Under the pieces are notes generated by a model. It saw only the letters and a list, made by a program, of their open reading frames with translations. It was not told where the DNA came from and did no database searches. Of a stretch of 64,000 bases of DNA, positions 1 through 64,000 are shown piece after piece (the stretch's first letter is position 1; every line of letters starts with the position of its first letter). The DNA is from Bradyrhizobium sp. MOS002 (lineage in GTDB: Bacteria > Pseudomonadota > Alphaproteobacteria > Rhizobiales > Xanthobacteraceae): assembly GCF_003020115.1 (NCBI RefSeq), contig NZ_PYFX01000001.1, positions 511,501-575,500 on the forward strand, written 5' to 3'. The position numbers were made by a program, and so were the translations under genes.

Positions 1-40
1 ATTCGTTTGCCGGCGGGATTCTGGCGCTGGCGCAGTGATG

Positions 41-181
41 TCGTTCTGGCGAAAGCAAGGACCCATTACCCCGAATGCCGATTGTTGAAGCAAGCTGGAG
101 CCACCAGCCTTCGCCAAGCGTCTCCCAGTGGTTATGGGTCCTGGATCAGCGCTCGCTACGCTCGCTTTTCCAGGACGACGG
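41..181. repeat. Decayed palindromic intergenic repeat
   Basis: The two ends (about 41-68 and 135-181) are imperfect inverted copies built on a GGACCCAT...ATGGGTCC core. They resemble the well-preserved element at 6034-6160, so this looks like an eroded member of that family. No gene is visible in bases 1-199. Confidence 0.5.
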
Positions 182-199
182 TGGAATTTATAGCGGCGC

Positions 200-1006
200 C
201 TACGCCCCCGCCTTGCACGTGATCCCGCCGTCCACCACGAGCTCGATCCCCGTCACATATTTCGCTTCGTCCGAGGCCAGGAACAGCGCAGCGTTGGCAA
301 CGTCGAAGGCGTCGCCCATGTGGCCCATCGGCACTTGCGCATCGCGCGCCCGCCACATCGCTTCGACGTCGCCCTTGGCATAGCTGTTCGCAAGACCTGC
401 GGAATGTTCCACCATCGGCGTCTTCATCAGGCCGGGCAGAATTGCATTCACGCGCACATGGTTCTTCGCGAACTCGATCGCGGTGGAACGCGTCAACTGG
501 TTCATCGCCGCTTTGCTGACGTTGTAGCTGACATACGAAATTCCGACGTGGCGGATCGAGGCGATCGAGGAGATGTTGATGATCGAGCCGCCGCCCTGCT
601 TCACCATCGCGGGGATGACGTGCTTCATGGCGAGATAGGCACTCTTGAGGTTTACGGTGAAGACGCGGTCCCAGCTCTCCTCGGTCACGTCGACGACGCT
701 GCCCATCTCGGCGATGCCGACATTGTTGTCCAGCACGTCGATGCGGCCATAGGCCTTGAGACACGCCCCGACCATTGCCTCGATCTCGGCGGCCCGCGAG
801 ACGTCGGCGGTGAAGGCGGTCGCCGTGCCGCCTTCGTCCGTGATGATCTTCACGGTCTCCTCGGCGGCCGCGCCGTTGCGATCGACGCAAAACACCTGCG
901 CGCCCTCACGCGCAAACGTCACCGCTGTGGCCTTGCCGTTGCCCCAGCCCGGTCCGATCGAGCCGGCGCCCACCACCATCGCAACCTTGCCCTTGAGCCG
1001 ATCCAT
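200..1006 (-). CDS. SDR family oxidoreductase
   Basis: A 268-residue short-chain dehydrogenase/reductase, an NAD(P)-dependent cytosolic enzyme of unknown substrate. Seen: an N-terminal Rossmann strand VAMVVGAGS followed by an unusual glycine-rich loop (GPGWGNGK) instead of the usual TGxxxGIG, an NNVG segment, the catalytic Ser in NISS and the YxxxK pair in YNVSK. The C-terminus VVDGGIT is typical of the family. I chose the ATG at 1006 over the GTG three bases upstream because GGGAG lies 7 bases before it. It lies downstream of the TRAP genes on the same strand, separated from them by a palindromic repeat, so co-transcription is uncertain. Confidence 0.9.
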   Translation of the reverse strand: MDRLKGKVAMVVGAGSIGPGWGNGKATAVTFAREGAQVFCVDRNGAAAEETVKIITDEGGTATAFTADVSRAAEIEAMVGACLKAYGRIDVLDNNVGIAEMGSVVDVTEESWDRVFTVNLKSAYLAMKHVIPAMVKQGGGSIINISSIASIRHVGISYVSYNVSKAAMNQLTRSTAIEFAKNHVRVNAILPGLMKTPMVEHSAGLANSYAKGDVEAMWRARDAQVPMGHMGDAFDVANAALFLASDEAKYVTGIELVVDGGITCKAGA

Positions 1007-1030
1007 CACGTGTCTCCCTTGTTTTTCTTG

Positions 1031-1099
1031 TAGCCCGGATGGAGCGCAGCGTAATCCGGGGCCGCCATTCCCGGATTACGCTGCGCTCCATCCAGGCTA
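1031..1099. repeat. Palindromic repeat with 30-bp arms
   Basis: Arms at 1031-1060 and 1070-1099 are nearly perfect inverted copies around a 9-base centre. The right arm ends in CTA, which on the minus strand is the TAG stop codon of the DUF1850 gene, so the element abuts and supplies that stop. It could fold as a hairpin at the 3' end of the TRAP operon transcript. Confidence 0.85.
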
Positions 1100-1474
1100 C
1101 GGATCTTTGCAGACGCTCATTTTTGTGACGTTAGCACCAATGGGATGACCGACAATCTCGGACAACGTCCGGCACTTGCCGTCATGGCATAGCCGCCATT
1201 CGCCAGCCGCGCCCGAACTGCCCAGCACGACCTCCGGCATCGGCGCGCGCGCAGGCCTCCATTGAAACCAGCCGTCGACGAGGCGGGCCTCGGGCGGCGG
1301 CTCCATGCCGGGGCCTGTGCCCTTGATGCGTGCCTGCACCAGTTCGAGCCCGGCGGGGGTGACGCGCCAGTCTTCCTGCCAGTCGACCTTCGCGATCGAA
1401 TGCGTCCACACCAGCGTGAAGGCGGACAGCGCCAGCGCCTTCACGCCTGAAGCTGTGGCGAAGCAGAGGCTCAC
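1097..1474 (-). CDS. DUF1850 protein, TRAP transporter accessory
   Basis: A 125-residue protein of the DUF1850 family, usually encoded next to TAXI-type TRAP transporters; its biochemical role is unknown. Seen: the family landmarks THSIAKVDW, GTGPGMEPPPEA and a late GEWRLCHDGKC segment with two cysteines. The GTG start at 1474 shares four bases (GTGA) with the stop of the permease gene, which indicates translational coupling. A hydrophobic N-terminal stretch suggests membrane anchoring or export. The stop codon lies in a palindromic repeat. Confidence 0.85.
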   Translation of the reverse strand: MSLCFATASGVKALALSAFTLVWTHSIAKVDWQEDWRVTPAGLELVQARIKGTGPGMEPPPEARLVDGWFQWRPARAPMPEVVLGSSGAAGEWRLCHDGKCRTLSEIVGHPIGANVTKMSVCKDP

Positions 1475-3579
1475 ACCGCCTCGACCGGCGACGGCGGACG
1501 CTGCCGCCACTGCCACAGCACGATCGCCGCGGCGAGCAGGAAGCCCGCGGTGTCGCTGAACGGGAAGTCCCCGAGCAGGCAGAGCGCAGCACCGAGCGCG
1601 ACCAAACGTTCGAGGAACGTCAGGCGCGTGAACAGGAAGCCGATCGCGACCATGCCGAACAGCGCGATCGCGACCAGCGCCTTCAGGGTCGCCAGCGCCA
1701 CCGCGCCGTAGAAGCCGAGTTTTGCCGCCATGGGATCGCCGGCCTGCAGCATCAGGGCCGGCGAATAGACGAAGATGAAGGGGATGACGTAGCCGGCGAG
1801 CGCGATGCGCATCGCCTCCCAGCCGATCTTGTCCGGATTCTCCTTCGCGATCGGTGCCGCGGCTAACGCCGCCAGCGCGACCGGCGGCGAGAGGTCGGCC
1901 ATGATGCCGTAGTAGAACGCGAACATGTGGCTCGCGATCAGCGGCACGCCGAGTTTGGCCAGCGCAGGCGCCGCGAGCGCCGCCGTGATGATGTAGGTCG
2001 GGATGGTCGGGATGCCGGTGCCGAGCAGGATCGACAGCAGCATGGTCATGATCAGCGCCAGGAACAGGCTCTTCTCGCCCAGCCCGATCACCCAGCCGCC
2101 GAAGATGGTGCCGACGCCGGTCTGCGACATCATACCGATGATGACGCCGACGATAGCGCAGGCCATGCCGACGGTGATGGCGGATTTCGCGCTTTCGGCC
2201 AGCGCATCGCGGCAGGCGCGCAGGGCGGGAAATCCGCCGCGCACGAAGGCAGTGATCACGATCAACGCGACGACGACGCAGGCGACCGGCACGATCTGAA
2301 GGCCGTCGCGCGACAGCGCGGCAACGACGAGCGCGAGCCCGATCCAGAAGATATAGCGGATCGCCATCGAAGGCGCGCCCGTCGTGATGGCGGTGCCAAG
2401 GATCAGCGCCACCGTTAGCGCGAGGCCCATGCTGCCGGCATAGAGCGGCGTAAAACCTTCGAACAGCATGTAGACCAGCGCCGCGAGCGGAAGCACGAGA
2501 TACCAGCGCGTCACCAGGGCCTTCCAGGCGCTTGGAATCTCGGAGCGCTTCATGCCGGTGAGGCCGTGCTTGCCGGCTTCCAGGTGCACCATCCAGAAAG
2601 CGGAGGCGAAATAGAGCATCGCGGGAATCGCCGCCGCTTTCACGATCTCCGAATATTGGACGCCGAGCGTCTCCGCCATGATGAAGGCGACCGCGCCCAT
2701 CACCGGAGGCATGATCTGCCCGCCCATCGAGGCCGTCGCCTCGACGCCGGCCGCGAACGCGCGGCGATAGCCGAACCTGATCATCAGCGGAATCGTGAAC
2801 TGGCCGACGGTGACGACGTTGGCGACGCCGGAGCCGGAAATCGTGCCCATCATGCCCGAGGCGAACACTGCGACCTTGGCCGGGCCGCCGCGGGTCCTGC
2901 CGAACAACCCAAGAGAAACGTCGGTGAAGAGCTGGATCATGCCGGCGCGCTCCAGGAACGAGCCGAACAGGATGAACAGGAAGATGTAGGTCGCCGAGAC
3001 GTAGATCGGCACGCCGTAAAAGCCTTCGGTGCCGAACGACAGATGCGTGACGATCTGATCGAAATCATAGCCGCGATGGTTGAGCGGTGACGGCAGATAT
3101 TGGCCGAAGAACCAATAGACGAGACATGCGCCGCACATCAGCGGAAGCGCCGCGCCCATCAGCCGCCGCGTGCCCTCGAAGATCAGGACGGCGAGCAGCG
3201 TGCCGACCGCGAGATCGAGGCGGGTCGGATCGCCGTCACGTGCGATGAGATCCGCATAGAAGATCCATTGATAGAGCCCGCACAGAAAGCCCGCGCCGCC
3301 GACCAGCCAGCCGATCGCGCGGCCGAAATCGCTTTTGGCGGTGAAGTTGCCGATCAGGCCGAAGGTGAGGAGGATGAGAAAGCCGACATGGACGCCGCGC
3401 ACCACCTGGCTTGGCAGATAGTTGAAGGCCGCGACATAAAGCTGGAAGGTCGCGAAGGCGATGCCGATCCAGTAGGCGAGCGTACCCCACCAGCGCGGGC
3501 CAAAACCTTCCGGAAAACCGTGCTCGAAATTGTCGAACTCGACCTTGATGGGCGCTTCGCTGCCCTCTGCCTGCAACAT
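1471..3579 (-). CDS. TRAP transporter fused permease (4TM/12TM)
   Basis: An inner-membrane protein of about 702 residues that fuses the small (DctQ-like) and large (DctM-like) TRAP permease subunits, as in TAXI-TRAP systems. It should take up an organic anion using an ion gradient with the TAXI receptor encoded upstream. Seen: many hydrophobic segments, the large-subunit stretch GMMGTISGSGVANVVTVGQ near the middle, and the LLGTGIPTIPTYII motif typical of the DctM half. I prefer the ATG at 3579 (GGGGA 8 bases upstream); a GTG at 3615 with GGAGG is also possible. The substrate cannot be read from the sequence. Confidence 0.92.
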   Translation of the reverse strand: MLQAEGSEAPIKVEFDNFEHGFPEGFGPRWWGTLAYWIGIAFATFQLYVAAFNYLPSQVVRGVHVGFLILLTFGLIGNFTAKSDFGRAIGWLVGGAGFLCGLYQWIFYADLIARDGDPTRLDLAVGTLLAVLIFEGTRRLMGAALPLMCGACLVYWFFGQYLPSPLNHRGYDFDQIVTHLSFGTEGFYGVPIYVSATYIFLFILFGSFLERAGMIQLFTDVSLGLFGRTRGGPAKVAVFASGMMGTISGSGVANVVTVGQFTIPLMIRFGYRRAFAAGVEATASMGGQIMPPVMGAVAFIMAETLGVQYSEIVKAAAIPAMLYFASAFWMVHLEAGKHGLTGMKRSEIPSAWKALVTRWYLVLPLAALVYMLFEGFTPLYAGSMGLALTVALILGTAITTGAPSMAIRYIFWIGLALVVAALSRDGLQIVPVACVVVALIVITAFVRGGFPALRACRDALAESAKSAITVGMACAIVGVIIGMMSQTGVGTIFGGWVIGLGEKSLFLALIMTMLLSILLGTGIPTIPTYIITAALAAPALAKLGVPLIASHMFAFYYGIMADLSPPVALAALAAAPIAKENPDKIGWEAMRIALAGYVIPFIFVYSPALMLQAGDPMAAKLGFYGAVALATLKALVAIALFGMVAIGFLFTRLTFLERLVALGAALCLLGDFPFSDTAGFLLAAAIVLWQWRQRPPSPVEAV

Positions 3580-3627
3580 CGATATGTCCCCAACCGTCCA
3601 GCGCTTATATTGCACAGCGCCTCCAGA

Positions 3628-3714
3628 CCGTCATGCCCGGGCTTGTCCCGGGCATGACGGACTTTCTCGCCTGCTCTTAGAACGTGGATGGCCGGGACAA
3701 GCCCGGCCATGACG
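3628..3714. repeat. Double palindromic repeat between TAXI and permease genes
   Basis: It contains a perfect 14-bp inverted repeat with a 5-base loop (3628-3660, core CATGCCCGGG) and a second inverted GGCCGGG...CCCGGCC pair at 3690-3709. It sits between the receptor and permease genes of one operon, where hairpins could give higher receptor than permease expression. That effect is inferred. Confidence 0.85.
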
Positions 3715-3732
3715 TCCGATAACGAAAGCTGA

Positions 3733-4680
3733 TTACTTGATCAGCCCTTTTTCCTTGTAATAGCGGATCGCGCCGGGGTGCAGCGGAACCGGGCTGCCGC
3801 TGGCGGCCGTCTCGAGCTTGATCTCTTTGCCGGCCGCATGCGCGTTGGCGAGCTCGGGCAGCGACTCGTAGACCAGTTTTGTCATCTGGTAGGCGAGATC
3901 GTCCGACACCGCCGAGCTGGTGACGAGGTAATTGACCACGGCCGCGGTCGGCACGTCCTTGTCCTGGCCGGTGTATGTGTTGGCGGGAATGGTCGCCGCG
4001 ATGAAGGGCAGGCCGATCTTGTCGACGGTCTCCTTCGGCACCGACACCACCGTGATCGGGCTCGAAGTCGACAGATCCTTCAGCGAGGCCACGCCGAGGC
4101 CGGCCGATTGCAGCGTCGCGCCGAGCTGGCGGTTCTTCATCAGATCGACGGATTCGGCAAACGGCAGATACTCGACCTTGCCGAGATCCTTGTAGCTCAT
4201 GCCGGCCGCCGCCAGGATCGCGCGCGAATTCAGCTCCGTGCCCGATTTCGGCGCACCGACCGACAGGCTCTTGCCCTTGAGGTCCGCCAGCGTCTTGATG
4301 CCGCTCTCGGCGGTCGCGACGATCTGGATGTAATTCGGATAGATCGCGCCGATCGTGCGCAGCTTGTCGAGCTTGGTCTTGAAGCCCGCCTCCTCCTCGC
4401 CGTCCCAGGCGGCTTTCAGCGAGTCACCCAGCGTGAACGCGATCTCGCCGCGGCCCTGCTGGAGCAGGATCAGGTTCTCGACCGACGCCTTGGTGGCCTG
4501 CACCTGCGTCTTCACGTTCGGAATCTTGTCGCCGTAGATCTTCCCGATCGCGACCCCGAGCGGATAGTAGACGCCGGAGGTGCCGCCGGTCAGCACGTTG
4601 ATGAAGGATTGCGCCTGCGCACAAGGTGCCGACGCCGCCAGAGCAAGAGCCGCGGCCACGCCGAAAATCGTCCGTTTCAT
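3733..4680 (-). CDS. TAXI family TRAP transporter solute receptor
   Basis: A 315-residue periplasmic binding protein that should deliver ligand to the fused TRAP permease downstream. Seen: a signal peptide (MKRTIFGVAAALALAAS, cleavage after AQA) and the TAXI family start FINVLTGGTSGVYYPLG, then LKGKSLSVGAPKSGTE in the first half. The ATG at 4680 has GGGGAG about 9 bases before it; starts further upstream would bury the signal peptide. The order receptor-permease-DUF1850 is the usual one. Known TAXI ligands include glutamate and other organic acids, but the ligand here is not predictable. Confidence 0.93.
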   Translation of the reverse strand: MKRTIFGVAAALALAASAPCAQAQSFINVLTGGTSGVYYPLGVAIGKIYGDKIPNVKTQVQATKASVENLILLQQGRGEIAFTLGDSLKAAWDGEEEAGFKTKLDKLRTIGAIYPNYIQIVATAESGIKTLADLKGKSLSVGAPKSGTELNSRAILAAAGMSYKDLGKVEYLPFAESVDLMKNRQLGATLQSAGLGVASLKDLSTSSPITVVSVPKETVDKIGLPFIAATIPANTYTGQDKDVPTAAVVNYLVTSSAVSDDLAYQMTKLVYESLPELANAHAAGKEIKLETAASGSPVPLHPGAIRYYKEKGLIK

Positions 4681-4872
4681 GATTTTTCCACTCCCCAAAC
4701 CGGCCGGGAAGTTGGCCGGATGAGGGGGGCGGGTCAACCCATCCAAAAGTCAAAACAGGACTGCGGTAAATGGCTGTCCTGGCTCGATTTTCGGGGAACT
4801 CGGCAGGTGCGGCGAGGTGGCGCAGCCAGGCATGCTGACGTGAGGATCAATCACTCACGCGGCAGGCTCGGT

Positions 4873-5002
4873 GCAACCTCTCCCGCGTGCGGGAGAGGTC
4901 GGCGCGAAGCGCCGGGTGAGGGCTTTCTCCTCTGGGGGATTGTCCCATTGAGGATACACCCTCTCCCCAGCCCTCCCCCGCACGCGGGGAGGGAGCGCAC
5001 GG
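4873..5002. repeat. Palindromic intergenic repeat (CTCTCCC family)
   Basis: The left part contains a CTCTCCCGC-GTGCGGGAGAG hairpin followed by GGCGCGAAGCGCCGGGTGAGGG; the right part is CACCCTCTCCCC...CCGCACGCGGGGAGGG in the opposite sense. The element at 58308-58467 shares the GGCGCGAAGCGCCGG(G/A)TGAGGG block, so these are two members of one family. Confidence 0.8.
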
Positions 5003-5030
5003 TCACTGGCAAGCCCTCACTGGCAAACCC

Positions 5031-5510
5031 TCACTGGAAGGTCATGTCCAGGCATTTGGAGATGTCGGAGCCGAGGCCGGAGGAGATGATGATGCAGCCG
5101 CGCACCTTCTGCGCGCTGACGTCGGCGGCCCAGACCGAGTAGCCGCCGGGGCCGAAGAACGAATTGGTGTTCGGCGGCTCGGTCTCGGTGGCGTCGAAAT
5201 CGTAGTGGCCGTCGGTCTCGAAGATGCGCGGCTTCTTGGTGCAGGCGCCGTCGGTCTGGACGTTGATGACTTCCTTGTTGTCTCGGGTCAGCGCCAGCGA
5301 GACCTGACAGCGGAAATATTCCGAGGTCTTGGTGTTGAAGAGATAGGTGTAGGACTTGCAGGTCGCGGTGTTCAGCTTGCCTGGGGCCAGGCCGCGGCTG
5401 CACGAAATCCGCTGGTTGTGGCTGAGCTGGTAGTCATCGGCCCGGGCGGCCGGCGCCAGCGCCGTCAGCAGCAGTGCAGCAGTCCCACAAACTTTAATGA
5501 CATGGCTCAT
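5031..5510 (-). CDS. Exported cysteine-containing protein, unknown function
   Basis: A 159-residue protein I do not recognise. Seen: a signal peptide (MSHVIKVCGTAALLLTALAPAARA) and a mature part with six cysteines spaced across it, suggesting disulphide bonds in the periplasm or outside the cell. The segment YFRCQVSLALTRDNKEV and the end GSDISKCLDMTFQ are distinctive. The ATG at 5510 is preceded by GTGGGG at about 9 bases. It is flanked by a repeat downstream and is divergent from the small exported gene at 5703. Confidence 0.8.
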   Translation of the reverse strand: MSHVIKVCGTAALLLTALAPAARADDYQLSHNQRISCSRGLAPGKLNTATCKSYTYLFNTKTSEYFRCQVSLALTRDNKEVINVQTDGACTKKPRIFETDGHYDFDATETEPPNTNSFFGPGGYSVWAADVSAQKVRGCIIISSGLGSDISKCLDMTFQ

Positions 5511-5702
5511 CCGAATCATCCCCACCCATATTTTTGTCGAATTGCGTTCTAGACGGAAAGCGGAACATAGTCGCGAAGGGGCGAAGGGAAAATCACAAAC
5601 TGCTGGGCAAGACGTGATGCGCTGCGGCGCTTTCGCAAATTGACCTGAAAGCGTCGTTCGTGATTTGTTCAAGCCAGGCGCCTCGATGGGGAGGATAGGG
5701 TG

Positions 5703-6005
5703 ATGGCATTTTCAACAAAGACATTTTTGGTTACGGCCGTGCTCGGCGCGTTCGCTGCACCGGCATTGGCACAGACCGCTGCAACACCGTGGGAGCTCAA
5801 GCCCGACACCGGCTACGCCTATGACAAGGACGGCAAGACCTTTTCCTACAAGATGGGCACCAACAATGCCGGTGAACTTCTAAAGGGCGCCAAGAAGGTG
5901 CCGAAGGGCACGCTGTTCTTCATCGGCCACAACGGCCAGCTCTACATGCGCAGCGGCCCGTACCTTGAAGGCGACGGCAAGTTCAAGTTCGGGTCGGATC
6001 AGTAG
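5703..6005 (+). CDS. Small exported protein, unknown function
   Basis: A 100-residue protein with a signal peptide (MAFSTKTFLVTAVLGAFAAPALAQ) and a compact mature part rich in Gly, Lys and Tyr that ends with YLEGDGKFKFGSDQ. I recognise no family. GGGGAGGATAGGG before the ATG is a strong ribosome site. It is transcribed away from the neighbouring exported protein at 5510 and is followed by a palindromic repeat that may act as a transcript end. Confidence 0.78.
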   Translation: MAFSTKTFLVTAVLGAFAAPALAQTAATPWELKPDTGYAYDKDGKTFSYKMGTNNAGELLKGAKKVPKGTLFFIGHNGQLYMRSGPYLEGDGKFKFGSDQ

Positions 6006-6033
6006 GGCGAGGTCGCGGCGACGCCACACGCTG

Positions 6034-6160
6034 CGTCGTCCCGGCGAAGGCCGGGACCCATACCGCGTGATCCCTCGATTGCGTACGGCCGCAGTACCGA
6101 ACGACCGTCCTCCCAAACTACGCCCTGTGGCTATGGGTCCCGGCCTTCGCCGGGACGACG
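6034..6160. repeat. Palindromic repeat with perfect 29-bp arms
   Basis: Arms 6034-6062 and 6132-6160 are perfect inverted copies (core CCCGGCGAAGGCCGGGACCC). A decayed relative lies at 41-181. It lies between two convergent genes and could terminate both transcripts. Confidence 0.9.
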
Positions 6161-6164
6161 CCGC

Positions 6165-7379
6165 CTAAAACGCCCCCGCCAGCTCCCGCGCGCCGGCGTT
6201 GTTGCTGTTGCTGTCCATCCTCGTATCCGTCACCGCCAGCAGCTTCGCCACCGTGTTGTGGCGGATCGCGACCGGGTTGCGCTCGTAGCCGCCGCGCTGG
6301 AAGAAGTTCGAGGTCGGCACCTGCTCGCGCATCGCCTGCGGCATCGTCACCATGTCGAGGCCGGTGCCGTCGCCGGTGAGGTTCATCATCTCGAGCTCGG
6401 CCGCGCTGAGCGGGCGGCTGTAGCCCTTGGTGCGCGCGAATAGCACCGAGGTGAGCAGCTTGTGGGTCTGCAGCATCGGCCCGATATCGATGTCGAGCAC
6501 CATGGCATGCATGGCCCAGCCCTGCGCGGTGTTGCCGATCTTCTCATGCTCCGACCAAGTGTCGGGCACCGATTTGGCGTGCGCCACCATTTTCTTCAGA
6601 ACGGTGAGCTTGTGCTCGAGCGACTGGTGCGCCGGACCCGAGGTCCGCGCGACCTTGTCAGAGAGCGCGCGGATGAATTCATGGCCTTGCTCGGCCAGCA
6701 GCTCGACGCTGTTGGTCGTCAGCAGCTGGTTGTAGCCCATCGCGGTCGAGATGGCGCGCTTGCCGCCATGCTCGATTCCCGCCTGCACGTCGTAACTTCC
6801 GGTGCCGCCGGTCTCGAACGCATAGACCCGCACCGCCTGATCGCGCGTCAGCCCCGAGGCCAGCGCGTAGCGTGCATAGACGCGCTTGAATTCGACTTCG
6901 TTGGACGGCCGCTGCGGCGTGAACTGGTAGAGTTCCTGCGCCGCGCGCAGCAGATCGGCGACCACGGGGATCGGCTTTTTGGTCGGGCGGTCCGGGGTTT
7001 CCTCCGGCTCCGGATTCACTGGCCGTTTCGGCCCGTTATAAAGCGGCGGATGCTCCAGCACATAATCGTCGAGCGTGATCTGCTGCCCGCTGCGCCGCTT
7101 GGCGTTGCGACCTTTCCGCTTCTCGGAGATCTGGCTCCAATAGGCGCCGGCTTCCTCGTCGAAGGCCGCACGCGCCGCCTGATACTCCTGCAGCTTGCGG
7201 CGATATTCCAGCACGGAGGGCGAGGCCCCACCTTGCGCAAAGAACTGCGACAGCAGCTGGGCCTTGGCATCGCGGACAGCCAGCGGCAGCGCGTCGGCCC
7301 CACCGCCACGCGCAGCAGGCGCGAGCAGAAGGAGCGCGAGTGGAACCAACGCCAGTGATTTTCGAATCGAATGATGCAT
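6165..7379 (-). CDS. Large exported protein, possible lysozyme-like fold
   Basis: A 404-residue protein with a signal peptide (MHHSIRKSLALVPLALLLLAPAARG). The first 150 residues are charged, with a basic, proline-rich stretch. The middle (about residues 180-240) reads ARYALASGLTRDQAVRVYAFE, then TGGTGSYDVQAG and AISTAMGYNQLL, which recalls lytic-transglycosylase-like domains where a Glu follows the first helix. I cannot confirm that homology. If correct, the protein would act on peptidoglycan in the periplasm. It stands alone between a repeat and the Nudix gene on the same strand. Confidence 0.75.
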   Translation of the reverse strand: MHHSIRKSLALVPLALLLLAPAARGGGADALPLAVRDAKAQLLSQFFAQGGASPSVLEYRRKLQEYQAARAAFDEEAGAYWSQISEKRKGRNAKRRSGQQITLDDYVLEHPPLYNGPKRPVNPEPEETPDRPTKKPIPVVADLLRAAQELYQFTPQRPSNEVEFKRVYARYALASGLTRDQAVRVYAFETGGTGSYDVQAGIEHGGKRAISTAMGYNQLLTTNSVELLAEQGHEFIRALSDKVARTSGPAHQSLEHKLTVLKKMVAHAKSVPDTWSEHEKIGNTAQGWAMHAMVLDIDIGPMLQTHKLLTSVLFARTKGYSRPLSAAELEMMNLTGDGTGLDMVTMPQAMREQVPTSNFFQRGGYERNPVAIRHNTVAKLLAVTDTRMDSNSNNAGARELAGAF

Positions 7380-7435
7380 GCTGCCCTCTTAGCAGGCATC
7401 CGGTAACCGTCACGTTAACGTGGCGTTTACCATCG

Positions 7436-8062
7436 CTATTTCCAGGCGAATACCGGCTGTTCCAGCTCGGTGACGCGGGTCTGGCGGCCCGCCAGCACCT
7501 CGCGGAACTGGTAGATCAGCGCCGCCGTCGGCGCATGGATCAGGCTCATCTGGTGGTGGAAGCGGATCACACGGCGCGTGCTTTCGGGGATATCGGTGAA
7601 GTCGAAGGCGTCGTCGTGCTCGATCGTCGCGAGCCCGATGCGATGGACGGAGGCGACCTCATCCGGGTTCGGCCTGATCGCGGCACTGTCCGCGGCCCAG
7701 ACCACGACCGGTGTGATCAAATAGCCGGACCGCGTCGGATAGTCGTCGAGCAAGCCGAGCACCGCGTCGGCCGAAAGCCGGAGCGCGAGCTCCTCCTCGA
7801 GTTCGCGCAGCGCCGCTTCAACGGGCGTCTCGCCAGCATCGCAGCGTCCGCCCGGCAGCGCCCATTGGCCGCGATGCGCGCGCAAGCTCGATGCACGCTT
7901 GGTGATCAGGAAGGCGGTGTCGTCGCCGTCATTGGATTCGGTCAGCGCGAGCACGACCGCGGCGCGCTTCAACGGCGACGGCTCGGCCGCGTCGGGCAGC
8001 CGCGCGAAGGACGCGCAGGCCTCTGCGATATTCCGCCGTGTGGCATCGTCGAACGGTCTCAT
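7436..8062 (-). CDS. Nudix hydrolase, CoA pyrophosphatase type
   Basis: A 208-residue cytosolic Nudix enzyme, probably splitting CoA derivatives or related nucleotides. Seen: the Nudix box from Gly72 (GRCDAGETPVEAALRELEEE), giving G-x5-E-x7-REL-x-EE, preceded by LRAHRGQWALPGG, which matches the CoA-pyrophosphatase (NudL/YeaB) subgroup where the box follows H-x-G-x-(W/V)-x-x-PGG. No strong ribosome site is visible before the ATG. It is divergent from the thioesterase gene at 8131 and not clearly in an operon. Substrate choice within the Nudix family is not certain from the motif alone. Confidence 0.88.
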   Translation of the reverse strand: MRPFDDATRRNIAEACASFARLPDAAEPSPLKRAAVVLALTESNDGDDTAFLITKRASSLRAHRGQWALPGGRCDAGETPVEAALRELEEELALRLSADAVLGLLDDYPTRSGYLITPVVVWAADSAAIRPNPDEVASVHRIGLATIEHDDAFDFTDIPESTRRVIRFHHQMSLIHAPTAALIYQFREVLAGRQTRVTELEQPVFAWK

Positions 8063-8130
8063 GACGCTTGACTACACCACGTCCGGCCCCGATGAAATGA
8101 GATCGCACGACCCGCTCAGGAATGGACGAC

Positions 8131-8556
8131 ATGACCAACAAGACAGCCGCAAGGCTGAAGGCAGAAGGCTGGACCATTCTGGAGACCACGGGCTTCATGC
8201 ATCTGATTGGCCCCCTATGGGAGCGCAAGGTCGACGGCCAATACGAATTCGCACTCGCGACCGAGGACAAGCACCACAATCGCCGCGGCATGGTCCAGGG
8301 CGGCGTGATGATGACGTTCGCGGACCGTACCTGCGGCATGACCGCCCGCTACGCCTCCGGCAAGGAGTTCATGGCGACGGTGCAGCTCGACACCCATTTC
8401 GTCGAAGCCGGCCAGATCGGCGACATCCTGATCTCCCGCCCGCGCGTGGTGCGCGCGACGCGCAGCCTGATCTTCATGAGCACCGAGGTCAGTGTGGACG
8501 ACCGCTGCGTGGTGATGGCCAATGGTGTGTTCAAGATTTTGAAGGGGCCGGGGTAG
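8131..8556 (+). CDS. PaaI-like hotdog thioesterase
   Basis: A 141-residue single hotdog-fold protein that probably hydrolyses acyl-CoA thioesters in the cytosol. Seen: HHNRRGMVQGGVMMTFADRT, the family helix carrying the active-site region, followed by ATVQLDTHFVEAGQIGD and RSLIFMSTEVSVDD. I chose the ATG at 8131 because AGGA lies 9 bases upstream; the ATG at 8122 lies immediately after that site. It is divergent from the Nudix gene; both may act on CoA compounds, but that link is only suggestive. Confidence 0.88.
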   Translation: MTNKTAARLKAEGWTILETTGFMHLIGPLWERKVDGQYEFALATEDKHHNRRGMVQGGVMMTFADRTCGMTARYASGKEFMATVQLDTHFVEAGQIGDILISRPRVVRATRSLIFMSTEVSVDDRCVVMANGVFKILKGPG

Positions 8557-8596
8557 GTTCGCGCAATCAGGCCGACACTGCCGATCGCGCTCACCG

Positions 8597-8699
8597 CCGT
8601 CATTCCCCGCGAAGGCGGGGAATCCAGTACGCTGCGGCTTCTCCGCTCAATCACCAATCTCTCGGCGTACTGGATCGCCCGGTCAAGCCGGGCGATGAC
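8597..8699. repeat. Palindromic intergenic repeat
   Basis: Outer ends CCGTCATTCCCCGC... and ...GCCGGGCGATGAC are inverted around GGAATCCAGTACG / CGTACTGGATC. It lies directly before a second, different repeat (8733-8815), giving about 220 bases of repeat sequence between the thioesterase and aldo-keto reductase genes. Confidence 0.75.
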
Positions 8700-8732
8700 A
8701 GCTGAGAGCGTAGTAAGCAGCTCCGCCGAGCT

Positions 8733-8815
8733 CGTCTTTGCGAGCGCAGCGAAGCAATCTAGAATCTTTCCGGAGACGCATCTCTGGATTGCTTCGCTGC
8801 GCTCGCAATGACGGG
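8733..8815. repeat. Dispersed palindromic repeat, copy 1 of 3
   Basis: It has GCGAGCGCAGCGAAGCAATC and its inverted copy GATTGCTTCGCTGCGCTCGC. Two further copies of the same element occur at 45073-45160 and 48165-48254, so this family is confirmed within the window. Confidence 0.92.
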
Positions 8816-8859
8816 ATGAGACGGCTATGCTGTCGCCGAAGAAGCAGCAAGGACAGCCC

Positions 8860-9870
8860 ATGCAATATCGCCAACTCGGCCGCAGCGGCCTCAAAGTGTC
8901 GCCGATCTGTCTGGGCACCATGATGTTCGGCGGGCCGACCGATGAAGCCACATCGAAGCGGATCATCGCGAAGGCGCACGAGGCCGGGATCAATTTCATC
9001 GACACCGCGGACGCCTATTCCAAGGGCGCGTCCGAAGAGGTCGTGGGACGCGCCATCGGCAACAACCGTCACGCCTGGGTGCTCGCCACCAAACTTGCGA
9101 ACCCCATGGGCGAGGATCCCAACCGTGTCGGCCTGTCGCGGCGCTGGGTGTTGCAGGCGGCGGATGAGAGCCTGAAGCGGCTCGGCACCGATCACATCGA
9201 CATCTATTATCTGCACAAGGAAGACCATTCGACGCCGCTGGGGGAGACGGTGCGCGCGATGGGCGACCTGATCCGCGCCGGCAAGGTGCGCTATTTCGGC
9301 GTCTCGAACTACCGCGCCTGGCGCGTCGCCGAAATCTGCAACATCTGCGACCGGCTCGGCATCGACCGGCCCGCGGTGAGCCAGCCCTATTACAACGCCA
9401 TGAATCGCATGCCCGAAGTCGAGCACTTCCCGGCCTGTTCCTATTACGGCCTCGGCATCGTGCCTTACAGCCCGCTGGCGCGCGGCGTGCTGACCGGCAA
9501 ATACAAGCCCGACACGGCACCGGACAAGGAGACGCGCGCAGGCCGGAACGACACGCGCATGATGCAGACCGAATGGCGGCCGGAATCGCTCCAGCTGGCG
9601 CAGGAGATCAAGACCCACGCCGAGAAAAAGGGCATCACCGCAGGCCAGTTCGCAGTCGCCTGGGTGCTGAACTCCGCCTTTGTCTCCTCCATCGTTGCCG
9701 GTCCGCGCACCGAGGAGCAATGGGACGGCTACACCGGCGCGCTCGACTATCGCTTCACGGCGGAGGACGAGGCGCTGATCGACAGACTGGTCGTGCCGGG
9801 TCATCCCTCGACGCCGGGCTACAACGACCCGGCCTATCCGATCGAAGGACGTCGGGCGCGGACGGCCTGA
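8860..9870 (+). CDS. Aldo/keto reductase
   Basis: A 336-residue NADPH-dependent TIM-barrel reductase of the aldo/keto reductase superfamily. Seen: the N-terminal MQYRQLGRSGLKVSPICLG signature, the catalytic Asp/Tyr region INFIDTADAYSKG, Lys in LATKLANP and His in DIYYLHKED. The C-terminal half carries the cofactor-binding part FVSSIVAGPRTEEQ. I chose the ATG at 8860 because AAGGA lies 7 bases before it; the ATG at 8827 would add 11 residues not expected in the family. The next gene starts 13 bases downstream, so the two are probably co-transcribed. Substrate unknown. Confidence 0.93.
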   Translation: MQYRQLGRSGLKVSPICLGTMMFGGPTDEATSKRIIAKAHEAGINFIDTADAYSKGASEEVVGRAIGNNRHAWVLATKLANPMGEDPNRVGLSRRWVLQAADESLKRLGTDHIDIYYLHKEDHSTPLGETVRAMGDLIRAGKVRYFGVSNYRAWRVAEICNICDRLGIDRPAVSQPYYNAMNRMPEVEHFPACSYYGLGIVPYSPLARGVLTGKYKPDTAPDKETRAGRNDTRMMQTEWRPESLQLAQEIKTHAEKKGITAGQFAVAWVLNSAFVSSIVAGPRTEEQWDGYTGALDYRFTAEDEALIDRLVVPGHPSTPGYNDPAYPIEGRRARTA

Positions 9871-9883
9871 GCCGGAGACAAGA

Positions 9884-11197
9884 ATGGCCCTCGAAGATCG
9901 CTACGGCCTGCCGCTCTCCACCTCTTCGCCCGAGGCGGCATCCGCTTATCGCGAGGGCGTCGACCTCATGCTCGCGGGCTGGACCGGCACGGCGGAAACG
10001 CTGGAGCGCGCGATTGCGGCCGATCCGGATTTTGCGCTGGCCTATATCGCCCGCGCCCGTCTGCACGGCTTCTATCAGCAAGGCGATCTGGCACGGCAGA
10101 AGGCGGCACTCGCGCGCGAGCTCGTGGCGAAGCGCGGCACGGAACGCGAGCGCTCGCATGTCGAGACGCTGGCGCTCGCAATCGAGGGCAGGCTGCCCGA
10201 GGCGATCGCGGCGACGATGAAGCACGTCGAGGCGTGGCCGCGCGATGCACTGGTGCTGTCGCTGCCGCTCGGCGCCTTCGGTCTGTTCGCGTTCTCCGGC
10301 ATGGCCGATCACGACCGCGCGCGGCAGGAGCTGTGCGAGCGCGTCGCGCATCATTATGGCGAGGATTGGTGGTTCCTCACCATGTACGGCTGGGCGATGA
10401 CCGAGAACGGCAATTTCAGTCGCGGCCGCGGCGTCACTGAGCGCGGCTTCGAGCTGCGCCGGCAGAATGCCCATGCCGCGCACGCCGTGCTGCATGCGAT
10501 GTTCGAGGACGGTTCGATCGAAGCGGCCGACCGGTTCGTCGACGACTGGATCCCCTGTTACGACCGCGCCGGGATCTTGCACGGCCACATCCGCTGGCAT
10601 CAGGCGCTCGGCGCGCTGGAGCATGGCGATGCCGCGCGGGCGCTTGCGATCTATGCCGATGTGCTGCAGCCAAAGGCCACACAGGCGCCACCACTCAATG
10701 CCATCACCGACGGTGCGTCACTGCTCTGGCGCTTGTCGGCTTACGGCCACGCCGTGCCGAGCGCGCTCTGGGTCGAAGCCGATGCCACGGCGCAAGAGCT
10801 GTTTCCGAAATCAAGCCTGCCCTTCGCCGACGTCCACATGGCCCTGTTCGCAGCTGCGACGGAAAATCGCGAAGCGCTTGCCGCGCGGCTGACCGCGATC
10901 GAGCAGCGGCTCGCCGATGGCAAGCTGCCGGCCGGTCCCGTGGTGCCGGCGGTCTGCCGAGCGCTGGCCGCCTTCGCGGACGAGCAATACGTGGCGTGCG
11001 TGCAAATGCTCGCGCCGGTTCTCAGCGAGGTCGTGCGCCTCGGCGGCAGCCACGCCCAGCGCGAGTTGATCGAAGACACTTTTATCGTCGCCCTGATGCG
11101 CAGCGGCGAGCTGTCCCGCGCCCGCGCCCTGCTCGATGCCCGCCTGCACCGTCGCCCATCCTTGCGCGATACGCGCTGGCAGGCGGCTATGGGGTAG
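9884..11197 (+). CDS. TPR protein of the TTC38-like family
   Basis: A 437-residue soluble alpha-helical protein resembling the tetratricopeptide repeat protein 38 family; function unknown. Seen: consecutive helical pairs with TPR-like spacing, for example LERAIAADPDFALAYIARAR near residue 45, and conserved family stretches WWFLTMYGWAMTENGNF and HAAHAVLHAMFEDG followed by GHIRWHQALGALEHGD. It follows the aldo-keto reductase by 13 bases, indicating one transcript. TTC38-like proteins lack an assigned reaction, so the pairing with a reductase is the only functional hint. Confidence 0.85.
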   Translation: MALEDRYGLPLSTSSPEAASAYREGVDLMLAGWTGTAETLERAIAADPDFALAYIARARLHGFYQQGDLARQKAALARELVAKRGTERERSHVETLALAIEGRLPEAIAATMKHVEAWPRDALVLSLPLGAFGLFAFSGMADHDRARQELCERVAHHYGEDWWFLTMYGWAMTENGNFSRGRGVTERGFELRRQNAHAAHAVLHAMFEDGSIEAADRFVDDWIPCYDRAGILHGHIRWHQALGALEHGDAARALAIYADVLQPKATQAPPLNAITDGASLLWRLSAYGHAVPSALWVEADATAQELFPKSSLPFADVHMALFAAATENREALAARLTAIEQRLADGKLPAGPVVPAVCRALAAFADEQYVACVQMLAPVLSEVVRLGGSHAQRELIEDTFIVALMRSGELSRARALLDARLHRRPSLRDTRWQAAMG

Positions 11198-11394
11198 CCC
11201 CGCCACGAAAAAAACACCGGCCTGACGGCAAGTGCCGGCCGGGAATGGGTTGGGCGATATGGGCGAATCGCCGTTGGGGTGGCGCGGTGGTATTTCAGAC
11301 GAATCCGGCAGAACAAACGGGATCGCAACCAATTTGCGGTTCGCTGGTTATCGGGCGGAACTTTTCCGTGGTTCCCTGGCATGTGAGCCTCCCG

Positions 11395-11970
11395 ATGCGC
11401 CTCTGCCGACCAGTCCTCACCGCCGCCCTCGTGGCCCTGGCAAGCCCTTGTTTTGGCGAGTCTTCCTTGTCGATTCCCGTGAACAACGCTCCGGCCGGTA
11501 ACGCTTTCGTCGATCTGCTGGCGCTGATGTCCGGCCATTGCAAGACGCTGAAGGTCGCGGGCCGCACCTTTGCCTGCAAGACGGTCGCCTATGCCCATGG
11601 TGACAAGGGCCGGGTCAATTTCGCGGTCGCGGTTGACGATCCCGCCGACGAGAATCACGTCGTGTCGTTCTCCGGCGAGAACGGCAAGCGCGCCGACGAC
11701 AATTCCTATGAGCTGCCGATCGACCGCATGCTGCTCAATTCCAAGGACCGCCCCAAGGTCGACGGGCTACCGGTGCCCGCCGAGCAGACCTCCACTGGCC
11801 TCTGCCGTCAGACCGGCAATTTCGCCGCCAAGAAGGTGACTGACGTCACCTGCTCTGCCACCGACAGCGAGGGCCGTCGCTACGAACTGCTGTTCGTCTC
11901 CGACGGCACGCCGGTGAGCGTTCGTCGTATCAGGCAGTCGGCGCCGTCGATCCAGGATCCGTTCAAATAG
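11395..11970 (+). CDS. Exported protein of unknown function
   Basis: A 191-residue protein with a signal peptide (MRLCRPVLTAALVALASPCFG) and a mature domain containing four cysteines (SGHCKTL, FACKTV, GLCRQTG, VTCSAT) that could form two disulphides. I recognise no family. The start is set by the signal peptide; no convincing ribosome site precedes it, and a GTG a few codons upstream is possible. About 200 bases separate it from the TPR gene. Confidence 0.72.
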   Translation: MRLCRPVLTAALVALASPCFGESSLSIPVNNAPAGNAFVDLLALMSGHCKTLKVAGRTFACKTVAYAHGDKGRVNFAVAVDDPADENHVVSFSGENGKRADDNSYELPIDRMLLNSKDRPKVDGLPVPAEQTSTGLCRQTGNFAAKKVTDVTCSATDSEGRRYELLFVSDGTPVSVRRIRQSAPSIQDPFK

Positions 11971-12131
11971 CGGTCCTTCTTCGCTCTGTATGCGGGCGAG
12001 GTGAACCGCCGCCTGCGCAGCACAGCCGGATCAAATCCTTTCGTTGAAACTTCGGAACCGGCAGGTATGCTCGGATGCGTCCTCATTGAGGAGGCGCCCG
12101 TTGCAAACACAGGCAGGCACAGAGTCCAGCA

Positions 12132-13988
12132 ATGCGGATGGTCATCGCGATCAAGCGGCTCCTGATCGTCTGCCTGTTCGCAACCCTGGCACATGAATGC
12201 CCTGCAGCCGACGGTCCGGGGCAGCGCTCGATCCTGGTGCTGGAAGACGCCGACTTTCGTTCGCCGTTCTATTCGGAGATTTTTGCCGGTATCCGCACCG
12301 CTGCGAAGGAAAATGGACAGATCCACACCGTGATCTACGGCGAAAGCCTCGATCTCGCCCGTTTCCCGGGACCGGACTACGAGGAGAGCCTGGTCGGTCA
12401 TCTCAAGACCAAATACGCGCATCGGCCGATCGACGTCATCGTCTCGATCGGCGTCGCGTCGGCGAAATTCCTGCAGGCGCGCAAGCACGACATCTGGCCC
12501 GCCGCCCCCGTGGTTTACGGCTTCGTGCCCGATCTGCCCGAGACGCGCGCGCTGTTCCTGCCCGGCACGACCGCCATCTTTGCCAAGGTGTCTCCGGCGC
12601 AGATACTGACTGCGGCACGCGCGGTCGTTCCCGACTTGACTGGCGTCGTCCTCGTTGGCGATGCATGGAAAAATCCGCTGACATATGGCCACTGGAAACA
12701 GGAATTCGCGACCACGATGCCGGGTCTCGAAATCATCGATCTGTCCGGCATGGTGCTGCGGGAGGTGCGCGAACGGGTCGGCTCCTTGCCCCCTCGTTCT
12801 GCAATTCTGACCTCGGCGATGTATTCCGACGGCGAAGGCACCCACTATTTGCCGGCCGCGGCGCTTGCGCGCGTCGCCGAGCGCGCGAACCGCCCGATCA
12901 TCATCACCTCCGACACATTTCTCGGGCGAACCGGGGTTGGCGGCTTCCTGCTGCTGCCCGAAACCATCGGACAGGAAGCCGGCCAGTTGGCAATGCGGAT
13001 TCTCGGCGGCGAATCGCCGTCGAACATCCCGCCTGTTGCCGGGGATAACGTGAAGCCGATCTTCGACTGGCGACAGCTCAAGCTCTGGAATGTGGACGAA
13101 GCCCATCTGCCTCCCGGAAGCGAGGTGCGTTTCCGAGAACCGAGCTTCTGGGAGCAGTACTACTGGCGTGTCATGATCAGTGCCGGCGTGGTGCTGGTGC
13201 AGGCGATGATGATCGCCATCCTCCTGCGCGAGCGCAGGCTGCGATTCCTGGCGGAGGTCGAGGCACGCCAACGCATGTCGGAGCTAGCCCACATGAATCG
13301 CCTTGCGACCGCGGGCGAGATGTCTGCCACAATCGCGCATGAGCTGAGCCAGCCGCTCGCCGCCATTCTGATCAATGCTGAGACCGCCGAGCAGGTGTTG
13401 CAGACACCGGCACCTGACCTCGGCGTGATCAGGGAGATACTGGGTGACATTCGCCGAGACGATAAGCGTGCCAACGAGATCGTCGTTCAGGTGCGCTCAT
13501 TTTTGAAGAGGGCCCGCACGGAGCGGATCGAACTCGACCTCAACGCGGCGGTCAGCGATGTGTTTAGGTTCCTTTCCATTCAGGCCCTGACCTACGACGT
13601 TGCGCTCGCGACGGATCGATCGTTCTCGGATATTCGCGTAACTGCCGACAAAGTGCAGCTCCAACAGGCTATTCTGAACCTGGTCATGAATGCCATCGAA
13701 GCGGTGGCCGATCTGCCGGAGGATCGGCGACGCGTCGTCGGTCGAACCAGCCTTGCAAACAATCAGGCCATGATCTCGATCGCAGATGCCGGCGACGGCA
13801 TCTGCACAGAAAAGGTAACCAAAATCTTCAAGCCGTTTTTCACAACCAAGACGCAGGGGATGGGCATCGGCCTCTCGATCACGCGCACGATCATCGAGGC
13901 ACATGGCGGGCGCATCTGGGCCGAGAACGCGCCGACGGGAGGCGCCGTCTTTCATATCAGCCTGCCGCTGGCTGTGGCACGGCCGTAA
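12132..13988 (+). CDS. Hybrid sensor kinase with ABC-type binding sensor domain
   Basis: A 618-residue membrane sensor histidine kinase. Seen in order: a signal-like N-terminus; a periplasmic domain (about 30-330) of the ABC-transporter substrate-binding type (SILVLEDADFRSPFYSEIF, VDVIVSIGVASAKFL-like strands, IIITSDTFLG); one membrane segment (about 343-363, VMISAGVVLVQAMMIAILL); a HisKA domain with phospho-acceptor His403 in TIAHELSQPLAAIL; and an ATPase domain with N box LVMNAIEAV, G1 DAGDG and G2 GMGIGLSIT. No response regulator gene lies next to it, so its partner is elsewhere. It may sense a small ligand directly through the binding domain. Confidence 0.9.
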   Translation: MRMVIAIKRLLIVCLFATLAHECPAADGPGQRSILVLEDADFRSPFYSEIFAGIRTAAKENGQIHTVIYGESLDLARFPGPDYEESLVGHLKTKYAHRPIDVIVSIGVASAKFLQARKHDIWPAAPVVYGFVPDLPETRALFLPGTTAIFAKVSPAQILTAARAVVPDLTGVVLVGDAWKNPLTYGHWKQEFATTMPGLEIIDLSGMVLREVRERVGSLPPRSAILTSAMYSDGEGTHYLPAAALARVAERANRPIIITSDTFLGRTGVGGFLLLPETIGQEAGQLAMRILGGESPSNIPPVAGDNVKPIFDWRQLKLWNVDEAHLPPGSEVRFREPSFWEQYYWRVMISAGVVLVQAMMIAILLRERRLRFLAEVEARQRMSELAHMNRLATAGEMSATIAHELSQPLAAILINAETAEQVLQTPAPDLGVIREILGDIRRDDKRANEIVVQVRSFLKRARTERIELDLNAAVSDVFRFLSIQALTYDVALATDRSFSDIRVTADKVQLQQAILNLVMNAIEAVADLPEDRRRVVGRTSLANNQAMISIADAGDGICTEKVTKIFKPFFTTKTQGMGIGLSITRTIIEAHGGRIWAENAPTGGAVFHISLPLAVARP

Positions 13989-14023
13989 GTCGAGGCCCTC
14001 TGCCGTTCAAGTCGCTCCGCCCG

Positions 14024-15583
14024 TCACGTGAACGCCTTTTCCAGCGTCGCGAAGATCACCGCAAGCGATTTGTCGTGCCGCGTCACCGGCGGCACGGGGC
14101 GATCGATCTTCATCAACTGATAGACCGCCATCTGCGCCGCGCGCACCGAATATTCGACGGTGAACACGACGTCATCGGGGATTTCGACGAACTGACTGAC
14201 GAAGGCGAGATTGACGGAATTCCTCGGCACCGGCAGCGGCCGGTCGGTCGCCGTGCGCGGCATGAACATGCTGGTGATGTAGGGCATGCGACAGGGAACG
14301 CAGATCGCATCCTCGAACACGCCAGGGTCGAAATTCAGGTGACCGCAAAGCTCCTTCAGGATGTCGGCGCCGCCGCAATCGGACATCGGCTTGGCCACGA
14401 AATTGCCGACACGGTCGGGATGCAGCGCATAGCCCCAGAACACCTGCACGTTCTTCGGCTGTCCGGCGAAATGCGGCTGGTGATACAACACCACCGACAT
14501 CAGCCAGTTGGAATCCCTGAACGTGACGAGGCCGCCGGTGCCGGCCTTGTTGCCGGAGAACGCCTCCATCTTGTCGAAGAAGCGCGGATCGCGGCAGGTG
14601 ACGGTGAATGACAGCCAATAGGATTCCGGGATCGACGCGTTGAACGCGGACGGCTTGCCGAATTCGGGACGTTCGCTCGCGATTTTCTCCCACAGGGCCC
14701 AACCCCGGCTGTCCGACTTGGTCAGGCGCGGAGCCGGCTCGGTCATCGAGCCCAGACTCGAGGCGTCCGTCATCGAGCCGTTTTGAAGGAACACGAGGTC
14801 GCCGTCCTCGAGCTGGACATTGGCGATGCGGCCGTCGCGGTCGAGTACGAGCTGGCGCACCCGCAAGCGTCCGTCCTCGCTCTCGATCGCCATGTCGGTG
14901 ACGGCGGTGCCGCGCACGAATTGCACGCCCTGCCCTTTAAGCCAGCCGGCAAGCGGCCGCACGATCGCGTCATACTGGTTGTAGACGGTGCGCTTGACGC
15001 CGGCGAGAGTCTCGATGCGCGGGAACTCGTTCATGAAGCGATGCAGATAGCGCTTCAGCTCGACCGCGCTGTGCCAGGGTTGGAAGGCGAAAGTGGTCTG
15101 CCACATGTACCAGAAATTGGACTCGAAAAATTTGGGCGACAGCCAGTCGGTGATGCGGCTGTTGCCGAGCGTCTCCTCCGAGGCCTCCGTGAGCCGCAGC
15201 AGCTCGAGCCGGTCACGCCCGGAAAATCCCATATGCGAGACGTCGAGCTTGAAGCGGTTGCGATCGACCAGCCGCGCCTGCGAATGCGCGGGGTTCTCGG
15301 TGTTGAACGCGACGGTTTCCTCGCGCACGCTGAGGCCGGGACGTTCGAGCGAGGGAATGCTCGACAGCAGGTCCCAGGTGCATTCGTAGTGATCGGTCGT
15401 GAGCATTCGTCCGCCCCGCAGCGAATAGGCACCGTTCGCGAGCAGCGCGCCGTCGAGGCTGCCACCGACCAGCGGCTGCGCCTCGTAGATCACGATATCC
15501 CGGCCCGGCAGCTGCGCGTCACGAACGAGAAACGCCGCGCCCGCGAGCGATCCAATGCCGCCACCGATGAAATACGCCTTCAT
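14024..15583 (-). CDS. ohyA: Oleate hydratase
   Basis: A 519-residue FAD-dependent fatty acid hydratase (the 67-kDa myosin-cross-reactive-antigen family), which adds water across the cis-9 double bond of oleate to give 10-hydroxystearate. Seen: the FAD-binding FIGGGIGSLAGAAFLVRD at the start, then YEAQPLVGGSLDG and SLRGGRMLTTDHYECTWDL, all strongly typical. Family length is about 520-590, so this is a short but full member. The ATG at 15583 has GAGG 6 bases upstream and gives MKAYFIGGG, the usual beginning. It stands alone, divergent from the isochorismatase-like gene. Confidence 0.92.
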   Translation of the reverse strand: MKAYFIGGGIGSLAGAAFLVRDAQLPGRDIVIYEAQPLVGGSLDGALLANGAYSLRGGRMLTTDHYECTWDLLSSIPSLERPGLSVREETVAFNTENPAHSQARLVDRNRFKLDVSHMGFSGRDRLELLRLTEASEETLGNSRITDWLSPKFFESNFWYMWQTTFAFQPWHSAVELKRYLHRFMNEFPRIETLAGVKRTVYNQYDAIVRPLAGWLKGQGVQFVRGTAVTDMAIESEDGRLRVRQLVLDRDGRIANVQLEDGDLVFLQNGSMTDASSLGSMTEPAPRLTKSDSRGWALWEKIASERPEFGKPSAFNASIPESYWLSFTVTCRDPRFFDKMEAFSGNKAGTGGLVTFRDSNWLMSVVLYHQPHFAGQPKNVQVFWGYALHPDRVGNFVAKPMSDCGGADILKELCGHLNFDPGVFEDAICVPCRMPYITSMFMPRTATDRPLPVPRNSVNLAFVSQFVEIPDDVVFTVEYSVRAAQMAVYQLMKIDRPVPPVTRHDKSLAVIFATLEKAFT

Positions 15584-15937
15584 GTCTTGCCTCGATCTGC
15601 AATTCGAATTTTCGCGGCGACATTGCATGGGGAGACATTGGCCGGAGTTGCGCTGGATCAAGCGCAACGCGCATGAGGATCACGTTGAGTTGAGCGATCG
15701 ACTGATCAGCCCCGGCATGGCGTCCTTTGGCGACGTCTTCGAATCATGTCTTGACATTGCGACCGTCAATCGGAGCGACCCATGACGCGCGACCGCTTCG
15801 CTTTCCCGATCCGCATCGCAGAGCCGGGGCACGAGGCGTCGCGAAACGAGGGAAGATTGACATTGCGCGTTGTCACTATCGCCTCGCATAGTCGGCGCAG
15901 CAAGCAAGTCTGCAAGTAAGTCTGAAAGCCGCCCCTC
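15584..15937. other. Intergenic region, 354 bases
   Basis: It lies between two divergent genes and must hold both promoters. I see no convincing gene; open frames here are short and lack ribosome sites. I looked for the TGATCC-N16-CGT motif found at 23-27 kb: TGATCC occurs twice on the minus strand, but neither copy has CGT at the required spacing. Confidence 0.5.
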
Positions 15938-16507
15938 ATGTCCCTCGCCCTTCCCGCCCTCATCGTCGTCGACGTCCAGCGTGCGTTCGACGAATGGGAG
16001 GCGGCGGGCAAGCGGCGCAACAACCCGGATGCAGTGGCGCGCATCGCCGATCTCCTGACGGCGTTCAGAACGAGCGGCGCGCCGATCTTCCACATCCGTC
16101 ATGAGGGCACCAAGCCGTCCTCCTCGTTTCTGCCGACGAGCTCGGGCTATGCCGTCAAGGACGAGGCGCGCGAGCGGCCGGGCGAGGTCGTGATCGTCAA
16201 GCGCGTCAACAGCGCCTTCATCGGCACCGATCTGGAAAAGCGCCTGCGCGCGGACAACATCGGCACGCTCGTCATCTGCGGCGCCACCACCAATCATTGC
16301 GTCGAGACAACGACGCGGATGGCCGGTAATCTCGGCTTCGACGCGCAGTTGGTGCGCGACGCGACCTGGACATTCGAACGGGTCGGGCCGGATGGAGACA
16401 GGCATTCTGCCGAAGATATCCATGCGATGACGCTATCGAACCTCAACGGCGAATTCGCGCGCATCGTCACCACCGATGACGTGATTGCGTCATTCGCGGC
16501 AGAGTGA
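15938..16507 (+). CDS. Isochorismatase-like cysteine hydrolase
   Basis: A 189-residue cytosolic hydrolase of the isochorismatase superfamily. Seen: catalytic Asp in ALIVVDVQRAF (about residue 12), Lys in IVKRVNSAFIGT, and the nucleophile Cys in VICGATTNHCVETTTR; the cis-peptide region sits just before it. This set is found in nicotinamidases, N-carbamoylsarcosine amidases and related enzymes; the sequence does not settle the substrate. It is divergent from oleate hydratase with a 354-base gap, and no operon partner follows. Confidence 0.9.
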   Translation: MSLALPALIVVDVQRAFDEWEAAGKRRNNPDAVARIADLLTAFRTSGAPIFHIRHEGTKPSSSFLPTSSGYAVKDEARERPGEVVIVKRVNSAFIGTDLEKRLRADNIGTLVICGATTNHCVETTTRMAGNLGFDAQLVRDATWTFERVGPDGDRHSAEDIHAMTLSNLNGEFARIVTTDDVIASFAAE

Positions 16508-16670
16508 TGGCAGCGCGGCGATCGACGCGCGTGATGCGACAATAAATCTCACGAGACGCACACCGCCGCGAATCGGACGCGGATGAAACTGCGTCGTTTC
16601 GACGCCCGCACTGGCCGGAACGCGCCGGATGACCATGTGTTGTCACACGACATTCAACTGGAGTGATGAC

Positions 16671-16991
16671 ATGAAGTATCTCTTTGTCGCGATAGCCGTC
16701 GGTGCTGCGGCGCTTGCAGGCGGATCGGCGGCGAACGCGGCCAATCATTCAAGCGCGAAACAGAACGCGCCAGCCGCCCAGTCAACCGATATCAGCGCGC
16801 AGCACAGGCACCACCATCACGGCCATCGCCATCACTGGCGTCCTCACCACCATCACGGATTTCATCGTCCGCACTACCGGAGCTACGGCTACTACCCGCG
16901 GCACCACGGATATTACGGCGGCGGACCGTACGGATATTACGGCGGCGGCGGTCCCAGCGTGACGTTCGGCTTCGGCGGCAGCCGCTGGTAA
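16671..16991 (+). CDS. Exported histidine- and glycine-rich protein
   Basis: A 106-residue protein with a signal peptide (MKYLFVAIAVGAAALAGGSAANA) followed by a histidine-rich stretch (about residues 44-75, containing HRHHHHGHRHH and PHHHHGFHRPH) and a Gly/Tyr tail. Histidine clusters like this can bind Ni, Zn or Cu, so a periplasmic metal-binding role is possible but not shown. GGAG lies 8 bases before the ATG at 16671. A strong terminator follows 19 bases after the stop, so this is a monocistronic gene. Confidence 0.8.
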   Translation: MKYLFVAIAVGAAALAGGSAANAANHSSAKQNAPAAQSTDISAQHRHHHHGHRHHWRPHHHHGFHRPHYRSYGYYPRHHGYYGGGPYGYYGGGGPSVTFGFGGSRW

Positions 16992-17010
16992 GACGGTCGC
17001 TGGTAAGACG

Positions 17011-17040
17011 AAAGGCCCGCGAAATGCGGGCCTTTCTTTG
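17011..17040 (+). terminator. Rho-independent terminator
   Basis: A perfect 10-bp stem (17011-17020 AAAGGCCCGC with 17026-17035 GCGGGCCTTT), a 5-base loop GAAAT, then CTTTG. It ends the His-rich gene and, because the A-rich side is symmetric, may also serve the amine oxidase gene that ends at 17050 on the other strand. Confidence 0.9.
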
Positions 17041-17049
17041 CGCGTCAGC

Positions 17050-18321
17050 CTATCCCCGCAAGATCATCCCCGCCGTCTGTTGACCGCTCGCCAGCGCCGC
17101 TTCGACTGTGCCCATGTCGGCTCCGCGATAGAGCGCCTCGCCGGAGAACAGCACCGGACCGTCGGCGCGCCCGAGGGTCGCTTGTGCCTCGCGCGTTCGC
17201 GGCGTCGCCCAGGAATAGGCGCCGCGGGCGTAGGGATCGTGCGCCCAGTTGGTCGCAGCGGCCGCGATGAGCTCGCGCGCGAGGTCCTCGCGCGACAGGC
17301 CGAAGACCGTAGCAAGCGAATCGAGCCCGGCATCGATCAGCGCTTGCGGATCGAGCTGCGACAGCGCTGCCGTGCGCGGGCCACCGAACCATCCGGTCAG
17401 CACCGGATGAGGGTTCGGATATTGCGTCCACCACACCGGGATGGGCTGGTCGGACAAAAGGAAGCTCATCTCCGCGAGCTCTTCCTTGCGCGCGCGCCAC
17501 CATGGCCGCCTGAAGCGCAGCAGGATTTTTATCACGTTACCGAAGCCGATGTCGTCGGCGGCCGCCGCCTTCGCGCGCGCGCTGCTCGGCAGCGCAATCT
17601 CGCGCAGCAACGGCAACGGAACGGTGAGGATCACGCGATCGCAGCCATGCACGTTGCCGCCGACACAGCGAACGGCGATCGCGCCGCCTTCCTCCTCGAT
17701 CGCCGACACCACGCAGCCGAAGCGAAAAATCACGCCAAGCTTGCGGCACCCGGCCGCCAGGAAGTCGATCATCGCACCATAGCCGCCCTTGACCCGCGCC
17801 TGCGGAGAGTGCCCGCCAGCCATCCATTCCTCGCGCAGCGCCAGCGTGGAGGCGCGCTCCGGGTCGGCCGCATCGTAGCCCTCGACCATTCGCTCGATCG
17901 AATGGCGCAGCCGCGCGTGTCCATCCCCGGCGAAATGCCGGCGCAGGAAATCGGCGACGGTGAGGTCGTCGTTCAATTCCCGAACCACGGCGTGCAGCTC
18001 AGCCTCATGCGGATCGTGGCGATCCTCGCGCACGATGTCTGCGCCGTCAAAGCCCCACCGCTCGCCTTCGATCTCCTGAAGGGACAGCCCGGCCTCACGC
18101 AGCAACGCGCGCGTGACCGGCGCCTCGCCGTGGACGAATTCGGCGCCGCCATCGGCGGGATACCCGAACTCCGAAGCAGGCAGCGGGTGGATGCGGCCGC
18201 CGCAGCGCTCGCGCGCCTCCAGGATCGTCACTGTCCTGCCCGCGCGCGCCAGCTCGCGCGCCGCCATCAGGCCGGCCGCGCCGGCACCGACGATGACGAT
18301 ATGGTCTGATGTTGCCGCCAT
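17050..18321 (-). CDS. Flavin-containing amine oxidase
   Basis: A 423-residue FAD-dependent oxidoreductase of the monoamine oxidase type. Seen: the dinucleotide motif VIVGAGAAGLMAARELARAG at residues 8-27, followed by ILEARERCGGRI and the family stretch DGGAEFVHGE; near the C-terminus PVLFSGEALYRGADMGTVEAAL binds the flavin. It begins 10 bases after the DHFR-like gene, so it is the last gene of a three-gene operon with 18332 and 19062. The amine substrate is unknown; the flavin may alternatively oxidise another C-N or C-C bond. Confidence 0.9.
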   Translation of the reverse strand: MAATSDHIVIVGAGAAGLMAARELARAGRTVTILEARERCGGRIHPLPASEFGYPADGGAEFVHGEAPVTRALLREAGLSLQEIEGERWGFDGADIVREDRHDPHEAELHAVVRELNDDLTVADFLRRHFAGDGHARLRHSIERMVEGYDAADPERASTLALREEWMAGGHSPQARVKGGYGAMIDFLAAGCRKLGVIFRFGCVVSAIEEEGGAIAVRCVGGNVHGCDRVILTVPLPLLREIALPSSARAKAAAADDIGFGNVIKILLRFRRPWWRARKEELAEMSFLLSDQPIPVWWTQYPNPHPVLTGWFGGPRTAALSQLDPQALIDAGLDSLATVFGLSREDLARELIAAAATNWAHDPYARGAYSWATPRTREAQATLGRADGPVLFSGEALYRGADMGTVEAALASGQQTAGMILRG

Positions 18322-18331
18322 CTCGGTGCTG

Positions 18332-19042
18332 TTACTTGCCCACGGCCTGCGGATCGTTCTGGATCAGATAGCGCAGCAACAGGACACCGCCGCCGAGATC
18401 CCGCGTGCCCTCCAGCGTCATCGCAGTCAGCGGCGCACGCCGGTCGCCGTCAGCGTCCGTAGAGTCGAACACGAAGGGCGCGCCCCTGGCGCCGTCGATC
18501 GCGGGACTGAGGATCAGGTTGAACTCGTCGATCAGGCCGGCGCGCAGGAACGCGCCGTTGGCGACGCCGCCGCCCTCGACCAGCAAGCGCTTCACCCCGA
18601 GCTCGCGATTGAGAATGTCCAGCGTCAGCGCGAGGTCGATCTCGGACTTGCCGGCAAAGATATAGGACATGCCCTCGCCGCGAAGCCCGGCGAGATGCGA
18701 ATCGGAGACGCCCTCGGTCAGCACGACGACGATCGGATCGCCGCCGATATCGGAGCGGCCCCAGCCGATCTTGCCCTGCGCATCGAGCACGACGCCATAG
18801 GTTTTCGCGTCACGTCGCGCGAACCAGTTTTCGCGCGGAAATTTCGCGTCCACCGTCGTGGGATAGGGCTTGCCCTTGGCGAACTCCGCGCCGGTGACGC
18901 GGCCGATCACCCAGGCATCGCCGCCGAGCTCGTCGTGGATTTTCTCGAACCAGTCCGTCGCTCCCCCCTTCGGTCGCCAGCGGCTGGGATGGGTGCGGCC
19001 GTCCAGACTCGAATGCATCAGACAGATGACGTAAGGCTTCAT
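18332..19042 (-). CDS. RibD C-terminal / dihydrofolate-reductase-like protein
   Basis: A 236-residue NADPH-dependent reductase of the RibD-C fold. Seen: the opening KPYVICLMHSSLDGR, then ELGGDAWVIGRVTGAEFAKG and the nucleotide-binding end VKRLLVEGGGVANGAFLRAG. There is no deaminase domain, so it is not riboflavin RibD itself. I chose the ATG at 19042 because GGAG lies 6 bases upstream; the ATG at 19048 directly touches it. It sits between a nitrobindin-like gene (19 bases upstream) and an amine oxidase (10 bases downstream), which suggests one redox function for the three. Confidence 0.88.
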   Translation of the reverse strand: MKPYVICLMHSSLDGRTHPSRWRPKGGATDWFEKIHDELGGDAWVIGRVTGAEFAKGKPYPTTVDAKFPRENWFARRDAKTYGVVLDAQGKIGWGRSDIGGDPIVVVLTEGVSDSHLAGLRGEGMSYIFAGKSEIDLALTLDILNRELGVKRLLVEGGGVANGAFLRAGLIDEFNLILSPAIDGARGAPFVFDSTDADGDRRAPLTAMTLEGTRDLGGGVLLLRYLIQNDPQAVGK

Positions 19043-19061
19043 GCGCATCTCCGGGCCGCGC

Positions 19062-19727
19062 TCAGGCTGCCGGCTCATTGCCCTTCTCACTCCGACCGTT
19101 CACGATCACCGCGAGGGGATTGAGCTTCGGCGGCGCGACGAGTTTGAGCGTGTTGGTGTCGCGATGGTTGAACGGCGCGCCGCTCACGAACAACTCGGTC
19201 TGGATCAGATAGGTCCAACTGCCGTCGTCGTTGAAGGTGATGTCGCAGCGGTAAGCATCGGTGCGGAACGCTTGTTCCAGAAAATCAGTCGAGCAGATCC
19301 CGTAAGCGGTGTCGCCACGCTTGGCGGTGACGGAGATCTCCTTGTCGTCCGGCCCGGCCTTGCCCGACGCCAGCAGCACCTGCCCGCGCGGGATCGCCAG
19401 CGTCTGCATGATCAGCCCGGTCGCTGGCTCCCACAACCAGTAGCCAACCTGGTCGTGGAAGGTGATGTCTTCCTCGGGCGTGTTGATGTGGATGTGATAG
19501 CGCAGCCCGTAGAGCAGCTGCGGCCCGTTGGCCTGCGGATCGATCGGGTCCATCCGGATGCGCTCGATGAAGGTCCGCCGCTCCGGCCCCTCCGCCTTCG
19601 GATTGATGTCGATGCCCTTGTCAGCCTGCCAGCTGCCTGCGAGACGGCGGAGCGGGCCGAGATTGGCAAGGCCGTCGGGCGAGACGTCCTCGGGCTCGGT
19701 GAAGATGTCGGCGGGAAGGGGGAGCAT
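19062..19727 (-). CDS. Nitrobindin-like heme-binding beta-barrel protein
   Basis: A 221-residue protein resembling the FABP-like / nitrobindin beta-barrel family, some of which bind heme and scavenge nitric oxide or peroxynitrite. Seen: the family start GPLRRLAGSWQADKGIDIN, ERIRMDPIDPQANGPQLLYG, and central WEPATGLIMQTLAIPRGQ. The heme-ligating His near the C-terminus could be in FNHRDTNTLKLV, but that assignment is uncertain. AGGA lies 6 bases before the ATG at 19727. First gene of the operon with the DHFR-like and amine oxidase genes. Confidence 0.82.
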   Translation of the reverse strand: MLPLPADIFTEPEDVSPDGLANLGPLRRLAGSWQADKGIDINPKAEGPERRTFIERIRMDPIDPQANGPQLLYGLRYHIHINTPEEDITFHDQVGYWLWEPATGLIMQTLAIPRGQVLLASGKAGPDDKEISVTAKRGDTAYGICSTDFLEQAFRTDAYRCDITFNDDGSWTYLIQTELFVSGAPFNHRDTNTLKLVAPPKLNPLAVIVNGRSEKGNEPAA

Positions 19728-19846
19728 GGGTGTCCTCGCGTCGTTGCGAGGCAGCAATAGCATGAGAGCGCGGGCGTGGCTCGTTCTCAAGCCTCACAAT
19801 CGCGAATGGACGTAGGCGCCACGCGCAGACGATCCATGACGCGAAG

Positions 19847-19875
19847 CGGAGCCGAACCTCCTCAGTTCGGCTCCG
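19847..19875. terminator. Putative hairpin terminator
   Basis: A perfect 11-bp inverted repeat (CGGAGCCGAAC / GTTCGGCTCCG) with a 7-base loop, just downstream of the 59-residue gene that ends at 19888. No strong T-run follows, so termination strength is uncertain. Confidence 0.6.
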
Positions 19876-19887
19876 TCGCCAGGACGC

Positions 19888-20067
19888 TTAGTGGCGGTGG
19901 TCGCGGACCTCAGGTTGATTGCGGTGATCCCGGACGATGGGTTGATTGCGATGGTCGCGTACGACGGGCGGGTCGCGATGATCGCGGACGATGGTCGTCG
20001 CGTTCGAAGGTGTCACCACGTTCGCCAATGCGATCGCTGCGAGAGCCGCAAGGATGTAGTTGCGCAT
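19888..20067 (-). CDS. 59-residue exported VRDHR-repeat protein
   Basis: A small gene, easily missed at usual length cutoffs. Seen: a signal peptide (MRNYILAALAAIALANVV, cleavage near SNA) followed by a mature part made almost wholly of a repeat, VRDHRDPP-VVRDHRNQP-IVRDHRNQP-EVRDHRH, i.e. four VRDHR units spaced 9 residues apart. AAGG lies about 9 bases before the ATG, and a hairpin follows the stop, which together support a real gene. Asp-His-Arg repeats suggest metal or polyanion binding, but no function is known to me. Confidence 0.75.
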   Translation of the reverse strand: MRNYILAALAAIALANVVTPSNATTIVRDHRDPPVVRDHRNQPIVRDHRNQPEVRDHRH

Positions 20068-20535
20068 GAGTTTTGCCTTTTGCTTGGTGGATCACTGCGA
20101 GCCACCTGACACCAAGCTAGATCGATCAGCTGGAATGATATGTGTCGTCGATCACCCGGCGATGATCGATGCGCTGTCGGTCGAGCCGTCGTCCAATCGG
20201 AGGAGAGACGGACGGCGACCGTCACGATCTATTATGATTCGTCTACGCCCGGCGGACAGGCCTCCGCGGCCCCGAGACGAGGACATCTCGCGCCCAATAT
20301 CATTGCATCGTCGAACCCCTGCATACTTGATACGCCCTGCCGGTTTGCAATCAACGTCGCGGCTGCCGCCGTTTTAATCAGGCCATAAGCATTTGTGTTC
20401 GGTGTTCCCGTTTGCGCCACGGAATCACGGTGATAGGATCAGGGCCTCAGGATTGTGAAATACACCATAGGCGATGAAGCCACTCCTAAACTAGCGTCCA
20501 CGTGACGTCCGTGATTTTCAAGTGAGTGGTTTGGA
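20068..20535. other. Intergenic region, 468 bases
   Basis: It separates the VRDHR gene from the divergent LuxR pair. The last 25 bases before 20536 (TGATTTTCAAGTGAGTGG...) recur before the second LuxR gene (21715-21739). I see no gene or strong repeat in the remainder; promoters for both directions must lie here. Confidence 0.5.
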
Positions 20536-21681
20536 ATGCAGCAGGCTTCGGTCGAGAAGTTCTCAGACCTCATCGGCGCGATCTACGACTGCGTGATCGC
20601 GCCGGAACGCTGGACGGGCGTTCTAAATGAGATTCGCACGGAGCTCGGCTTCGCGACCGCCGTGCTCTCGGCCTATAGCCTCACGAACATGAGGATCGGA
20701 GTCAATGCCGCGTCCGGGACCGACCCTGTCCAGACGATGGCCCGGACCAGCATCGAGTATGCGCCCGATATCGTCGAACTCTGGGGCGGCGTTGAGCGCA
20801 TCCGGCAATATCCACTTGGAGAACCGATCATTCGATCCCAGGCGGTCCCGGAGGAAACAGTCCTCGGAAATCGCTATCACCTGGAATGGGCTCTCCCCAA
20901 GGGCTTGTTCGACGCCGTCGGCGTCGCCCTCGTTCGCGAAAAAACAATGATCGGCAATGCGACATTCAGTCAGCATCAGTCGGACGGAGCCATTGACGAT
21001 GCGCAGGTCAGCGGATTGCGCGTTCTCGCACCTCACATCCGCCGTGCCGTGATCATCAGCAATCTGTTCGACATGAAGACCTTGGAAGCCGCGACATTCG
21101 CCGCGACAGTGGAGGCCCTGACGGTCGGAGTCGTTCTGGCGGACGACGATTCGAAGATCGTTCACACCAATTCCGCAGCCACAGCCATGCTCGCGGCAAG
21201 CGATCCACTTCTGGCTCGACATGGCCGGATCGCCGTTCAATCGGCGACCACCACCAGCACGTTGCAATCGGCCATCGCGCAAGCAGCAAAGGACGAGGCG
21301 GCACTCGGCCAAAAAGGCATCGGCATCCCGATCCCCCGCTCGAGCGGAGACCCTCTCGTCATTCACGTTCTGCCGCTGCGACGCGGCGACATGCGGGCGG
21401 GCCTGGTCCAGCGCGCCGCCGCCGCTCTGTTCGTGGCATCGGCCTCCGGTCCGCCGCAGCTGCCTCACGATGCTCTCGTCCAGCTCTACGATCTGACGCC
21501 GGCCGAAATTCGCATCTTCGAGCTCATCTGCGATGGACAGACACGCGAGGCGATCTCGTCGCAACTCGGGGTGTCCGTCAGCACCGTGAAAAGCCACCTC
21601 TTTCATGTCTTCGAAAAGACAGGTTGCCGGCGCCAGGTCGACCTGGTCAGGCTGGCAAGGTCGCTGGCCTTTCCGGTGTAG
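20536..21681 (+). CDS. LuxR-family regulator, tandem copy 1
   Basis: A 381-residue cytosolic transcription regulator. Seen: an N-terminal domain I cannot assign (residues 1-185), a PAS-like segment (about 194-222, VGVVLADDDSKIVHTNSAA), and a C-terminal LuxR helix-turn-helix (about 318-374) with LTPAEIRIFELICDGQTR and LGVSVSTVKSHLFHVFEKTG. There is no receiver domain and no recognisable autoinducer domain. The next gene encodes a close copy 58 bases downstream, with the same leader sequence before its start, so this is a recent tandem duplication. Confidence 0.9.
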   Translation: MQQASVEKFSDLIGAIYDCVIAPERWTGVLNEIRTELGFATAVLSAYSLTNMRIGVNAASGTDPVQTMARTSIEYAPDIVELWGGVERIRQYPLGEPIIRSQAVPEETVLGNRYHLEWALPKGLFDAVGVALVREKTMIGNATFSQHQSDGAIDDAQVSGLRVLAPHIRRAVIISNLFDMKTLEAATFAATVEALTVGVVLADDDSKIVHTNSAATAMLAASDPLLARHGRIAVQSATTTSTLQSAIAQAAKDEAALGQKGIGIPIPRSSGDPLVIHVLPLRRGDMRAGLVQRAAAALFVASASGPPQLPHDALVQLYDLTPAEIRIFELICDGQTREAISSQLGVSVSTVKSHLFHVFEKTGCRRQVDLVRLARSLAFPV

Positions 21682-21739
21682 GGGAACTCGGGGTGACGGC
21701 ACGCTTTGTCGTCAGTGATTTTGAAGTGAGTGGTTTGGA

Positions 21740-22882
21740 ATGCAGCAGGCTTCGGTCGAGAAGTTCTCTGACCTCATCGGCAGTATCTATGATTGTGTGA
21801 TCGCGCCGGAACGCTGGACCGAAGTTCTGGACCAGATTTGCGCCGACTTCGGCTTTGCCACCGGCGCGCTCTCGGTCGCCAGCCTCTCGAACATGAAAGC
21901 CGTCGTCAATGCAGTCTCCGGGTCCGACCTGGCCCAGATGGCCCAGAACGGGGTCGGCTACGGCCCCGATATCATCGAGCTCTGGGGCGGCGCCGAGCGC
22001 ATTCAGCAATACCCGCTCGGCGAGCCGATCGTTCAATCCCAGGCGGTCCGGCCGGACGTCATTTCCAGCAATCGCTATTATCGCGAATGGGCCCTGCCCA
22101 AGGGCTTGTTCGACGCCGTTGCCGTCGGCCTCGTACGCGACAGGACGATGGTCGGAAACGCGATATTCAGCCAGCATGAGTCGGCAGGCCGCATTGACGA
22201 TGCGCAGGTCGACGGATTGCGCCTTCTGGCGCCTCACATCCGCCGCGCCGTGACGATCAGCAATCTGTTCGACATGAAGACGGTGGAAGCCAACACATTC
22301 GCCGCGACGGTGGAGGCCCTGACGGTGGGCGTCGTCCTGGCCGACGAGGATTCGAACATCGTTCACACCAACGCCGCAGCCGCGGCGATGCTCGCGGCCG
22401 GCGATCCGATCGTGACAAGGCATGGCCGGATCGCGGTTCAATCCGCGGCGACCACGGCCGCATTGCAATCCGCCGTCGCGCAGGCAGCAAAGGACGAGGC
22501 GACGCTCGGGCAAAAAGGCATCGGCATCCCGATCCCTCGCCAAGGCGGTGACCCTCTCGTCATCCACGTTCTGCCGCTGCGACGCAGCCACACCCGATCC
22601 GGCCTGATCCAGAGCGCCGCTGCCGCCGTGTTCGTGACGTCCGCCTCCGGGCCGCCGCGATTGCCTCACGATGCGCTCAACCAGCTCTATGATCTCACGC
22701 CGGCCGAGATTCGCATCTTCGAGCTTATCTGCGAGGGACACACACGAGACGCGATCTCGGCCTTGCTCGGCGTTTCCGTCAGCACCGTGAAGAGCCATCT
22801 CATTCACGTCTTCGAAAAGACCGGCTGCCGGCGCCAGGTCGACCTGGTCAGGCTCGCGAAATCGCTGACGTTTCCGGTGTGA
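21740..22882 (+). CDS. LuxR-family regulator, tandem copy 2
   Basis: A 380-residue close paralogue of the preceding gene: same first residues MQQASVEKFSDLIG, same PAS-like segment and same C-terminal helix-turn-helix (LGVSVSTVKSHLIHVFEKTG). Differences are spread through the N-terminal part (e.g. SVASLSNMKAVVNAVSG against SAYSLTNMRIGVNAASG), which fits altered ligand or partner choice with retained DNA recognition. It lies just upstream of the ECF sigma / ChrR genes but is separated from them by their own promoter at 22964. Confidence 0.9.
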   Translation: MQQASVEKFSDLIGSIYDCVIAPERWTEVLDQICADFGFATGALSVASLSNMKAVVNAVSGSDLAQMAQNGVGYGPDIIELWGGAERIQQYPLGEPIVQSQAVRPDVISSNRYYREWALPKGLFDAVAVGLVRDRTMVGNAIFSQHESAGRIDDAQVDGLRLLAPHIRRAVTISNLFDMKTVEANTFAATVEALTVGVVLADEDSNIVHTNAAAAAMLAAGDPIVTRHGRIAVQSAATTAALQSAVAQAAKDEATLGQKGIGIPIPRQGGDPLVIHVLPLRRSHTRSGLIQSAAAAVFVTSASGPPRLPHDALNQLYDLTPAEIRIFELICEGHTRDAISALLGVSVSTVKSHLIHVFEKTGCRRQVDLVRLAKSLTFPV

Positions 22883-22963
22883 GGCGTGGGCACGAGACGG
22901 CGCGCCGTCGGCCGGACCTGCGTGCGGACGGCCCCGGAACCTGTCGCAATGATCATTCCGCGG

Positions 22964-22989
22964 TGATCCAAGGCCTGTCCTCGTTCGTT
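22964..22989 (+). promoter_or_regulatory. Predicted ECF sigma-E promoter 1
   Basis: TGATCC (22964-22969), 16 bases, CGTT (22986-22989), 31 bases before the start of the first ECF sigma gene. The same arrangement occurs at 24338, 26333 (minus) and 27280. It suggests autoregulation of the sigma/anti-sigma pair. Confidence 0.75.
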
Positions 22990-23020
22990 CCCAGACCCAC
23001 AGGTCGCTTGTCGAGGCGCT

Positions 23021-23677
23021 ATGATCGCTGCTATCCGAGCTTTAGATGCGCCAATCCGGGCGAAGGCTGGTTTTCCCCGGAGGATTGAAGCGCGGCTGTC
23101 GACTGGCACGAGCAAAGGGCCGAAGACAAAGGTGGATTGGGCTGATCTGATCGGACGCGTCGCCTCGGCCGGAGACCGGGAGGCCTTCAAGCGCCTATTC
23201 GAGCATTTCGCGCCACGCATCAAGGGACTGATGCTGAAGGCCGGGTGCAGTTCGGACGAGGCGGAGGAGATTGCTCAAAATACCCTGATCGCCGTCTGGC
23301 GGAAGGCAGGCCAGTTCGATCCTTCCACCGCTGGGGCCGCGGCATGGATATTCACCATCGCGCGCAATTTGCGCATCGATTTGTTCCGCAGCAGAGCGCG
23401 GGCAGACCGCCTGCGAGGCACCTCTGAGCTTCCCGAGGCACCGGATCCCGCGGAACCCGCGGACGCCGTCATGTCCCGCGTGCAGGACGCGGCGCGGATC
23501 AATTCGGCCGTCAAGCGGCTCTCGATGGAGCAATCCATGGTGGTGCGGTTGTCGTTCATCGAGGAGAGGCCGCACCCGGAAATCGCAAGCCTGCTCGGCA
23601 TTCCGCTCGGAACGGTGAAGTCGCGGATCAGGCTGGCGATGAACCGCTTGAGAGACATATTGGACGAAGAAGCATGA
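23021..23677 (+). CDS. rpoE: ECF sigma factor, RpoE/ECF11-like
   Basis: A 218-residue extracytoplasmic-function sigma factor, probably the counterpart of Rhodobacter sphaeroides RpoE. Seen: region 2 (about 55-125) with EAEEIAQNTLIAVWRKAGQFD and AAWIFTIARNLRIDLFR, and region 4 (about 165-215) with RLSFIEERPHPEIASLLG and GTVKSRIRLAMNRLR. The first 35 residues are unusual for the family; the start at 23021 fits the promoter 31 bases upstream, but a later start is possible. It overlaps the ChrR-type anti-sigma gene by four bases (ATGA), the classical pairing. Confidence 0.92.
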   Translation: MIAAIRALDAPIRAKAGFPRRIEARLSTGTSKGPKTKVDWADLIGRVASAGDREAFKRLFEHFAPRIKGLMLKAGCSSDEAEEIAQNTLIAVWRKAGQFDPSTAGAAAWIFTIARNLRIDLFRSRARADRLRGTSELPEAPDPAEPADAVMSRVQDAARINSAVKRLSMEQSMVVRLSFIEERPHPEIASLLGIPLGTVKSRIRLAMNRLRDILDEEA

Positions 23678-24321
23678 CGATCAGCCATCATCCGCCGGAA
23701 GATCTTCTGGCCGACTTTGCGGCCGGCAGGTTGGAAGAAGCCCATCAATTGGTGGTGGGAGTGCATGTTGCGGGTTGCGCACGGTGCGGCCGATTCGTGC
23801 AGGCCATCGAGCAACTTGGCGGCTTGGCGCTTGACGATATCGAGCCGGTGCCGGTCGCATCGGATGCGTTCGAGCGGGTGATGTCGCGCATTCATGACGC
23901 TCCTGAAAAACGAGCGGTGCCGACTGCTGAGATCGCTCGCGGCAGCGAGCAGGATGTTCCGGCGGCGCTGCGAAACTACCGCATCGGCAAGCGCAGGCGC
24001 ATCGCTCCGGGTCTGAGCATGCGCCCGATCGAGTTGTCCGGATCGGGGACGGCGCGGGCATTCTTGCTTCGGTCCGCGCCGGGGACGCGCATGCTTGAAC
24101 ACACACACACCGGCACCGAACTGACCCTCGTGCTCGAGGGCAGCTTCAGCCACGAGGGCGGCCGGTTTGGTCCAGGTGATTTCGACTATGGCGACGACGA
24201 GGTCGACCATCGACCTGTGGTGGGCGACGAGGGCCCCTGTGTTTGCCTTGTCGCAATGACGGGCGACCTGCACATGAACGGCCTGCTCGGCAGGCTGATC
24301 GGGCCATTCGTGCGGCTTTGA
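23674..24321 (+). CDS. chrR: ChrR-type anti-sigma factor, zinc and cupin domains
   Basis: A 215-residue anti-sigma factor that should hold the sigma factor inactive until singlet oxygen or a similar signal appears. Seen: an N-terminal zinc anti-sigma domain with His6, His31, Cys35 and Cys38 (HVAGCARC), the same positions as the ligands of R. sphaeroides ChrR as I recall them; and a C-terminal cupin (about 110-195) with His143, His145, Glu149 and His179, the metal set (HTHTGTE and DHRP). It starts in the stop of the sigma gene (ATGA), so the two are translationally coupled. Confidence 0.93.
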   Translation: MTISHHPPEDLLADFAAGRLEEAHQLVVGVHVAGCARCGRFVQAIEQLGGLALDDIEPVPVASDAFERVMSRIHDAPEKRAVPTAEIARGSEQDVPAALRNYRIGKRRRIAPGLSMRPIELSGSGTARAFLLRSAPGTRMLEHTHTGTELTLVLEGSFSHEGGRFGPGDFDYGDDEVDHRPVVGDEGPCVCLVAMTGDLHMNGLLGRLIGPFVRL

Positions 24322-24337
24322 TCCTTCTTCCGCCGGG

Positions 24338-24363
24338 TGATCCGAACGCGAGCCCGGAGCGTA
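24338..24363 (+). promoter_or_regulatory. Predicted ECF sigma-E promoter 2
   Basis: TGATCC (24338-24343), 16 bases, CGTA (24360-24363), 27 bases before the start of the second ECF sigma gene. It implies that the first sigma factor switches on the second. A nearby TGATCC at 24319 lacks a CGT at this spacing. Confidence 0.72.
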
Positions 24364-24390
24364 TCGAAGGAAACGCAAGGGAGACAGGTC

Positions 24391-24975
24391 ATGGCCGGCT
24401 TAAGCCTGACACGACAGGCGCAGAGCGAAGCATTGCCCGAACTGCTGGCATGCGTTTCGGCGGGCGACACACGCGCCTTCGCAGCGCTGCATGTGCTGAC
24501 GCGGAGCAGGCTGCGCAGGACTGCGCTCGCCGTCGGAACTCCGCCCCACGACATCGAGGACATTCTTCAGGAAGCCTATCTGAAGATCTGGCGCAACGCG
24601 GGTCGGTTCGACGGCGAACGTGCTTCGGCGATGACATGGATGTCCGCGATCGCGCGGAATACCGCCATCGACCATCTGCGGGTCAGAAGACTGCCGACTC
24701 ACGAGCTGGACGAGGCGCTTCTGATTCCGACAAACGCTGATTCATCGCCCATCGACGATTTCGACTACGCCCGCGCCGAACCGATCGCACGCAGCGTGCT
24801 GGCTCGTTTACCGGAAGACCGCCGCAGGCTGGTGGCGCTGGCCTATCTCGAGGGTGAGAGCCGCGCGAGCTTGTCGCGGCGCTTCGGTGTGCCGGTCGGC
24901 ACCATCAAGACCTGGCTGCACCGAACCCTTCTGGCGGTACGCAAGGACTGCCTTGCCGCATCGGCTGCAGCCTGA
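24391..24975 (+). CDS. Second ECF sigma factor
   Basis: A 194-residue ECF sigma factor of a different subgroup from its neighbour. Seen: region 2 with DIEDILQEAYLKIWRNAGRFD and MTWMSAIARNTAIDHLR, a linker (THELDEALLIPTN), and region 4 with YLEGESRASLSRRFGVPVG and TIKTWLHRTLLAVRK. The ATG at 24391 is preceded by AAGGGAGA; starts further upstream would begin before the predicted promoter. The 100-residue protein that follows after 20 bases may be its regulator. It probably acts as a second step in the response governed by the first sigma factor. Confidence 0.92.
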   Translation: MAGLSLTRQAQSEALPELLACVSAGDTRAFAALHVLTRSRLRRTALAVGTPPHDIEDILQEAYLKIWRNAGRFDGERASAMTWMSAIARNTAIDHLRVRRLPTHELDEALLIPTNADSSPIDDFDYARAEPIARSVLARLPEDRRRLVALAYLEGESRASLSRRFGVPVGTIKTWLHRTLLAVRKDCLAASAAA

Positions 24976-24995
24976 AGCAGGCGAGGACCCCACGC

Positions 24996-25298
24996 GTGAC
25001 CGCAGAGATCATCGAATTCCCCAACCCTGGACACCAGGACCTGCTTGTGTCCTCCGTTGCGAGGCTCGAGCAGATGGTGAAAGAGGTCGACCGTCTGGCA
25101 GCCGAGCAGCCCGCGGAATGTCTCGATCATTTGCTCGCTGTCATGGAGCGTTTCGGTGATCGACTGGTCGATCTTGCGCACCTCGTGCTTGACGACGATG
25201 CCAAGCAGAGTGTCCTGATCGCATTCACGTCGCTCTCCGACAAGATCGCGGCGACCAGAGATGCCTTTGACGGATGCGATGGAGCGACGGATCCCTGA
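24996..25298 (+). CDS. Small soluble helical protein, possible sigma partner
   Basis: A 100-residue protein I do not recognise. Seen: no signal peptide or membrane segment, no H-x3-C-x2-C zinc motif, and mostly predicted helix with regularly spaced Leu/Val (ARLEQMVKEVDRLAAE, DHLLAVMERFGDRLVDLAHL). The GTG start has GCGAGGA about 9 bases upstream. Its position 20 bases behind the second ECF sigma gene makes a soluble anti-sigma or co-regulator plausible, but nothing in the sequence proves it. Confidence 0.75.
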   Translation: MTAEIIEFPNPGHQDLLVSSVARLEQMVKEVDRLAAEQPAECLDHLLAVMERFGDRLVDLAHLVLDDDAKQSVLIAFTSLSDKIAATRDAFDGCDGATDP

Positions 25299-25352
25299 AT
25301 TCGGCACTACGTTCGTCCGTTCAACGCGTGAAGTCAGTTCTGCGCGCCGATC

Positions 25353-25853
25353 TTAATTGAGACGGAGCAACGAGATGTTCAGCAAGGTCGCAAAGCCCAC
25401 CCAACCGGCATAGGGAATGAAAAGCGTCGCCGCCAGCCGATCGTTCGCCCATTGACGCCAGACAAAGGCAAGGATCACGGCGAACAGCGCAACAATGACG
25501 CCTAGAGCCACGTCCATGCGATGAAGCGAAAAGAAGATGGGAGGCCATGCAAAATTCAGGATCATCTGCAGGCTCCATAATCTCATCGTCGTTCCGCGCG
25601 GCTCCGCCTCGAAGGTGCGGAATCCGGCCACGGCGATCATCAGGAACAGGATCGTCCAGACCGGTGCGAAGACCGCATCCGGCGGATTGAAAGACGGCTT
25701 GTTGAGCGCCGCGTACCAGGCTCCCGAACGGTTCAGGACCCCGATCAGAATCCCCGCAGCAGGAACCAGAAACAGGAAAGCCGCGAATCGGTACCATCTG
25801 CCGCGCTTCCGGTCGCCATCCTGCTGCAGCGCTCCGTCGTGCGTCCCGTCCAT
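25353..25853 (-). CDS. tspO: TspO/MBR family membrane protein
   Basis: A 166-residue inner- or outer-membrane protein of the TspO (tryptophan-rich sensory protein) family, which binds porphyrins and sterol-like ligands and affects oxidative-stress and pigment genes in R. sphaeroides. Seen: five hydrophobic segments and the signatures WYAALNKPSFNPPDAVFAPVW and LNFAWPPIFF. A charged N-terminal tail (MDGTHDGALQQDGDRKRGR) precedes the first segment. It starts 2 bases after the DUF2177 stop, so both are read from the promoter at 26313-26338. Confidence 0.92.
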   Translation of the reverse strand: MDGTHDGALQQDGDRKRGRWYRFAAFLFLVPAAGILIGVLNRSGAWYAALNKPSFNPPDAVFAPVWTILFLMIAVAGFRTFEAEPRGTTMRLWSLQMILNFAWPPIFFSLHRMDVALGVIVALFAVILAFVWRQWANDRLAATLFIPYAGWVGFATLLNISLLRLN

Positions 25854-25855
25854 GA

Positions 25856-26257
25856 TCAATGCGCCATTTTCTGTGCGACGAGAAATCCGGTCCAGGCGCT
25901 GACACCGGCGAGGAAGGATCCCCAGCACACGTCCGCAACAGTGAGCCCCGTCGACCAATTGCGCAGCGTTGCCTGGTTGGTCAGATCGTAGGTCGCATAG
26001 GTGAAGCAGCCCAGCATCACGCCGGACATGAAGGCGCGCAGAGCGCCGCCATCTTGCTGAGCCGGCAGCACTGCGAACCAGATCAGGCCGACGGGATACG
26101 CCAGATAAAACACTGCAGCGGCGGCGAGGTCGGGCTCCGAGCGCAACATGTCGCCCAGCACCGGCCGGTAAAGTCTCTCAACCATGGTCTTCAGCCAGAT
26201 CATGTCGAGCGCAACGAAGGTCGCAGCCACCGACAGATATGTGAAAAGCAGGCTCAT
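25856..26257 (-). CDS. DUF2177 family membrane protein
   Basis: A 133-residue membrane protein with four hydrophobic segments. Seen: the family start YLSVAATFVALDMIWLKTMV, the central VFYLAYPVGLIWFAVLP, and the end of the third segment GCFTYATYDLTNQATLRNW. The family often accompanies TspO and the DUF1295/flavoprotein/DUF1365/CFA genes in sigma-E regulons of alphaproteobacteria; its molecular role is not known. First gene of the unit behind the predicted sigma-E promoter at 26333. Confidence 0.88.
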   Translation of the reverse strand: MSLLFTYLSVAATFVALDMIWLKTMVERLYRPVLGDMLRSEPDLAAAAVFYLAYPVGLIWFAVLPAQQDGGALRAFMSGVMLGCFTYATYDLTNQATLRNWSTGLTVADVCWGSFLAGVSAWTGFLVAQKMAH

Positions 26258-26312
26258 GTCCGGTCTCCCCTCCGGTGGTGTCGCAACCGGTTTGACAAAG
26301 GCAACGCCTATA

Positions 26313-26338
26313 AACGACGGGAGGCCTTCGCTGGATCA
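26313..26338 (-). promoter_or_regulatory. Predicted ECF sigma-E promoter 3
   Basis: On the minus strand: TGATCC (26338-26333), 16 bases, CGTT (26316-26313), 55 bases before the DUF2177 start. Same element as at 22964, 24338 and 27280. Confidence 0.75.
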
Positions 26339-26414
26339 CGCTGCGCCCTCGTTCCGCCTTGCCGCGCAACCCCGTCACGCCCTTGAACCAGATCGCGCGG
26401 CGCCGGACGTCCGA

Positions 26415-27221
26415 TCATTCCGGCGCCTGTTTGGGCGGTCGTGGAAAGAACGCGCTGGTGCGTGCCTGATAGTCCCGATATCGGCGGCCGCGGGATCGAA
26501 GCATCTGGACCTCGAGCGGGGGTATTCCGGTCACGTGCACGAGTATCCAGTACATGATCGCCGGCGCAATCAGGCTCGCCCAGCCCCATGCGTAGCCCGG
26601 CGACAGCGCGATGACCGGGTAGGCGAGCCATCCGAGCCATTCGAAGAAATAATTCGGATGACGCGACCAGCGCCAAAGCCCGATATCGCAGACCAGGCCC
26701 GCGTTTGCCTTGTGGCGCTTGAAGCCCCGCAATTGCTCGTCGGCGATCGCCTCGCCTGCAACGGCCGCAAGCATGATGGCGGCGCCGGCATAGTCCTGAA
26801 GTCCCAACCCGGTCCGTGGAGCGTGTGCAGCCAGGAAGACCGCGAATGGCAGCGGGACCGAGACGAAGGCCTGCGACTGCAGGAATGCGAACATGCGGAG
26901 CGGCGCCCGCGAGCCCCATTCCTGGGCATAGCTGGCATATCTGGGATCGTCGATACCCGCTGCGGCGCGGCGGGCGATATGCGTCCCGAGCCTCGCCGAC
27001 CAAAGCAGCACCAGCCCGCCCACGAGCATCTGGCGCACTGGCAGCGCCTCGCCGAACGGCAAAAGGGCCGCAACCGCCCCGACGAGGCCGACGGAGAAGG
27101 TCCAGATCGTATCGACCCACCCAGAATTGCCCGTTCGCTGCTGAACGATCCAGGCCAGCCCCATCAACAGCGACAGGGCAAGCGCGATGCCGGCGATGAT
27201 CAGTATTTGCAGGAAATCCAT
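26415..27221 (-). CDS. DUF1295 steroid-5-alpha-reductase-like membrane protein
   Basis: A 268-residue membrane protein of the DUF1295 family, related to steroid 5-alpha reductases and isoprenylcysteine methyltransferases, and so possibly a lipid-modifying enzyme. Seen: six or more hydrophobic segments, the family GNSGWVDTIWTFSVG near residue 30, and the C-terminal cofactor region GLWRWSRHPNYFFEWLGWL, then PLEVQMLRSRGRRYRDYQ. It is convergent with the DUF2177 promoter region and divergent from the flavoprotein operon, and it has its own candidate promoter at 27248-27275. Confidence 0.9.
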   Translation of the reverse strand: MDFLQILIIAGIALALSLLMGLAWIVQQRTGNSGWVDTIWTFSVGLVGAVAALLPFGEALPVRQMLVGGLVLLWSARLGTHIARRAAAGIDDPRYASYAQEWGSRAPLRMFAFLQSQAFVSVPLPFAVFLAAHAPRTGLGLQDYAGAAIMLAAVAGEAIADEQLRGFKRHKANAGLVCDIGLWRWSRHPNYFFEWLGWLAYPVIALSPGYAWGWASLIAPAIMYWILVHVTGIPPLEVQMLRSRGRRYRDYQARTSAFFPRPPKQAPE

Positions 27222-27247
27222 GTCCTCACCATAAGCAAACTTGGATC

Positions 27248-27275
27248 CTTACGTCCGCCTTATGCCCCGGTTTCA
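27248..27275 (-). promoter_or_regulatory. Candidate variant ECF promoter for DUF1295 gene
   Basis: On the minus strand: TGAAAC (27275-27270), 16 bases, CGTAAG (27253-27248), 26 bases before the ATG. Spacing and -10 match the TGATCC promoters; the -35 differs. It may belong to the second sigma factor or be a weaker site of the first. Confidence 0.45.
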
Positions 27276-27279
27276 CGGG

Positions 27280-27305
27280 TGATCCACGCCGTCCGCTGGA
27301 ACGTT
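27280..27305 (+). promoter_or_regulatory. Predicted ECF sigma-E promoter 4
   Basis: TGATCC (27280-27285), 16 bases, CGTT (27302-27305), 118 bases before the flavoprotein start. It is back to back with the candidate promoter of the divergent DUF1295 gene, with only 4 bases between the two -35 elements. Confidence 0.72.
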
Positions 27306-27423
27306 TCCTCAAGCGCATGTGGACGGGTCAGCTATTAGAGCTGTCCTGAGCCGGGCGACGATCGACATTGGCCCGAACCCGGATGTTCCGGCCGTCGCTG
27401 GTGGTATTGGGGGGCGACAAGAC

Positions 27424-28737
27424 ATGCGTTTGGCGGTGATCGGGACGGGAATTGCTGGCAATGCCGCCGCATGGCTCCTGTCAGAGCGTCATGCCGTGAC
27501 CGTCTACGAGCGGGAATTGCGACCGGGTGGACACAGTCATACAGTACGCGTTGACTACGATGGCGAAGAGATCGACGTCGACATCGGCTTCATCGTTTTC
27601 AACGAGCCGAACTACCCGGAATTGACGTCTCTGTTCGCGCACCTGGGTGTGAAGACCGAGGAGACATGCATGAGCTTCGCGATGTCGGCCGACCATGGCC
27701 GATTCGAATGGCGGGGTGGCGGCGAGACCTTCCTTCAGGTCGCCTCCGGCCTGTTTGCCCAGCCGCGCAACCTCTTCTCCCCCTCGTATTTTCGCATGCT
27801 GGCCGAGGTCCGCCGCTTCAATAAGGAAAGCGTCTCCGACTTGCGGGCTGGCCGGCTCCAGAACCTCACACTCGGCGAATATCTGCGCCAGGGAGCGTTC
27901 AGCCCGCGCCTGTTCAGCGATTATCTGGGACCGATGGGGGCCGCCATCTGGTCGTCGCCCTCGGCCGAAATCCTCGCCTTTCCCGCGGAAAACTTCATCG
28001 CCTTTTTCGACAATCACCGGCTGTTGCATCTGGATCGGCCGCTCTGGCGGACCGTCCAAGGCGGCAGCCGGCGCTATGTCGAGAAGCTCACGGCCAGGTT
28101 CAAGGCCAGCATCCGGCTCGGCTGCGCGGCGACGTCGATCCATCGAACCGAGCATGGGGTGACGATCGGCGACAGTCACGGCCATCAGGAATCCTACGAC
28201 GCTGTCGTGATGGCCTGTCACAGTGATCAGGCTTTGGCGATGCTGTCGGATGCCGACCCACGCGAGAGATCCATTCTCGGCGCGATCCGTTACGCGCCAA
28301 ACACGGCCTATCTGCACCGCGACCTCAGCCTCATGCCGAAACGCCGCAACGCATGGGCATCCTGGAACTTCCTGCGCTGGCGACGCGAAACGCCTGCCCA
28401 GAATGACGTCGCCGTGACCTATTGGATGAACCGGCTGCAGGGCATCGACGACAGCAAGCCGCTATTCGTCAGCCTCAATCCCCCTTGCGAGCCGGCGCCT
28501 CATCTCACTTTCGGCAAGTTCACATTCGCGCATCCACAATATGACGCGGGCGCGTTTGCCGCGCAGAGGAACCTGCCCGAAATCCAGGGACACCGCCGTA
28601 CCTGGTTTTGCGGCGCGTGGACCGGCTACGGATTCCATGAGGATGGCTTGCGTTCCGGCATCGCCGTCGCCGAGGCACTTGGCAGTGCGGTGCCGTGGCG
28701 ACGGTCCGGCGCGTTGCTGGCGCAGGCTGCTGAGTAG
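27424..28737 (+). CDS. FAD/NAD(P)-binding flavoprotein (COG2907 type)
   Basis: A 437-residue flavoprotein of the amine-oxidase/phytoene-desaturase fold. Seen: the dinucleotide motif RLAVIGTGIAGNAAAWLL at the start, YERELRPGGHSHTV, then VDIGFIVFNEPNYPEL, and the C-terminal FCGAWTGYGFHEDGLRSG flavin-binding end. The ATG at 27424 follows a G-rich run at about 10 bases. In R. sphaeroides a homologous sigma-E operon (RSP_1087-1091) acts in membrane fatty-acid modification, including furan fatty acids; I cannot say which step this enzyme takes. First of three genes with DUF1365 (3 bases on) and the CFA-like gene. Confidence 0.9.
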   Translation: MRLAVIGTGIAGNAAAWLLSERHAVTVYERELRPGGHSHTVRVDYDGEEIDVDIGFIVFNEPNYPELTSLFAHLGVKTEETCMSFAMSADHGRFEWRGGGETFLQVASGLFAQPRNLFSPSYFRMLAEVRRFNKESVSDLRAGRLQNLTLGEYLRQGAFSPRLFSDYLGPMGAAIWSSPSAEILAFPAENFIAFFDNHRLLHLDRPLWRTVQGGSRRYVEKLTARFKASIRLGCAATSIHRTEHGVTIGDSHGHQESYDAVVMACHSDQALAMLSDADPRERSILGAIRYAPNTAYLHRDLSLMPKRRNAWASWNFLRWRRETPAQNDVAVTYWMNRLQGIDDSKPLFVSLNPPCEPAPHLTFGKFTFAHPQYDAGAFAAQRNLPEIQGHRRTWFCGAWTGYGFHEDGLRSGIAVAEALGSAVPWRRSGALLAQAAE

Positions 28738-28740
28738 AAC

Positions 28741-29523
28741 ATGTTGCAACCGGGCGCTCCAGAACGAACGGCGACGTCATCTGCAGCCGCGCTCTACCTG
28801 GGCCGCGTGATGCACACGCGCATGCGGCCCGTGCACCACAGGTTCGCCTACCGGGTCATGAACCTGCTCATCGACCTCGACCGGCTTGATGAAGCGGATC
28901 GCCAGTCTCGCCTGTTCGGCGTCAATCGCGCATCACTCTTCAGCTTTCACGAATCCGATCACGGCAAGCGTGACGGGGCATCCTTGGGCAACCATGTGCG
29001 ACGCCTGGCCGAACAACGCGATATCGATCTGTCGGGAGGGCGCATCCTCCTTTTGTGCTATCCGCGGGTCTTCGGCTACGTGTTCAATCCGCTTTCGATC
29101 TACTTCTGCTATGGCAGCCACGGCAATCTTGCGCTGCTGATCTACGAAGTCCGCAACACTTTTGGCGAGATCCATTCCTACGTCCTTCCGGTCGAGGATG
29201 CTGCTGCCGGCGGTGCCATACGACAATGCCAGGCGAAAGAGTTCTACGTCTCGCCATTCATGGAGATGCAAACGAGCTATCGCTTCACCATTGCCCCGCC
29301 CGACCAGCAAGTGAAGGTCAGAATCGTGCAGTCCGATGAGCATGGCGCTATATTTACGGCCGCATTCTCCGGGCAGCGTCGCCCGCTGACCGGCCGCTCG
29401 CTGTTGGCGACGCTCGTCACCCTGCCACTTCTCACCTTCAAGGTCGTCGCGGCCATCCATTGGGAAGCGATCCGGCTTTGGCTGAAGAATGTTCCTTACG
29501 TTCCCCGTCCGAACCAACGCTGA
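28741..29523 (+). CDS. DUF1365 family protein
   Basis: A 260-residue protein of the DUF1365 family. Seen: the opening ALYLGRVMHTRMRPVHHRFAY, then LLCYPRVFGYVFNPLSIYFC and IYEVRNTFGEIHSYVLP, and EFYVSPFMEM, all diagnostic. A hydrophobic stretch near the C-terminus (LLATLVTLPLLTFKVVAAIHW) suggests membrane contact. It starts 3 bases after the flavoprotein stop and ends 10 bases before the CFA-like gene. In the cognate operon of other alphaproteobacteria these three genes travel together; the reaction of DUF1365 is not established to my knowledge. Confidence 0.92.
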   Translation: MLQPGAPERTATSSAAALYLGRVMHTRMRPVHHRFAYRVMNLLIDLDRLDEADRQSRLFGVNRASLFSFHESDHGKRDGASLGNHVRRLAEQRDIDLSGGRILLLCYPRVFGYVFNPLSIYFCYGSHGNLALLIYEVRNTFGEIHSYVLPVEDAAAGGAIRQCQAKEFYVSPFMEMQTSYRFTIAPPDQQVKVRIVQSDEHGAIFTAAFSGQRRPLTGRSLLATLVTLPLLTFKVVAAIHWEAIRLWLKNVPYVPRPNQR

Positions 29524-29533
29524 ATGTGAAGCC

Positions 29534-30751
29534 ATGGACCTCGCAGCCACTCACCAGACCGCTCGCTTCGATGACGTTCCCTTGCTCGCGCGGCTCGCGC
29601 TCCGGCTTGCCTCGCGGCTCAAGCTCGGCACCGTGGATGTTCGCCTTCCCGACGGCAGAACGGTGGTGTTGCGGGGAACGCATCCGGGTCCGGCGGCGAC
29701 CATCGAGCTCAACACCTACGCGTTCGCGCGAAGCCTGGTCCTGGGCGGCGATATCGGCATGGCCGAGGCTTACGTTCGCGGCGATTGGAGCACGCCGGAT
29801 CTCTCCCAGCTGCTTTACGTGTTCTGTCTCAACGAGGACCTGGTCGACAGCGCCTTCGCCGGCAATGCACTGGTCCGGCTTTGCCGGCGCGCGCTGCATC
29901 GGTTGCGCCGAAACACGCGACTGGGATCGCGGCTGAACATCCACGCCCACTATGATCTCGGCAACGAGTTCTTTGCGGCTTGGCTCGATCCGAGCATGAC
30001 CTACTCGTCGGCATTGTTCTCGCCCGAGGCGACCGACCTGCTCGCCGCTCAACGGCACAAATACGAACAGCTGGCGCAGGCGATCGAGCTGCGGCCCGGC
30101 CATACCCTGCTTGAGATCGGATGCGGCTGGGGCGGCTTCGCCGAATATGCCGCCAAAACTTGCGGCGCCAAAGTCTTGGCGCTCACCATCAGCAAGGAGC
30201 AGCACGCATTCGCCAGCCGGCGAATCCACGAAGCCGGACTCGGCGAAAAAGTCGAGGTCCGGTTGCAGGATTATCGCGATCAGGACGGGCAGTTCGACCG
30301 GATCGCCTCGATCGAGATGATCGAGGCCGTCGGCGAACCGTTCTGGCCGACATACTTCAATCAACTGCATCAACGGCTCAAGCCGGGCGGCCTTGCCGGA
30401 ATCCAGGCGATCACCGTCCGCGACGAGCTCTTCGACAGCTATCGGCGGCGCGTGGACTTCATCCAGAGATACATTTTTCCGGGCGGGATGCTGCCTTCGC
30501 CGAATGTCCTGCGCTCGCTCGGCGAACGCGTGCAGATGCCCCTGATCCGCGAGCGGGTCTTTGGACAGGACTATGCCAAGACGATCGCGGTCTGGCGAAC
30601 GAGCTTCGGCCATGCCTGGTCGGACCTGACCTCGCTCGGGTTCGACGAGCCGTTCCGGCGGCTGTGGGAATATTACCTGTGCTACTGCGAGGCAGGTTTC
30701 AGGGCCGAAAAGATCGACGTCCGCCAACTGGTATTCGCGCGCCGAAGCTGA
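29534..30751 (+). CDS. Cyclopropane-fatty-acyl-phospholipid synthase family methyltransferase
   Basis: A 405-residue SAM-dependent enzyme that should modify the double bond of unsaturated acyl chains in membrane phospholipids, giving cyclopropane or methylated chains. Seen: an N-terminal lipid-binding part, the conserved NIHAHYDLGNEFFAAWLDP entry, SAM motif TLLEIGCGWGGFAEYAA near residue 195, and SIEMIEAVGEPFWPTYF, then GLAGIQAITV. The ATG at 29534 was chosen because the upstream frame overlaps the DUF1365 end. In R. sphaeroides the equivalent enzyme methylates vaccenoyl chains en route to furan fatty acids, a plausible role here. Confidence 0.92.
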   Translation: MDLAATHQTARFDDVPLLARLALRLASRLKLGTVDVRLPDGRTVVLRGTHPGPAATIELNTYAFARSLVLGGDIGMAEAYVRGDWSTPDLSQLLYVFCLNEDLVDSAFAGNALVRLCRRALHRLRRNTRLGSRLNIHAHYDLGNEFFAAWLDPSMTYSSALFSPEATDLLAAQRHKYEQLAQAIELRPGHTLLEIGCGWGGFAEYAAKTCGAKVLALTISKEQHAFASRRIHEAGLGEKVEVRLQDYRDQDGQFDRIASIEMIEAVGEPFWPTYFNQLHQRLKPGGLAGIQAITVRDELFDSYRRRVDFIQRYIFPGGMLPSPNVLRSLGERVQMPLIRERVFGQDYAKTIAVWRTSFGHAWSDLTSLGFDEPFRRLWEYYLCYCEAGFRAEKIDVRQLVFARRS

Positions 30752-30815
30752 CGAGACCGTCGAGCCGCAGTCGCCCCTGCCGGGAGGAGCCCTATCGCCT
30801 GCTTGAGTGAGCGAA

Positions 30816-30891
30816 TGGTGCCCAGGGGCGGAATCGAACCACCGACACTGCGATTTTCAGTCGCATGCTCTACCAACTGAGCTACCTGGGC
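30816..30891 (-). tRNA. tRNA-Phe (GAA)
   Basis: A 76-base tRNA including an encoded CCA end. Acceptor GCCCAGG pairs with CCTGGGC, the D and T arms (GTTCGATTC) are present, and the anticodon loop CTGAAAA carries GAA. It follows yacG on the same strand, its usual place in this order. Confidence 0.97.
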
Positions 30892-31076
30892 GTGCTCCAA
30901 AGAGGGGCCAAAGCCCATCGAGCGGGCGGTTTATAGTGGGCTGAAGGCTGCCTGTCCACCCACGCTTCGCCGATGGCTTCGCGGGGTGCGGCCCGGCTGT
31001 GCACAAGGCGGAACGTGGCTTGGCCGAAACGGCGCGCAGCGGCGCATCGAGAATTTAAATAATTGATACAACAGGG

Positions 31077-31259
31077 TTATTCTTCCCCATCCGCCTCGTC
31101 ATCCCGGCCGGGAATGACATAGGAGCCCTTCAGCCAGCGGTTCAGATCGACATCGCGGCAGCGGGAGGAGCAGAACGGGCGGGTGGCCTCGGCCTGCGGC
31201 TTGCCGCAGATCGGGCAGGTTTTGAGGGTGCTTGCGGGCTTTTTCACCGGGTCGTCCAT
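31077..31259 (-). CDS. yacG: DNA gyrase inhibitor YacG, zinc protein
   Basis: A 60-residue zinc-finger protein that in E. coli binds DNA gyrase and blocks its activity. Seen: the four zinc cysteines in CPICGKP and [15 protein letters not shown], followed by the typical end GSYVIPG. An acidic tail finishes the protein. It follows maf with a 154-base gap on the same strand and precedes tRNA-Phe; the block DUF2948-hisD-UPF0262-phosphatase-maf-yacG-tRNA-Phe is a known order in this group of bacteria. Confidence 0.93.
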
Positions 31260-31413
31260 GAGGTGCTCAGCTTACACATGCGAGCCAGCTCAAGGGCCTG
31301 CCGCAAAAGGGGTTCCTCCGGCGGAGGCGCAAGCATCCTGGCCAGGTGCCGCCGGGCAATTCTACTGTGCATGGGGTTGTTTTCGAGATTTTTTGCAGGA
31401 GCGGCTTGTCGGC

Positions 31414-32043
31414 TCAGATGGCGGTGGCGTTGAGCCAGCCGAAGCGGATCGGGAAACCTTCGCCGCCAAGCAGCGTGGTGGTCTCGTACAGCGGCAGGCC
31501 GACCACGTTGGTGTAGGACCCCACCATCTTGACCACGAACGAGCCGGCGATGCCCTGCACGGCGTAGCCGCCGGCTTTGCCGCGCCATTCGCCGGAGCCG
31601 ATATAGGCCTGGATGTCGTCCTCCGAGAGGCGCTTGAAGCGGACGCGGGTCTCGACCAGGCGCTGGCGGAAGGCCTCGCGCGGCGTCACCAGCGTGATCG
31701 CGGTGTAGACGCGGTGGTTGCGGCCCGACAGCAGCCGCAGGCACTGCGCAGCCTCGTCGACGAGATTGGCCTTGGGCAGGATGCGGCGGCCGACCGCCAC
31801 CACCGTGTCGGCGGAGAGGATGAAGGCGCCGCGCAGCTCGTCGTCGAGTTGCACCGATTTGAGTGCCGCATCCGCCTTGGCCCGCGCGAGCCGGTTGGCG
31901 CAGGCGCGCGGCAGCTCGCCCCGCTTCGGCGTCTCGTCGACGTCGGCAGGCCGGAGCGCATCCGGCTCAATGCCGGCCTGGTTGAGCAGCGACAGGCGCC
32001 GCGGCGAACCGGAGGCGAGAACGAATTTGGGGCGGCCGAGCAT
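31414..32043 (-). CDS. maf: Maf family nucleotide pyrophosphatase
   Basis: A 209-residue Maf protein, which hydrolyses non-canonical or canonical nucleoside triphosphates to monophosphates and has been linked to division. Seen: the N-terminal [19 protein letters not shown] signature, then [23 protein letters not shown], and [22 protein letters not shown] near the C-terminus. Gene length is normal. No clear ribosome site precedes the ATG at 32043. It sits between the phosphatase gene (153-base gap) and yacG in the hisD block. Confidence 0.95.
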
Positions 32044-32196
32044 CAGGTGATTTGGGGAATGAAGCAGGGGGTGAATTGCGCGCGGAACCTATCGGACGGG
32101 GGCTGATTTCACAACCCGGGAACCCGGACATTACTGATTCGACGGGCACGGGATGCGTGTGCCTGCAGTCTGTGACGCGGGTGTTACGGCCGAATG

Positions 32197-32664
32197 CTAC
32201 CCGTTCGCCGCGCCCACCTTCGAAAACCGCCGGCGGATGCGCATCAGGAGCTGATCGCAGACGTCGCGGTAGGCGGCGAGCTTCTGGTCGCGGCTGCCTT
32301 CCATGGTGGTGGGATCCTGCGTCGGCCAATACTCGACGTCGGCGGCAAGCGTCCGGGTCAGCTCCAGCGCCTTGTGATGCGCCTCCGGCGAGAGCGTGAT
32401 GATGAGATCGAAATTCAGCCCCTCCCAATCCTCCAGCTCCTCGAAGGTCTGCGGCTTGTGGGTGGAGATGTCCTGGTCGAGCTCGGCCATCACAGACACC
32501 GCGAACGGGTCGAGCTCGCCGCGCCTGGCGCCGGCCGACTTCACGTAGAGGCCTTGCGGAAACATGTGCCGCAGCAGGCTCTCGGCCATCGGCGAGCGCA
32601 CGCTGTTCATGGCGCAGGCGAACAGCACCGATTGCGGATCGCGTGCGCGTGGCGGACCCGCCAT
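32197..32664 (-). CDS. Low-molecular-weight protein phosphatase family
   Basis: A 155-residue enzyme of the LMW tyrosine phosphatase / arsenate reductase fold. Seen: the phosphate loop C-x5-R in FACAMNSVRSPMAES near residue 17 and the general-acid loop DPTTMEGS near residue 116. The true substrate is unknown; the genomic place, between UPF0262 and maf, rather than near ars genes, argues against arsenate reduction. It begins 5 bases after the UPF0262 stop, so both come from one transcript. Confidence 0.9.
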   Translation of the reverse strand: MAGPPRARDPQSVLFACAMNSVRSPMAESLLRHMFPQGLYVKSAGARRGELDPFAVSVMAELDQDISTHKPQTFEELEDWEGLNFDLIITLSPEAHHKALELTRTLAADVEYWPTQDPTTMEGSRDQKLAAYRDVCDQLLMRIRRRFSKVGAANG

Positions 32665-32669
32665 CGCGC

Positions 32670-33163
32670 TTAACCCTTCCAGTGCAGAACGGTAATGAGC
32701 GTGAACAGCCGGCGCGAGGTCTCGAAATCGACCCGCACCTTGCCCTTCAACCGCTCCTGCAGCGTGCGCGAGCCCTCGTCATGGATGCCGCGGCGGCCCA
32801 TGTCGATGGCCTCGATCTTGTCCGGCGTCGCCGTGCGGATCGCCTGGTAGTAGCTGTCGCAGATCATGAAATAGTCCTTCACGATCCGCCGGAACGGCGT
32901 CAGCGACAACAGATGCGCGACCACGGGTGTGCCGTCTTCGCGGCGGATGTCGAACATCAGCCGGCTGCCGGTGATGCCGATATGCAGCGTGAACGGCCCC
33001 TTCCCGTCCGCGCCCTCCGGCGCGAACAGGTTCTGCTCGATCAGATCGTAGATCGCGATCGCGCGCTCATGCTCGATGTCGGGCCCGGAACGGCCGATCG
33101 AGTCCTCGTCGAGCGTGACGCCGACGATGCGATTCTGCGAGTCGTCCTGTTCGGGCGGCTGGG

Positions 33164-33167
<4 letters not shown>
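32670..33167 (-). CDS. UPF0262 family protein
   Basis: A 165-residue cytosolic protein of the UPF0262 family, restricted to alphaproteobacteria and of unknown function. Seen: family stretches [30 protein letters not shown] (first third), [15 protein letters not shown] and [20 protein letters not shown]. It starts within the hisD stop (ATGA, 4-base overlap), so it is translated with histidinol dehydrogenase. Confidence 0.93.
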
Positions 33168-34459
<1,292 letters not shown>

Positions 34460-34611
34460 CTTGGCTTCTAACTGGTTTTTGGGGGCGCGGTTTGGCTCAC
34501 CAAGCCTCTGCTCAATGGCGCGGCGGGGAAGCTGCGTCAACCCTTGGGCCGGGCCGTTCCCCTCCGGCGTCATCCTGGCGACAGCGGAATGCGTGGCCTT
34601 GGCATGCCACC

Positions 34612-35049
34612 TCACCCCTCCCCTTCAGCCTCCAACCCCGTCCCCAGCTGATCCGCTCCCAGATCAGTCAGCTCGCATTCCAGGCATTCGACGTCGAGGC
34701 GGATGGCGCCGCCTTGGGCAAACAGGAGCAGCGCGCTCCCGCCGGGGGCGTCCTGGCCGTGGAATTCGATACCGACGAGGTCCATGATCGTGTCCGGCGC
34801 GTCGAGGTCGATGTTGCGCGACTTGCAGGCGAGCACGCGGTCGAAACGAAGGGCGGCCACCAGCCTGCGCGGCTCGGCATCGCCGTCAAGCGTCTGCTCC
34901 CAGTCCAACCGGCTCATGCCGACAACCAGCCGCTTTTCGCTTTGCCGCCAGATGATGTCCGAGGGCTGCACGCGGGCGTCCTGGACGTGGGCCGAGATCA
35001 CGGAGAGGTCGTCGGCGTCGAGTGCGATCAGTTTGAGCTGGGGAGACAT
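34612..35049 (-). CDS. DUF2948 family protein
   Basis: A 145-residue cytosolic protein of the DUF2948 family, function unknown, commonly encoded just before hisD. Seen: KLIALDADDLSVISAHVQDA at the start and LDLVGIEF-like and LLFAQGGAIRLDVECLECEL stretches near the end. The ATG at 35049 gives the typical N-terminus; GGAG is rather far (about 12 bases). It is the first gene of the minus-strand housekeeping block. Confidence 0.9.
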   Translation of the reverse strand: MSPQLKLIALDADDLSVISAHVQDARVQPSDIIWRQSEKRLVVGMSRLDWEQTLDGDAEPRRLVAALRFDRVLACKSRNIDLDAPDTIMDLVGIEFHGQDAPGGSALLLFAQGGAIRLDVECLECELTDLGADQLGTGLEAEGEG

Positions 35050-35130
35050 CGACGGCGCTTTCTCCTTCGGGCAGACGGGGCTCAACGCGCGCGGGCGGCG
35101 AAATTTCCCTAGAACTAACGCCCCACGGGA

Positions 35131-35790
35131 CTAGAGGCTATTGATATCCTCCATCTCCAGCACCTTTCGCGGATACCCCTCCCGCGCAACCCGGATCATG
35201 GCGCGGCCGACCTGCTCGGTCGAGGTGACGAGCCGCGGCGAGAGCCGGCGCAGCACAGACCACAGTGGCCAGCTTGCTGTATACACGGCCTGCACCCACG
35301 CCGTCTTGGAGCGGGCACCGTGGAGCGGCTGGATCGCACCCGGCCGGAACATGTAGGCCGTCCTGAACGGCAGCTTGAGCAGATCGTTCTCGGTCTTGCC
35401 CTTGATCCGCGCCCACATCCGCGAACCCTGCTCGGTGGAATCGGTGCCGGCGCCCGTGACATAGACGAATGTCATCTGCGGATTGAGCCGTGCCAGCGCG
35501 GTCGCCGCTGCGAGCGTGAGGTCATAGGTGAGATGGCGGTAGCGCTCCTCGCTCATGCCGATCGAGGAGACGCCGAGGCAGAAGAAGCAGGCGTCGAAGC
35601 CGGTGAGCTGCGCTTCGATCGCCGAGTAGTCCGTGAAATCGCCATGCGTGATCTCCGTGAGCTTGGCGTTACGTACGCCGGTCGGGCTGCGGCCGACCAC
35701 GAGCACGCGATCGATGCCGGCATCGACCAGGCATTCGCGCAAGACGCCCTGCCCGACCATGCCGGTCGCGCCGAAAATGATGATCTGCAT
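35131..35790 (-). CDS. NAD(P)-binding atypical SDR protein
   Basis: A 219-residue Rossmann-fold protein of the NAD(P)H-binding / NmrA-like type. Seen: IIIFGATGMVGQGVLRECL at the N-terminus binds the cofactor; FVYVTGAGTDSTEQGSRMW and AYMFRPGAIQPLHGA are typical of the small oxidoreductases of this family. GGGAGG is 6 bases before the ATG at 35790. It follows the SDR gene at 36755 after 26 bases, so the two share a transcript under the TetR-type operator upstream. Substrate unknown. Confidence 0.87.
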   Translation of the reverse strand: MQIIIFGATGMVGQGVLRECLVDAGIDRVLVVGRSPTGVRNAKLTEITHGDFTDYSAIEAQLTGFDACFFCLGVSSIGMSEERYRHLTYDLTLAAATALARLNPQMTFVYVTGAGTDSTEQGSRMWARIKGKTENDLLKLPFRTAYMFRPGAIQPLHGARSKTAWVQAVYTASWPLWSVLRRLSPRLVTSTEQVGRAMIRVAREGYPRKVLEMEDINSL

Positions 35791-35816
35791 CGGGACCTCC
35801 CCGACAGGCCCGCGGC

Positions 35817-36755
35817 TCATGCGGCGGCCGCGATCTCGTCGAAGGATACACCGGTCAACGTCGCCGAGACATCCCACAGCATGGCGGCCGAGGCGAAATC
35901 CTTTGCCTGCGGCATGATCTTCGCCGGCCGTGGTGGCCCTTTCAATTCGTAGAACCCGTTCGGGCCGTAATATCCGCCGGGCTCCGCTGCCGGCGAGGTC
36001 GCCGCCAACAAGGTTGGCAGCGCGCCTTCCGCAGCAGACTGGCTGATGAAAGGCTGCAGCCACCGGCTGACACGCGACTGCAAGCTCCTAGTGCCCGGCC
36101 CGTTCGGAATCAGATCGGTCCGCGCGTAGCCGGGATGTGCGGCAAGGCTCGTCAGACCCCAGCCTGCGGCGAGGCTGCGGCGCTGCAACTCCAGCGAAAA
36201 CATCAGCATCGCCAGCTTGGACTGGCAATAGGCCCGCCACGGACGATAGGAATGCTTAGCCTGCAGATCGTCGAAATTGATCGCCCCGGAGCGGTGCGCA
36301 AGGCTCGAGAGGTTGACGACTCGCGCGGCCTTCGCCCGGCGAAGCTGCGGCAACAACCGCGCCGTCAGTGCGTAATGACCGAGATAGTTGGTGCCGAGCT
36401 GCATCTCGAAACCATCTGCCGTCTGCTGCCGCTTCGGCAGCGCCATCACGCCGGCATTGTTGACGAGCAGGTCGAGCTGCTCATTGCCGGCGGCAAAGCG
36501 CCTGGTAAAATCGACGACGGAGGCGAGGCTGGCGAGATCGAGATGCTCGTAGGCGATCAGCGCATTGGGAAAGCGTTCGCAAATGCCCTCGATCGCGCGC
36601 AGACCCTTTGCGTCGTTGCGCCCCGTGAGTATGACAATGGCACCGGCGCCCGCCAGCGCCATCGCCGTCTCGTAGCCGAGGCCGCCCGTCGCTCCGGTCA
36701 CGACGGCAGTCTTGCCGCTGAGGGAGGGGATGTCTGCCGTGGTCCAGTCGGTCAT
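35817..36755 (-). CDS. SDR oxidoreductase, retinol-dehydrogenase-like
   Basis: A 312-residue short-chain dehydrogenase. Seen: TGxxxGxG in AVVTGATGGLGYETAMALA, NNAG in LLVNNAGVMALP, catalytic Ser in VVNLSSLAH and Tyr/Lys in YCQSKLAML. The spacing and C-terminal extension (residues 230-312) match the retinol dehydrogenase-like/WW-domain oxidoreductase-like subgroup. Divergent from a TetR gene 84 bases away with a palindrome in between, so it is likely repressed by that regulator. Confidence 0.9.
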   Translation of the reverse strand: MTDWTTADIPSLSGKTAVVTGATGGLGYETAMALAGAGAIVILTGRNDAKGLRAIEGICERFPNALIAYEHLDLASLASVVDFTRRFAAGNEQLDLLVNNAGVMALPKRQQTADGFEMQLGTNYLGHYALTARLLPQLRRAKAARVVNLSSLAHRSGAINFDDLQAKHSYRPWRAYCQSKLAMLMFSLELQRRSLAAGWGLTSLAAHPGYARTDLIPNGPGTRSLQSRVSRWLQPFISQSAAEGALPTLLAATSPAAEPGGYYGPNGFYELKGPPRPAKIMPQAKDFASAAMLWDVSATLTGVSFDEIAAAA

Positions 36756-36803
36756 GCCATAGCTCCGTCGGGGCTGGGAAAGGGCCCGCGACGGGTCTAA
36801 ATG

Positions 36804-36816
36804 TGCACTGGGTGCA
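36804..36816. promoter_or_regulatory. Candidate TetR operator
   Basis: A perfect inverted repeat TGCAC-TGG-GTGCA in the 83-base gap between the SDR gene and the divergent TetR gene. On the minus strand it falls between a possible -35 (TTGCAA) and -10 of the SDR promoter, where a repressor would block it. Confidence 0.6.
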
Positions 36817-36838
36817 ACTTTGCAAGTGGTGAAATGAT

Positions 36839-37480
36839 TTGAATGCTTCGAAGCCCGCCAGGACAAGCGCCAAGCCATTGTCGCCGGGAGGAAAATCGCC
36901 GGTAGCACCGGGCTTGCGCGCGCGCAAGCAGCAGGCGACCCGCGAACGGCTGGCCCGCGCGGCGATGGTGCTGTTCCTGGAGCGCGGCTTCGAGGCCACG
37001 ACCATCGACGATATCGCGGCCGCGGCGGACGTGTCGCGACGCAGCTTCTTCCATTATTTCGCCTCGAAGGAGGACGTGGTCGCGGCATGGCAGGAAGGCG
37101 CCGCCGCCGCGCTGGTCGCGGAGGTCGTGGCGCGGCCGGCGGGCGAAACCATGCTGACCGCGGCGGAAAACGCGATCGCGGCAACGCTCAAGCGGATCGA
37201 TCCGGCCGAGGCCGCGGCAATGTCGCGGCTCAAGCGCGACAATCCCGCGCTTCAGGCCCGCGACCAGCTCAAATACGAGAAGCTCGAGCGGGCGCTGGCC
37301 GAAGGGCTCTCCCAGCGCGCCAGAAACAAATCGGAGCAGCTGAAGGCACGCCTCGTCGCAATGATTGCCACCGGCGCGATGCGCGTCGGCGGCGAGAGCT
37401 GGATCGGCGGAGGGGCGCGAGAGAAGCCGGAAGCTTTCGTCAAGCGCACTTTCGACGCGATCAGGGCGATATTGGCGTGA
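36839..37480 (+). CDS. TetR family transcriptional regulator
   Basis: A 213-residue regulator. Seen: the TetR DNA-binding domain at about residues 28-80 with RERLARAAMVLFLERGFEATT, IDDIAAAADVSRRSFFHYFASKED; the remaining ligand-binding half is helical. The start is a TTG at 36839; an internal start a few codons later would not affect the DNA-binding domain. It is divergent from the SDR/NAD-binding pair and followed on the opposite strand by an alpha/beta hydrolase 6 bases away (convergent). Confidence 0.92.
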   Translation: MNASKPARTSAKPLSPGGKSPVAPGLRARKQQATRERLARAAMVLFLERGFEATTIDDIAAAADVSRRSFFHYFASKEDVVAAWQEGAAAALVAEVVARPAGETMLTAAENAIAATLKRIDPAEAAAMSRLKRDNPALQARDQLKYEKLERALAEGLSQRARNKSEQLKARLVAMIATGAMRVGGESWIGGGAREKPEAFVKRTFDAIRAILA

Positions 37481-37486
37481 AGCCGC

Positions 37487-38311
37487 TCACCCCCTGAAGA
37501 ACGCCAGCAGGTCCGCGTTGATGGTCTCGGCGTGCGTTGTCGGCATGCCGTGCGGGAAACCCTTGTAGGTCTTCAGCGTGCCGTTCTTGAGCAGCTTGGC
37601 CGACAACGGCGCGGAATCGGCGTAAGGCACGATCTGGTCGTCGTCGCCGTGCATCACCAGCACCGGCACATTGATCTTCTTCAAATCCTCGGTGAAGTCG
37701 GTCTGCGAGAACGCGACGATGCCGTCGTAATGGGCCTTCGCGCCGCCCATCATGCCCTGGCGCCACCAGTTCTGGATCACCGCTTCCGACGGCTTCGCGC
37801 CGGGACGATTGTAGCCGTAGAACGGACCGGCTGCGATGTCGCGGTAGAAGCTGGCGCGGCCGGCAGCGAGCTGCACCTTGAAATCGTCGAACACGCTCTT
37901 CGGCAGGCCGCCGGGATTGGCGTCTGTCTTCAGCATCAGCGGCGGCACTGCGGAGAGGATCGCGGCCTTCGCCACCCGGCTCTCGCCATGGCGCGCGATG
38001 TAATGCACGACTTCGCCGCCGCCGGTGGAATGGCCGACGTGGATTGCATTCTTGAGGTCGAGATGCGCCGTCACGGCCGCGAGATCATCGGCATAATGAT
38101 CCATGTCGTGGCCGTCGGCGACCTGCGACGAGCGGCCGTGGCCGCGACGGTCATGGGCGACGACACGGTAGCCGCGGGTGACGAAGAACATCATCTGCGC
38201 ATCCCAGTCGTCCGCCGACAGCGGCCAGCCATGGCTGAACACGATCGGCTGGCCACTTCCCCAATCCTTGTAGAAGATCTCGACGCCGTCCTTGGTGGTG
38301 ATGGTGGGCAT
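37487..38311 (-). CDS. Alpha/beta hydrolase, chloroperoxidase-like
   Basis: A 274-residue alpha/beta hydrolase of the non-heme chloroperoxidase/esterase type. Seen: the start [28 protein letters not shown], the nucleophile elbow [15 protein letters not shown] (Ser near residue 94), Asp in [12 protein letters not shown] and His in [12 protein letters not shown]. Such enzymes hydrolyse esters and can make peracids. A membrane-protein gene lies 19 bases upstream on the same strand, so the two are probably co-transcribed. Confidence 0.93.
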
Positions 38312-38330
38312 TGTCAGGCTCCTTGAATGA

Positions 38331-38840
38331 TCAGGCGAACGCCATCGGCTTGAAGCGGCGCCAGGCGCCGACGGTGAGCACCACGAAGAACACCAGCACG
38401 AGGCCCTGCACCACGGCGAACACGGGACCTCCCGGTGGATTCGGCGGCACGGCGGGTGCGAGCGCGGCGAGCGCCGGCACCTTCAGGAACGACTGGATCA
38501 CCAGCACGAAGACGTTGAAATACAGCGAGATCATCGCGGTCACGATGTAGACCGGGCGCCAGCCCCCGGTGAGCTTCATGCCGTAGAGCGCGATACAGGC
38601 GATCGCGAGCAGGACCAGCGAGATGATGCCGATGATATGCGAGGGCAGCAGCTCCTTGAACGGAAACAGGAAGCCGGTGGCGCTGGTGAGGATCGTGAAC
38701 AGCAGGAAAATCGCGGTCAGGCCCGGCATCGGCTTCGAGCCGAGCAGGCCGAACATCACGACGAGGCCGGCGGCAATGCCAATCAGGCTGATGATGACAT
38801 GGACCAACGTGAAGGCGGGCAAGCTCAACCCAAGAACCAT
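38331..38840 (-). CDS. Membrane protein of unknown function
   Basis: A 169-residue protein with five hydrophobic segments (e.g. [21 protein letters not shown] and [20 protein letters not shown]) and no recognised catalytic motif. It is probably in the inner membrane. AGGAGAG is about 8 bases before the ATG at 38840. It lies 19 bases before the alpha/beta hydrolase gene and is likely transcribed with it. Confidence 0.82.
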
Positions 38841-39048
38841 GACATCTCTCCTACTCTCTGCATTGAGTTCAGGATTGATATTACGGTCCTCATCGGATTG
38901 CCACATGCGCTGGCGTCACACATGCGTGCACAGCCATGCGTCATCGTGCGAATCGACAAACGCATGACTGAATTTTTTGCAACGCTGTCGCAAACGACGG
39001 CAGCTTGTAACCCGCCGGGCTACGAGTCGACGAAAGTCGGATCGCGGC

Positions 39049-39357
39049 TCACACTTCCTTGGTGTCGAAAATCAACAGGTCGGCGCCGCCACTGGCGAAT
39101 TTCGGCACGTCGCCCGCGGCCGCCTTGCCTGCTTCGCTGCCGAAGGCCGACTGGATGGCGGCGACGTTGTCGAACGTGAGGATGGCGACGAGGTGGATTC
39201 CGGACGGTCCCGCGGGGGAGCCGACGGCGCCCGTGCTGACCGCGTACTTCTTCAAGCCGGGAAGTTTCTTCGCGAGCGGGATGTGCGTCTCGGCATAATG
39301 CTTGTCGAAGGCGGCAGCATCCTTGGGCGTCTTGTAGAGCACGACGAGTTCAGCCAT
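39049..39357 (-). CDS. EthD family protein
   Basis: A 102-residue dimeric alpha/beta-barrel (ferredoxin-like) protein. Seen: VVLYKTPKDAAAFDKHYAETHIPLAKKLPG, the diagnostic EthD stretch, then YAVSTGAVG and HLVAILTFDNVAAIQSAFGS. EthD was found with ethyl-tert-butyl-ether P450 genes but the family is broad and its general role is unknown. GGGAGG is 5 bases before the ATG. It stands alone, preceded by a repeat (39389-39500). Confidence 0.9.
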   Translation of the reverse strand: MAELVVLYKTPKDAAAFDKHYAETHIPLAKKLPGLKKYAVSTGAVGSPAGPSGIHLVAILTFDNVAAIQSAFGSEAGKAAAGDVPKFASGGADLLIFDTKEV

Positions 39358-39388
39358 TTAGTCCTCCCGTTAAGCGTTTTGTTTGTCG

Positions 39389-39500
39389 ATCCTCATGGTG
39401 AGGAGGCGCGCGAGCGCCGTCTCGAACCATGCAGGCCCGGCTTTGGCGGCTGGGCCTTCATCCTTCGAGACGCGCGCAATGCGCGCTCCTCAGGATGAGG
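39389..39500. repeat. Palindromic intergenic repeat
   Basis: Ends ATCCTCATGGTGAGGAG... and ...CTCCTCAGGATGAGG are inverted, enclosing GTCTCGAACCATG / CATCCTTCGAGACG. I see no second copy in this window, but its form is that of the genus-typical dispersed palindromes. Confidence 0.65.
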
Positions 39501-39569
39501 GGATAGTCTGCATCAACACGCGCAATGGCAAGCCTCATTCGACTTGCCATTTACTTGCCTTGTCCTTGA

Positions 39570-41288
39570 CTAAAGCGCCGGTTTTGCGGCGTCGCCGAGG
39601 AAGCCGTGCAGGGAGGCCACGACCTGGGCGCCTTCGCCGATAGCGCCGCCGACGCGCTTGACCGAGCCGGAACGGACGTCACCGACGGCGTAGACGCCGG
39701 GCACCGAGGTCTCCAGTGGCGCGACCAGCCGGCCCTGGTTCTGTTCGGACTGCGCGCCGGTCACGACGAAGCCGCCGCGATCGAGCGTCACGCCACAGCC
39801 GTCGAGCCAATTGGTGGCGGGATCGGCGCCGACGAACAAAAAGAGATTGCGGATGTCGGCGAAATCCTCGTCGTTCGACAGCCGGCTCTTCAGGCGGATG
39901 CGCCGCAGCAGCGAGGCTTCGTCGCCTTCGAGCGCGGAGATTTCGGTGTTGAACATCAATTCGATGTTGGGGGTCGCTTCGATGCGCTCGATGAGATAGC
40001 GCGACATGCTGGCGCCCAGGCCGCCTCCGCGGATGATCATGAGAACTTTTTTGGCGTGTCCCGACAGGAACACGGCGGCCTGCCCCGCCGAGTTGCCGGC
40101 GCCGACCAGTGCGACCTCCTCGCCGGCGCACAGCTTCGCCTCGACCGGGGAGGCCCAGTACCAAACACCGCGGCCCTCGAACTTGTCGAGATTCTCGATC
40201 TCCGGCCGGCGATAGCGCGCGCCACTGGCGACCACGATGGCGCGCGCGCGCAGGGGATCGCAGCCGTCGAGCGCCACCGAGAATGCGCCATCCCTGCGCG
40301 TGCAGTCGAGCGACTTCACCGTGACGGGAATCATGATCTCGGCACCGAATTTCTGGGCCTGGGTGAAGGCGCGCGCGGTCAATGCCTGACCGGAAATGCC
40401 GGTCGGAAAGCCGAGGTAGTTTTCGATACGCGCGCTGGCGCCGGCCTGGCCGCCGAAGGCGCGGGTGTCGAGCACCGCGACCGAGAGGCCTTCGGATGCG
40501 GCATACACCGCGGTGGCGAGCCCGGCCGGTCCGGAGCCGACGACCGCAACGTCGTAGATGCGATCGTCCTTTGCTCCGCCGATCATGCCAATGGCACGGG
40601 CAAGTTCGGTTTCGCCGGGGTTGCGCAGCACCTCGCCGCTGGCGGCGACGACCAGCGGCCAGTCTTCCGGCTTGGGCGAATAGCGCGCGATCAATTCGGC
40701 GGCGTCACGGTCGCGCTCAGGATCGAGCAGATGATGCGGCTGGCCGTTGCGGGTGAGGAACCCCTGCAGCCGCACCACGCCTGCCGAATGCGACGGTCCG
40801 ATCAGCACCACGCCGCCGACGCCGGCCTGGAGCAGATTGACCCGGCGCAGGATCAGCGCGCGCATGATGCGCTCGCCGAGGTCGGCCTCGGCGACCAGCA
40901 GCGCGCGCAGCCGCTCCGGCGGCAGCAGCAGCGTCTCGACATCGCCTTCGGCGCGGCCGTCGACCAGCGCCGGCCGTCCGGAGAGCTGGCTCAGCTCGGC
41001 CAAAAATTGCCCCGGCCCCTGGTCGATCAACGGGGTGACGTGGCCAAGGCCGTCGCGCTGGGTGATGGCGACATGTCCCTTCAGCACGACGAACATGCCG
41101 GGCCCCGGCTTGCCGGTCTCGAACAGGAATTCCCCATCGGCATAGTTGCGGACCTCGCCGAAATGCCTCATCCGCTCGATCTCCGCTGATGTCAGCGTCG
41201 GAAAGGTCTGCTCAGGGCGGGTGAACCGCGACATCTGCGCGTCACTCTCGGGTCGTTGCGATTCGTCCTGCCCCATTGCCACGTCCAT
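39570..41288 (-). CDS. Cyclic-nucleotide-binding / thioredoxin-reductase-like fusion
   Basis: A 572-residue protein. Seen in order: a cyclic-nucleotide-binding domain (about 30-150; LFETGKPGPGMFVVLKGHVAIT, then QGPGQFLAELSQLSGRPAL), a linker, and a thioredoxin-reductase-like flavoprotein (about 245-572) with the FAD motif VAVVGSGPAGLATAVYAA, NADPH motif VALVGAGNSAGQAAVFLS and FAD end VPGVYAVGDVRSG. The redox-active CxxC of thioredoxin reductase is replaced: the site reads WYWASPVEAKLC. So it probably passes electrons differently. Start choice (41288) is not certain; alternatives lie within 12 bases either side. Confidence 0.9.
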   Translation of the reverse strand: MDVAMGQDESQRPESDAQMSRFTRPEQTFPTLTSAEIERMRHFGEVRNYADGEFLFETGKPGPGMFVVLKGHVAITQRDGLGHVTPLIDQGPGQFLAELSQLSGRPALVDGRAEGDVETLLLPPERLRALLVAEADLGERIMRALILRRVNLLQAGVGGVVLIGPSHSAGVVRLQGFLTRNGQPHHLLDPERDRDAAELIARYSPKPEDWPLVVAASGEVLRNPGETELARAIGMIGGAKDDRIYDVAVVGSGPAGLATAVYAASEGLSVAVLDTRAFGGQAGASARIENYLGFPTGISGQALTARAFTQAQKFGAEIMIPVTVKSLDCTRRDGAFSVALDGCDPLRARAIVVASGARYRRPEIENLDKFEGRGVWYWASPVEAKLCAGEEVALVGAGNSAGQAAVFLSGHAKKVLMIIRGGGLGASMSRYLIERIEATPNIELMFNTEISALEGDEASLLRRIRLKSRLSNDEDFADIRNLFLFVGADPATNWLDGCGVTLDRGGFVVTGAQSEQNQGRLVAPLETSVPGVYAVGDVRSGSVKRVGGAIGEGAQVVASLHGFLGDAAKPAL

Positions 41289-41318
41289 GCACTCCAAAAA
41301 AATTCCAGCCGTCGGATT

Positions 41319-41519
41319 CTAGCCGCCGGTCTTGTCGGCGGTCCCCTCATCTAGGGAACCATCTTCATTCTGCGAGGGGTCGCCACTTGCGGCGCGTTCG
41401 CGCGCCTGCACCTTCCGCCGCTTCAGGTTTTCGCGCAGCGCCGATTTGAGCCGGTCGTCGCGGGACGCCCTCGCCTGTTTGGAGTCCTGCCGCTCGCTCT
41501 TGTCGTTCTCGTCAGCCAT
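41319..41519 (-). CDS. Small charged protein, unknown function
   Basis: A 66-residue protein without a signal peptide, made mostly of charged and small residues (RDDRLKSALRENLKRRKVQARER in the middle, acidic end). Such short Lys/Arg-Glu helices are common in conserved alphaproteobacterial proteins of unknown role. It lies 30 bases upstream of the CNB/flavoprotein gene on the same strand and may share its transcript. Confidence 0.65.
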   Translation of the reverse strand: MADENDKSERQDSKQARASRDDRLKSALRENLKRRKVQARERAASGDPSQNEDGSLDEGTADKTGG

Positions 41520-41834
41520 CAGGGTCCATTACAGCGATCGGCGATAACATGCCCGAGGAATAAGGCAGCTCAAGAGGCCCGCGCGATCCGATCGTGCGAA
41601 AATCGAAATGGATCGAATCCGGCGCGTCGGGCAACTGGCCAGTTGGGTGGGGATATCGGAACCGAATCCGCGGAAAGTCGGCCGTTTCGAGCCAAAACAG
41701 GCACTTTGGCCCCGATATCGACCCGATTTTATCGCTTTGGCGGAGCTAGCAAGCTTGCACAGGAGGGGGGCTTGTGGCAGATATCGGCCCGCTTGGTAGG
41801 CCCCTCGTGGCGGCCGATTCTTACCCCAGCACAT

Positions 41835-41909
41835 GCTGCCGTAGCTCAGTGGTAGAGCACTCCATTGGTAATGGAGAGGTCGACAGTTCAATCCTGTCTG
41901 GCAGCACCA
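41835..41909 (+). tRNA. tRNA-Thr (GGT)
   Basis: A 75-base tRNA with encoded CCA. Acceptor GCTGCCG pairs with TGGCAGC (last pair G-T), T arm GTTCAATCC, anticodon stem CTCCA/TGGAG with loop TTGGTAA, giving anticodon GGT (threonine). A possible promoter (TTGCAC at 41755, 17 bases, CAGATA) lies upstream. Confidence 0.95.
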
Positions 41910-41984
41910 TTCCCTGGGTCAAATCACGCACAGATCAGCATTCTCGCGGCTCAAAGCACCCGAGTTTTGCTTCTCTCCTTACCC

Positions 41985-42480
41985 CTCCTCTGTGAAGAGG
42001 GCGCAGGGAAGACCGGGTGCCGGCTGGCACCCGCGGTCCGCTGCGCGAAAGTGTAGCGCAAAGAGACCGCACAGCAGCATACAGGTGACGCCGAACACTC
42101 GGCCTTCCCTGCACAGTGGGTTGACGGCTTATGCCGCGCTCTCCCCGGCGACGAGTTCCTTTTTGTCACCGTCGCCTTGCGAATTGACGATGGCCGAAGA
42201 CCCGGTTGAGCCCCGATCCATCTCCGCAAGGCTTGACCGTAGCAACGACGGCCAGGACCACACGATTTTGCCGTACGCAGCGATCCGGCTTCGCCCAAAG
42301 GCTTCACCGGACACAGGCGCCGTTCGTCCGCACGCAACAGGACCTCACGAGGTTCATCTCGCCCTGGTCCCGCCTTCGCGTGCCCGACGCTGCCGCGTCC
42401 ACCGCACCCCGATCCACGTTCGTTACGACGGACGATCGCCCCTCTCCCTGGACCGGGATGGGCGGATGGATAACGTAATT
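41985..42480. repeat. Long intergenic element, probable multicopy repeat
   Basis: About 500 bases without a convincing gene. It contains GGAAGACCGGGTGCCGGCTGGCACCCGC-like palindromic parts and short frames on both strands. From memory, sequences of this form recur in Bradyrhizobium-type genomes, but only one copy lies in this window, so its repeat nature is not shown here. Confidence 0.45.
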
Positions 42481-42641
42481 CCGAATTTCGGTAAAGTGGA
42501 ATATTTTTATGGGGAAGGGTTGACGAGTTTTGGCGGGAGGTGGGTGTTTTGCCCGACGGGTCAGATTGGCGCACATCATGTCGTAGCGCGTGCGCGCCAA
42601 CCACGTATGACAGTCGCTACCGGAGAGGCCGCCAGGACCGT

Positions 42642-42949
42642 CTACTTCGCCGATTTATCCGCGATAATCCCCAACTTATGAATTTCCGGTGTCCTGGCGA
42701 ACATGTCGCCTTCCTTGATCTTATCCATCAACGCGGCCGCGACCTTTCCGTTGAGATGCGCGTCGCGCCCAGCCTCGTCGTCGAAGGTATCAAATATTGC
42801 GAAAGAGGAAGGTCCTTCCTGAATCGTATACCATGAGATCGTTCCGAGTTCGGCGTTCACCAAAGGAACCGCCGACCGCAGGAAGTCCTCGACCTCTTCT
42901 CCTTGCCAGGCTTGGCTTCAAGCGGAACGTACAGCGCGAACTTTGTCAT
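42642..42949 (-). pseudogene. Antibiotic biosynthesis monooxygenase, frameshifted
   Basis: An ABM-family gene (small quinol monooxygenase type, about 102 residues) broken by one missing base. The first 16-18 codons from the ATG at 42949 (MTKFALYVPLEAKPGKE) are in one frame; from 42896 on, EVEDFLRSAVPLVNAELGT and SSFAIFDTFDDEAGRDAHLNG continue in another. The loss lies near 42897-42898. AGGAGAG precedes the ATG, so the original start is clear. Either the gene is inactive or this is a sequencing error. Confidence 0.85.
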
Positions 42950-43422
42950 TCTGCTCTCCTGTTCTGATCGTCGCGAATGCCTTTCGGCTACAAATCATCC
43001 TCGCGTCATGAACGCTCAACCGCACAATTCCCAGGGTCGGAATTCGATCCTTGCAAACTCTTTATGATATTTGCCGTTGCGATAATTTGACCGATAGCGC
43101 GTGGCGCGTTGCCACATCTCTTGAAACGCTCATTTTTTTGAGCAAGCCCTCGATCACTCCGTCGAGCAAGGGTTCCTCGAACGCCCGCCGTTTGGAACGT
43201 TCGCTTCCTCCGCGCGAAGGGGAACGCACGCTCTACCCATCCTACGCACTGGGGTCGGTTCCCAAGCAAACATAGTGGAAGCCGCGGCGAACCGGCCTAG
43301 CGCCTCCGCGCACCGCGGCGCGAGCATGCCGGAGCGCATGAGTTCCGTGACTTATATCAACCTAACGCGTCGAGGCCGCCGCAATCTCCCGTGCTCCCAG
43401 ACTTCGTAGAGAGGTTGCTGTC
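42950..43422. other. Intergenic region, 473 bases
   Basis: I see no supported gene. A CTCTACCCATCCTACGCAC block at 43230 matches the right part of the 44 kb repeat pair, so repeat remnants are present. The promoter of the small exported gene at 43423 must lie near the end. Confidence 0.45.
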
Positions 43423-43800
43423 ATGCTTCGCTATATTCTCGCTGCTACCGCAGCAGTTGTTCTGCTCACCGCCAGTTTGATCCCAGACGATGCCTATGCC
43501 CGCGGTCGCGGCGGTGGGGGCTATCGGGGCGGTGGCGGATATCACGGAGGTGGATACCGCGGCGGCGCTGTTGCAGCCCGAGGCTACCGGGGCGGCGCTG
43601 TCGCAGTTCGAGGAGCGCGGGGTGGTGCTGTTGCAGTGCGTGGCGGGCGCTATGGTTATGGCGGCTACGGGTATCGGCGTTACGGAGTCGGTGCGGCGGC
43701 GGTCGGCGCGGCTGCCATCGGCGCTGCTGCGACAGGCGCCTACTATCGCGGCGGCTGCGGCTACGACGCCTACGGCAACTGGATTTGTCCGGGCTACTAG
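43423..43800 (+). CDS. Exported Gly/Arg/Tyr-rich repeat protein
   Basis: A 125-residue protein with a signal peptide (MLRYILAATAAVVLLTASLI, cleavage near AYA) and a low-complexity mature part with a repeated RGGAVAVRG-type unit (three times, about residues 46-74), a GYGGYGYRRYG block and a hydrophobic small-residue stretch. It ends GGCGYDAYGNWICPGY with two cysteines, an end shared with many small secreted rhizobial proteins. GAGAGG is about 8 bases before the ATG. Function unknown; surface or cell-wall association is a guess. Confidence 0.8.
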   Translation: MLRYILAATAAVVLLTASLIPDDAYARGRGGGGYRGGGGYHGGGYRGGAVAARGYRGGAVAVRGARGGAVAVRGGRYGYGGYGYRRYGVGAAAVGAAAIGAAATGAYYRGGCGYDAYGNWICPGY

Positions 43801-44027
43801 TCCGTATCCTCGCGGCCGCGAAAAATCGTAGCGACGCGGCGCCGATTCGGGATCCTCGGCGCCGCACAACGCACCTGCAAGAGTTCAGCGCTGTCGATTT
43901 TTGTTCGGCACGAGGCTGCTAGAGCGAGCGTGGGAGATTGCGAAGGTCTGCAACGGGTCCAGTTGCGGACATCGCCCGAGCGAGAGCTCCGGTCAGATTT
44001 GGCCAAGAGTTGCATAGCATTGCTCAG

Positions 44028-44071
44028 TGACGAAACATGATGGGTTTCGCTTCGCTCGACCCGTCCTGCGC
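44028..44071. repeat. Direct repeat, first copy
   Basis: 44 bases beginning TGACGAAACATGATGGGTTT; a second copy with only three or so differences lies at 44499-44542. Both copies sit just outside the small membrane-protein gene (44085-44414), one on each side. Confidence 0.9.
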
Positions 44072-44084
44072 GCGCTGACTGGAT

Positions 44085-44414
44085 CTACCGCCGACCACGG
44101 CGCCAGGAGGCCCCGATCAGCCAAAACACGAACCTTACAAACAGGATCGCGGCCGTGATCTGGATCCAAAGGAAACCACCGAGCTCACGCAAGACAATTT
44201 CTGCCTGAGCGCCCCAATAACCAGGAAGCGCATCGCCGACAGCTTCAATACCGTGCGTGCCTGTGCGCAGAGCCCATCGGACCCACTCAGGCTTGTAAAA
44301 GAGCGTCGCGCCGAGCAAAATCCAAGTCAGCAAAGCAGTGCTGACCCTGAAGGAGTGCACCTTGGCGTGGTGCTTGAACGCCCCGAATCTTCCATTTTCT
44401 CCGGCTTGAGCCAT
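44085..44414 (-). CDS. Small membrane protein, unknown function
   Basis: A 109-residue protein with two hydrophobic segments (VSTALLTWILLGATLFY and IQITAAILFVRFVFWLIGAS) and a basic C-terminus. I recognise no family. AGGAAAA lies about 8 bases before the ATG, supporting a real gene. It is bracketed by two direct copies of a 44-base repeat, which could reflect insertion of this gene with its flanks or independent repeat spread. Confidence 0.7.
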   Translation of the reverse strand: MAQAGENGRFGAFKHHAKVHSFRVSTALLTWILLGATLFYKPEWVRWALRTGTHGIEAVGDALPGYWGAQAEIVLRELGGFLWIQITAAILFVRFVFWLIGASWRRGRR

Positions 44415-44498
44415 GTTATTTTCCTATTCGAAGCCTACGGGGCCGGGAAGTTTGCAGGATGGGCCAGCGAAGCGAAAACCCATGGAAGATTTGCGCGG

Positions 44499-44542
44499 TG
44501 ACGAAACATGATGGGTTTCGCTTCGCTCTACCCATCCTACGC
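44499..44542. repeat. Direct repeat, second copy
   Basis: The second copy of the 44-base repeat at 44028-44071. A GATGGG...GCGAAGCGAAAACCCAT block just before it (44459-44483) is partly inverted to it, so the copy forms half of a larger palindrome. Confidence 0.88.
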
Positions 44543-44545
44543 ATG

Positions 44546-45022
44546 TCAACTCTCGTCACCCATCTGCTGTCCGGCGAAGCGATCGTCGGAGCGGCGCAGC
44601 CGTCGGCATAGCTCGCGATTGATGTTTTGCAGGACGATCACATAGGCGTGGATATCGGCCTTGTAGCAGGCGTAGAGCTTCTGGGCGGTCAGCTCGTAGA
44701 GCAGGGTCGGACTCTCCGCGACCACCGTGGCAGAACGATTCTGCATTTCAATCAGCGTCATTTCGCCGAAGAAATCGCCGGGCTCCAGAACGGAAATCGG
44801 GATGACGTTGCCCGCATTCGCCCGCTTGCTCACCGCCAGCCGACCGGATTTGACGATGAACAGCGAGCGTCCGGGCTCGCCCTCCGTCACGACGGTTGCT
44901 CCGGTTTCAAATCGGCACTCGACCAGCATCGACATCAGGAGGTCGAGACTTTGATCCGGGATACCGCCGAAGAACGGTGTGGCGAGCAGGAATGCTTTCA
45001 GTTCGGGGGCACTGACGGCCAT
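44546..45022 (-). CDS. Cyclic-nucleotide-binding domain protein
   Basis: A 158-residue cytosolic protein consisting of one Crp-type cyclic-nucleotide-binding domain without DNA-binding part. Seen: VVTEGEPGRSLFIVKSGRLAVS, the phosphate-binding region EPGDFFGEMTLIEMQNRSATVVAES with Glu and Arg in the usual places, and a C-terminal helix (VIVLQNINRELCRRLRRSD). A stand-alone domain of this kind usually controls a partner protein; none is evident next to it. Confidence 0.9.
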   Translation of the reverse strand: MAVSAPELKAFLLATPFFGGIPDQSLDLLMSMLVECRFETGATVVTEGEPGRSLFIVKSGRLAVSKRANAGNVIPISVLEPGDFFGEMTLIEMQNRSATVVAESPTLLYELTAQKLYACYKADIHAYVIVLQNINRELCRRLRRSDDRFAGQQMGDES

Positions 45023-45072
45023 CGCGAAAGGTTACGCCCGGTCGCTGACTGCGGCAAGCGGGGTAGCCTGCT

Positions 45073-45160
45073 CCGTCATTGCGAGCGTAGCGAAGCAATC
45101 CAGAATCTTTCCGCGGAGGGACTCTGGATTGCTTCGTCGCAAATGCTCCTCGCAGTCACG
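45073..45160. repeat. Dispersed palindromic repeat, copy 2 of 3
   Basis: CCGTCATTGCGAGCGTAGCG on the left and GATTGCTTCGTCGC on the right, inverted. Same family as 8733-8815 and 48165-48254. Confidence 0.9.
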
Positions 45161-45194
45161 AATTGAGAGAGCTTCGCCTCTTGAGCCCAGTGAG

Positions 45195-45839
45195 CTACTG
45201 CCGCGCGACACTTTCCCCCCGCAGCGTCCTTCGCTTTCGCCACACTTGCAGGTCAATCATGACCTTCACGGTTGCCACGACGATCAACACGCACAGCGCC
45301 GCCTTCGAGATTGTCTCCATTGTCCCCTCGATCAGCAGGCAATGGGCCACGCTGCCTGCAACGATGACGATCGCGAGGGGAATATGGACGATGCGCCAGG
45401 TGCGCAGCCGCAGTCCCAATCGCCGGCGCAGCGCGGCCAGAACCGCGACGGTGAAGATGGCCCACATGGCGGTCACGCCGAAGGGGGAGAACGGCGTCGG
45501 TGATGTATAGGTCAGGGCGTCGATCATGTCGGGCGGGCTGGTGATCCAGAGGCCGGCGACGTGGATCACCACCGCCAGAGCGAGCGCGCCGCCGATCCAG
45601 TGATGGGCGCGCCGGCCGCGATAGGTCGACAATCCCGGCAGATATCCGCCGATCAGCAGAGGCTGAACGAGCACGAGACCGAGCGCGATGATCCCTGCAA
45701 AGCCGGCGAGGATGTAGACCGGGCCGCGCCATGCGAGCTGCTCGCTTCCCGCGGCGAGCGCGATCGGCACGCCAATGGCCAAGGCAAGGGCGGCCCAGAT
45801 CAGGGGAGCCCTGGCCGATCGCCGCCCCTTCATCTCCAA
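45195..45839 (-). CDS. Ferric-reductase-like membrane protein
   Basis: A 214-residue inner-membrane protein of the ferric reductase-like transmembrane (heme-binding) family. Seen: about six hydrophobic segments, paired histidines on neighbouring helices (RRAHHWIGGALALAVVIHVAG and WRIVHIPLAIVIVAGSVAHC) that should coordinate heme b. There is no FAD/NAD domain, so electrons must come from a partner. It follows a Tat-exported small protein by 5 bases, probably in the same operon. Confidence 0.88.
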   Translation of the reverse strand: MEMKGRRSARAPLIWAALALAIGVPIALAAGSEQLAWRGPVYILAGFAGIIALGLVLVQPLLIGGYLPGLSTYRGRRAHHWIGGALALAVVIHVAGLWITSPPDMIDALTYTSPTPFSPFGVTAMWAIFTVAVLAALRRRLGLRLRTWRIVHIPLAIVIVAGSVAHCLLIEGTMETISKAALCVLIVVATVKVMIDLQVWRKRRTLRGESVARQ

Positions 45840-45844
45840 TGCGA

Positions 45845-46348
45845 TCAGGCCGGCTGCAGCACGAAGTGCGCCTCGAGGCTGGTTTCCTTTGCGCTCCGCA
45901 TCACCGGCCGCAGAAACACGGTTTTGAACTCACCGCTGTCATAGGCGAGGTGACCATGCGGCTGGCCGAAGATGGGAATGATCTGCGGCATCTCGAGCCG
46001 GAACTTGCCGTCCTTGTCGGTGAGCGTGGCGCCATGGCTCTGCGGCTCGTGCTCCTGCCCTTCGGTGGTGTGCGCCCAGATCTGGATGCGCTGCCCGGCC
46101 AGTGGAACCCCGTCGCCGGCGCGACGTACGGTGCCGCTCATCCAGAAGCCACCCTTGCCGATCCGCTCCACGATCGCCGCGCCCCTGCGGTAGTTGTTCG
46201 CCCCGCCCGACATCGTCTCGGTCGGTGCGAGGCCATCCGCGCGGGCAGGCAACAGCAGGCCGGGAACACCGGTTGCCAAAAGCCCGGTGGCGAGGGCCGA
46301 GCCGCCCGCGGCGAGGAGGCTCCGGCGATTGAGTACGACCGTGGTCAT
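45845..46348 (-). CDS. Tat-exported dioxygenase-like beta-sandwich protein
   Basis: A 167-residue protein with a twin-arginine signal (NRRSLLAAGGSALATGLLA, first 40 residues) and a domain like the intradiol ring-cleavage dioxygenase beta-sandwich (GTVRRAGDGVPLAGQRIQIW, TLTDKDGKFRLEMP). Of the usual iron ligands, the HxH pair is present (PHGHLAY) but the two tyrosines are not evident, so catalysis is doubtful. It starts the pair with the ferric-reductase-like gene 5 bases downstream, so it may hold or pass electrons or act as a structural partner. Confidence 0.8.
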   Translation of the reverse strand: MTTVVLNRRSLLAAGGSALATGLLATGVPGLLLPARADGLAPTETMSGGANNYRRGAAIVERIGKGGFWMSGTVRRAGDGVPLAGQRIQIWAHTTEGQEHEPQSHGATLTDKDGKFRLEMPQIIPIFGQPHGHLAYDSGEFKTVFLRPVMRSAKETSLEAHFVLQPA

Positions 46349-46483
46349 GTCGGTTCCTCCTGGCGAGCATCCAATGGCTCAGCGAGTGTACAACAACAGG
46401 CGCCAGACGCCCAGTTGGGCCGAGGGGCGCAACGGGTCGCAATGACGGTGTTGTGAACGGGGTGCAGGCTGCTCGCACGTGCA

Positions 46484-46906
46484 TCAGTGATCGTCGTCTT
46501 CCTTGACCAGCGTCAACAAGCGAAGCGTCAGGAACGTGAACATCGCGACCGTTACTGCGACATCAAAAGCGCCGAGCCCGACGGAGACGCCGATGGCCCC
46601 GGTGGCCCAGAGGCTCGCGGCGGTCGCGGTGCCCTGCACCGAATTCCCCTGCTTGAGGATAGCGCCCCCGCCGATGAAGCCGATGCCGGTGATGAGGCCC
46701 TCGATCACCTTTGCCATGCCGTCAGGCGAATGCACAAGCAGGCTTTCGCTGGCCTGCACGAAGCCGCAGCTTGCCATTGCGACCAGCGGAAAGGTGCGCA
46801 AGCCCGCGCTTCGCGCCCGCTTTTCGCGGTCCCACCCAATGGGAACGGCGAGCGCGAAGGCCGCAGCCAGCGCAACGACATGAACGCCGATATTGAATCT
46901 GTCCAA
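46484..46906 (-). CDS. MgtC/SapB family membrane protein
   Basis: A 140-residue inner-membrane protein of the MgtC/SapB family, linked to magnesium homeostasis and survival in acid or host cells. Seen: VALAAAFALAVPIGWDREKRARSAGLRTFPLVAM and LITGIGFIGGGAILKQG with GTATAASLWATGAIGVSVG, all diagnostic. The start is a TTG at 46906 with GGGGG 6 bases upstream, giving the family-typical N-terminus; a longer frame to 47002 lacks support. Confidence 0.9.
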   Translation of the reverse strand: MDRFNIGVHVVALAAAFALAVPIGWDREKRARSAGLRTFPLVAMASCGFVQASESLLVHSPDGMAKVIEGLITGIGFIGGGAILKQGNSVQGTATAASLWATGAIGVSVGLGAFDVAVTVAMFTFLTLRLLTLVKEDDDH

Positions 46907-47141
46907 AGAAAGCCCCCGAAATGAAAATCGACGCCATTGATCAAACCGGCCGGCAACGCCGCAATGCGGCCCGCGGTTTCCATGCAGGCGAATTTGCCGC
47001 ATGCATCGGCGCAGCGATGGCTTCGCCTCCCCGCGATGGCGCCGCCGGCGCAGCCCGATGATCGTTTCGGCTGGTATTCCTGCAGTCGGCTCCTACATGT
47101 CGAGTCCACGTTCCCATCGCACGCGCCATCCGGACCCGCCC

Positions 47142-48149
47142 ATGATCCCCTTCTCCGTGCTCGACCTTGCGCCCATCCGCCAAGGCGGCGATGCGACGCA
47201 GGCCTTTCGCAATTCACTCGATCTGGCGCAGCATGCCGAGGGTTGGGGCTACAAGCGGTTCTGGCTGGCCGAGCATCACAACATGACGGGCATCGCGAGC
47301 GCGGCGACGTCGGTGGTGATCGGGCATGTCGCGGGTGGCACGAAGACGATCCGGGTCGGGTCCGGCGGAATCATGCTGCCGAACCATTCGCCGCTCGTCA
47401 TCGCCGAGCAGTTCGGCACGCTGGCCTCGCTCTATCCCGGGCGGATCGACCTCGGGCTCGGGCGGGCACCGGGCACCGACCAGTTCACCGCACGGGCGCT
47501 GCGCCGCGACCTCGCCACCAGTTCCGAGAATTTTCCGCAGGACGTGCTGGAGTTGCAGGCGCTGCTCGGCGACGTGCAACCAAACCAGACGATCCGCGCC
47601 GTGCCGGGCATGGGGACGAAGGTGCCGCTGTGGATCCTGGGATCGAGCACCTTTGGCGCGCAGCTCGCAGGCATGCTCGGCCTGCCGTTCGCGTTCGCCT
47701 CGCATTTCGCGCCGCAAATGATGATGCCGGCGCTGCGGGAGTATCGCGCGCGCTTCGAACCCTCGGCGCAGCTCGACAAGCCCTACGCGATGGTCGGGGT
47801 CAACGTGTTCGCCGCCGACAGCGAGGCGGACGCGCAGCGCATGTTCTCCTCGCTGCAGCAGCAGTTCATCAATCTGCGCCGCGGCACGCCCGGCCCGCTG
47901 CCGCCGCCGACTGGCGACATGGACGCGCTATGGTCGCCGGCCGAGAAGGCGATGGTCGGCCAGTCGCTGTCCTGCTCCGCGGTCGGCTCGCCTGAAATGG
48001 TCGAAGCGAAGCTGAAGGCGCTGATCGCCGAGACCGGCGCGGACGAATTGATGACCACGGGGCAGATCTACGACCACGCCGCGCGGCTGCGCTCGTTCGA
48101 GATCGCCGCCGGGGTAAGGGACAGACTGGCTTCGCAGCCGGCGGGGTGA
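47142..48149 (+). CDS. Luciferase-like flavin-dependent oxidoreductase
   Basis: A 335-residue FMN-dependent monooxygenase of the LLM class. Seen: [19 protein letters not shown] at the start, [41 protein letters not shown] and [11 protein letters not shown], which define the subgroup related to alkanal monooxygenases. The ATG at 47142 gives the conserved first strand. Substrate unknown. It is alone between MgtC (divergent) and a palindromic repeat. Confidence 0.93.
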
Positions 48150-48164
48150 GCGCGAAGACCACGC

Positions 48165-48254
48165 CCGTCATTGCGAGCGCAGCGAAGCAATCCAGAGTGC
48201 CTCTGCGGAAACAAGTCTGGATTGCTTCGTCGCTTCGCTCCTCGCAATGACGGG
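48165..48254. repeat. Dispersed palindromic repeat, copy 3 of 3
   Basis: CCCGTCATTGCGAGCGCAGC and its inverted counterpart CTCGCAATGACGGG at the other end. Same family as 8733-8815 and 45073-45160. It lies between two convergent genes. Confidence 0.92.
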
Positions 48255-48260
48255 GTAGCG

Positions 48261-49136
48261 CTAGTCCGGGAATCCAAACAGCTTTGCCGGATTGTGCACC
48301 AGGATCTTCTCCAGTTCCGCTTGATCCGGCGCGTAGCGGTACATCAGCTCGAGCAGATCGGCGTCGTTTGGCGGCTGCTTCACGGAGACCGGATGCGGCC
48401 AGTCGCTGGCCCAGACGCAGCGGTCGACGGCTGCCTCGATATAGGCGCGCGCGATCGGGATGACGTCGTCGTAGGGCGGCCCGAGCTTCGAGGTCTTCTC
48501 GCCGAGCGACAGCATCACCCAGAAATTGCCCTTGGCGAGCAGCTCCAGCATCTTGCGCAGGTTCGGATCGTTTTTGCCGGCTTCCGGATCGGGCCGCGCC
48601 ATATGGTCGATCAGCACGGGCACGTCCAGATTCTCGTACTTGGCGACGCTGGAGACGATGCCGTCCTTCTCGGGCTGGATCTTGACGTACCAGCCGAGCT
48701 CGCGGATGCGCGCAATGGCGCGGGCGAAGTCGGCATCCGACAGCACGGCGCCGAGTTCCTGGCGGAAGCTGAAGCGCGCGCCGCGGACACCTGCATCATG
48801 CAGCCTGGCGAGATAAGTGTCGTTCGCCTCGGCGAACACCAGCGCGTTGGCGCAGCCGCGATAGTTCGGGCCCATGGCGGCGAGACCGTCGAGCACGACG
48901 GCATGATCGGCGCCATAGGTGGTGGTCTGCACGATGATGCCGCGCTCGATGCCGAGCGTCTTGTGCACGCGCAGCGCCGCTTCCCAGGTCGCGGTCGGCA
49001 TCCGATAGGCCGCGCCGGGACGCTCGGGATATTTGTCGATGGGGCCGAGCACGTGAAACTGGCTGTCCACGGTCTTCGGCGGCGGCGCCTTGACCGGGCG
49101 GCGCGGGTTCGGATCGAACGGCAGATAGGTCGGCAT
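48261..49136 (-). CDS. Amidohydrolase family, dicarboxylate lactonase-like
   Basis: A 291-residue TIM-barrel hydrolase of the amidohydrolase-2 family, closest in form to 2-pyrone-4,6-dicarboxylate lactonase (LigI). Seen: metal-site region VDSQFHVLGPIDKYPERPG, then VQTTTYGADHAVVLDGL, DHMARPDPEAG and CVWASDWPHP, which carry the active-site residues. GGAG is 9 bases before the ATG. Last gene of the six-gene operon 52865-48261. Confidence 0.9.
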   Translation of the reverse strand: MPTYLPFDPNPRRPVKAPPPKTVDSQFHVLGPIDKYPERPGAAYRMPTATWEAALRVHKTLGIERGIIVQTTTYGADHAVVLDGLAAMGPNYRGCANALVFAEANDTYLARLHDAGVRGARFSFRQELGAVLSDADFARAIARIRELGWYVKIQPEKDGIVSSVAKYENLDVPVLIDHMARPDPEAGKNDPNLRKMLELLAKGNFWVMLSLGEKTSKLGPPYDDVIPIARAYIEAAVDRCVWASDWPHPVSVKQPPNDADLLELMYRYAPDQAELEKILVHNPAKLFGFPD

Positions 49137-49149
49137 GCGGCAGGCTCCT

Positions 49150-49542
49150 TTAGTCAATCACGGCGGTGAAGTCGCACTGCACCAGCGCGCCGCCATCCAT
49201 GTTGTCCATCGGCAGCGCATGGCGCGCCGGACGCGAATGCTCGTCCGGAAACATCTTGAGCCACTCGACATTCACAGGCCCGCGCTGCGTACGGTCCTTC
49301 AGCCACACCGTCATCTTGATGATGTCGTCCGTGGTGCCGCCGGCGGCTTCCACCGTCGCCTTCATATGCGCGAACATGTTGGCGCATTGCGCGTCCAGGC
49401 TCTCGGGCATTGCGCCAGCCGCATCGCGGCCGAGGATGACGCCCGACATCACGAGACTGCCGATGCGGCAGGCGTTCGGAATCGGATTGGCATGCTTGAA
49501 GCCGCCGATATGGATGCTCTTGCGCCGCGTGTGACCGGTCAT
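49150..49542 (-). CDS. RidA family protein
   Basis: A 130-residue RidA (YjgF/YER057c) protein, a trimer that hydrolyses imines or, in some subgroups, deaminates 2-aminomuconate. Seen: PNACRIGSLVMSGVILGRD at the start, then CANMFAHMKATVEAAGGTTDDIIKMTVWLKD and the Arg-containing RPARHALP. It sits between the amidohydrolase (13 bases) and the hydratase (25 bases), so a step in the degradation pathway, such as deamination of an enamine, is more likely than general RidA housekeeping. Confidence 0.9.
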   Translation of the reverse strand: MTGHTRRKSIHIGGFKHANPIPNACRIGSLVMSGVILGRDAAGAMPESLDAQCANMFAHMKATVEAAGGTTDDIIKMTVWLKDRTQRGPVNVEWLKMFPDEHSRPARHALPMDNMDGGALVQCDFTAVID

Positions 49543-49567
49543 GATGCGCTCCCTCTTTGTTGCTTGT

Positions 49568-50371
49568 TCAGACGAACTGGCACGACACCGAGCCGAACGC
49601 GCCATAGTCTGCGTGGAAGGTGTCGCCGCGGCGGATGTCGACGGGCCGCGTGAACGATCCCGCCAGCACGACCTCGCCGGCGGCGAGATGTTCGTCATGC
49701 GGCGCGAGGCGGTTGGCGAGCCAGGCGATGCCGTTGGCAGGATGATTGAGCACGCCGGCGGCAAGGCCGGTCTCCTCGACCTCGCCGTTGCGGAACAGCA
49801 GCGCGCCGATCCAGCGCATGTCCGCGTCCATCGGACGGAAGGGGCGGCCGCCGAGCACCAGCGCGGCGTTCGCCGCGTTGTCCGAGATCGTGTCCATGAC
49901 CTTTCGCGCCTTGCCCGTCTGGGGGTCGACGCGGTGCATGCGCGTCTCCAGAATCTCCAGCGCCGGGGTCACGTAGTCGGTGGCGTTGAGCACGTCGAAG
50001 ATGGTGCAATCGGGCCCGCGCAACGGCGCCTTCAGCACGAAGGCGAGCTCGACCTCGATTCGCGGCGCGTGAAAGCGGTCGAACGGAATCGGCGTGGCAT
50101 CGGCATAGAACATGTCGGCGAACAGCACGCCGTAATCCGGCTCGGAAATGCCGACCGCGTTCTGCATCGCCTTCGAGGTCAGGCCGATCTTGTGGCCCTT
50201 GATGACCCGGCCGCGTCCGAGCTGGAGTTTTGTCCAGGCGCGCTGAACGGCATAGGCATCCTCGATGCTGAAATCGGGATAGTCTTTGGTGAACATCGTG
50301 ATCAGCGTCTTGGTGCGCTCGGCTTCGTCGAGCCGCGCGGCAAGGCGTTCGATCGTGGCGGCATCCAGCAT
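49568..50371 (-). CDS. 2-keto-4-pentenoate-hydratase family enzyme (HpaH-like)
   Basis: A 267-residue enzyme of the fumarylacetoacetase/hydratase fold, most like 2-oxohept-4-ene-1,7-dioate hydratase or related meta-cleavage hydratases. Seen: [24 protein letters not shown], the metal-binding [11 protein letters not shown] and the [14 protein letters not shown] stretch. Hydration of a 2-oxo-4-enoate by this family is established for relatives. It starts 3 bases after the FAH gene end in the operon; the exact substrate is unknown. Confidence 0.92.
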
Positions 50372-50374
50372 GGC

Positions 50375-51235
50375 TCAACTCTCCGCCGCGACGGTATTGC
50401 GCAGCACGCCGATGCGGCTGGATTCGACCTCGACGACATCGCCGACCTTGAGCCAGCGCGGTGGGTCGAAGCGGGCGCCGGCCCCGGTCGGCGTGCCCGT
50501 CACGATCATGTCGCCGGGCTTGAGGGTGGCGAAGGTGGAGAGATAGGAGATCAGAAAATCGAACGGGAACATCAGCCGTTCGGTGGTGTCCTGCTGCCGG
50601 ACCTCGCCGTTGACGCGCGTGACGATGTCATGGGGGCCGCGCGGGTCGAGCTCGTCCGCGGTGACGATCCACGGGCCGATGCTGCCGGAGCGGTCGAAAT
50701 TCTTGCCCTGCGTGACGTTGAACTTGCCGTGGCGCAGCCAGTCGCGGATCGTGCCCTCGTTGCACAGCGTCATGCCGAAGATGTGGGACCAGGCCTTTTC
50801 GCGCGGAATGTGGCGGCCGCCCTGGCCGATCACGATGACGAGCTCGCCTTCGTAATCGAGCTGATCGGAGACGTGAGGCTTCTCCAGCGGCTGACCGGAG
50901 CCTGCCATCGAGGACATGCTGCGCACGAACAGGCTCGGGTATTTGGGCAGGTCGGAGCTGTCTTTATACTCCGCGTTGCGCTCGGCGTAATTGACGCCGA
51001 TGCACCAGAGCTTCTCCGGCGTCAGCACCGGCGGAAGCAGCACGAGATCGTCGAGCGCGTAGTCCGGCTTTTGTCCGGCGACGGCTTCCTGCGCGTCGGC
51101 CAGCGCATTGGCCGCGATCAGTGCCCTCACATCGGAGAAGTCGCGGCCGATCCGCCGGGTCAGATCGACGACACCGCCTTCGATGGCGGCGCCATAGCGC
51201 GGCTCTCCGTCCAGGAGATAGCTTAGGAGTCGCAT
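50375..51235 (-). CDS. Fumarylacetoacetate hydrolase family protein
   Basis: A 286-residue member of the fumarylacetoacetate hydrolase family. Seen: the C-terminal domain with YAERNAEYKDSSDLPKYPSLFV, YEGELVIVIGQGGRHIPREKA, and MIVTGTPTGAGARFDPPRWLKVGD near the end; Glu and Asp in these hold the metal. It could be an isomerase/decarboxylase of an open-chain oxo acid or a hydrolase splitting a diketo acid. GGAG is 7 bases before the ATG. Lies 3 bases before the hydratase gene. Confidence 0.92.
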   Translation of the reverse strand: MRLLSYLLDGEPRYGAAIEGGVVDLTRRIGRDFSDVRALIAANALADAQEAVAGQKPDYALDDLVLLPPVLTPEKLWCIGVNYAERNAEYKDSSDLPKYPSLFVRSMSSMAGSGQPLEKPHVSDQLDYEGELVIVIGQGGRHIPREKAWSHIFGMTLCNEGTIRDWLRHGKFNVTQGKNFDRSGSIGPWIVTADELDPRGPHDIVTRVNGEVRQQDTTERLMFPFDFLISYLSTFATLKPGDMIVTGTPTGAGARFDPPRWLKVGDVVEVESSRIGVLRNTVAAES

Positions 51236-51278
51236 GGTCGTTCTCCAATGGTCTTGAGGCGCGCGCGGGGCAGCGTGC

Positions 51279-51896
51279 TCAGTCTTTCGATTTGGGAGTC
51301 TGGAACACGCCGCGCAGCGTCACGATCTCGCCGAGCCGGGCGTAGCGCGGCCCGCCGATGCGCGCGATCGGGTCGAGCGCCGCAGTTTCGACCTTGCCGT
51401 CGTTCACGAGGCCGTCGCGGAGGTGGAACATCACGACCTCGCCGACAATCAGCCGGCTGCGGGCGTCGCCGAATTCGAGGCACTGCCGGAAGCGGCATTC
51501 CATCGCAACGGGCGCAATGCTGAGCCGCGGCACGTTGATGCGCTCGCTCGCGATCGTCTCGAGGCCAAGCTCCGCGACCTCGCTGATCTCAGGCGGATGC
51601 TCGACCGATGAGTCGTGCACGGCCTGCATCAGCGGGGTATCGGCGATGTGGATGACGTATTCCTCGGTGTCGAGAATGTTGTGCGCGGTGTCCTTGTAGT
51701 CCGCGCCCTTGCGGCCGACGCTGATGGCCAGCATCGGCGGCTTCTGCGACACGAAGGTGAAGGCGCTGAACGGCGCGAGGTTGAGCACGCCTGCGCGCGA
51801 CAGGCTCGTCACCCAGGCGATCGGACGCGGCACCACGATGCCGGTCATCAGCCGGTAGATGCGCTCGGCGCCGAGCTCGGCGGGGTCGATCCGCAT
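51279..51896 (-). CDS. Flavin reductase family protein
   Basis: A 205-residue FMN-binding protein of the flavin reductase-like (split barrel) family. Seen: YRLMTGIVVPRPIAWVTSLSRAGVLNLAPFSAFTFVSQKPPML, diagnostic for this DIM6/NTAB-type subgroup, and ESRFRQCLEFGDARSRLIVGEVV-like flavin-binding part (MECRFRQCLEFG). It may reduce flavin for an oxygenase or itself oxidise a substrate. No monooxygenase gene lies in the operon, which is odd for a reductase component. Confidence 0.9.
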   Translation of the reverse strand: MRIDPAELGAERIYRLMTGIVVPRPIAWVTSLSRAGVLNLAPFSAFTFVSQKPPMLAISVGRKGADYKDTAHNILDTEEYVIHIADTPLMQAVHDSSVEHPPEISEVAELGLETIASERINVPRLSIAPVAMECRFRQCLEFGDARSRLIVGEVVMFHLRDGLVNDGKVETAALDPIARIGGPRYARLGEIVTLRGVFQTPKSKD

Positions 51897-51899
51897 CGA

Positions 51900-52865
51900 T
51901 CAATCCGCCTTGATGTTGGCCTTGCGCACGATCGGAATCCATTTGGCGTCCTCGCGCGCGAGATAGGCCTTGAATTCGTCGGGCGTCATCGCGACGGCTT
52001 CGCCGCCGAGCTTCTCGAACTTGTCGACCACGGCGGGATCCTTCAGGATCGCGGTCAGCGCCTCGTGCAGCTTGTCGATCACGGGCGCCGGCGTGCCTGC
52101 CGGTGCGAACAGGCCGGTGAAGGTCTGCCCGTCAAAATCCTTGTAGCCGAGCTCAGCGAAGGTCGGCACGTCGGGCAGCGACTTCAGGCGGTGCGGGCTG
52201 GTGACGGCCAGCGCCCGGAACAGGCCGGCCTTGATGTGCTGCAGGCTGACCGTGAGCTGGTCGAACGCGAACTGGACCTGCCCGCCCAAGAGATCGTTGA
52301 CCGCAGGCGCATTGCCGCGATAGTGCGCGGTGACCCATTGCAGGTCGAGGCTGGACTGCATCAGCTCGCTGAGCAGATGGTTGGTGGTGCCGGGACCGGG
52401 CGAGGCCATCGTCAGCTTGCCGGGCTCGCGCTTGGCGAGGTCGATGAACTCCTTGAAGGTCGTCGCCTGCACCGACGGATGCACCTCGAGCACCAACGGC
52501 GTCATCGAGATCGTCGTGATCGGCAGGAAGTCCTTCTTCCAATTGTAGACGTCGCGCTTGTTGATTTCGGTCGCGAACAGCACCGGGCCGTTGGCACCGA
52601 CGAACAGCGTGTAGCCGTCGGGTGCGGATTTCGCGAACGCCTCGCCCGCGATCATGCCGCCGGCACCCGCCTTGTTCTCGATGATGAAGGGCTGGCCGAG
52701 CTTTTCCTGGAGCTTGTCGGCGATGATGCGCGCGGCGCTGTCGACATTGCCGCCGGCCGGATAGGGCACGATCAGCTTGACGTTGCGCGCCGGCCATTGC
52801 TGGCCCGACGCCGGTCCCGTCAACGTCGCTGCCGCGGCAGCTATGGCAATCCAGATTAATCTCAT
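51900..52865 (-). CDS. Bug-family tripartite tricarboxylate transporter receptor
   Basis: A 321-residue periplasmic binding protein of the TctC/Bug family. Seen: a signal peptide (MRLIWIAIAAAAATLTGPASG), the start VKLIVPYPAGGNVDSAARIIA, ENKAGAGGMIAGEAFAKSAPDGYTL, and TFTGLFAPAGTPAPVI. GGGAGG is 6 bases before the ATG. No TctA or TctB permease gene is near, so it either uses a permease encoded elsewhere or senses the substrate. First gene of the operon, divergent from the IclR regulator. Confidence 0.93.
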   Translation of the reverse strand: MRLIWIAIAAAAATLTGPASGQQWPARNVKLIVPYPAGGNVDSAARIIADKLQEKLGQPFIIENKAGAGGMIAGEAFAKSAPDGYTLFVGANGPVLFATEINKRDVYNWKKDFLPITTISMTPLVLEVHPSVQATTFKEFIDLAKREPGKLTMASPGPGTTNHLLSELMQSSLDLQWVTAHYRGNAPAVNDLLGGQVQFAFDQLTVSLQHIKAGLFRALAVTSPHRLKSLPDVPTFAELGYKDFDGQTFTGLFAPAGTPAPVIDKLHEALTAILKDPAVVDKFEKLGGEAVAMTPDEFKAYLAREDAKWIPIVRKANIKAD

Positions 52866-52984
52866 GTTAACCTCCCGGCGGCACTTCCAATTTTTACATC
52901 GAGTTGCCTGTGTTCGTACACGGCATCTCGATTCGGAGCGCAATCTCCAGATGCGCGCTTTACCTGTCGAGTGAATTGTGGCGT

Positions 52985-53007
52985 TCTTGTCCATATTATG
53001 GACAAGA
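52985..53007. promoter_or_regulatory. Palindromic operator candidate over the IclR start
   Basis: A perfect 10-bp inverted repeat TCTTGTCCAT-ATT-ATGGACAAGA. Its right arm contains the ATG of the IclR gene. IclR regulators bind such palindromes, so this could be an autoregulatory site and also control the divergent catabolic operon. Confidence 0.65.
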
Positions 53008-53798
53008 CGACTTCCGCGAAATCCGCCCGCCGCGTGACCGAACCGCGACAGGGCGCGCAGGCGATCCGCCGCGCGCTCGCCGTGCTGCGCATTCTCGCCG
53101 CAGGCCGCGAAGACGGCGTGCCGCTGGCCGAGGTGGTGCGGGCGACCGGCCTCACCCGCCCGACCGTGCATCGCATCGTCCACGTCCTGATCGAGGAAGG
53201 CATCGTCGAACGGCATGACAGGACCGGCCGCTACGCGATCGGCAATCAGGTGCCGGAGCTCGCGCTCGCACGGGCCCGGCCGTCGCGGCTGCTGATCGCC
53301 GCCAATCCGTCGCTGCAACGTGCGTCGACCGAGATCGGCGACACGCTGTTCCTGACGGTCCGGACCGGCAACGACACGCTGTGCGTCGATCGCAGGATCG
53401 GTGTCTATCCGATCCAGGTGCTGTCGATCGAGGTCGGCGCGCGCCGACCGCTCGGCGTCTCCAGCGCAGGCGTTGCCATCCTCGCCGCGATGCCGGCGCA
53501 GGACGCGCGAAAAATCGTCGCGGCCAACGAGAAGCGACTGGAGGCCTATCGGACCGATGCCGCAACGGTGCTGGGCCAGGTCACCGCCGCAAGACGGCTG
53601 GGGTATGGCATGAGGGAAATTGGTCTCGTGCAGGGCACGAAGTCGATCTCGACCTGGATCAAGACCCCGGACGGCCGCCCCGCTGCTGCCATGACTGTCT
53701 CCGCCGTTCGGACGAGGCTCGGCCCGCGCCGCGAACAGGAGGTCGCGGAGATTTTGCTGCGGGAGGCGCGGATCATCGAGCAGGCGATCCGGGGTTAG
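52998..53798 (+). CDS. IclR family transcriptional regulator
   Basis: A 266-residue regulator. Seen: the winged helix-turn-helix at about residues 20-80 (AIRRALAVLRILAAG, ATGLTRPTVHRIVHVLIEEGIV) and the effector-binding domain from about residue 95 (LFLTVRTGNDTLCVDRRIG, VGARRPLGVSSAGVAILAAMPA). The ATG at 52998 lies in a perfect palindrome. No clear ribosome site precedes it, which would fit weak or leaderless translation. It is divergent from the six-gene operon at 52865 and is its probable controller. Confidence 0.92.
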   Translation: MDKTTSAKSARRVTEPRQGAQAIRRALAVLRILAAGREDGVPLAEVVRATGLTRPTVHRIVHVLIEEGIVERHDRTGRYAIGNQVPELALARARPSRLLIAANPSLQRASTEIGDTLFLTVRTGNDTLCVDRRIGVYPIQVLSIEVGARRPLGVSSAGVAILAAMPAQDARKIVAANEKRLEAYRTDAATVLGQVTAARRLGYGMREIGLVQGTKSISTWIKTPDGRPAAAMTVSAVRTRLGPRREQEVAEILLREARIIEQAIRG

Positions 53799-53879
53799 GC
53801 CACGCTGTCAATGGGCTGACGTGCCGCGCATTTTTGTGGCACAAGGGCCGCCTCCGCCGACCGAGCAACGAGGCCCCGC

Positions 53880-55175
53880 ATGCCCGCGCCAAAACCGCCC
53901 GCCTTCGAGACCCTGAGCCTGCATGCGGGCCAGCATCCGGATCCCGCGACCGGCGCCCGCGCCGTTCCGATCTACCAGACCACGTCCTACGTGTTCCAGG
54001 ATTCCGATCACGCCGCCGCTCTGTTCAATCTCGAGCGCGCCGGCCACATCTATACGCGCATCTCCAATCCGACCACCGGCGTGCTCGAAGAGCGGCTCGC
54101 CGCGCTGGAGGGCGGCGTCGGCGCGATCTGCACCGCGAGCGGCATGGCCGCGCTGCATCTGGCCATCGCGACGCTTCTGAACGCCGGCGACCATATCGTG
54201 GCGTCGAGCTCGCTCTATGGCGGCACCATCAACCTGCTGGCGCACACGCTGCCGCGCTTCGGCATCACCACCACCTTCGTGAAACCGCGCGATCTCGACG
54301 CGTTCCGCGCGGCGATCAAGCCGAACACGAAGCTGGTGATCGGCGAGACCATCGGCAATCCCGGGCTCGAGGTGCTGGACATTCCGAAGGTCGCGCAGAT
54401 CGCGCATGACGCAAAAATCCCACTGCTGATCGACAACACCTTTGCCACGCCCTATCTCAGCCGTCCGATCGAGCTCGGCGCCGACATCGTCATGCATTCG
54501 GCAACCAAATGGATCGGCGGCCACGGCATCGCGATCGGCGGCGCCATCGTCGACGGCGGCCGTTTCGATTGGCGCTCATCCGGCAAATTCGGCGTGCTGA
54601 CCGAGCCCTATGGCGGCTATCACGGCATCGTCTTCGACGAGCAGTTCGGCACCGCCGCCTTCATCATGCGCGCGCGCACCGAAGGTCTGCGCGATTTCGG
54701 CGCCTGCCTGTCGCCGACCAACGCGTTCCAGCTGTTGCAGGGCGTGGAGACGCTTGGCGTGCGCATGGACCGCCACATCCAGAACACGCACCTCGTGCTG
54801 GAAGCACTGAAAGCCAACAAGGCCGTCGATTGGGTGCTGCACCCATCGCTGGAAGACCACACGGACTACCAGCTTGCAAAGACGCTGCTGCCGCGCGGCG
54901 CCGGCTCGATAGTCTCCTTCGGCATCAAGGGCGGTCGGCCCGCGGGCCGCAAGTTCATCGAATCGCTGCGCATGATCAGCCATCTCGCCAATGTCGGCGA
55001 CGCCAAGACGCTGGTGATCCACCCGGCGTCGACCACGCACCAGCAGATGGACGCCGAGCAGCTCAAGGCCTCCGGCATCGGCGAGGAGCTGGTGCGGCTC
55101 TCGGTCGGCATCGAGACCGCAAGCGACATCATCGACGATCTCACCCAAGCGCTACGCATCTCGCAAAAGGTCTGA
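53880..55175 (+). CDS. metY: O-acetylhomoserine aminocarboxypropyltransferase
   Basis: A 431-residue PLP enzyme of the Cys/Met metabolism family that makes homocysteine (or methionine) from O-acetyl- or O-succinylhomoserine and sulphide. Seen: ARAVPIYQTTSYVFQDSDHAAALF, YTRISNPTTGVLEERLAALEGG, the PLP lysine in MHSATKWIGGHGIAIGG near residue 206, and the SVGIETASDIIDDL end. Length and motifs fit MetY rather than MetB. An alpha/beta hydrolase gene starts 4 bases after its stop, so the two are co-transcribed. Confidence 0.94.
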   Translation: MPAPKPPAFETLSLHAGQHPDPATGARAVPIYQTTSYVFQDSDHAAALFNLERAGHIYTRISNPTTGVLEERLAALEGGVGAICTASGMAALHLAIATLLNAGDHIVASSSLYGGTINLLAHTLPRFGITTTFVKPRDLDAFRAAIKPNTKLVIGETIGNPGLEVLDIPKVAQIAHDAKIPLLIDNTFATPYLSRPIELGADIVMHSATKWIGGHGIAIGGAIVDGGRFDWRSSGKFGVLTEPYGGYHGIVFDEQFGTAAFIMRARTEGLRDFGACLSPTNAFQLLQGVETLGVRMDRHIQNTHLVLEALKANKAVDWVLHPSLEDHTDYQLAKTLLPRGAGSIVSFGIKGGRPAGRKFIESLRMISHLANVGDAKTLVIHPASTTHQQMDAEQLKASGIGEELVRLSVGIETASDIIDDLTQALRISQKV

Positions 55176-55179
55176 CACC

Positions 55180-55962
55180 ATGAAGCTCCCCGTCAACGGC
55201 GCCGAGGTGCTGGTCGCAACCGGCGGCCGCGACTTCGACAGATCCCTGCCCGCGGTCGTCTTCCTCCATGGCGCCGGATTCGACCATTCGACCTGGGCGC
55301 TGCACACGCGCTGGTTCGCCCATCACGGCTTTGGCGTGCTGGCGCCTGATCTGCCCGGCCACGGCCGCTCGCCCGGACCGTCGCTCGCAAGTATCGCCGA
55401 AATGGCAGACTGGACGGCGGGTCTGCTCGATGCGGCCGGAATTACGAAAGCGCATCTGATCGGCCATTCCATGGGATCGCTGATCTCGCTGGAGACGGCG
55501 GCACGGCATCCCGACAAGGTGTCCGCGCTCAGCCTGATCGGCACGGCCGCGACCATGACGGTCGGCCCGGATCTGCTCAAGGCGGCCGAAGCCAATTCGC
55601 AGGATGCTAACGACATGGTCTCGATCTGGGGCCTCGGCTTCAACGCCGAGCTCGGCGGCAGCCTCGCGCCGGGCCTGTGGATGCATGGCGGCGCGCAGGC
55701 CGTGTTGAAACACTGCGAGCCGGGCGTGCTGTTCCGGGATTTGTCGGCCTGCAATGCTTACGCGAATGCGCTTCAAGCAGCCGCGAGCGTGACGGTGCCT
55801 ACGACGCTCATCCTCGGCGAGCGGGACATGATGACGCCGGTGAAGGCCGGCAAGGCACTCGCGGCGGCGATCCCGCATGCGAAGACCGTCGTGGTGCCGG
55901 GCGCGGGCCACATGATCATGGCCGAACGCCCGGATGAACTGCTGGTGGCGCTGAGGGGCTGA
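55180..55962 (+). CDS. Alpha/beta hydrolase
   Basis: A 260-residue alpha/beta hydrolase. Seen: PAVVFLHGAGFDHSTW, the nucleophile elbow HLIGHSMGSLISLETAARHP (Ser near residue 96), Asp in LILGERDMMTP and His in VVPGAGHMIMAERP. It follows metY by 4 bases and is convergent with the SsuA-like gene 6 bases away. It could open a lactone or ester connected to homoserine chemistry, but its substrate is not readable. Confidence 0.9.
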   Translation: MKLPVNGAEVLVATGGRDFDRSLPAVVFLHGAGFDHSTWALHTRWFAHHGFGVLAPDLPGHGRSPGPSLASIAEMADWTAGLLDAAGITKAHLIGHSMGSLISLETAARHPDKVSALSLIGTAATMTVGPDLLKAAEANSQDANDMVSIWGLGFNAELGGSLAPGLWMHGGAQAVLKHCEPGVLFRDLSACNAYANALQAAASVTVPTTLILGERDMMTPVKAGKALAAAIPHAKTVVVPGAGHMIMAERPDELLVALRG

Positions 55963-55968
55963 GGCCCC

Positions 55969-56922
55969 TCACGACCCCGGCGTCCACTTCCAGACGATGT
56001 CGGAGACGTTGACCGGTTTCGGGATCAGGCCGAGCTTGGCAAAGCGATCGGCGACCGCCTGCTGGGTCTTGACCACTTCGGCGTCGAGCGGCACCACGCG
56101 ATAGCTGGATCGGTTGACGAAGCGGCGGACCGCTTCGATGTCGACGCCGGTCGCCTCGGCCTGTGCCTTTGCGACCTCCTCGTGATGCGACTCCGCCCAC
56201 ACGCCTTCAGACGCAAAGGCCGTGTTGAGCTTTGCGACCAGCGAGGGATACTTCTCAACGAAATCGGTGTTGGCGATGTAGTAGGCGTTCGGCTTGTGCA
56301 CGTCTTTGTCGAAGGCAATGACGCGCGCATTCTCTTTCAGTTCGGCAAGCGCGAGATAGGGGTCCCAGATCGACCATGCATCGACCGAGCCCTTGACGAA
56401 GGCTGCCGTCGCGTCCGCCGGCGCGAGCGGTGCAGGCGTGATGTCGGACCAGGACAGACCGGCCTTTTCGAGCGCCGCAACCAAGAGATTATGTGCGCTC
56501 GAGCCCTTGCCAAAGGCGACGCGCTTGCCCTTGAGATCGGCGAGCGTCTTGATCGGCGAATCCTTCGGTACGACGATCGCCTGGGTGTTGCCGTCGGACT
56601 TCACGGCCGCGACATAGCGGATTCTGGCGCCGCCGGCTTGCGCGAAGATCGGTGGGGTGTCGCCGACGAAGCCGAAATCGACGCTGCCGACATTGACGGC
56701 CTCCAGCAGCGGCGGGCCGAACTGGAAGTCGATCCATTTGATCTCGATGCCGAGCGGCTTGAAGGCGATTTCGAGCGTCTGGCGCTGGCGCACCGCCGGG
56801 AAGAAGCCGCCTTTCTGCGTACCGATGCGGATTTCCGCCGGCTTGTCCTCCGCGCGCGCAGGGCCGGCCAAAGCTGTCGCGAGCAGCAGGGTCGTTGCTA
56901 GAATGTGTCGTCGGGTCATCAT
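55969..56922 (-). CDS. ssuA: Aliphatic sulfonate ABC transporter binding protein
   Basis: A 317-residue periplasmic binding protein of the SsuA/NrtA type. Seen: a signal peptide (MMTRRHILATTLLLATALAGPARA), IRIGTQKGGFFPAVRQRQ, VDFGFVGDTPPIFAQAGG, LADLKGKRVAFGKGSSAHNLLV and FVKGSVDAWSIWDPYLALAE, diagnostic for sulfonate/taurine receptors. No ssuB or ssuC lies next to it. The neighbouring metY uses sulphide, so a sulphur-supply theme is visible on this stretch. Confidence 0.9.
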   Translation of the reverse strand: MMTRRHILATTLLLATALAGPARAEDKPAEIRIGTQKGGFFPAVRQRQTLEIAFKPLGIEIKWIDFQFGPPLLEAVNVGSVDFGFVGDTPPIFAQAGGARIRYVAAVKSDGNTQAIVVPKDSPIKTLADLKGKRVAFGKGSSAHNLLVAALEKAGLSWSDITPAPLAPADATAAFVKGSVDAWSIWDPYLALAELKENARVIAFDKDVHKPNAYYIANTDFVEKYPSLVAKLNTAFASEGVWAESHHEEVAKAQAEATGVDIEAVRRFVNRSSYRVVPLDAEVVKTQQAVADRFAKLGLIPKPVNVSDIVWKWTPGS

Positions 56923-56943
56923 AATCTGGTCCTTTCGGTGGAG

Positions 56944-57165
56944 TCAGCTGGCAAAGAGTTGGGAGTTCGCGCGCCGGCTCTGCTCGAAGAACACCGCGCG
57001 TGCGGCGCGCTCCGCCTCGCGCGCCGAGCGGAACTGGCGACCCTCGAGGCTGTCGAACAGACGCTCGGAGGAGAAGAAGCGGAAGCCGCGCGTATCCCTC
57101 GTGACGATGCCGGCGGCGCGGTCGTGGATTTCGATGATGTAAGCGTTCGATTGAATTCGGGACAT
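56944..57165 (-). CDS. Small conserved protein, unknown function
   Basis: A 73-residue soluble protein (MSRIQSNAYIIEIHDRAAGIV..., with RFFSSERLFDSLEGRQF and REAERAARAVFFEQ). Its basic, helix-rich form and place 21 bases before ssuA suggest a gene co-transcribed with it; homologues may accompany sulfonate genes, but I cannot confirm that. No function assigned. Confidence 0.72.
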   Translation of the reverse strand: MSRIQSNAYIIEIHDRAAGIVTRDTRGFRFFSSERLFDSLEGRQFRSAREAERAARAVFFEQSRRANSQLFAS

Positions 57166-57559
57166 GACTGCTCGTTCGCCGGGATCTCGGCGCTCCTGTC
57201 TCTGGATTTGCTGGGTGGCGTGCTGCTAGGAGGCGGCGGTCAGCAACAACAACAGGCGCCGGTCGCCGCCGAGAAACAGCGCCGCGCCATGCCCGCTTGC
57301 ATGTCGTTCTGATTGCGCTGGTGATCGGTTCTCATGTCGCGGCTTCGGCTCGAGGAGCAGTGTCGATGCTCCAAATATCGAGCGTTTAGCCCGATCGGTC
57401 AATGAAATGGCTATCCATAATTGCCACTGGCGCGCATCGGCACTTCTCCGGGCGCGAGCGCCGGCAGACGAATTCATCTCGCGATGAGTTCAACGCCAGT
57501 GCGCAGCCGGCCGTGGTATGGTCCGCTCGATAAGCGACAAATGAGAGGGAGGCCCAGTC
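57166..57559. other. Intergenic region, 394 bases
   Basis: The frame reading GISALLSLDLLGG to the stop at 57312 has no supported start. I see no other gene-like structure. The promoter of the SDR gene at 57560 and that of the 73-residue gene must lie here. Confidence 0.45.
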
Positions 57560-58290
57560 ATGGCGGATGACCTGAAGGACGCACGGCGCTCGTCACCGGC
57601 GGATCGCGCGGGATCGGCGCTGCGGTCTGCCGCGCGCTGGCCGAGGCCGGCGCGGCCGTGGCGATCAACTGCCGCGAGCGGATCGGACAGGCCGAGCAAC
57701 TCGCGGATGAGATCGGCAAGCGCGGCGGCCGCGCCATTGCCGTTGCTGCGGACGTATCGCAGCGCGAGGCCGTGGCCGGCATGATCAAACGAGTCACGAA
57801 CGAACTCGGGCCGATCGACATCCTCGTCAACAATGCCGGCATCGCCATCACGCGCGGCGTCGATGACTTAAGCGAAGACGATTTCGACCGCACCATCCTG
57901 GTCAATCTGAAATCCGTCTTCCTGTGCACCCAGGCCGTGCTGCCGTCGATGCGCGCGCGGAAATGGGGGCGCATCGTCAACATCTCCTCGGGAGCGGCGC
58001 GCGGCGCCGGCTCGATCGGACCGCACTACAATGCATCCAAGGCCGGCATGGAGGGCCTGACGCGCGGCTATGCGGCGCGTCTGGTGAAGGAAGGCATCAC
58101 CGTCAACGCGGTGGCGCCGTCGCTGATCGAGACCGACATGATGAGCGGCCAGCAGCAACTCGTCAGCCGCATTCCGCTCGGCCGCTTCGGCACCGCGGAC
58201 GAAGTCGCGAAAGCCGTGATGCTGCTGGTCGACAACGCCTACATGACCGGCCAGACGATCGCGCTGAGCGGCGGGATGGCGTTTAATTAG
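57560..58290 (+). pseudogene. SDR oxidoreductase with one-base frameshift near the start
   Basis: A short-chain dehydrogenase of about 243 residues if corrected. From the ATG at 57560 (GGGAGG 8 bases upstream) six codons MADDLK read in one frame; then TALVTGGSRGIGAAVCRALA continues in another, so one base is missing near 57578. The rest is intact: NNAG in LVNNAGIAITRG, catalytic Ser/Tyr/Lys in NISSGAARGAG and HYNASKAGM. Translation from the GTG at 57658 would lack the cofactor glycines. Either a recent inactivation or a sequencing error. Confidence 0.85.
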
Positions 58291-58307
58291 GGGCGCGGCG
58301 AGCTTCC

Positions 58308-58467
58308 TCTTCCCTTCTCCCCTTGTGGGAGAAGGTGGCGCGAAGCGCCGGATGAGGGTCTCTATCCGCGCATACCAACTGCGAGATGAGTGCTCGGATA
58401 GAGACCCCTCACCCGTCTCGCCGCTGTCGCGGCGAGCCACCCTCTCCCGCAGGGGGAAAGGGAAACA
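58308..58467. repeat. Large palindromic intergenic repeat
   Basis: CCCTTCTCCCC...GAGAAGGTGGCGCGAAGCGCCGGATGAGGG on the left; CCTCACCC...CCACCCTCTCCC...GGGAAAGGGAA on the right, roughly inverted around TCTCTATCCG / CGGATAGAGA (perfect 10-bp arms). Related to the element at 4873-5002. It lies between convergent genes. Confidence 0.8.
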
Positions 58468-58470
58468 ACA

Positions 58471-59082
58471 CTACCACATCGTCGCTGCCGCCCGCTCCGG
58501 CCAGATGCGGTCGTACTCCGCGCCGCCGACTTTGTTCTCGCTCATCTCGGCGAGGATTTGGCCCGGTGTCGGCAGCGTGTTCGGATCGATGCGCTTGTCG
58601 GGATTCCAGAGGTCGGAGCGGACGATGGCGCGGGCGCACTGGAAGTAGATTTCATCGACCGTCATCACCATGACGCTGCGGGGCGCCTTGCCTTCGACCT
58701 TGAACGAGGCGAGCAGTTCGGGATCGATGGCGAGATGGGCCCGGCCATTGGCGCGGACCGCATTGCCGGAGCCGGGGATCAGGAACATCAGCGACACCCT
58801 GGGATCGCGCACGATGTTGCGCAGGGAATCGACCCGGTTATTGCCGCGGCGATCCGGCAGCATCAGCGTCTTCGGGTCATGAATGCGGACGAAGCCGGAG
58901 AGATCGCCGCGCGGCGAGCAGTCGATCCCCTCAGGTCCGATGGTGGCGAGCGCGGCGAACGGCGCCTTTTCGATGAAGACGCGATAGAGCGGGGTGACGT
59001 GGTCGGCGACTTTCACGGTCGAGGCGTCATTGGTGACGCCGTAGATGGCCTCCAGCTGCTCGACCGTTTCGATCACCGACAT
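58471..59082 (-). CDS. Pyridoxamine-phosphate-oxidase family flavoprotein (MSMEG_1061-like)
   Basis: A 203-residue split-barrel FMN protein of the pyridoxamine 5'-phosphate oxidase superfamily, matching the MSMEG_1061 subgroup. Seen: ETVEQLEAIYGVTNDAST at the start, APFAALATIGPEGIDCSPRGD and LMLPDRRGNNRVDSLRNIVRDPRVSLMFLIPG. It starts 22 bases after the end of phnN and reads the same way, so it may be the last gene of the phosphonate operon. Its reaction is not known. Confidence 0.88.
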   Translation of the reverse strand: MSVIETVEQLEAIYGVTNDASTVKVADHVTPLYRVFIEKAPFAALATIGPEGIDCSPRGDLSGFVRIHDPKTLMLPDRRGNNRVDSLRNIVRDPRVSLMFLIPGSGNAVRANGRAHLAIDPELLASFKVEGKAPRSVMVMTVDEIYFQCARAIVRSDLWNPDKRIDPNTLPTPGQILAEMSENKVGGAEYDRIWPERAAATMW

Positions 59083-59104
59083 TCCAGTCTCCTTGTTGTG
59101 CGGG

Positions 59105-59701
59105 CTATTCGTGCCAGCCTTGATTCCTGATCACACGCAGAAGCTGGCGGCCGTGATACTCCGCGCTGCCCGCGTTGAGGATGGTGACATCGGCCTGCGC
59201 CGATGCGTCGTCGACGTTGCGCGTCAGCCGTTCCGCGATATTGCCGTCACTGTGCCGGGCGCGCGCGGCAAGCCGCTGCGCCAGCACCTCCGGCGGCGCC
59301 GTGATCGCGACCACCACGACGTTTGCATATTTTTGGCGCAGCGCGCCGATCACCGTGCGCGAGACATTGGCGACGACGGCGCGGCCGGCGCGGATATCAG
59401 CGTCGATGTCGAGTGGCAGCGCGTAGCAATGCCCATGCGCCTCCCAATGCACGGCGAAATCCCCGTGATCGAGTGCGCGCCGGAATTCGTCGGAGCTCAC
59501 CGCGATATTGTCCTCGTCGGCAGAGGATTCCCGCGTCACGACACGGCGCGGGAAGACGATGTCGTGATTCTCGATGCACGCTGCCCGCGCCAGCCGCAGC
59601 AGCGTGTCCTTGCCGGCACCGCTGGGACCGACCACGAGCACGAGCCGTCCGGGCCCGATCGCTCCCGTCGTCTCTTCCGCCGTGGTGACGGTCTCGCTCA
59701 T
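59105..59701 (-). CDS. phnN: Ribose 1,5-bisphosphokinase
   Basis: A 198-residue kinase that converts ribose 1,5-bisphosphate to phosphoribosyl pyrophosphate, closing the C-P lyase pathway. Seen: P-loop VLVVGPSGAGKDTLLRL at residues 21-38, ENHDIVFPRRVVTRE and HWEAHGHCYALPLDID. Its start overlaps the phnM stop by four bases (ATGA). Normal length. Confidence 0.95.
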   Translation of the reverse strand: MSETVTTAEETTGAIGPGRLVLVVGPSGAGKDTLLRLARAACIENHDIVFPRRVVTRESSADEDNIAVSSDEFRRALDHGDFAVHWEAHGHCYALPLDIDADIRAGRAVVANVSRTVIGALRQKYANVVVVAITAPPEVLAQRLAARARHSDGNIAERLTRNVDDASAQADVTILNAGSAEYHGRQLLRVIRNQGWHE

Positions 59702-60855
59702 GCGACACGGCTCCCTTCGCGCCAGACGCTGCGGACCGCGGGGACGCTGCCCGCGACATGCACGCGGATCAGATCGGCGCGCTTGCCGATCGCGATCTCA
59801 CCGCGGTCGGAGAGACCGACCGCCTCCGCGGGCGCCTTCGTCACGGTGCGGATCGCCGCCGCAAGACTGATGGCGGGCACCTGCTCGGGCAAATGCAGCG
59901 CAGCCATCAGAAGGCTCGAGGGAATGTAGTCCGACGAGAGGATGTCGAGCAGGCCCTCGCGGGCGAGATCGACCGCGGCGATGTTGCCGGAGTGCGAACC
60001 GCCGCGCACGACGTTCGGCGCGCCCATCAGGATGTCGATGCCGGCCTCGTGCAGGCCGCGCGCGGCCTCCAGCGTGGTCGGAAATTCCGCGACCGACACG
60101 CCGTCGCGCACGGCGTCCACGACGTTCTCCTCGGTGGTATCGTCATGGCTCGCCAGCGGGATCTTGTACTTATGCGCCAGCGCCACGATCTCGCGCATAT
60201 TGGTCGCGGCATAGGCCTTCTGATACTCGAAACGCTTCGCGAACAGTTCGTCGAGCTGGGCATCGGTCTTGCCGCCGCCCTTGCCGCGATAATAGTCGCG
60301 CAGCTTGCCTTCGTCGCGGAACTGGCGCTGGCCGGGTGTGTGATCCATCAGCGACATCAGCCGCACGTCGGGACGATCGATCAGCTCCCTGGCCTCCTCG
60401 ACCACGCTCGGCATCGGGATTTCGCAGCGCAGATGCAGGAAGTGATCGGCGCGCAGCAGATCGGCATCGCGCGCGGTCGTGATCGCGGCGGCGAGCGTGC
60501 CGGCGCGGCCGTCGACTTCCTCGGCGCCGTCCTCACGCCAGACCCGGAGCGAGTCGAACACCGTGGTGATGCCCGATGTCGCGAGCTGGCCGTCATAGGA
60601 GACGACGGCGGCGACCGGATTCCAGAACACTTTCGGGCGCGGCACGTAATGCGCCTCGAGGTGGTCGGTGTGGAGCTCGATCAGTCCCGGCATGATCAAA
60701 TCGCCACCGGTATCCTCTGCCCCCGCAGGCGCCCTGCCCTCACCGATCTCGGCAATGCGTCCATCGGCGAGAGCGAGCCAGCCCTGCTCGATCACCCGGT
60801 CCGCCAGCACGATCCTGGCGTTGGCGATCACGGTTACCTTCGACTTGGCGTTCAT
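59698..60855 (-). CDS. phnM: Alpha-D-ribose 1-methylphosphonate 5-triphosphate diphosphatase
   Basis: A 385-residue metal-dependent amidohydrolase-fold enzyme that removes pyrophosphate from the triphosphate made by PhnGHIL. Seen: MPGLIELHTDHLEAHYVPRP with the metal HxDxxxxH, SLMDHTPGQRQFRDEGKLRDYY and IPLASHDDTTEENVVDAVRDG. I chose the ATG at 60855 because AAGGA lies 7 bases upstream; the ATG at 60861 almost touches it. It lies 11 bases after phnL and overlaps phnN. Confidence 0.95.
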   Translation of the reverse strand: MNAKSKVTVIANARIVLADRVIEQGWLALADGRIAEIGEGRAPAGAEDTGGDLIMPGLIELHTDHLEAHYVPRPKVFWNPVAAVVSYDGQLATSGITTVFDSLRVWREDGAEEVDGRAGTLAAAITTARDADLLRADHFLHLRCEIPMPSVVEEARELIDRPDVRLMSLMDHTPGQRQFRDEGKLRDYYRGKGGGKTDAQLDELFAKRFEYQKAYAATNMREIVALAHKYKIPLASHDDTTEENVVDAVRDGVSVAEFPTTLEAARGLHEAGIDILMGAPNVVRGGSHSGNIAAVDLAREGLLDILSSDYIPSSLLMAALHLPEQVPAISLAAAIRTVTKAPAEAVGLSDRGEIAIGKRADLIRVHVAGSVPAVRSVWREGSRVA

Positions 60856-60866
60856 GTCCATTTCCT

Positions 60867-61565
60867 TCAGGCCGCGGCGGCGAAGCTGGTGACATCGACG
60901 ATGCGGTCGGCAATCAGATGACGGATTTCGTCGTCATGGACAATGGCGACCATGGCGACGCCCTGGCGCTTCTTTTCAGCGACCAGCTCGACCACGACGG
61001 CGCGGTTGGCGGCATCGAGCGAGGCGGTGGGCTCGTCGAGCAGCAGAATCGGCAAGTCCGAGATGAAGCCGCGCGCGATGTTGACGCGCTGCTGCTCGCC
61101 GCCGGAGAAGGTCGCGGGCGGAAGCTGCCAGAGCCGCTCGGGGATATTCAGCCGATGCAGCAATTCGCCGGCACGGGCCTGCGCCTCCGCGCGCGCCAGG
61201 CCGTTGACGATCAGCGGCTCGGCGACCACGTCGACGGTCGCGACGCGCGGCACCGCGCGCAGGAACTGGCTGACATAGCCGATGGTCGCGCGGCGGATGT
61301 TGAGGACCTGTCGCGGCTCGGCGGTGGCGAGATCGACCAGCGCGCCGCGATGGCGAATGCCGATGCGACCGGAGTCGCAGCGATAGTTGCCGAAGATCAT
61401 CTTCAGAATCGACGATTTTCCGGCGCCTGATGGCCCAGCTAGCACGACGCATTCGCCCGGGTTGACGTGGAAGGTCACGCCGCTGACGACAGGCAATTCG
61501 ATGCCGCCTTGCAGGTGCATCGTAAAGGTCTTGTTGGCGTCGGTGACGTCGATCATGGCGGTCAT
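60867..61565 (-). CDS. phnL: Phosphonate C-P lyase subunit PhnL
   Basis: A 232-residue ABC-type ATPase of the C-P lyase system (not a transporter). Seen: Walker A LAGPSGAGKSSILKMIFGNY, the signature FSGGEQQRVNIARGF and Walker B LLLDEPTASLD, with the Q loop near YVSQFLRAVPRV. PhnL works with PhnG, H and I in attaching the phosphonate to ribose. It starts 22 bases after phnK. Start at 61565 is likely; an ATG three codons in is possible. Confidence 0.95.
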   Translation of the reverse strand: MTAMIDVTDANKTFTMHLQGGIELPVVSGVTFHVNPGECVVLAGPSGAGKSSILKMIFGNYRCDSGRIGIRHRGALVDLATAEPRQVLNIRRATIGYVSQFLRAVPRVATVDVVAEPLIVNGLARAEAQARAGELLHRLNIPERLWQLPPATFSGGEQQRVNIARGFISDLPILLLDEPTASLDAANRAVVVELVAEKKRQGVAMVAIVHDDEIRHLIADRIVDVTSFAAAA

Positions 61566-61587
61566 TGGGAAACTCTTCTGGGAAAAC

Positions 61588-62385
61588 TCATGCCGGCAGA
61601 ATCGAGGAGACGAGGAGCTGGGTGTAGGGCTCGCGGGGATCGTCGAGCACCTGGTCGGTGAGGCCGGTCTCGATGACGCGGCCACCCTTCATCACCATCA
61701 CGCGGTGCGACAGCAGGCGCGCGACCGCGAGATCATGGGTGACGATGATGACAGCGAGGTGCAGTTCGGCGACGAGGTTGCGCACGAGGTCGAGCAGACG
61801 GGCCTGCACGGAAACGTCGAGGCCGCCGGTCGGCTCGTCCATGAACACCAGCCGCGGCTCGGTGACGAGGTTGCGGGCGATCTGGAGACGCTGGCGCATG
61901 CCGCCGGAATAGGTGCGCGGCGCATCGTCGATGCGTGCGATGTCGATCTCGACGCGGGTCAGCCAGTCCGACGCGGTATCGCGGATGCGGCCGTAGTGAT
62001 TCCACCCCACTGCCATCAGCCGCTCGCCGACATTGGCGCCGGCCGAGACCGCCATGCGCAGCCCCTGCGCGGGATCCTGGTGCACGAAACCCCAATCGGT
62101 GCGGAACAGGAAGCGCCGCTCGGCCTCGCCCAGCGTAGCAAGATCGCGGGTGACGCTGTCGCGCATCCGATAGGACACCTGGCCGCCGCTGGCCGCGAGC
62201 TGACCCGACAGGAGCTGGAGCAGCGTCGACTTGCCCGAGCCGGATTCACCGACGATCGCCAGCACCTCGCCGGGATAGAGCGCAAAGGACACGTCGCGGC
62301 AGGCGGTGATGCGGCCATAGGACTTGCTGAGAGACTCGGCAATGAGCAATGGCTGGTCGTTTTCTAGCATGTCTTGATCAACCAT
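61588..62385 (-). CDS. phnK: Phosphonate C-P lyase subunit PhnK
   Basis: A 265-residue ABC-type ATPase that docks on the C-P lyase core complex PhnGHIJ. Seen: SKSYGRITACRDVSF, Walker A IVGESGSGKSTLLQLLSG, the signature YSGGMRQRLQIARNL and Walker B LVFMDEPTGGLD. The ATG at 62385 overlaps the end of phnJ by 8 bases, indicating coupling. Its place straight after phnJ is the standard order. Confidence 0.95.
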   Translation of the reverse strand: MVDQDMLENDQPLLIAESLSKSYGRITACRDVSFALYPGEVLAIVGESGSGKSTLLQLLSGQLAASGGQVSYRMRDSVTRDLATLGEAERRFLFRTDWGFVHQDPAQGLRMAVSAGANVGERLMAVGWNHYGRIRDTASDWLTRVEIDIARIDDAPRTYSGGMRQRLQIARNLVTEPRLVFMDEPTGGLDVSVQARLLDLVRNLVAELHLAVIIVTHDLAVARLLSHRVMVMKGGRVIETGLTDQVLDDPREPYTQLLVSSILPA

Positions 62386-63268
62386 GTGAGCCCGCCTTGT
62401 CCTTGTACGGCGCAGCGCTGAGGCTGCCGTGATGGCCGGCGGCCTGGCGTCCCTCGCAATAATCGGTGTCGGAGCAGACGAACATGCGCCCGCCCTTGTC
62501 GTCGGTGACGATCTCGTCGAGATAGGAATTTTCCGCGGCGCACAGCGCGCACGGCGCGTTGAAGCGATACGGCTCGAACGGGTGATCCTCGAAGTCGAGC
62601 GACACGACTTGCGTATAGGGCGGGATCGCATAGATCCGCTTCTCGCGGCCGGCGCCGAACAATTGCAGCGCCGGGCAATTGTCCATCTTGGGATTGTCGA
62701 ATTTCGGCGTCGGCGACGGATCCATCACATAGCGCGCATTGACCTTCACCGGATAGGCGTAAGCCGTCGCGATGTGGCCGAAGCGGGCGATGTCCTCGTA
62801 GAGCTTCACGTGCATCAGGCCGTATTCGGCGAGCGCGTGCATGCGCCGAGTCTCGGTCTCGCGCGGCTCGAGGAAACGCAGCGGCTCCGGGATCGGCACC
62901 TGATAGACCAGCACCTGATTTGCGTGCAGCGCCGTCTCCGGAATGCGGTGGCGGGTCTGGATCACGGTCGCGTCGATCGTCGCGGTCGTCGTGGCGACGC
63001 CGGCGGTCTTGGCAAAGAACTTCCGGATCGAGATCGCATTGGTGGTGTCGTCGGAGCCCTGGTCGATCACCTTCAGCACGTCCTGCGGCCCCAGAATCGC
63101 GGCGGTGACCTGGACGCCGCCGGTGCCCCAGCCATAGGGCATTGGCATTTCACGGCTGGCGAACGGTACCTGATAGCCGGGGATCGCGATCGCCTTGAGG
63201 ATCGCCCGGCGGATCATCCGTTTGGTCTGTTCGTCGAGATAGGCGAAATTGTAGGCGGGCGCGTTCAT
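62378..63268 (-). CDS. phnJ: Alpha-D-ribose 1-methylphosphonate 5-phosphate C-P lyase
   Basis: A 296-residue radical SAM enzyme that breaks the C-P bond, releasing methane (or another alkane) and ribose cyclic phosphate. Seen: the atypical radical SAM cysteine set C-x2-C-x21-C-x5-C in APCALCAAENSYLDE and MFVCSDTDYCEGR, near residues 240-275, and the start AYLDEQTKRMIRRAILKAIAI-like region. It overlaps phnI by four bases (ATGA) and phnK by eight. Confidence 0.97.
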   Translation of the reverse strand: MNAPAYNFAYLDEQTKRMIRRAILKAIAIPGYQVPFASREMPMPYGWGTGGVQVTAAILGPQDVLKVIDQGSDDTTNAISIRKFFAKTAGVATTTATIDATVIQTRHRIPETALHANQVLVYQVPIPEPLRFLEPRETETRRMHALAEYGLMHVKLYEDIARFGHIATAYAYPVKVNARYVMDPSPTPKFDNPKMDNCPALQLFGAGREKRIYAIPPYTQVVSLDFEDHPFEPYRFNAPCALCAAENSYLDEIVTDDKGGRMFVCSDTDYCEGRQAAGHHGSLSAAPYKDKAGSHG

Positions 63269-64000
63269 TCCGCGGCCTCCTTCATGGCGTCGGGCGCATT
63301 GGCATCTGTGAACGCTTCAGAAAACTCCCGGCGCAGCTTGCGCAACAGGCCGAGCTCGGACTGAAAGTCGACATAATGCGGCAGCTTCAGATGCTCGACG
63401 AAGCCGGTCGCCTGGACGTTGTCCGAATGCGACATCACGAATTCCTCATCTTGCGCGGGGGCGAGTGCCTCCTCGCCGAGTTCGCGCGCGCGCAACGCGC
63501 GGTCGACCAGCGCCATCGACATGGTCTTGCGTTCGCTCTGGCCGAAGGCGAGGCCATAGCCGCGGGTGAAGCACGGCGCTTCGGTCGCGGAGCCCTTGAA
63601 CTGGTTGACCATCTGGCACTCGGTAAGCTCGATCGAGCCGAGCGGCACGGCGAAGCCGACGTCTTCCGCCGAAAACTCGACCTCGACCTCGCCGAAGCGA
63701 ATCTCGCCGGCAAAGGGATGATTGCGGCCGTAGCCGCGCTGGGTGGAGTAGCCCATCGCCAGCAAAAACCCTTCGTCGCCGCGCGCGAGGTTCTGCAGGC
63801 GCAGATCGCGGTCCGCGGGGAAATTCAGCGGCTCGCGCGTGAGGTCGCCGACGCTGGCACCTTCCTCGGCCCGCGGCGAGGATTCGATCAATCCGTCGCG
63901 GCCGAGAATATCCGTCACCCGCGGCGTTGGCACCGTGGATGCTTCGGCCGTCGCAGGCTGCTCCGGCACAAAGCCTTCGGCGAGCGAGGGATCGAGCAGG
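63265..64000 (-). CDS. phnI: Phosphonate C-P lyase subunit PhnI, partial
   Basis: The C-terminal part (about 244 residues) of PhnI; the N-terminus lies past the window edge. Seen: LARGDEGFLLAMGYSTQRGYGRNHPFAGEIRFGEVE, GSIELTECQMVNQFKGS and FTRGYGLAFGQSERKTMSMALVDRALR, diagnostic. PhnI is the purine-nucleosidase-like subunit of the PhnGHIJ core that joins ATP and phosphonate. The frame stays open to base 64000. It overlaps phnJ by four bases. Confidence 0.95.
   Translation of the reverse strand, partial: LLDPSLAEGFVPEQPATAEASTVPTPRVTDILGRDGLIESSPRAEEGASVGDLTREPLNFPADRDLRLQNLARGDEGFLLAMGYSTQRGYGRNHPFAGEIRFGEVEVEFSAEDVGFAVPLGSIELTECQMVNQFKGSATEAPCFTRGYGLAFGQSERKTMSMALVDRALRARELGEEALAPAQDEEFVMSHSDNVQATGFVEHLKLPHYVDFQSELGLLRKLRREFSEAFTDANAPDAMKEAAE

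Follow-up and report, generated by a model that had tools for sequence, protein, structure and literature searches.

A question raised by this locus of the soil bacterium Bradyrhizobium sp. MOS002 is whether the genes lying between about 23 and 31 kb of the window (the whole stretch of 64 kb that was analysed, from the genome labelled G000) form one self-contained response unit under an ECF sigma factor and its ChrR anti-sigma factor, as an initial sequence-only reading had proposed. The sequence, the protein families, the conserved promoters and the co-distribution of genes and sites were observed directly, and from these transcription, signal and lipid products of the locus are predicted. 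The locus is very probably an ECF11 sigma-E/ChrR regulon in which a second ECF sigma gene, ecf2, has come under sigma-E.

The rpoE-chrR core

The core of the cluster is of the known singlet-oxygen response type. The rpoE gene (23021..23677, + strand), assigned to the ECF11 sigma factors by Pfam and by its best match among PDB sequences, encodes a product closest to Rhodobacter sphaeroides SigE (2q1z_A, E 5.5e-40), with the next best match at 1e-18. Its start was taken as the ATG at 23021; the gene caller picked a later GTG at 23132. The chrR gene (23674..24321, + strand) encodes a zinc anti-sigma factor with a cupin domain, which scores 175 bits against TIGR02451 (cut-off 124.5) and has R. sphaeroides ChrR as its best PDB match (2z2s_B, E 8.4e-29). 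These matches bear out the initial description of a sigma-E/ChrR pair like that of R. sphaeroides, and the ligands listed in that description are present: the zinc ligands His6, His31, Cys35 and Cys38, as well as the cupin ligands His143, His145, Glu149 and His179 (window numbering), align with 2z2s_B and are invariant in an alignment of eight rows (A3). Against NF051881, the equivalog of the Cd/peroxide/UV-responsive ChrR, the protein scores 185.2 bits, where at least 300 are needed. On sequence grounds, the SigE-like sigma factor, the TIGR02451 ChrR with its ligands, the promoter of its own operon and the furan genes described below place the locus in ECF11. By analogy with R. sphaeroides, the zinc domain of ChrR would hold sigma-E, and singlet oxygen or organic hydroperoxides would release it; homology thus suggests that the Bradyrhizobium locus responds to singlet oxygen.

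The sigma-E promoter motif

The published promoter consensus of ECF11 sigma-E/ChrR systems is TGATCC-N16-CGTA. The window contains exactly four matches to TGATCC-N16-CGTW, against a mean of 0.28 and a maximum of 3 in 100 shuffles, and all four are intergenic and stand ahead of a gene start, in agreement with the four transcription units of the sequence-only reading. The sites are TGATCC-N16-CGTT of rpoE-chrR (22964..22989, + strand, 32 bp from the start), TGATCC-N16-CGTA of ecf2 (24338..24363, + strand, 28 bp), TGATCC-N16-CGTT of DUF2177-tspO (26313..26338, – strand, 56 bp) and TGATCC-N16-CGTT of the furan fatty acid operon (27280..27305, + strand, 119 bp from the flavoprotein gene). The constant spacing of 16 bases also holds in 72 related loci, with 223 motif matches at N16, whereas the remaining 40 spacings in the range 0–40 give a mean of 5.25 and at most 26. 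The site before rpoE is exact in 64 of the 71 related loci with rpoE; among the other seven, five read TGATCT-N16-CGTT, one (L238) reads TGATCC-N16-CGTC and one (L224) is cut by the contig end.

A scan of the full genome, which had been suggested as a check, gave a divided answer: the cluster sites stand before starts and are conserved, but the bare pattern is at chance level, with 34 exact matches in the 7.58 Mb of G000 against about 33 predicted from 0.28 per 64 kb, that is, without enrichment. Of the 30 matches located elsewhere in the genome, 22 fall within genes and 8 between them, as called by a home-made gene caller, and 3 of these 8 are at most 150 bp ahead of a start. True sites are told by clustering and conservation rather than by number. 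In a comparison of the 30 non-cluster sites with 60 of the 109 sites listed in five relatives, only the one before folE was intergenic, ahead of a start and conserved; the L026 site before a LON-domain gene and the L028 site before an AraC-type gene had no counterpart among those 60. That the common motif reflects chance or shared coding sequence, as the number of genome-wide matches and the location of most outside sites within genes might suggest, has a negligible probability, being already contradicted by the N16 peak and the conservation of the folE site, and also by the intergenic position of all four cluster sites ahead of starts and by a fixed motif next to a diverged spacer before folE and ecf2 (for the latter in rows chosen by the exact motif).

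Targets inside and outside the cluster

On the – strand, the DUF2177 membrane protein gene (25856..26257, PF09945) is followed by tspO (25353..25853, PF03073), and a TGATCC site precedes DUF2177 in 35 of 44 related genes. The operon on the + strand comprises homologues of ufaD (27424..28737, a flavoprotein of the amine oxidase family, PF01593, with gene order as at R. palustris RPA2571), ufaO (28741..29523, DUF1365, PF07103) and ufaM (29489..30751, a CFA-synthase-like methyltransferase, PF02353), and the site ahead of the ufaD homologue is found in 43 of 44 related genes. For the ufaM homologue, the gene caller placed the start at 29534 instead of 29489. UfaO has been linked to DUF1365 in published work, and all three enzyme families of the UfaD/UfaO/UfaM pathway are present in the R. 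palustris order (Pfam and gene order). By family and order, the lipid operon that had been called homologous to that of R. sphaeroides can be assigned to the furan fatty acid genes ufaD-ufaO-ufaM, and its lipid products are predicted from these genes.

The claim that the regulon is self-contained does not hold, since a conserved TGATCC-N16-CGTW site, with a diverged spacer, also stands upstream of folE on a different contig (C67); this site is mostly lost in genomes without ChrR. Among Bradyrhizobium genomes having the anchor, the site is intact in 23 of 30 with ChrR vs 3 of 54 without it (Fisher 1.5e-11, ignoring relatedness); the exceptions are the 3 ChrR-less genomes retaining it and 7 ChrR-positive genomes of the ECF2 clade without an intact site. 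The product is a type I GTP cyclohydrolase (PF01227), and folE2 is a reported RpoE target in R. sphaeroides.

A second ECF sigma factor behind chrR

The ecf2 gene (24391..24975, + strand) was identified by Pfam, by its nearest PDB match (SigK, 4nqw) and by its conserved position. In all 41 named loci having ecf2, the gene immediately follows chrR and is preceded by a sigma-E site (40 exact, one TGATCT), while it is missing from 28 of the 69 ChrR loci with enough DNA. In the ChrR tree the ecf2 rows fall within one clade with support of 100/100, one member of which lacks the gene. It is well supported by these comparisons that the new element of the locus is ecf2, a lineage-specific second ECF sigma factor predicted to be under sigma-E. 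ECF2 scores below the NCBIfam cut-offs of PRK09646 (SigK; 94.8 of 226 bits) and PRK12514 (120.5 of 265 bits), and it has 10 matches in G000, so that the genome contains several ECF genes. No anti-sigma partner, RskA included, was recognised among the listed genes behind ecf2, part of which were family-scanned, and because no such partner is recognised beside the gene, ECF2 activity is probably set by ecf2 transcription. Directly downstream, orf100 (24996..25298, + strand), found in 18 of 18 clade-1 loci, encodes a small helical protein modelled by AlphaFold2 as three helices (mean pLDDT 73, pTM 0.49). It was rejected as an anti-sigma factor on account of this weak model and of having no match in Pfam or NCBIfam.

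DUF1295 and a second type of promoter

The proposal of a single response unit covering the entire 23-31 kb stretch does not hold for the DUF1295 membrane protein gene (26415..27221, – strand, PF06966), which lies inside it and has a different ECF-type promoter. This gene, whose role is unassigned in the Pfam record, had been overlooked in the sequence-only reading. No TGATCC site precedes it in the 64 kb window; motif conservation identifies upstream of it GAAAC-N16-CGTA (27250..27274, – strand), the only match to this pattern in the window, and DUF1295 is a candidate ECF2 target. The same promoter precedes DUF1295 in 19 of 19 clade-1 rows. Where ecf2 is present (23 DUF1295 genes), 21 have the GAAAC promoter, in rows that reflect few evolutionary events, and 2 have TGATCC; where ecf2 is absent (25 genes), 24 are in the chrR operon, one has its own TGATCC site and none has GAAAC. 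In both clade-2 genomes inspected, a TGATCC promoter precedes DUF1295 even with ecf2 present.

The reader of GAAAC-N16-CGTA may be ECF2 or another ECF of the genome. The motif presumably resembles Bacillus SigW promoters; EcfG, whose consensus is GGAAC...GTT, was set aside as its reader on that consensus. The FufM-like gene of G000 and G011 also has GAAAC-N16-CGTA, but fufM was rejected as a second target, the exact site being found in only 5 of the 29 genomes whose upstream DNA was available, all near kin; the aligned upstream regions of many further clade-1 rows show GAAGC instead, followed by GGTN at a similar distance. A peak of GAAAC-N17-CGTA in loci without ecf2 (13 matches) was discarded as coding, all matches being within called genes. 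The upstream regions of ECF2 paralogues, taken as a guide to the ECF2 promoter, lend weak support: no common motif was seen by eye, and GAAAC-N17-CGTA precedes a 45% relative in three genomes.

Proposed circuit and alternatives

In the proposed circuit, sigma-E would read TGATCC-N16-CGTW at rpoE-chrR, DUF2177-tspO, ufaD-ufaO-ufaM, folE and ecf2, and ECF2 would act as a second-tier relay from sigma-E to DUF1295, its best candidate target via GAAAC-N16-CGTA. The step from ECF2 to DUF1295 is put forward as a tentative hypothesis, with somewhat less than even chances. Almost evenly balanced is the prospect that this is a plain ECF11 locus, in which ecf2 is still under sigma-E while another ECF of the genome reads DUF1295, leaving that gene outside this response. 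The clade-2 genes with their own TGATCC site, the poorly kept fufM site and the several ECF genes of the genome would fit such an arrangement, whereas the tracking of ecf2 by the GAAAC promoter (21/23 vs 0/25 genes) argues against it, as does the finding that DUF1295 genes without GAAAC have their own sigma-E site or sit behind chrR. The relay can be carried further into a two-tier ECF-to-ECF cascade, possible but speculative, in which an ECF, having lost its anti-sigma factor, was captured behind chrR and orders furan lipid synthesis: sigma-E would activate ecf2 and the synthesis of mono-methyl furan lipids, and ECF2 would in turn activate DUF1295 and, in a subset of genomes, the second methylation by the FufM-like enzyme via GAAAC-N16-CGTA.

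It is rather unlikely that the same circuit has organic hydroperoxide or another stress, not singlet oxygen, as its natural signal. Most of these Bradyrhizobium are non-photosynthetic, photosynthesis being, as far as is known, limited to part of the clade, BTAi1 included, which would favour such a signal. The Caulobacter system, according to a review, also answers organic hydroperoxides and further inducers. Against this, ChrR retains both ligand sets and the furan lipid genes, required in R. sphaeroides for ChrR turnover with singlet oxygen, are present here. Improbable is a parallel pair in place of a relay, in which ECF2 is also held by ChrR and both sigma factors are freed together: the position of ecf2 directly behind chrR in 41 loci and the lack of a recognised anti-sigma gene among those listed behind it are in its favour, but 28 of the 69 ChrR loci do without ecf2, and the ECF2 relatives L177 and L252 have partners of a different anti-sigma family, RskA.

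Comparison with known systems

The R. sphaeroides system shares with this locus the sigma/anti-sigma pair, the ligands, the TGATCC element and the furan fatty acid genes, as well as a GTP cyclohydrolase target and a second sigma gene under sigma-E; the latter is RpoHII, of the heat-shock family, in R. sphaeroides and an ECF sigma directly behind chrR here, and the cyclohydrolase is FolE2 there and type I here. Rhodopseudomonas palustris has the same ufaD-ufaO-ufaM order (RPA2571-2569), and its fufM (RPA0924) is matched in G000 by a FufM-like CMAS methyltransferase encoded away from the cluster; in contrast to R. palustris, the Bradyrhizobium ufa operon sits in the chrR cluster. For Pseudomonas syringae PSPTO_1043/1042 and Shewanella RpoE2/ChrR, the available parts of the published accounts give TGATCC-N16-CGTA (ChIP-seq) and, for mapped starts, matching promoter boxes; the target genes differ, and those parts do not mention a second ECF gene. 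Among SigK/RskA-type ECFs, SigK is the nearest solved structure to ECF2, and the relatives L177 and L252 adjoin RskA, whereas ecf2 has a sigma-E promoter. In the same genus, B. japonicum EcfQ and EcfF are described, in the accessible portion of the source, as ROS-inducible ECF sigmas, EcfQ likewise without a linked anti-sigma factor; EcfF differs in reading GTAAC(g,a)-N14-15-(c,t)CG(t,a).

Significance

These results provide a draft sigma-E regulon map for Bradyrhizobium, with four local units and folE, the latter being a natural experiment in which the promoter is mostly kept with ChrR and mostly lost without it. They also offer a handle on DUF1295 as a companion of furan lipid genes, and ecf2, with its candidate target promoter, illustrates how an orphaned ECF could join the regulon of another sigma factor. 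In this lineage the sigma-E system also seems to activate another sigma factor, which may run a further lipid-linked gene, and, should the cascade be true, the steps of lipid synthesis in one Bradyrhizobium branch would follow the sequence in which the sigma factors act.

Identity and distribution of the rpoE-chrR pair

The rpoE product has its best PDB match in R. sphaeroides SigE (2q1z, 5.5e-40; next match 1e-18) and the chrR product in R. sphaeroides ChrR (2z2s, 8.4e-29), which scores above the cut-off of TIGR02451 and below that of the narrower NF051881, and in which the full set of ligands is present. ChrR (E <= 1e-15) occurs in 70 of 195 genomes of the genus, including the remnant genome G034, and a ChrR profile yielded 72 named loci, 53 with Bradyrhizobium titles, the nearest being CSS354 (96% ChrR identity). 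A tRNA-Phe gene (30816-30891, minus strand) lies 64 bases behind the cluster which, given the patchy presence of ChrR in the genus, is possibly a place of gain or loss. Directly upstream of rpoE stands a tandem LuxR-type gene pair with GerE domain (20536-21681 and 21740-22882, plus strand; about 83% alike over the compared part), a relative of which is also upstream of rpoE in several loci of clade 1, which includes the window.

Genomes G456, G539 and G060 have two ChrR matches each; in G060 a photolyase-related gene comes after the second rpoE-chrR system (L347), DUF2177 and a fasciclin-like gene are close by, and there are TGATCC sites in front. A ChrR homologue in G054 (L072, 8197-8826, minus strand) has the cupin ligands but lacks His6, Cys35 and Cys38; its anti-sigma domain is possibly without zinc. 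The locus titled Frankia sp. RB7 (L216) is of Bradyrhizobium type (ChrR 62%, ECF2 83%) and the record is probably mislabelled or contaminated.

The sigma-E motif and its targets

The motif TGATCC-N16-CGTW is found four times in the window against 0.28 expected from shuffling, and all four matches precede starts, namely of rpoE-chrR, ecf2, DUF2177-tspO (minus strand) and the lipid operon, exactly where the sequence-only reading had placed them. In the genome (7.58 Mb, 70 contigs) there are 34 matches, about the number predicted from the shuffle rate, so that the bare pattern is at chance level genome-wide, and the strength of the regulon claim lies instead in the clustering and conservation of the sites. 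As to spacing, TGATCC-N(k)-CGTW gives 223 matches in the 72 named loci at k = 16, and a mean of 5.25 (largest 26) at the other values from 0 to 40. Of 71 loci with rpoE, 64 have the exact site in front of this gene; five of the remaining seven have a TGATCT change, one has CGTC (L238) and one is cut by a contig end (L224). For the ECF11 system of P. syringae a ChIP-seq consensus of TGATCC-N16-CGTA is published, and Shewanella RpoE2 promoters are described with the same boxes and mapped starts.

The lipid operon (27424-30751) matches ufaD-ufaO-ufaM in families and order; the three R. palustris genes were together enough to let an R. sphaeroides mutant make furan fatty acids (PMC7380195). A review on ECF11 describes a core regulon of about eight genes, including rpoE-chrR and the furan genes, with a relay via RpoHII (PMC6852236).

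The regulon had been taken as self-contained, which does not hold, since a conserved intergenic site also precedes folE (GTP cyclohydrolase I, PF01227) on contig C67. By a home-made codon-usage gene caller, hence approximately, 22 of the 30 sites outside the cluster are within called genes and eight between genes, three of these at most 150 bp before a start; one outside site, that of folE (L078), 106 bp before its start, is intergenic, before a start and conserved, its motif being kept while the spacer diverged. We compared the folE motif with ChrR presence in the 195 genomes. The comparison covers the 88 genomes, out of 195, that match a 16-base anchor near folE exactly; in 27 the anchor is accompanied by an intact motif. 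The site is intact in 24 and not in 10 anchor genomes with ChrR, against 3 and 51 without (Fisher 9.9e-11, ignoring kinship). Restricted to ChrR of the ECF2 clade, i.e., dropping G034 and 17 genomes with a distant best ChrR (three with the anchor, none intact), the figures are 23/30 and 3/54 (1.5e-11, likewise ignoring kinship). The R. sphaeroides RpoE regulon includes folE2 (PMC7074977).

Bradyrhizobium sp. CCBAU 51627 retains a decayed remnant (L346, 6399-7016, and L249) in which the end of chrR is followed by the sigma-E promoter and by ecf2 up to its middle; the folE site of this genome is still intact. In clade 2 (L255 and L257; G008, G026) TGATCC sites precede a methyltransferase gene, a second GTP cyclohydrolase I gene and a fasciclin gene, a putative extended regulon.

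A second ECF sigma gene behind chrR

Gene ecf2 (24391..24975, plus strand) stands directly behind chrR in 41 of the 72 named loci, counting the remnant L249; another 28, each with 1 kb or more of DNA behind chrR, lack it, and three are too short. The exact sigma-E site precedes it in 40 of the 41, L190 having TGATCT-N16-CGTT. In a ChrR tree rooted at the midpoint, the 40 named rows with ecf2 and that of the window fall in one 43-row clade (100/100), along with L203, which has no ecf2, and one row too short to tell. Orthologues of at least 50% identity occur in at least 10 of 100 genomes (not counting a shortened copy in G034) and, in a second survey, at least 7 of 397, G000 (the window's own genome) being counted in both and the candidates of many genomes scored in part; among the candidates scored they were confined to this genus.

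The nearest PDB sequence to ECF2 is SigK, and the relatives in L177 and L252 have RskA genes behind them (PF10099); beside ecf2 no anti-sigma gene was recognised among the listed downstream genes, part of which were family-scanned. In clade 1 ecf2 is followed by the small gene orf100, and a photolyase-related gene (PF04244, one gene checked) lies behind ecf2 in 10 of the 41 loci. In G019, G023 and G024 (L151-L153, L259) a 45% relative of ECF2 is divergent from another ECF gene, behind which a protein resembling ChrR at 26-27% is encoded; GAAAC-N17-CGTA and GAAAC-N15-CGTA lie between the two ECF genes.

The GAAAC promoter of DUF1295

That the whole stretch is one response unit is contradicted by DUF1295 (26415-27221, minus strand), which in the window has no TGATCC site and carries GAAAC-N16-CGTA instead (27250-27274, minus strand; single match); the ufa promoter, which faces the other direction, is five bases away. 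Upstream of DUF1295, 18 clade-1 loci and the window share one conserved GAAAC...CGTA block of fixed spacing, apart from the start of ufaD and the ufa promoter read in reverse. GAAAC-N16-CGTA is present in 18/18 clade-1 loci, and spacing 16 gives 19 matches versus at most six at any other from 8 to 25.

The wider comparison took DUF1295 rows with at least 250 bp upstream (L203 was too short). Among those with ecf2, 21 genes have the GAAAC site and two TGATCC (G008, G026); among those without ecf2, 24 are in the chrR operon, one has its own TGATCC site and none has GAAAC (L236 gave a 26th row, the second part of a hit that was split). Two of the 21 are from G549 and G566, which ChrR identity and gene order place with the BTAi1 type; in these genomes the GAAAC site belongs to a DUF1295-fufM operon located elsewhere, and ecf2, with its sigma-E site, is behind chrR.

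The co-occurrence of the GAAAC promoter with ecf2 makes DUF1295 the best candidate ECF2 target, but it reflects few independent evolutionary events, and another ECF sigma factor could read this promoter. Against a wider ECF2 regulon, the exact GAAAC site is at the FufM-like gene in just 5 of 29 genomes. In five genomes YGAAACC-N15-CGTA has 1 to 10 matches each, the DUF1295 site being present in 5/5; the total of 24 is about that of the reversed control (29).

Proposed circuit

Among open-licence papers, searched by title listings and the openings of abstracts, none on an ECF11-controlled second ECF in Bradyrhizobium came up, and passages of the B. japonicum ECF paper name ChrR for other species (PMC3420878). 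We propose that sigma-E, once released from ChrR, would transcribe rpoE-chrR, the furan lipid operon, DUF2177-tspO, folE and ecf2; their promoters are seen in the DNA, and transcription from them is inferred. ECF2, having no recognised partner, would act once made, and may pass the response on to DUF1295 through the GAAAC promoter as a candidate further step.
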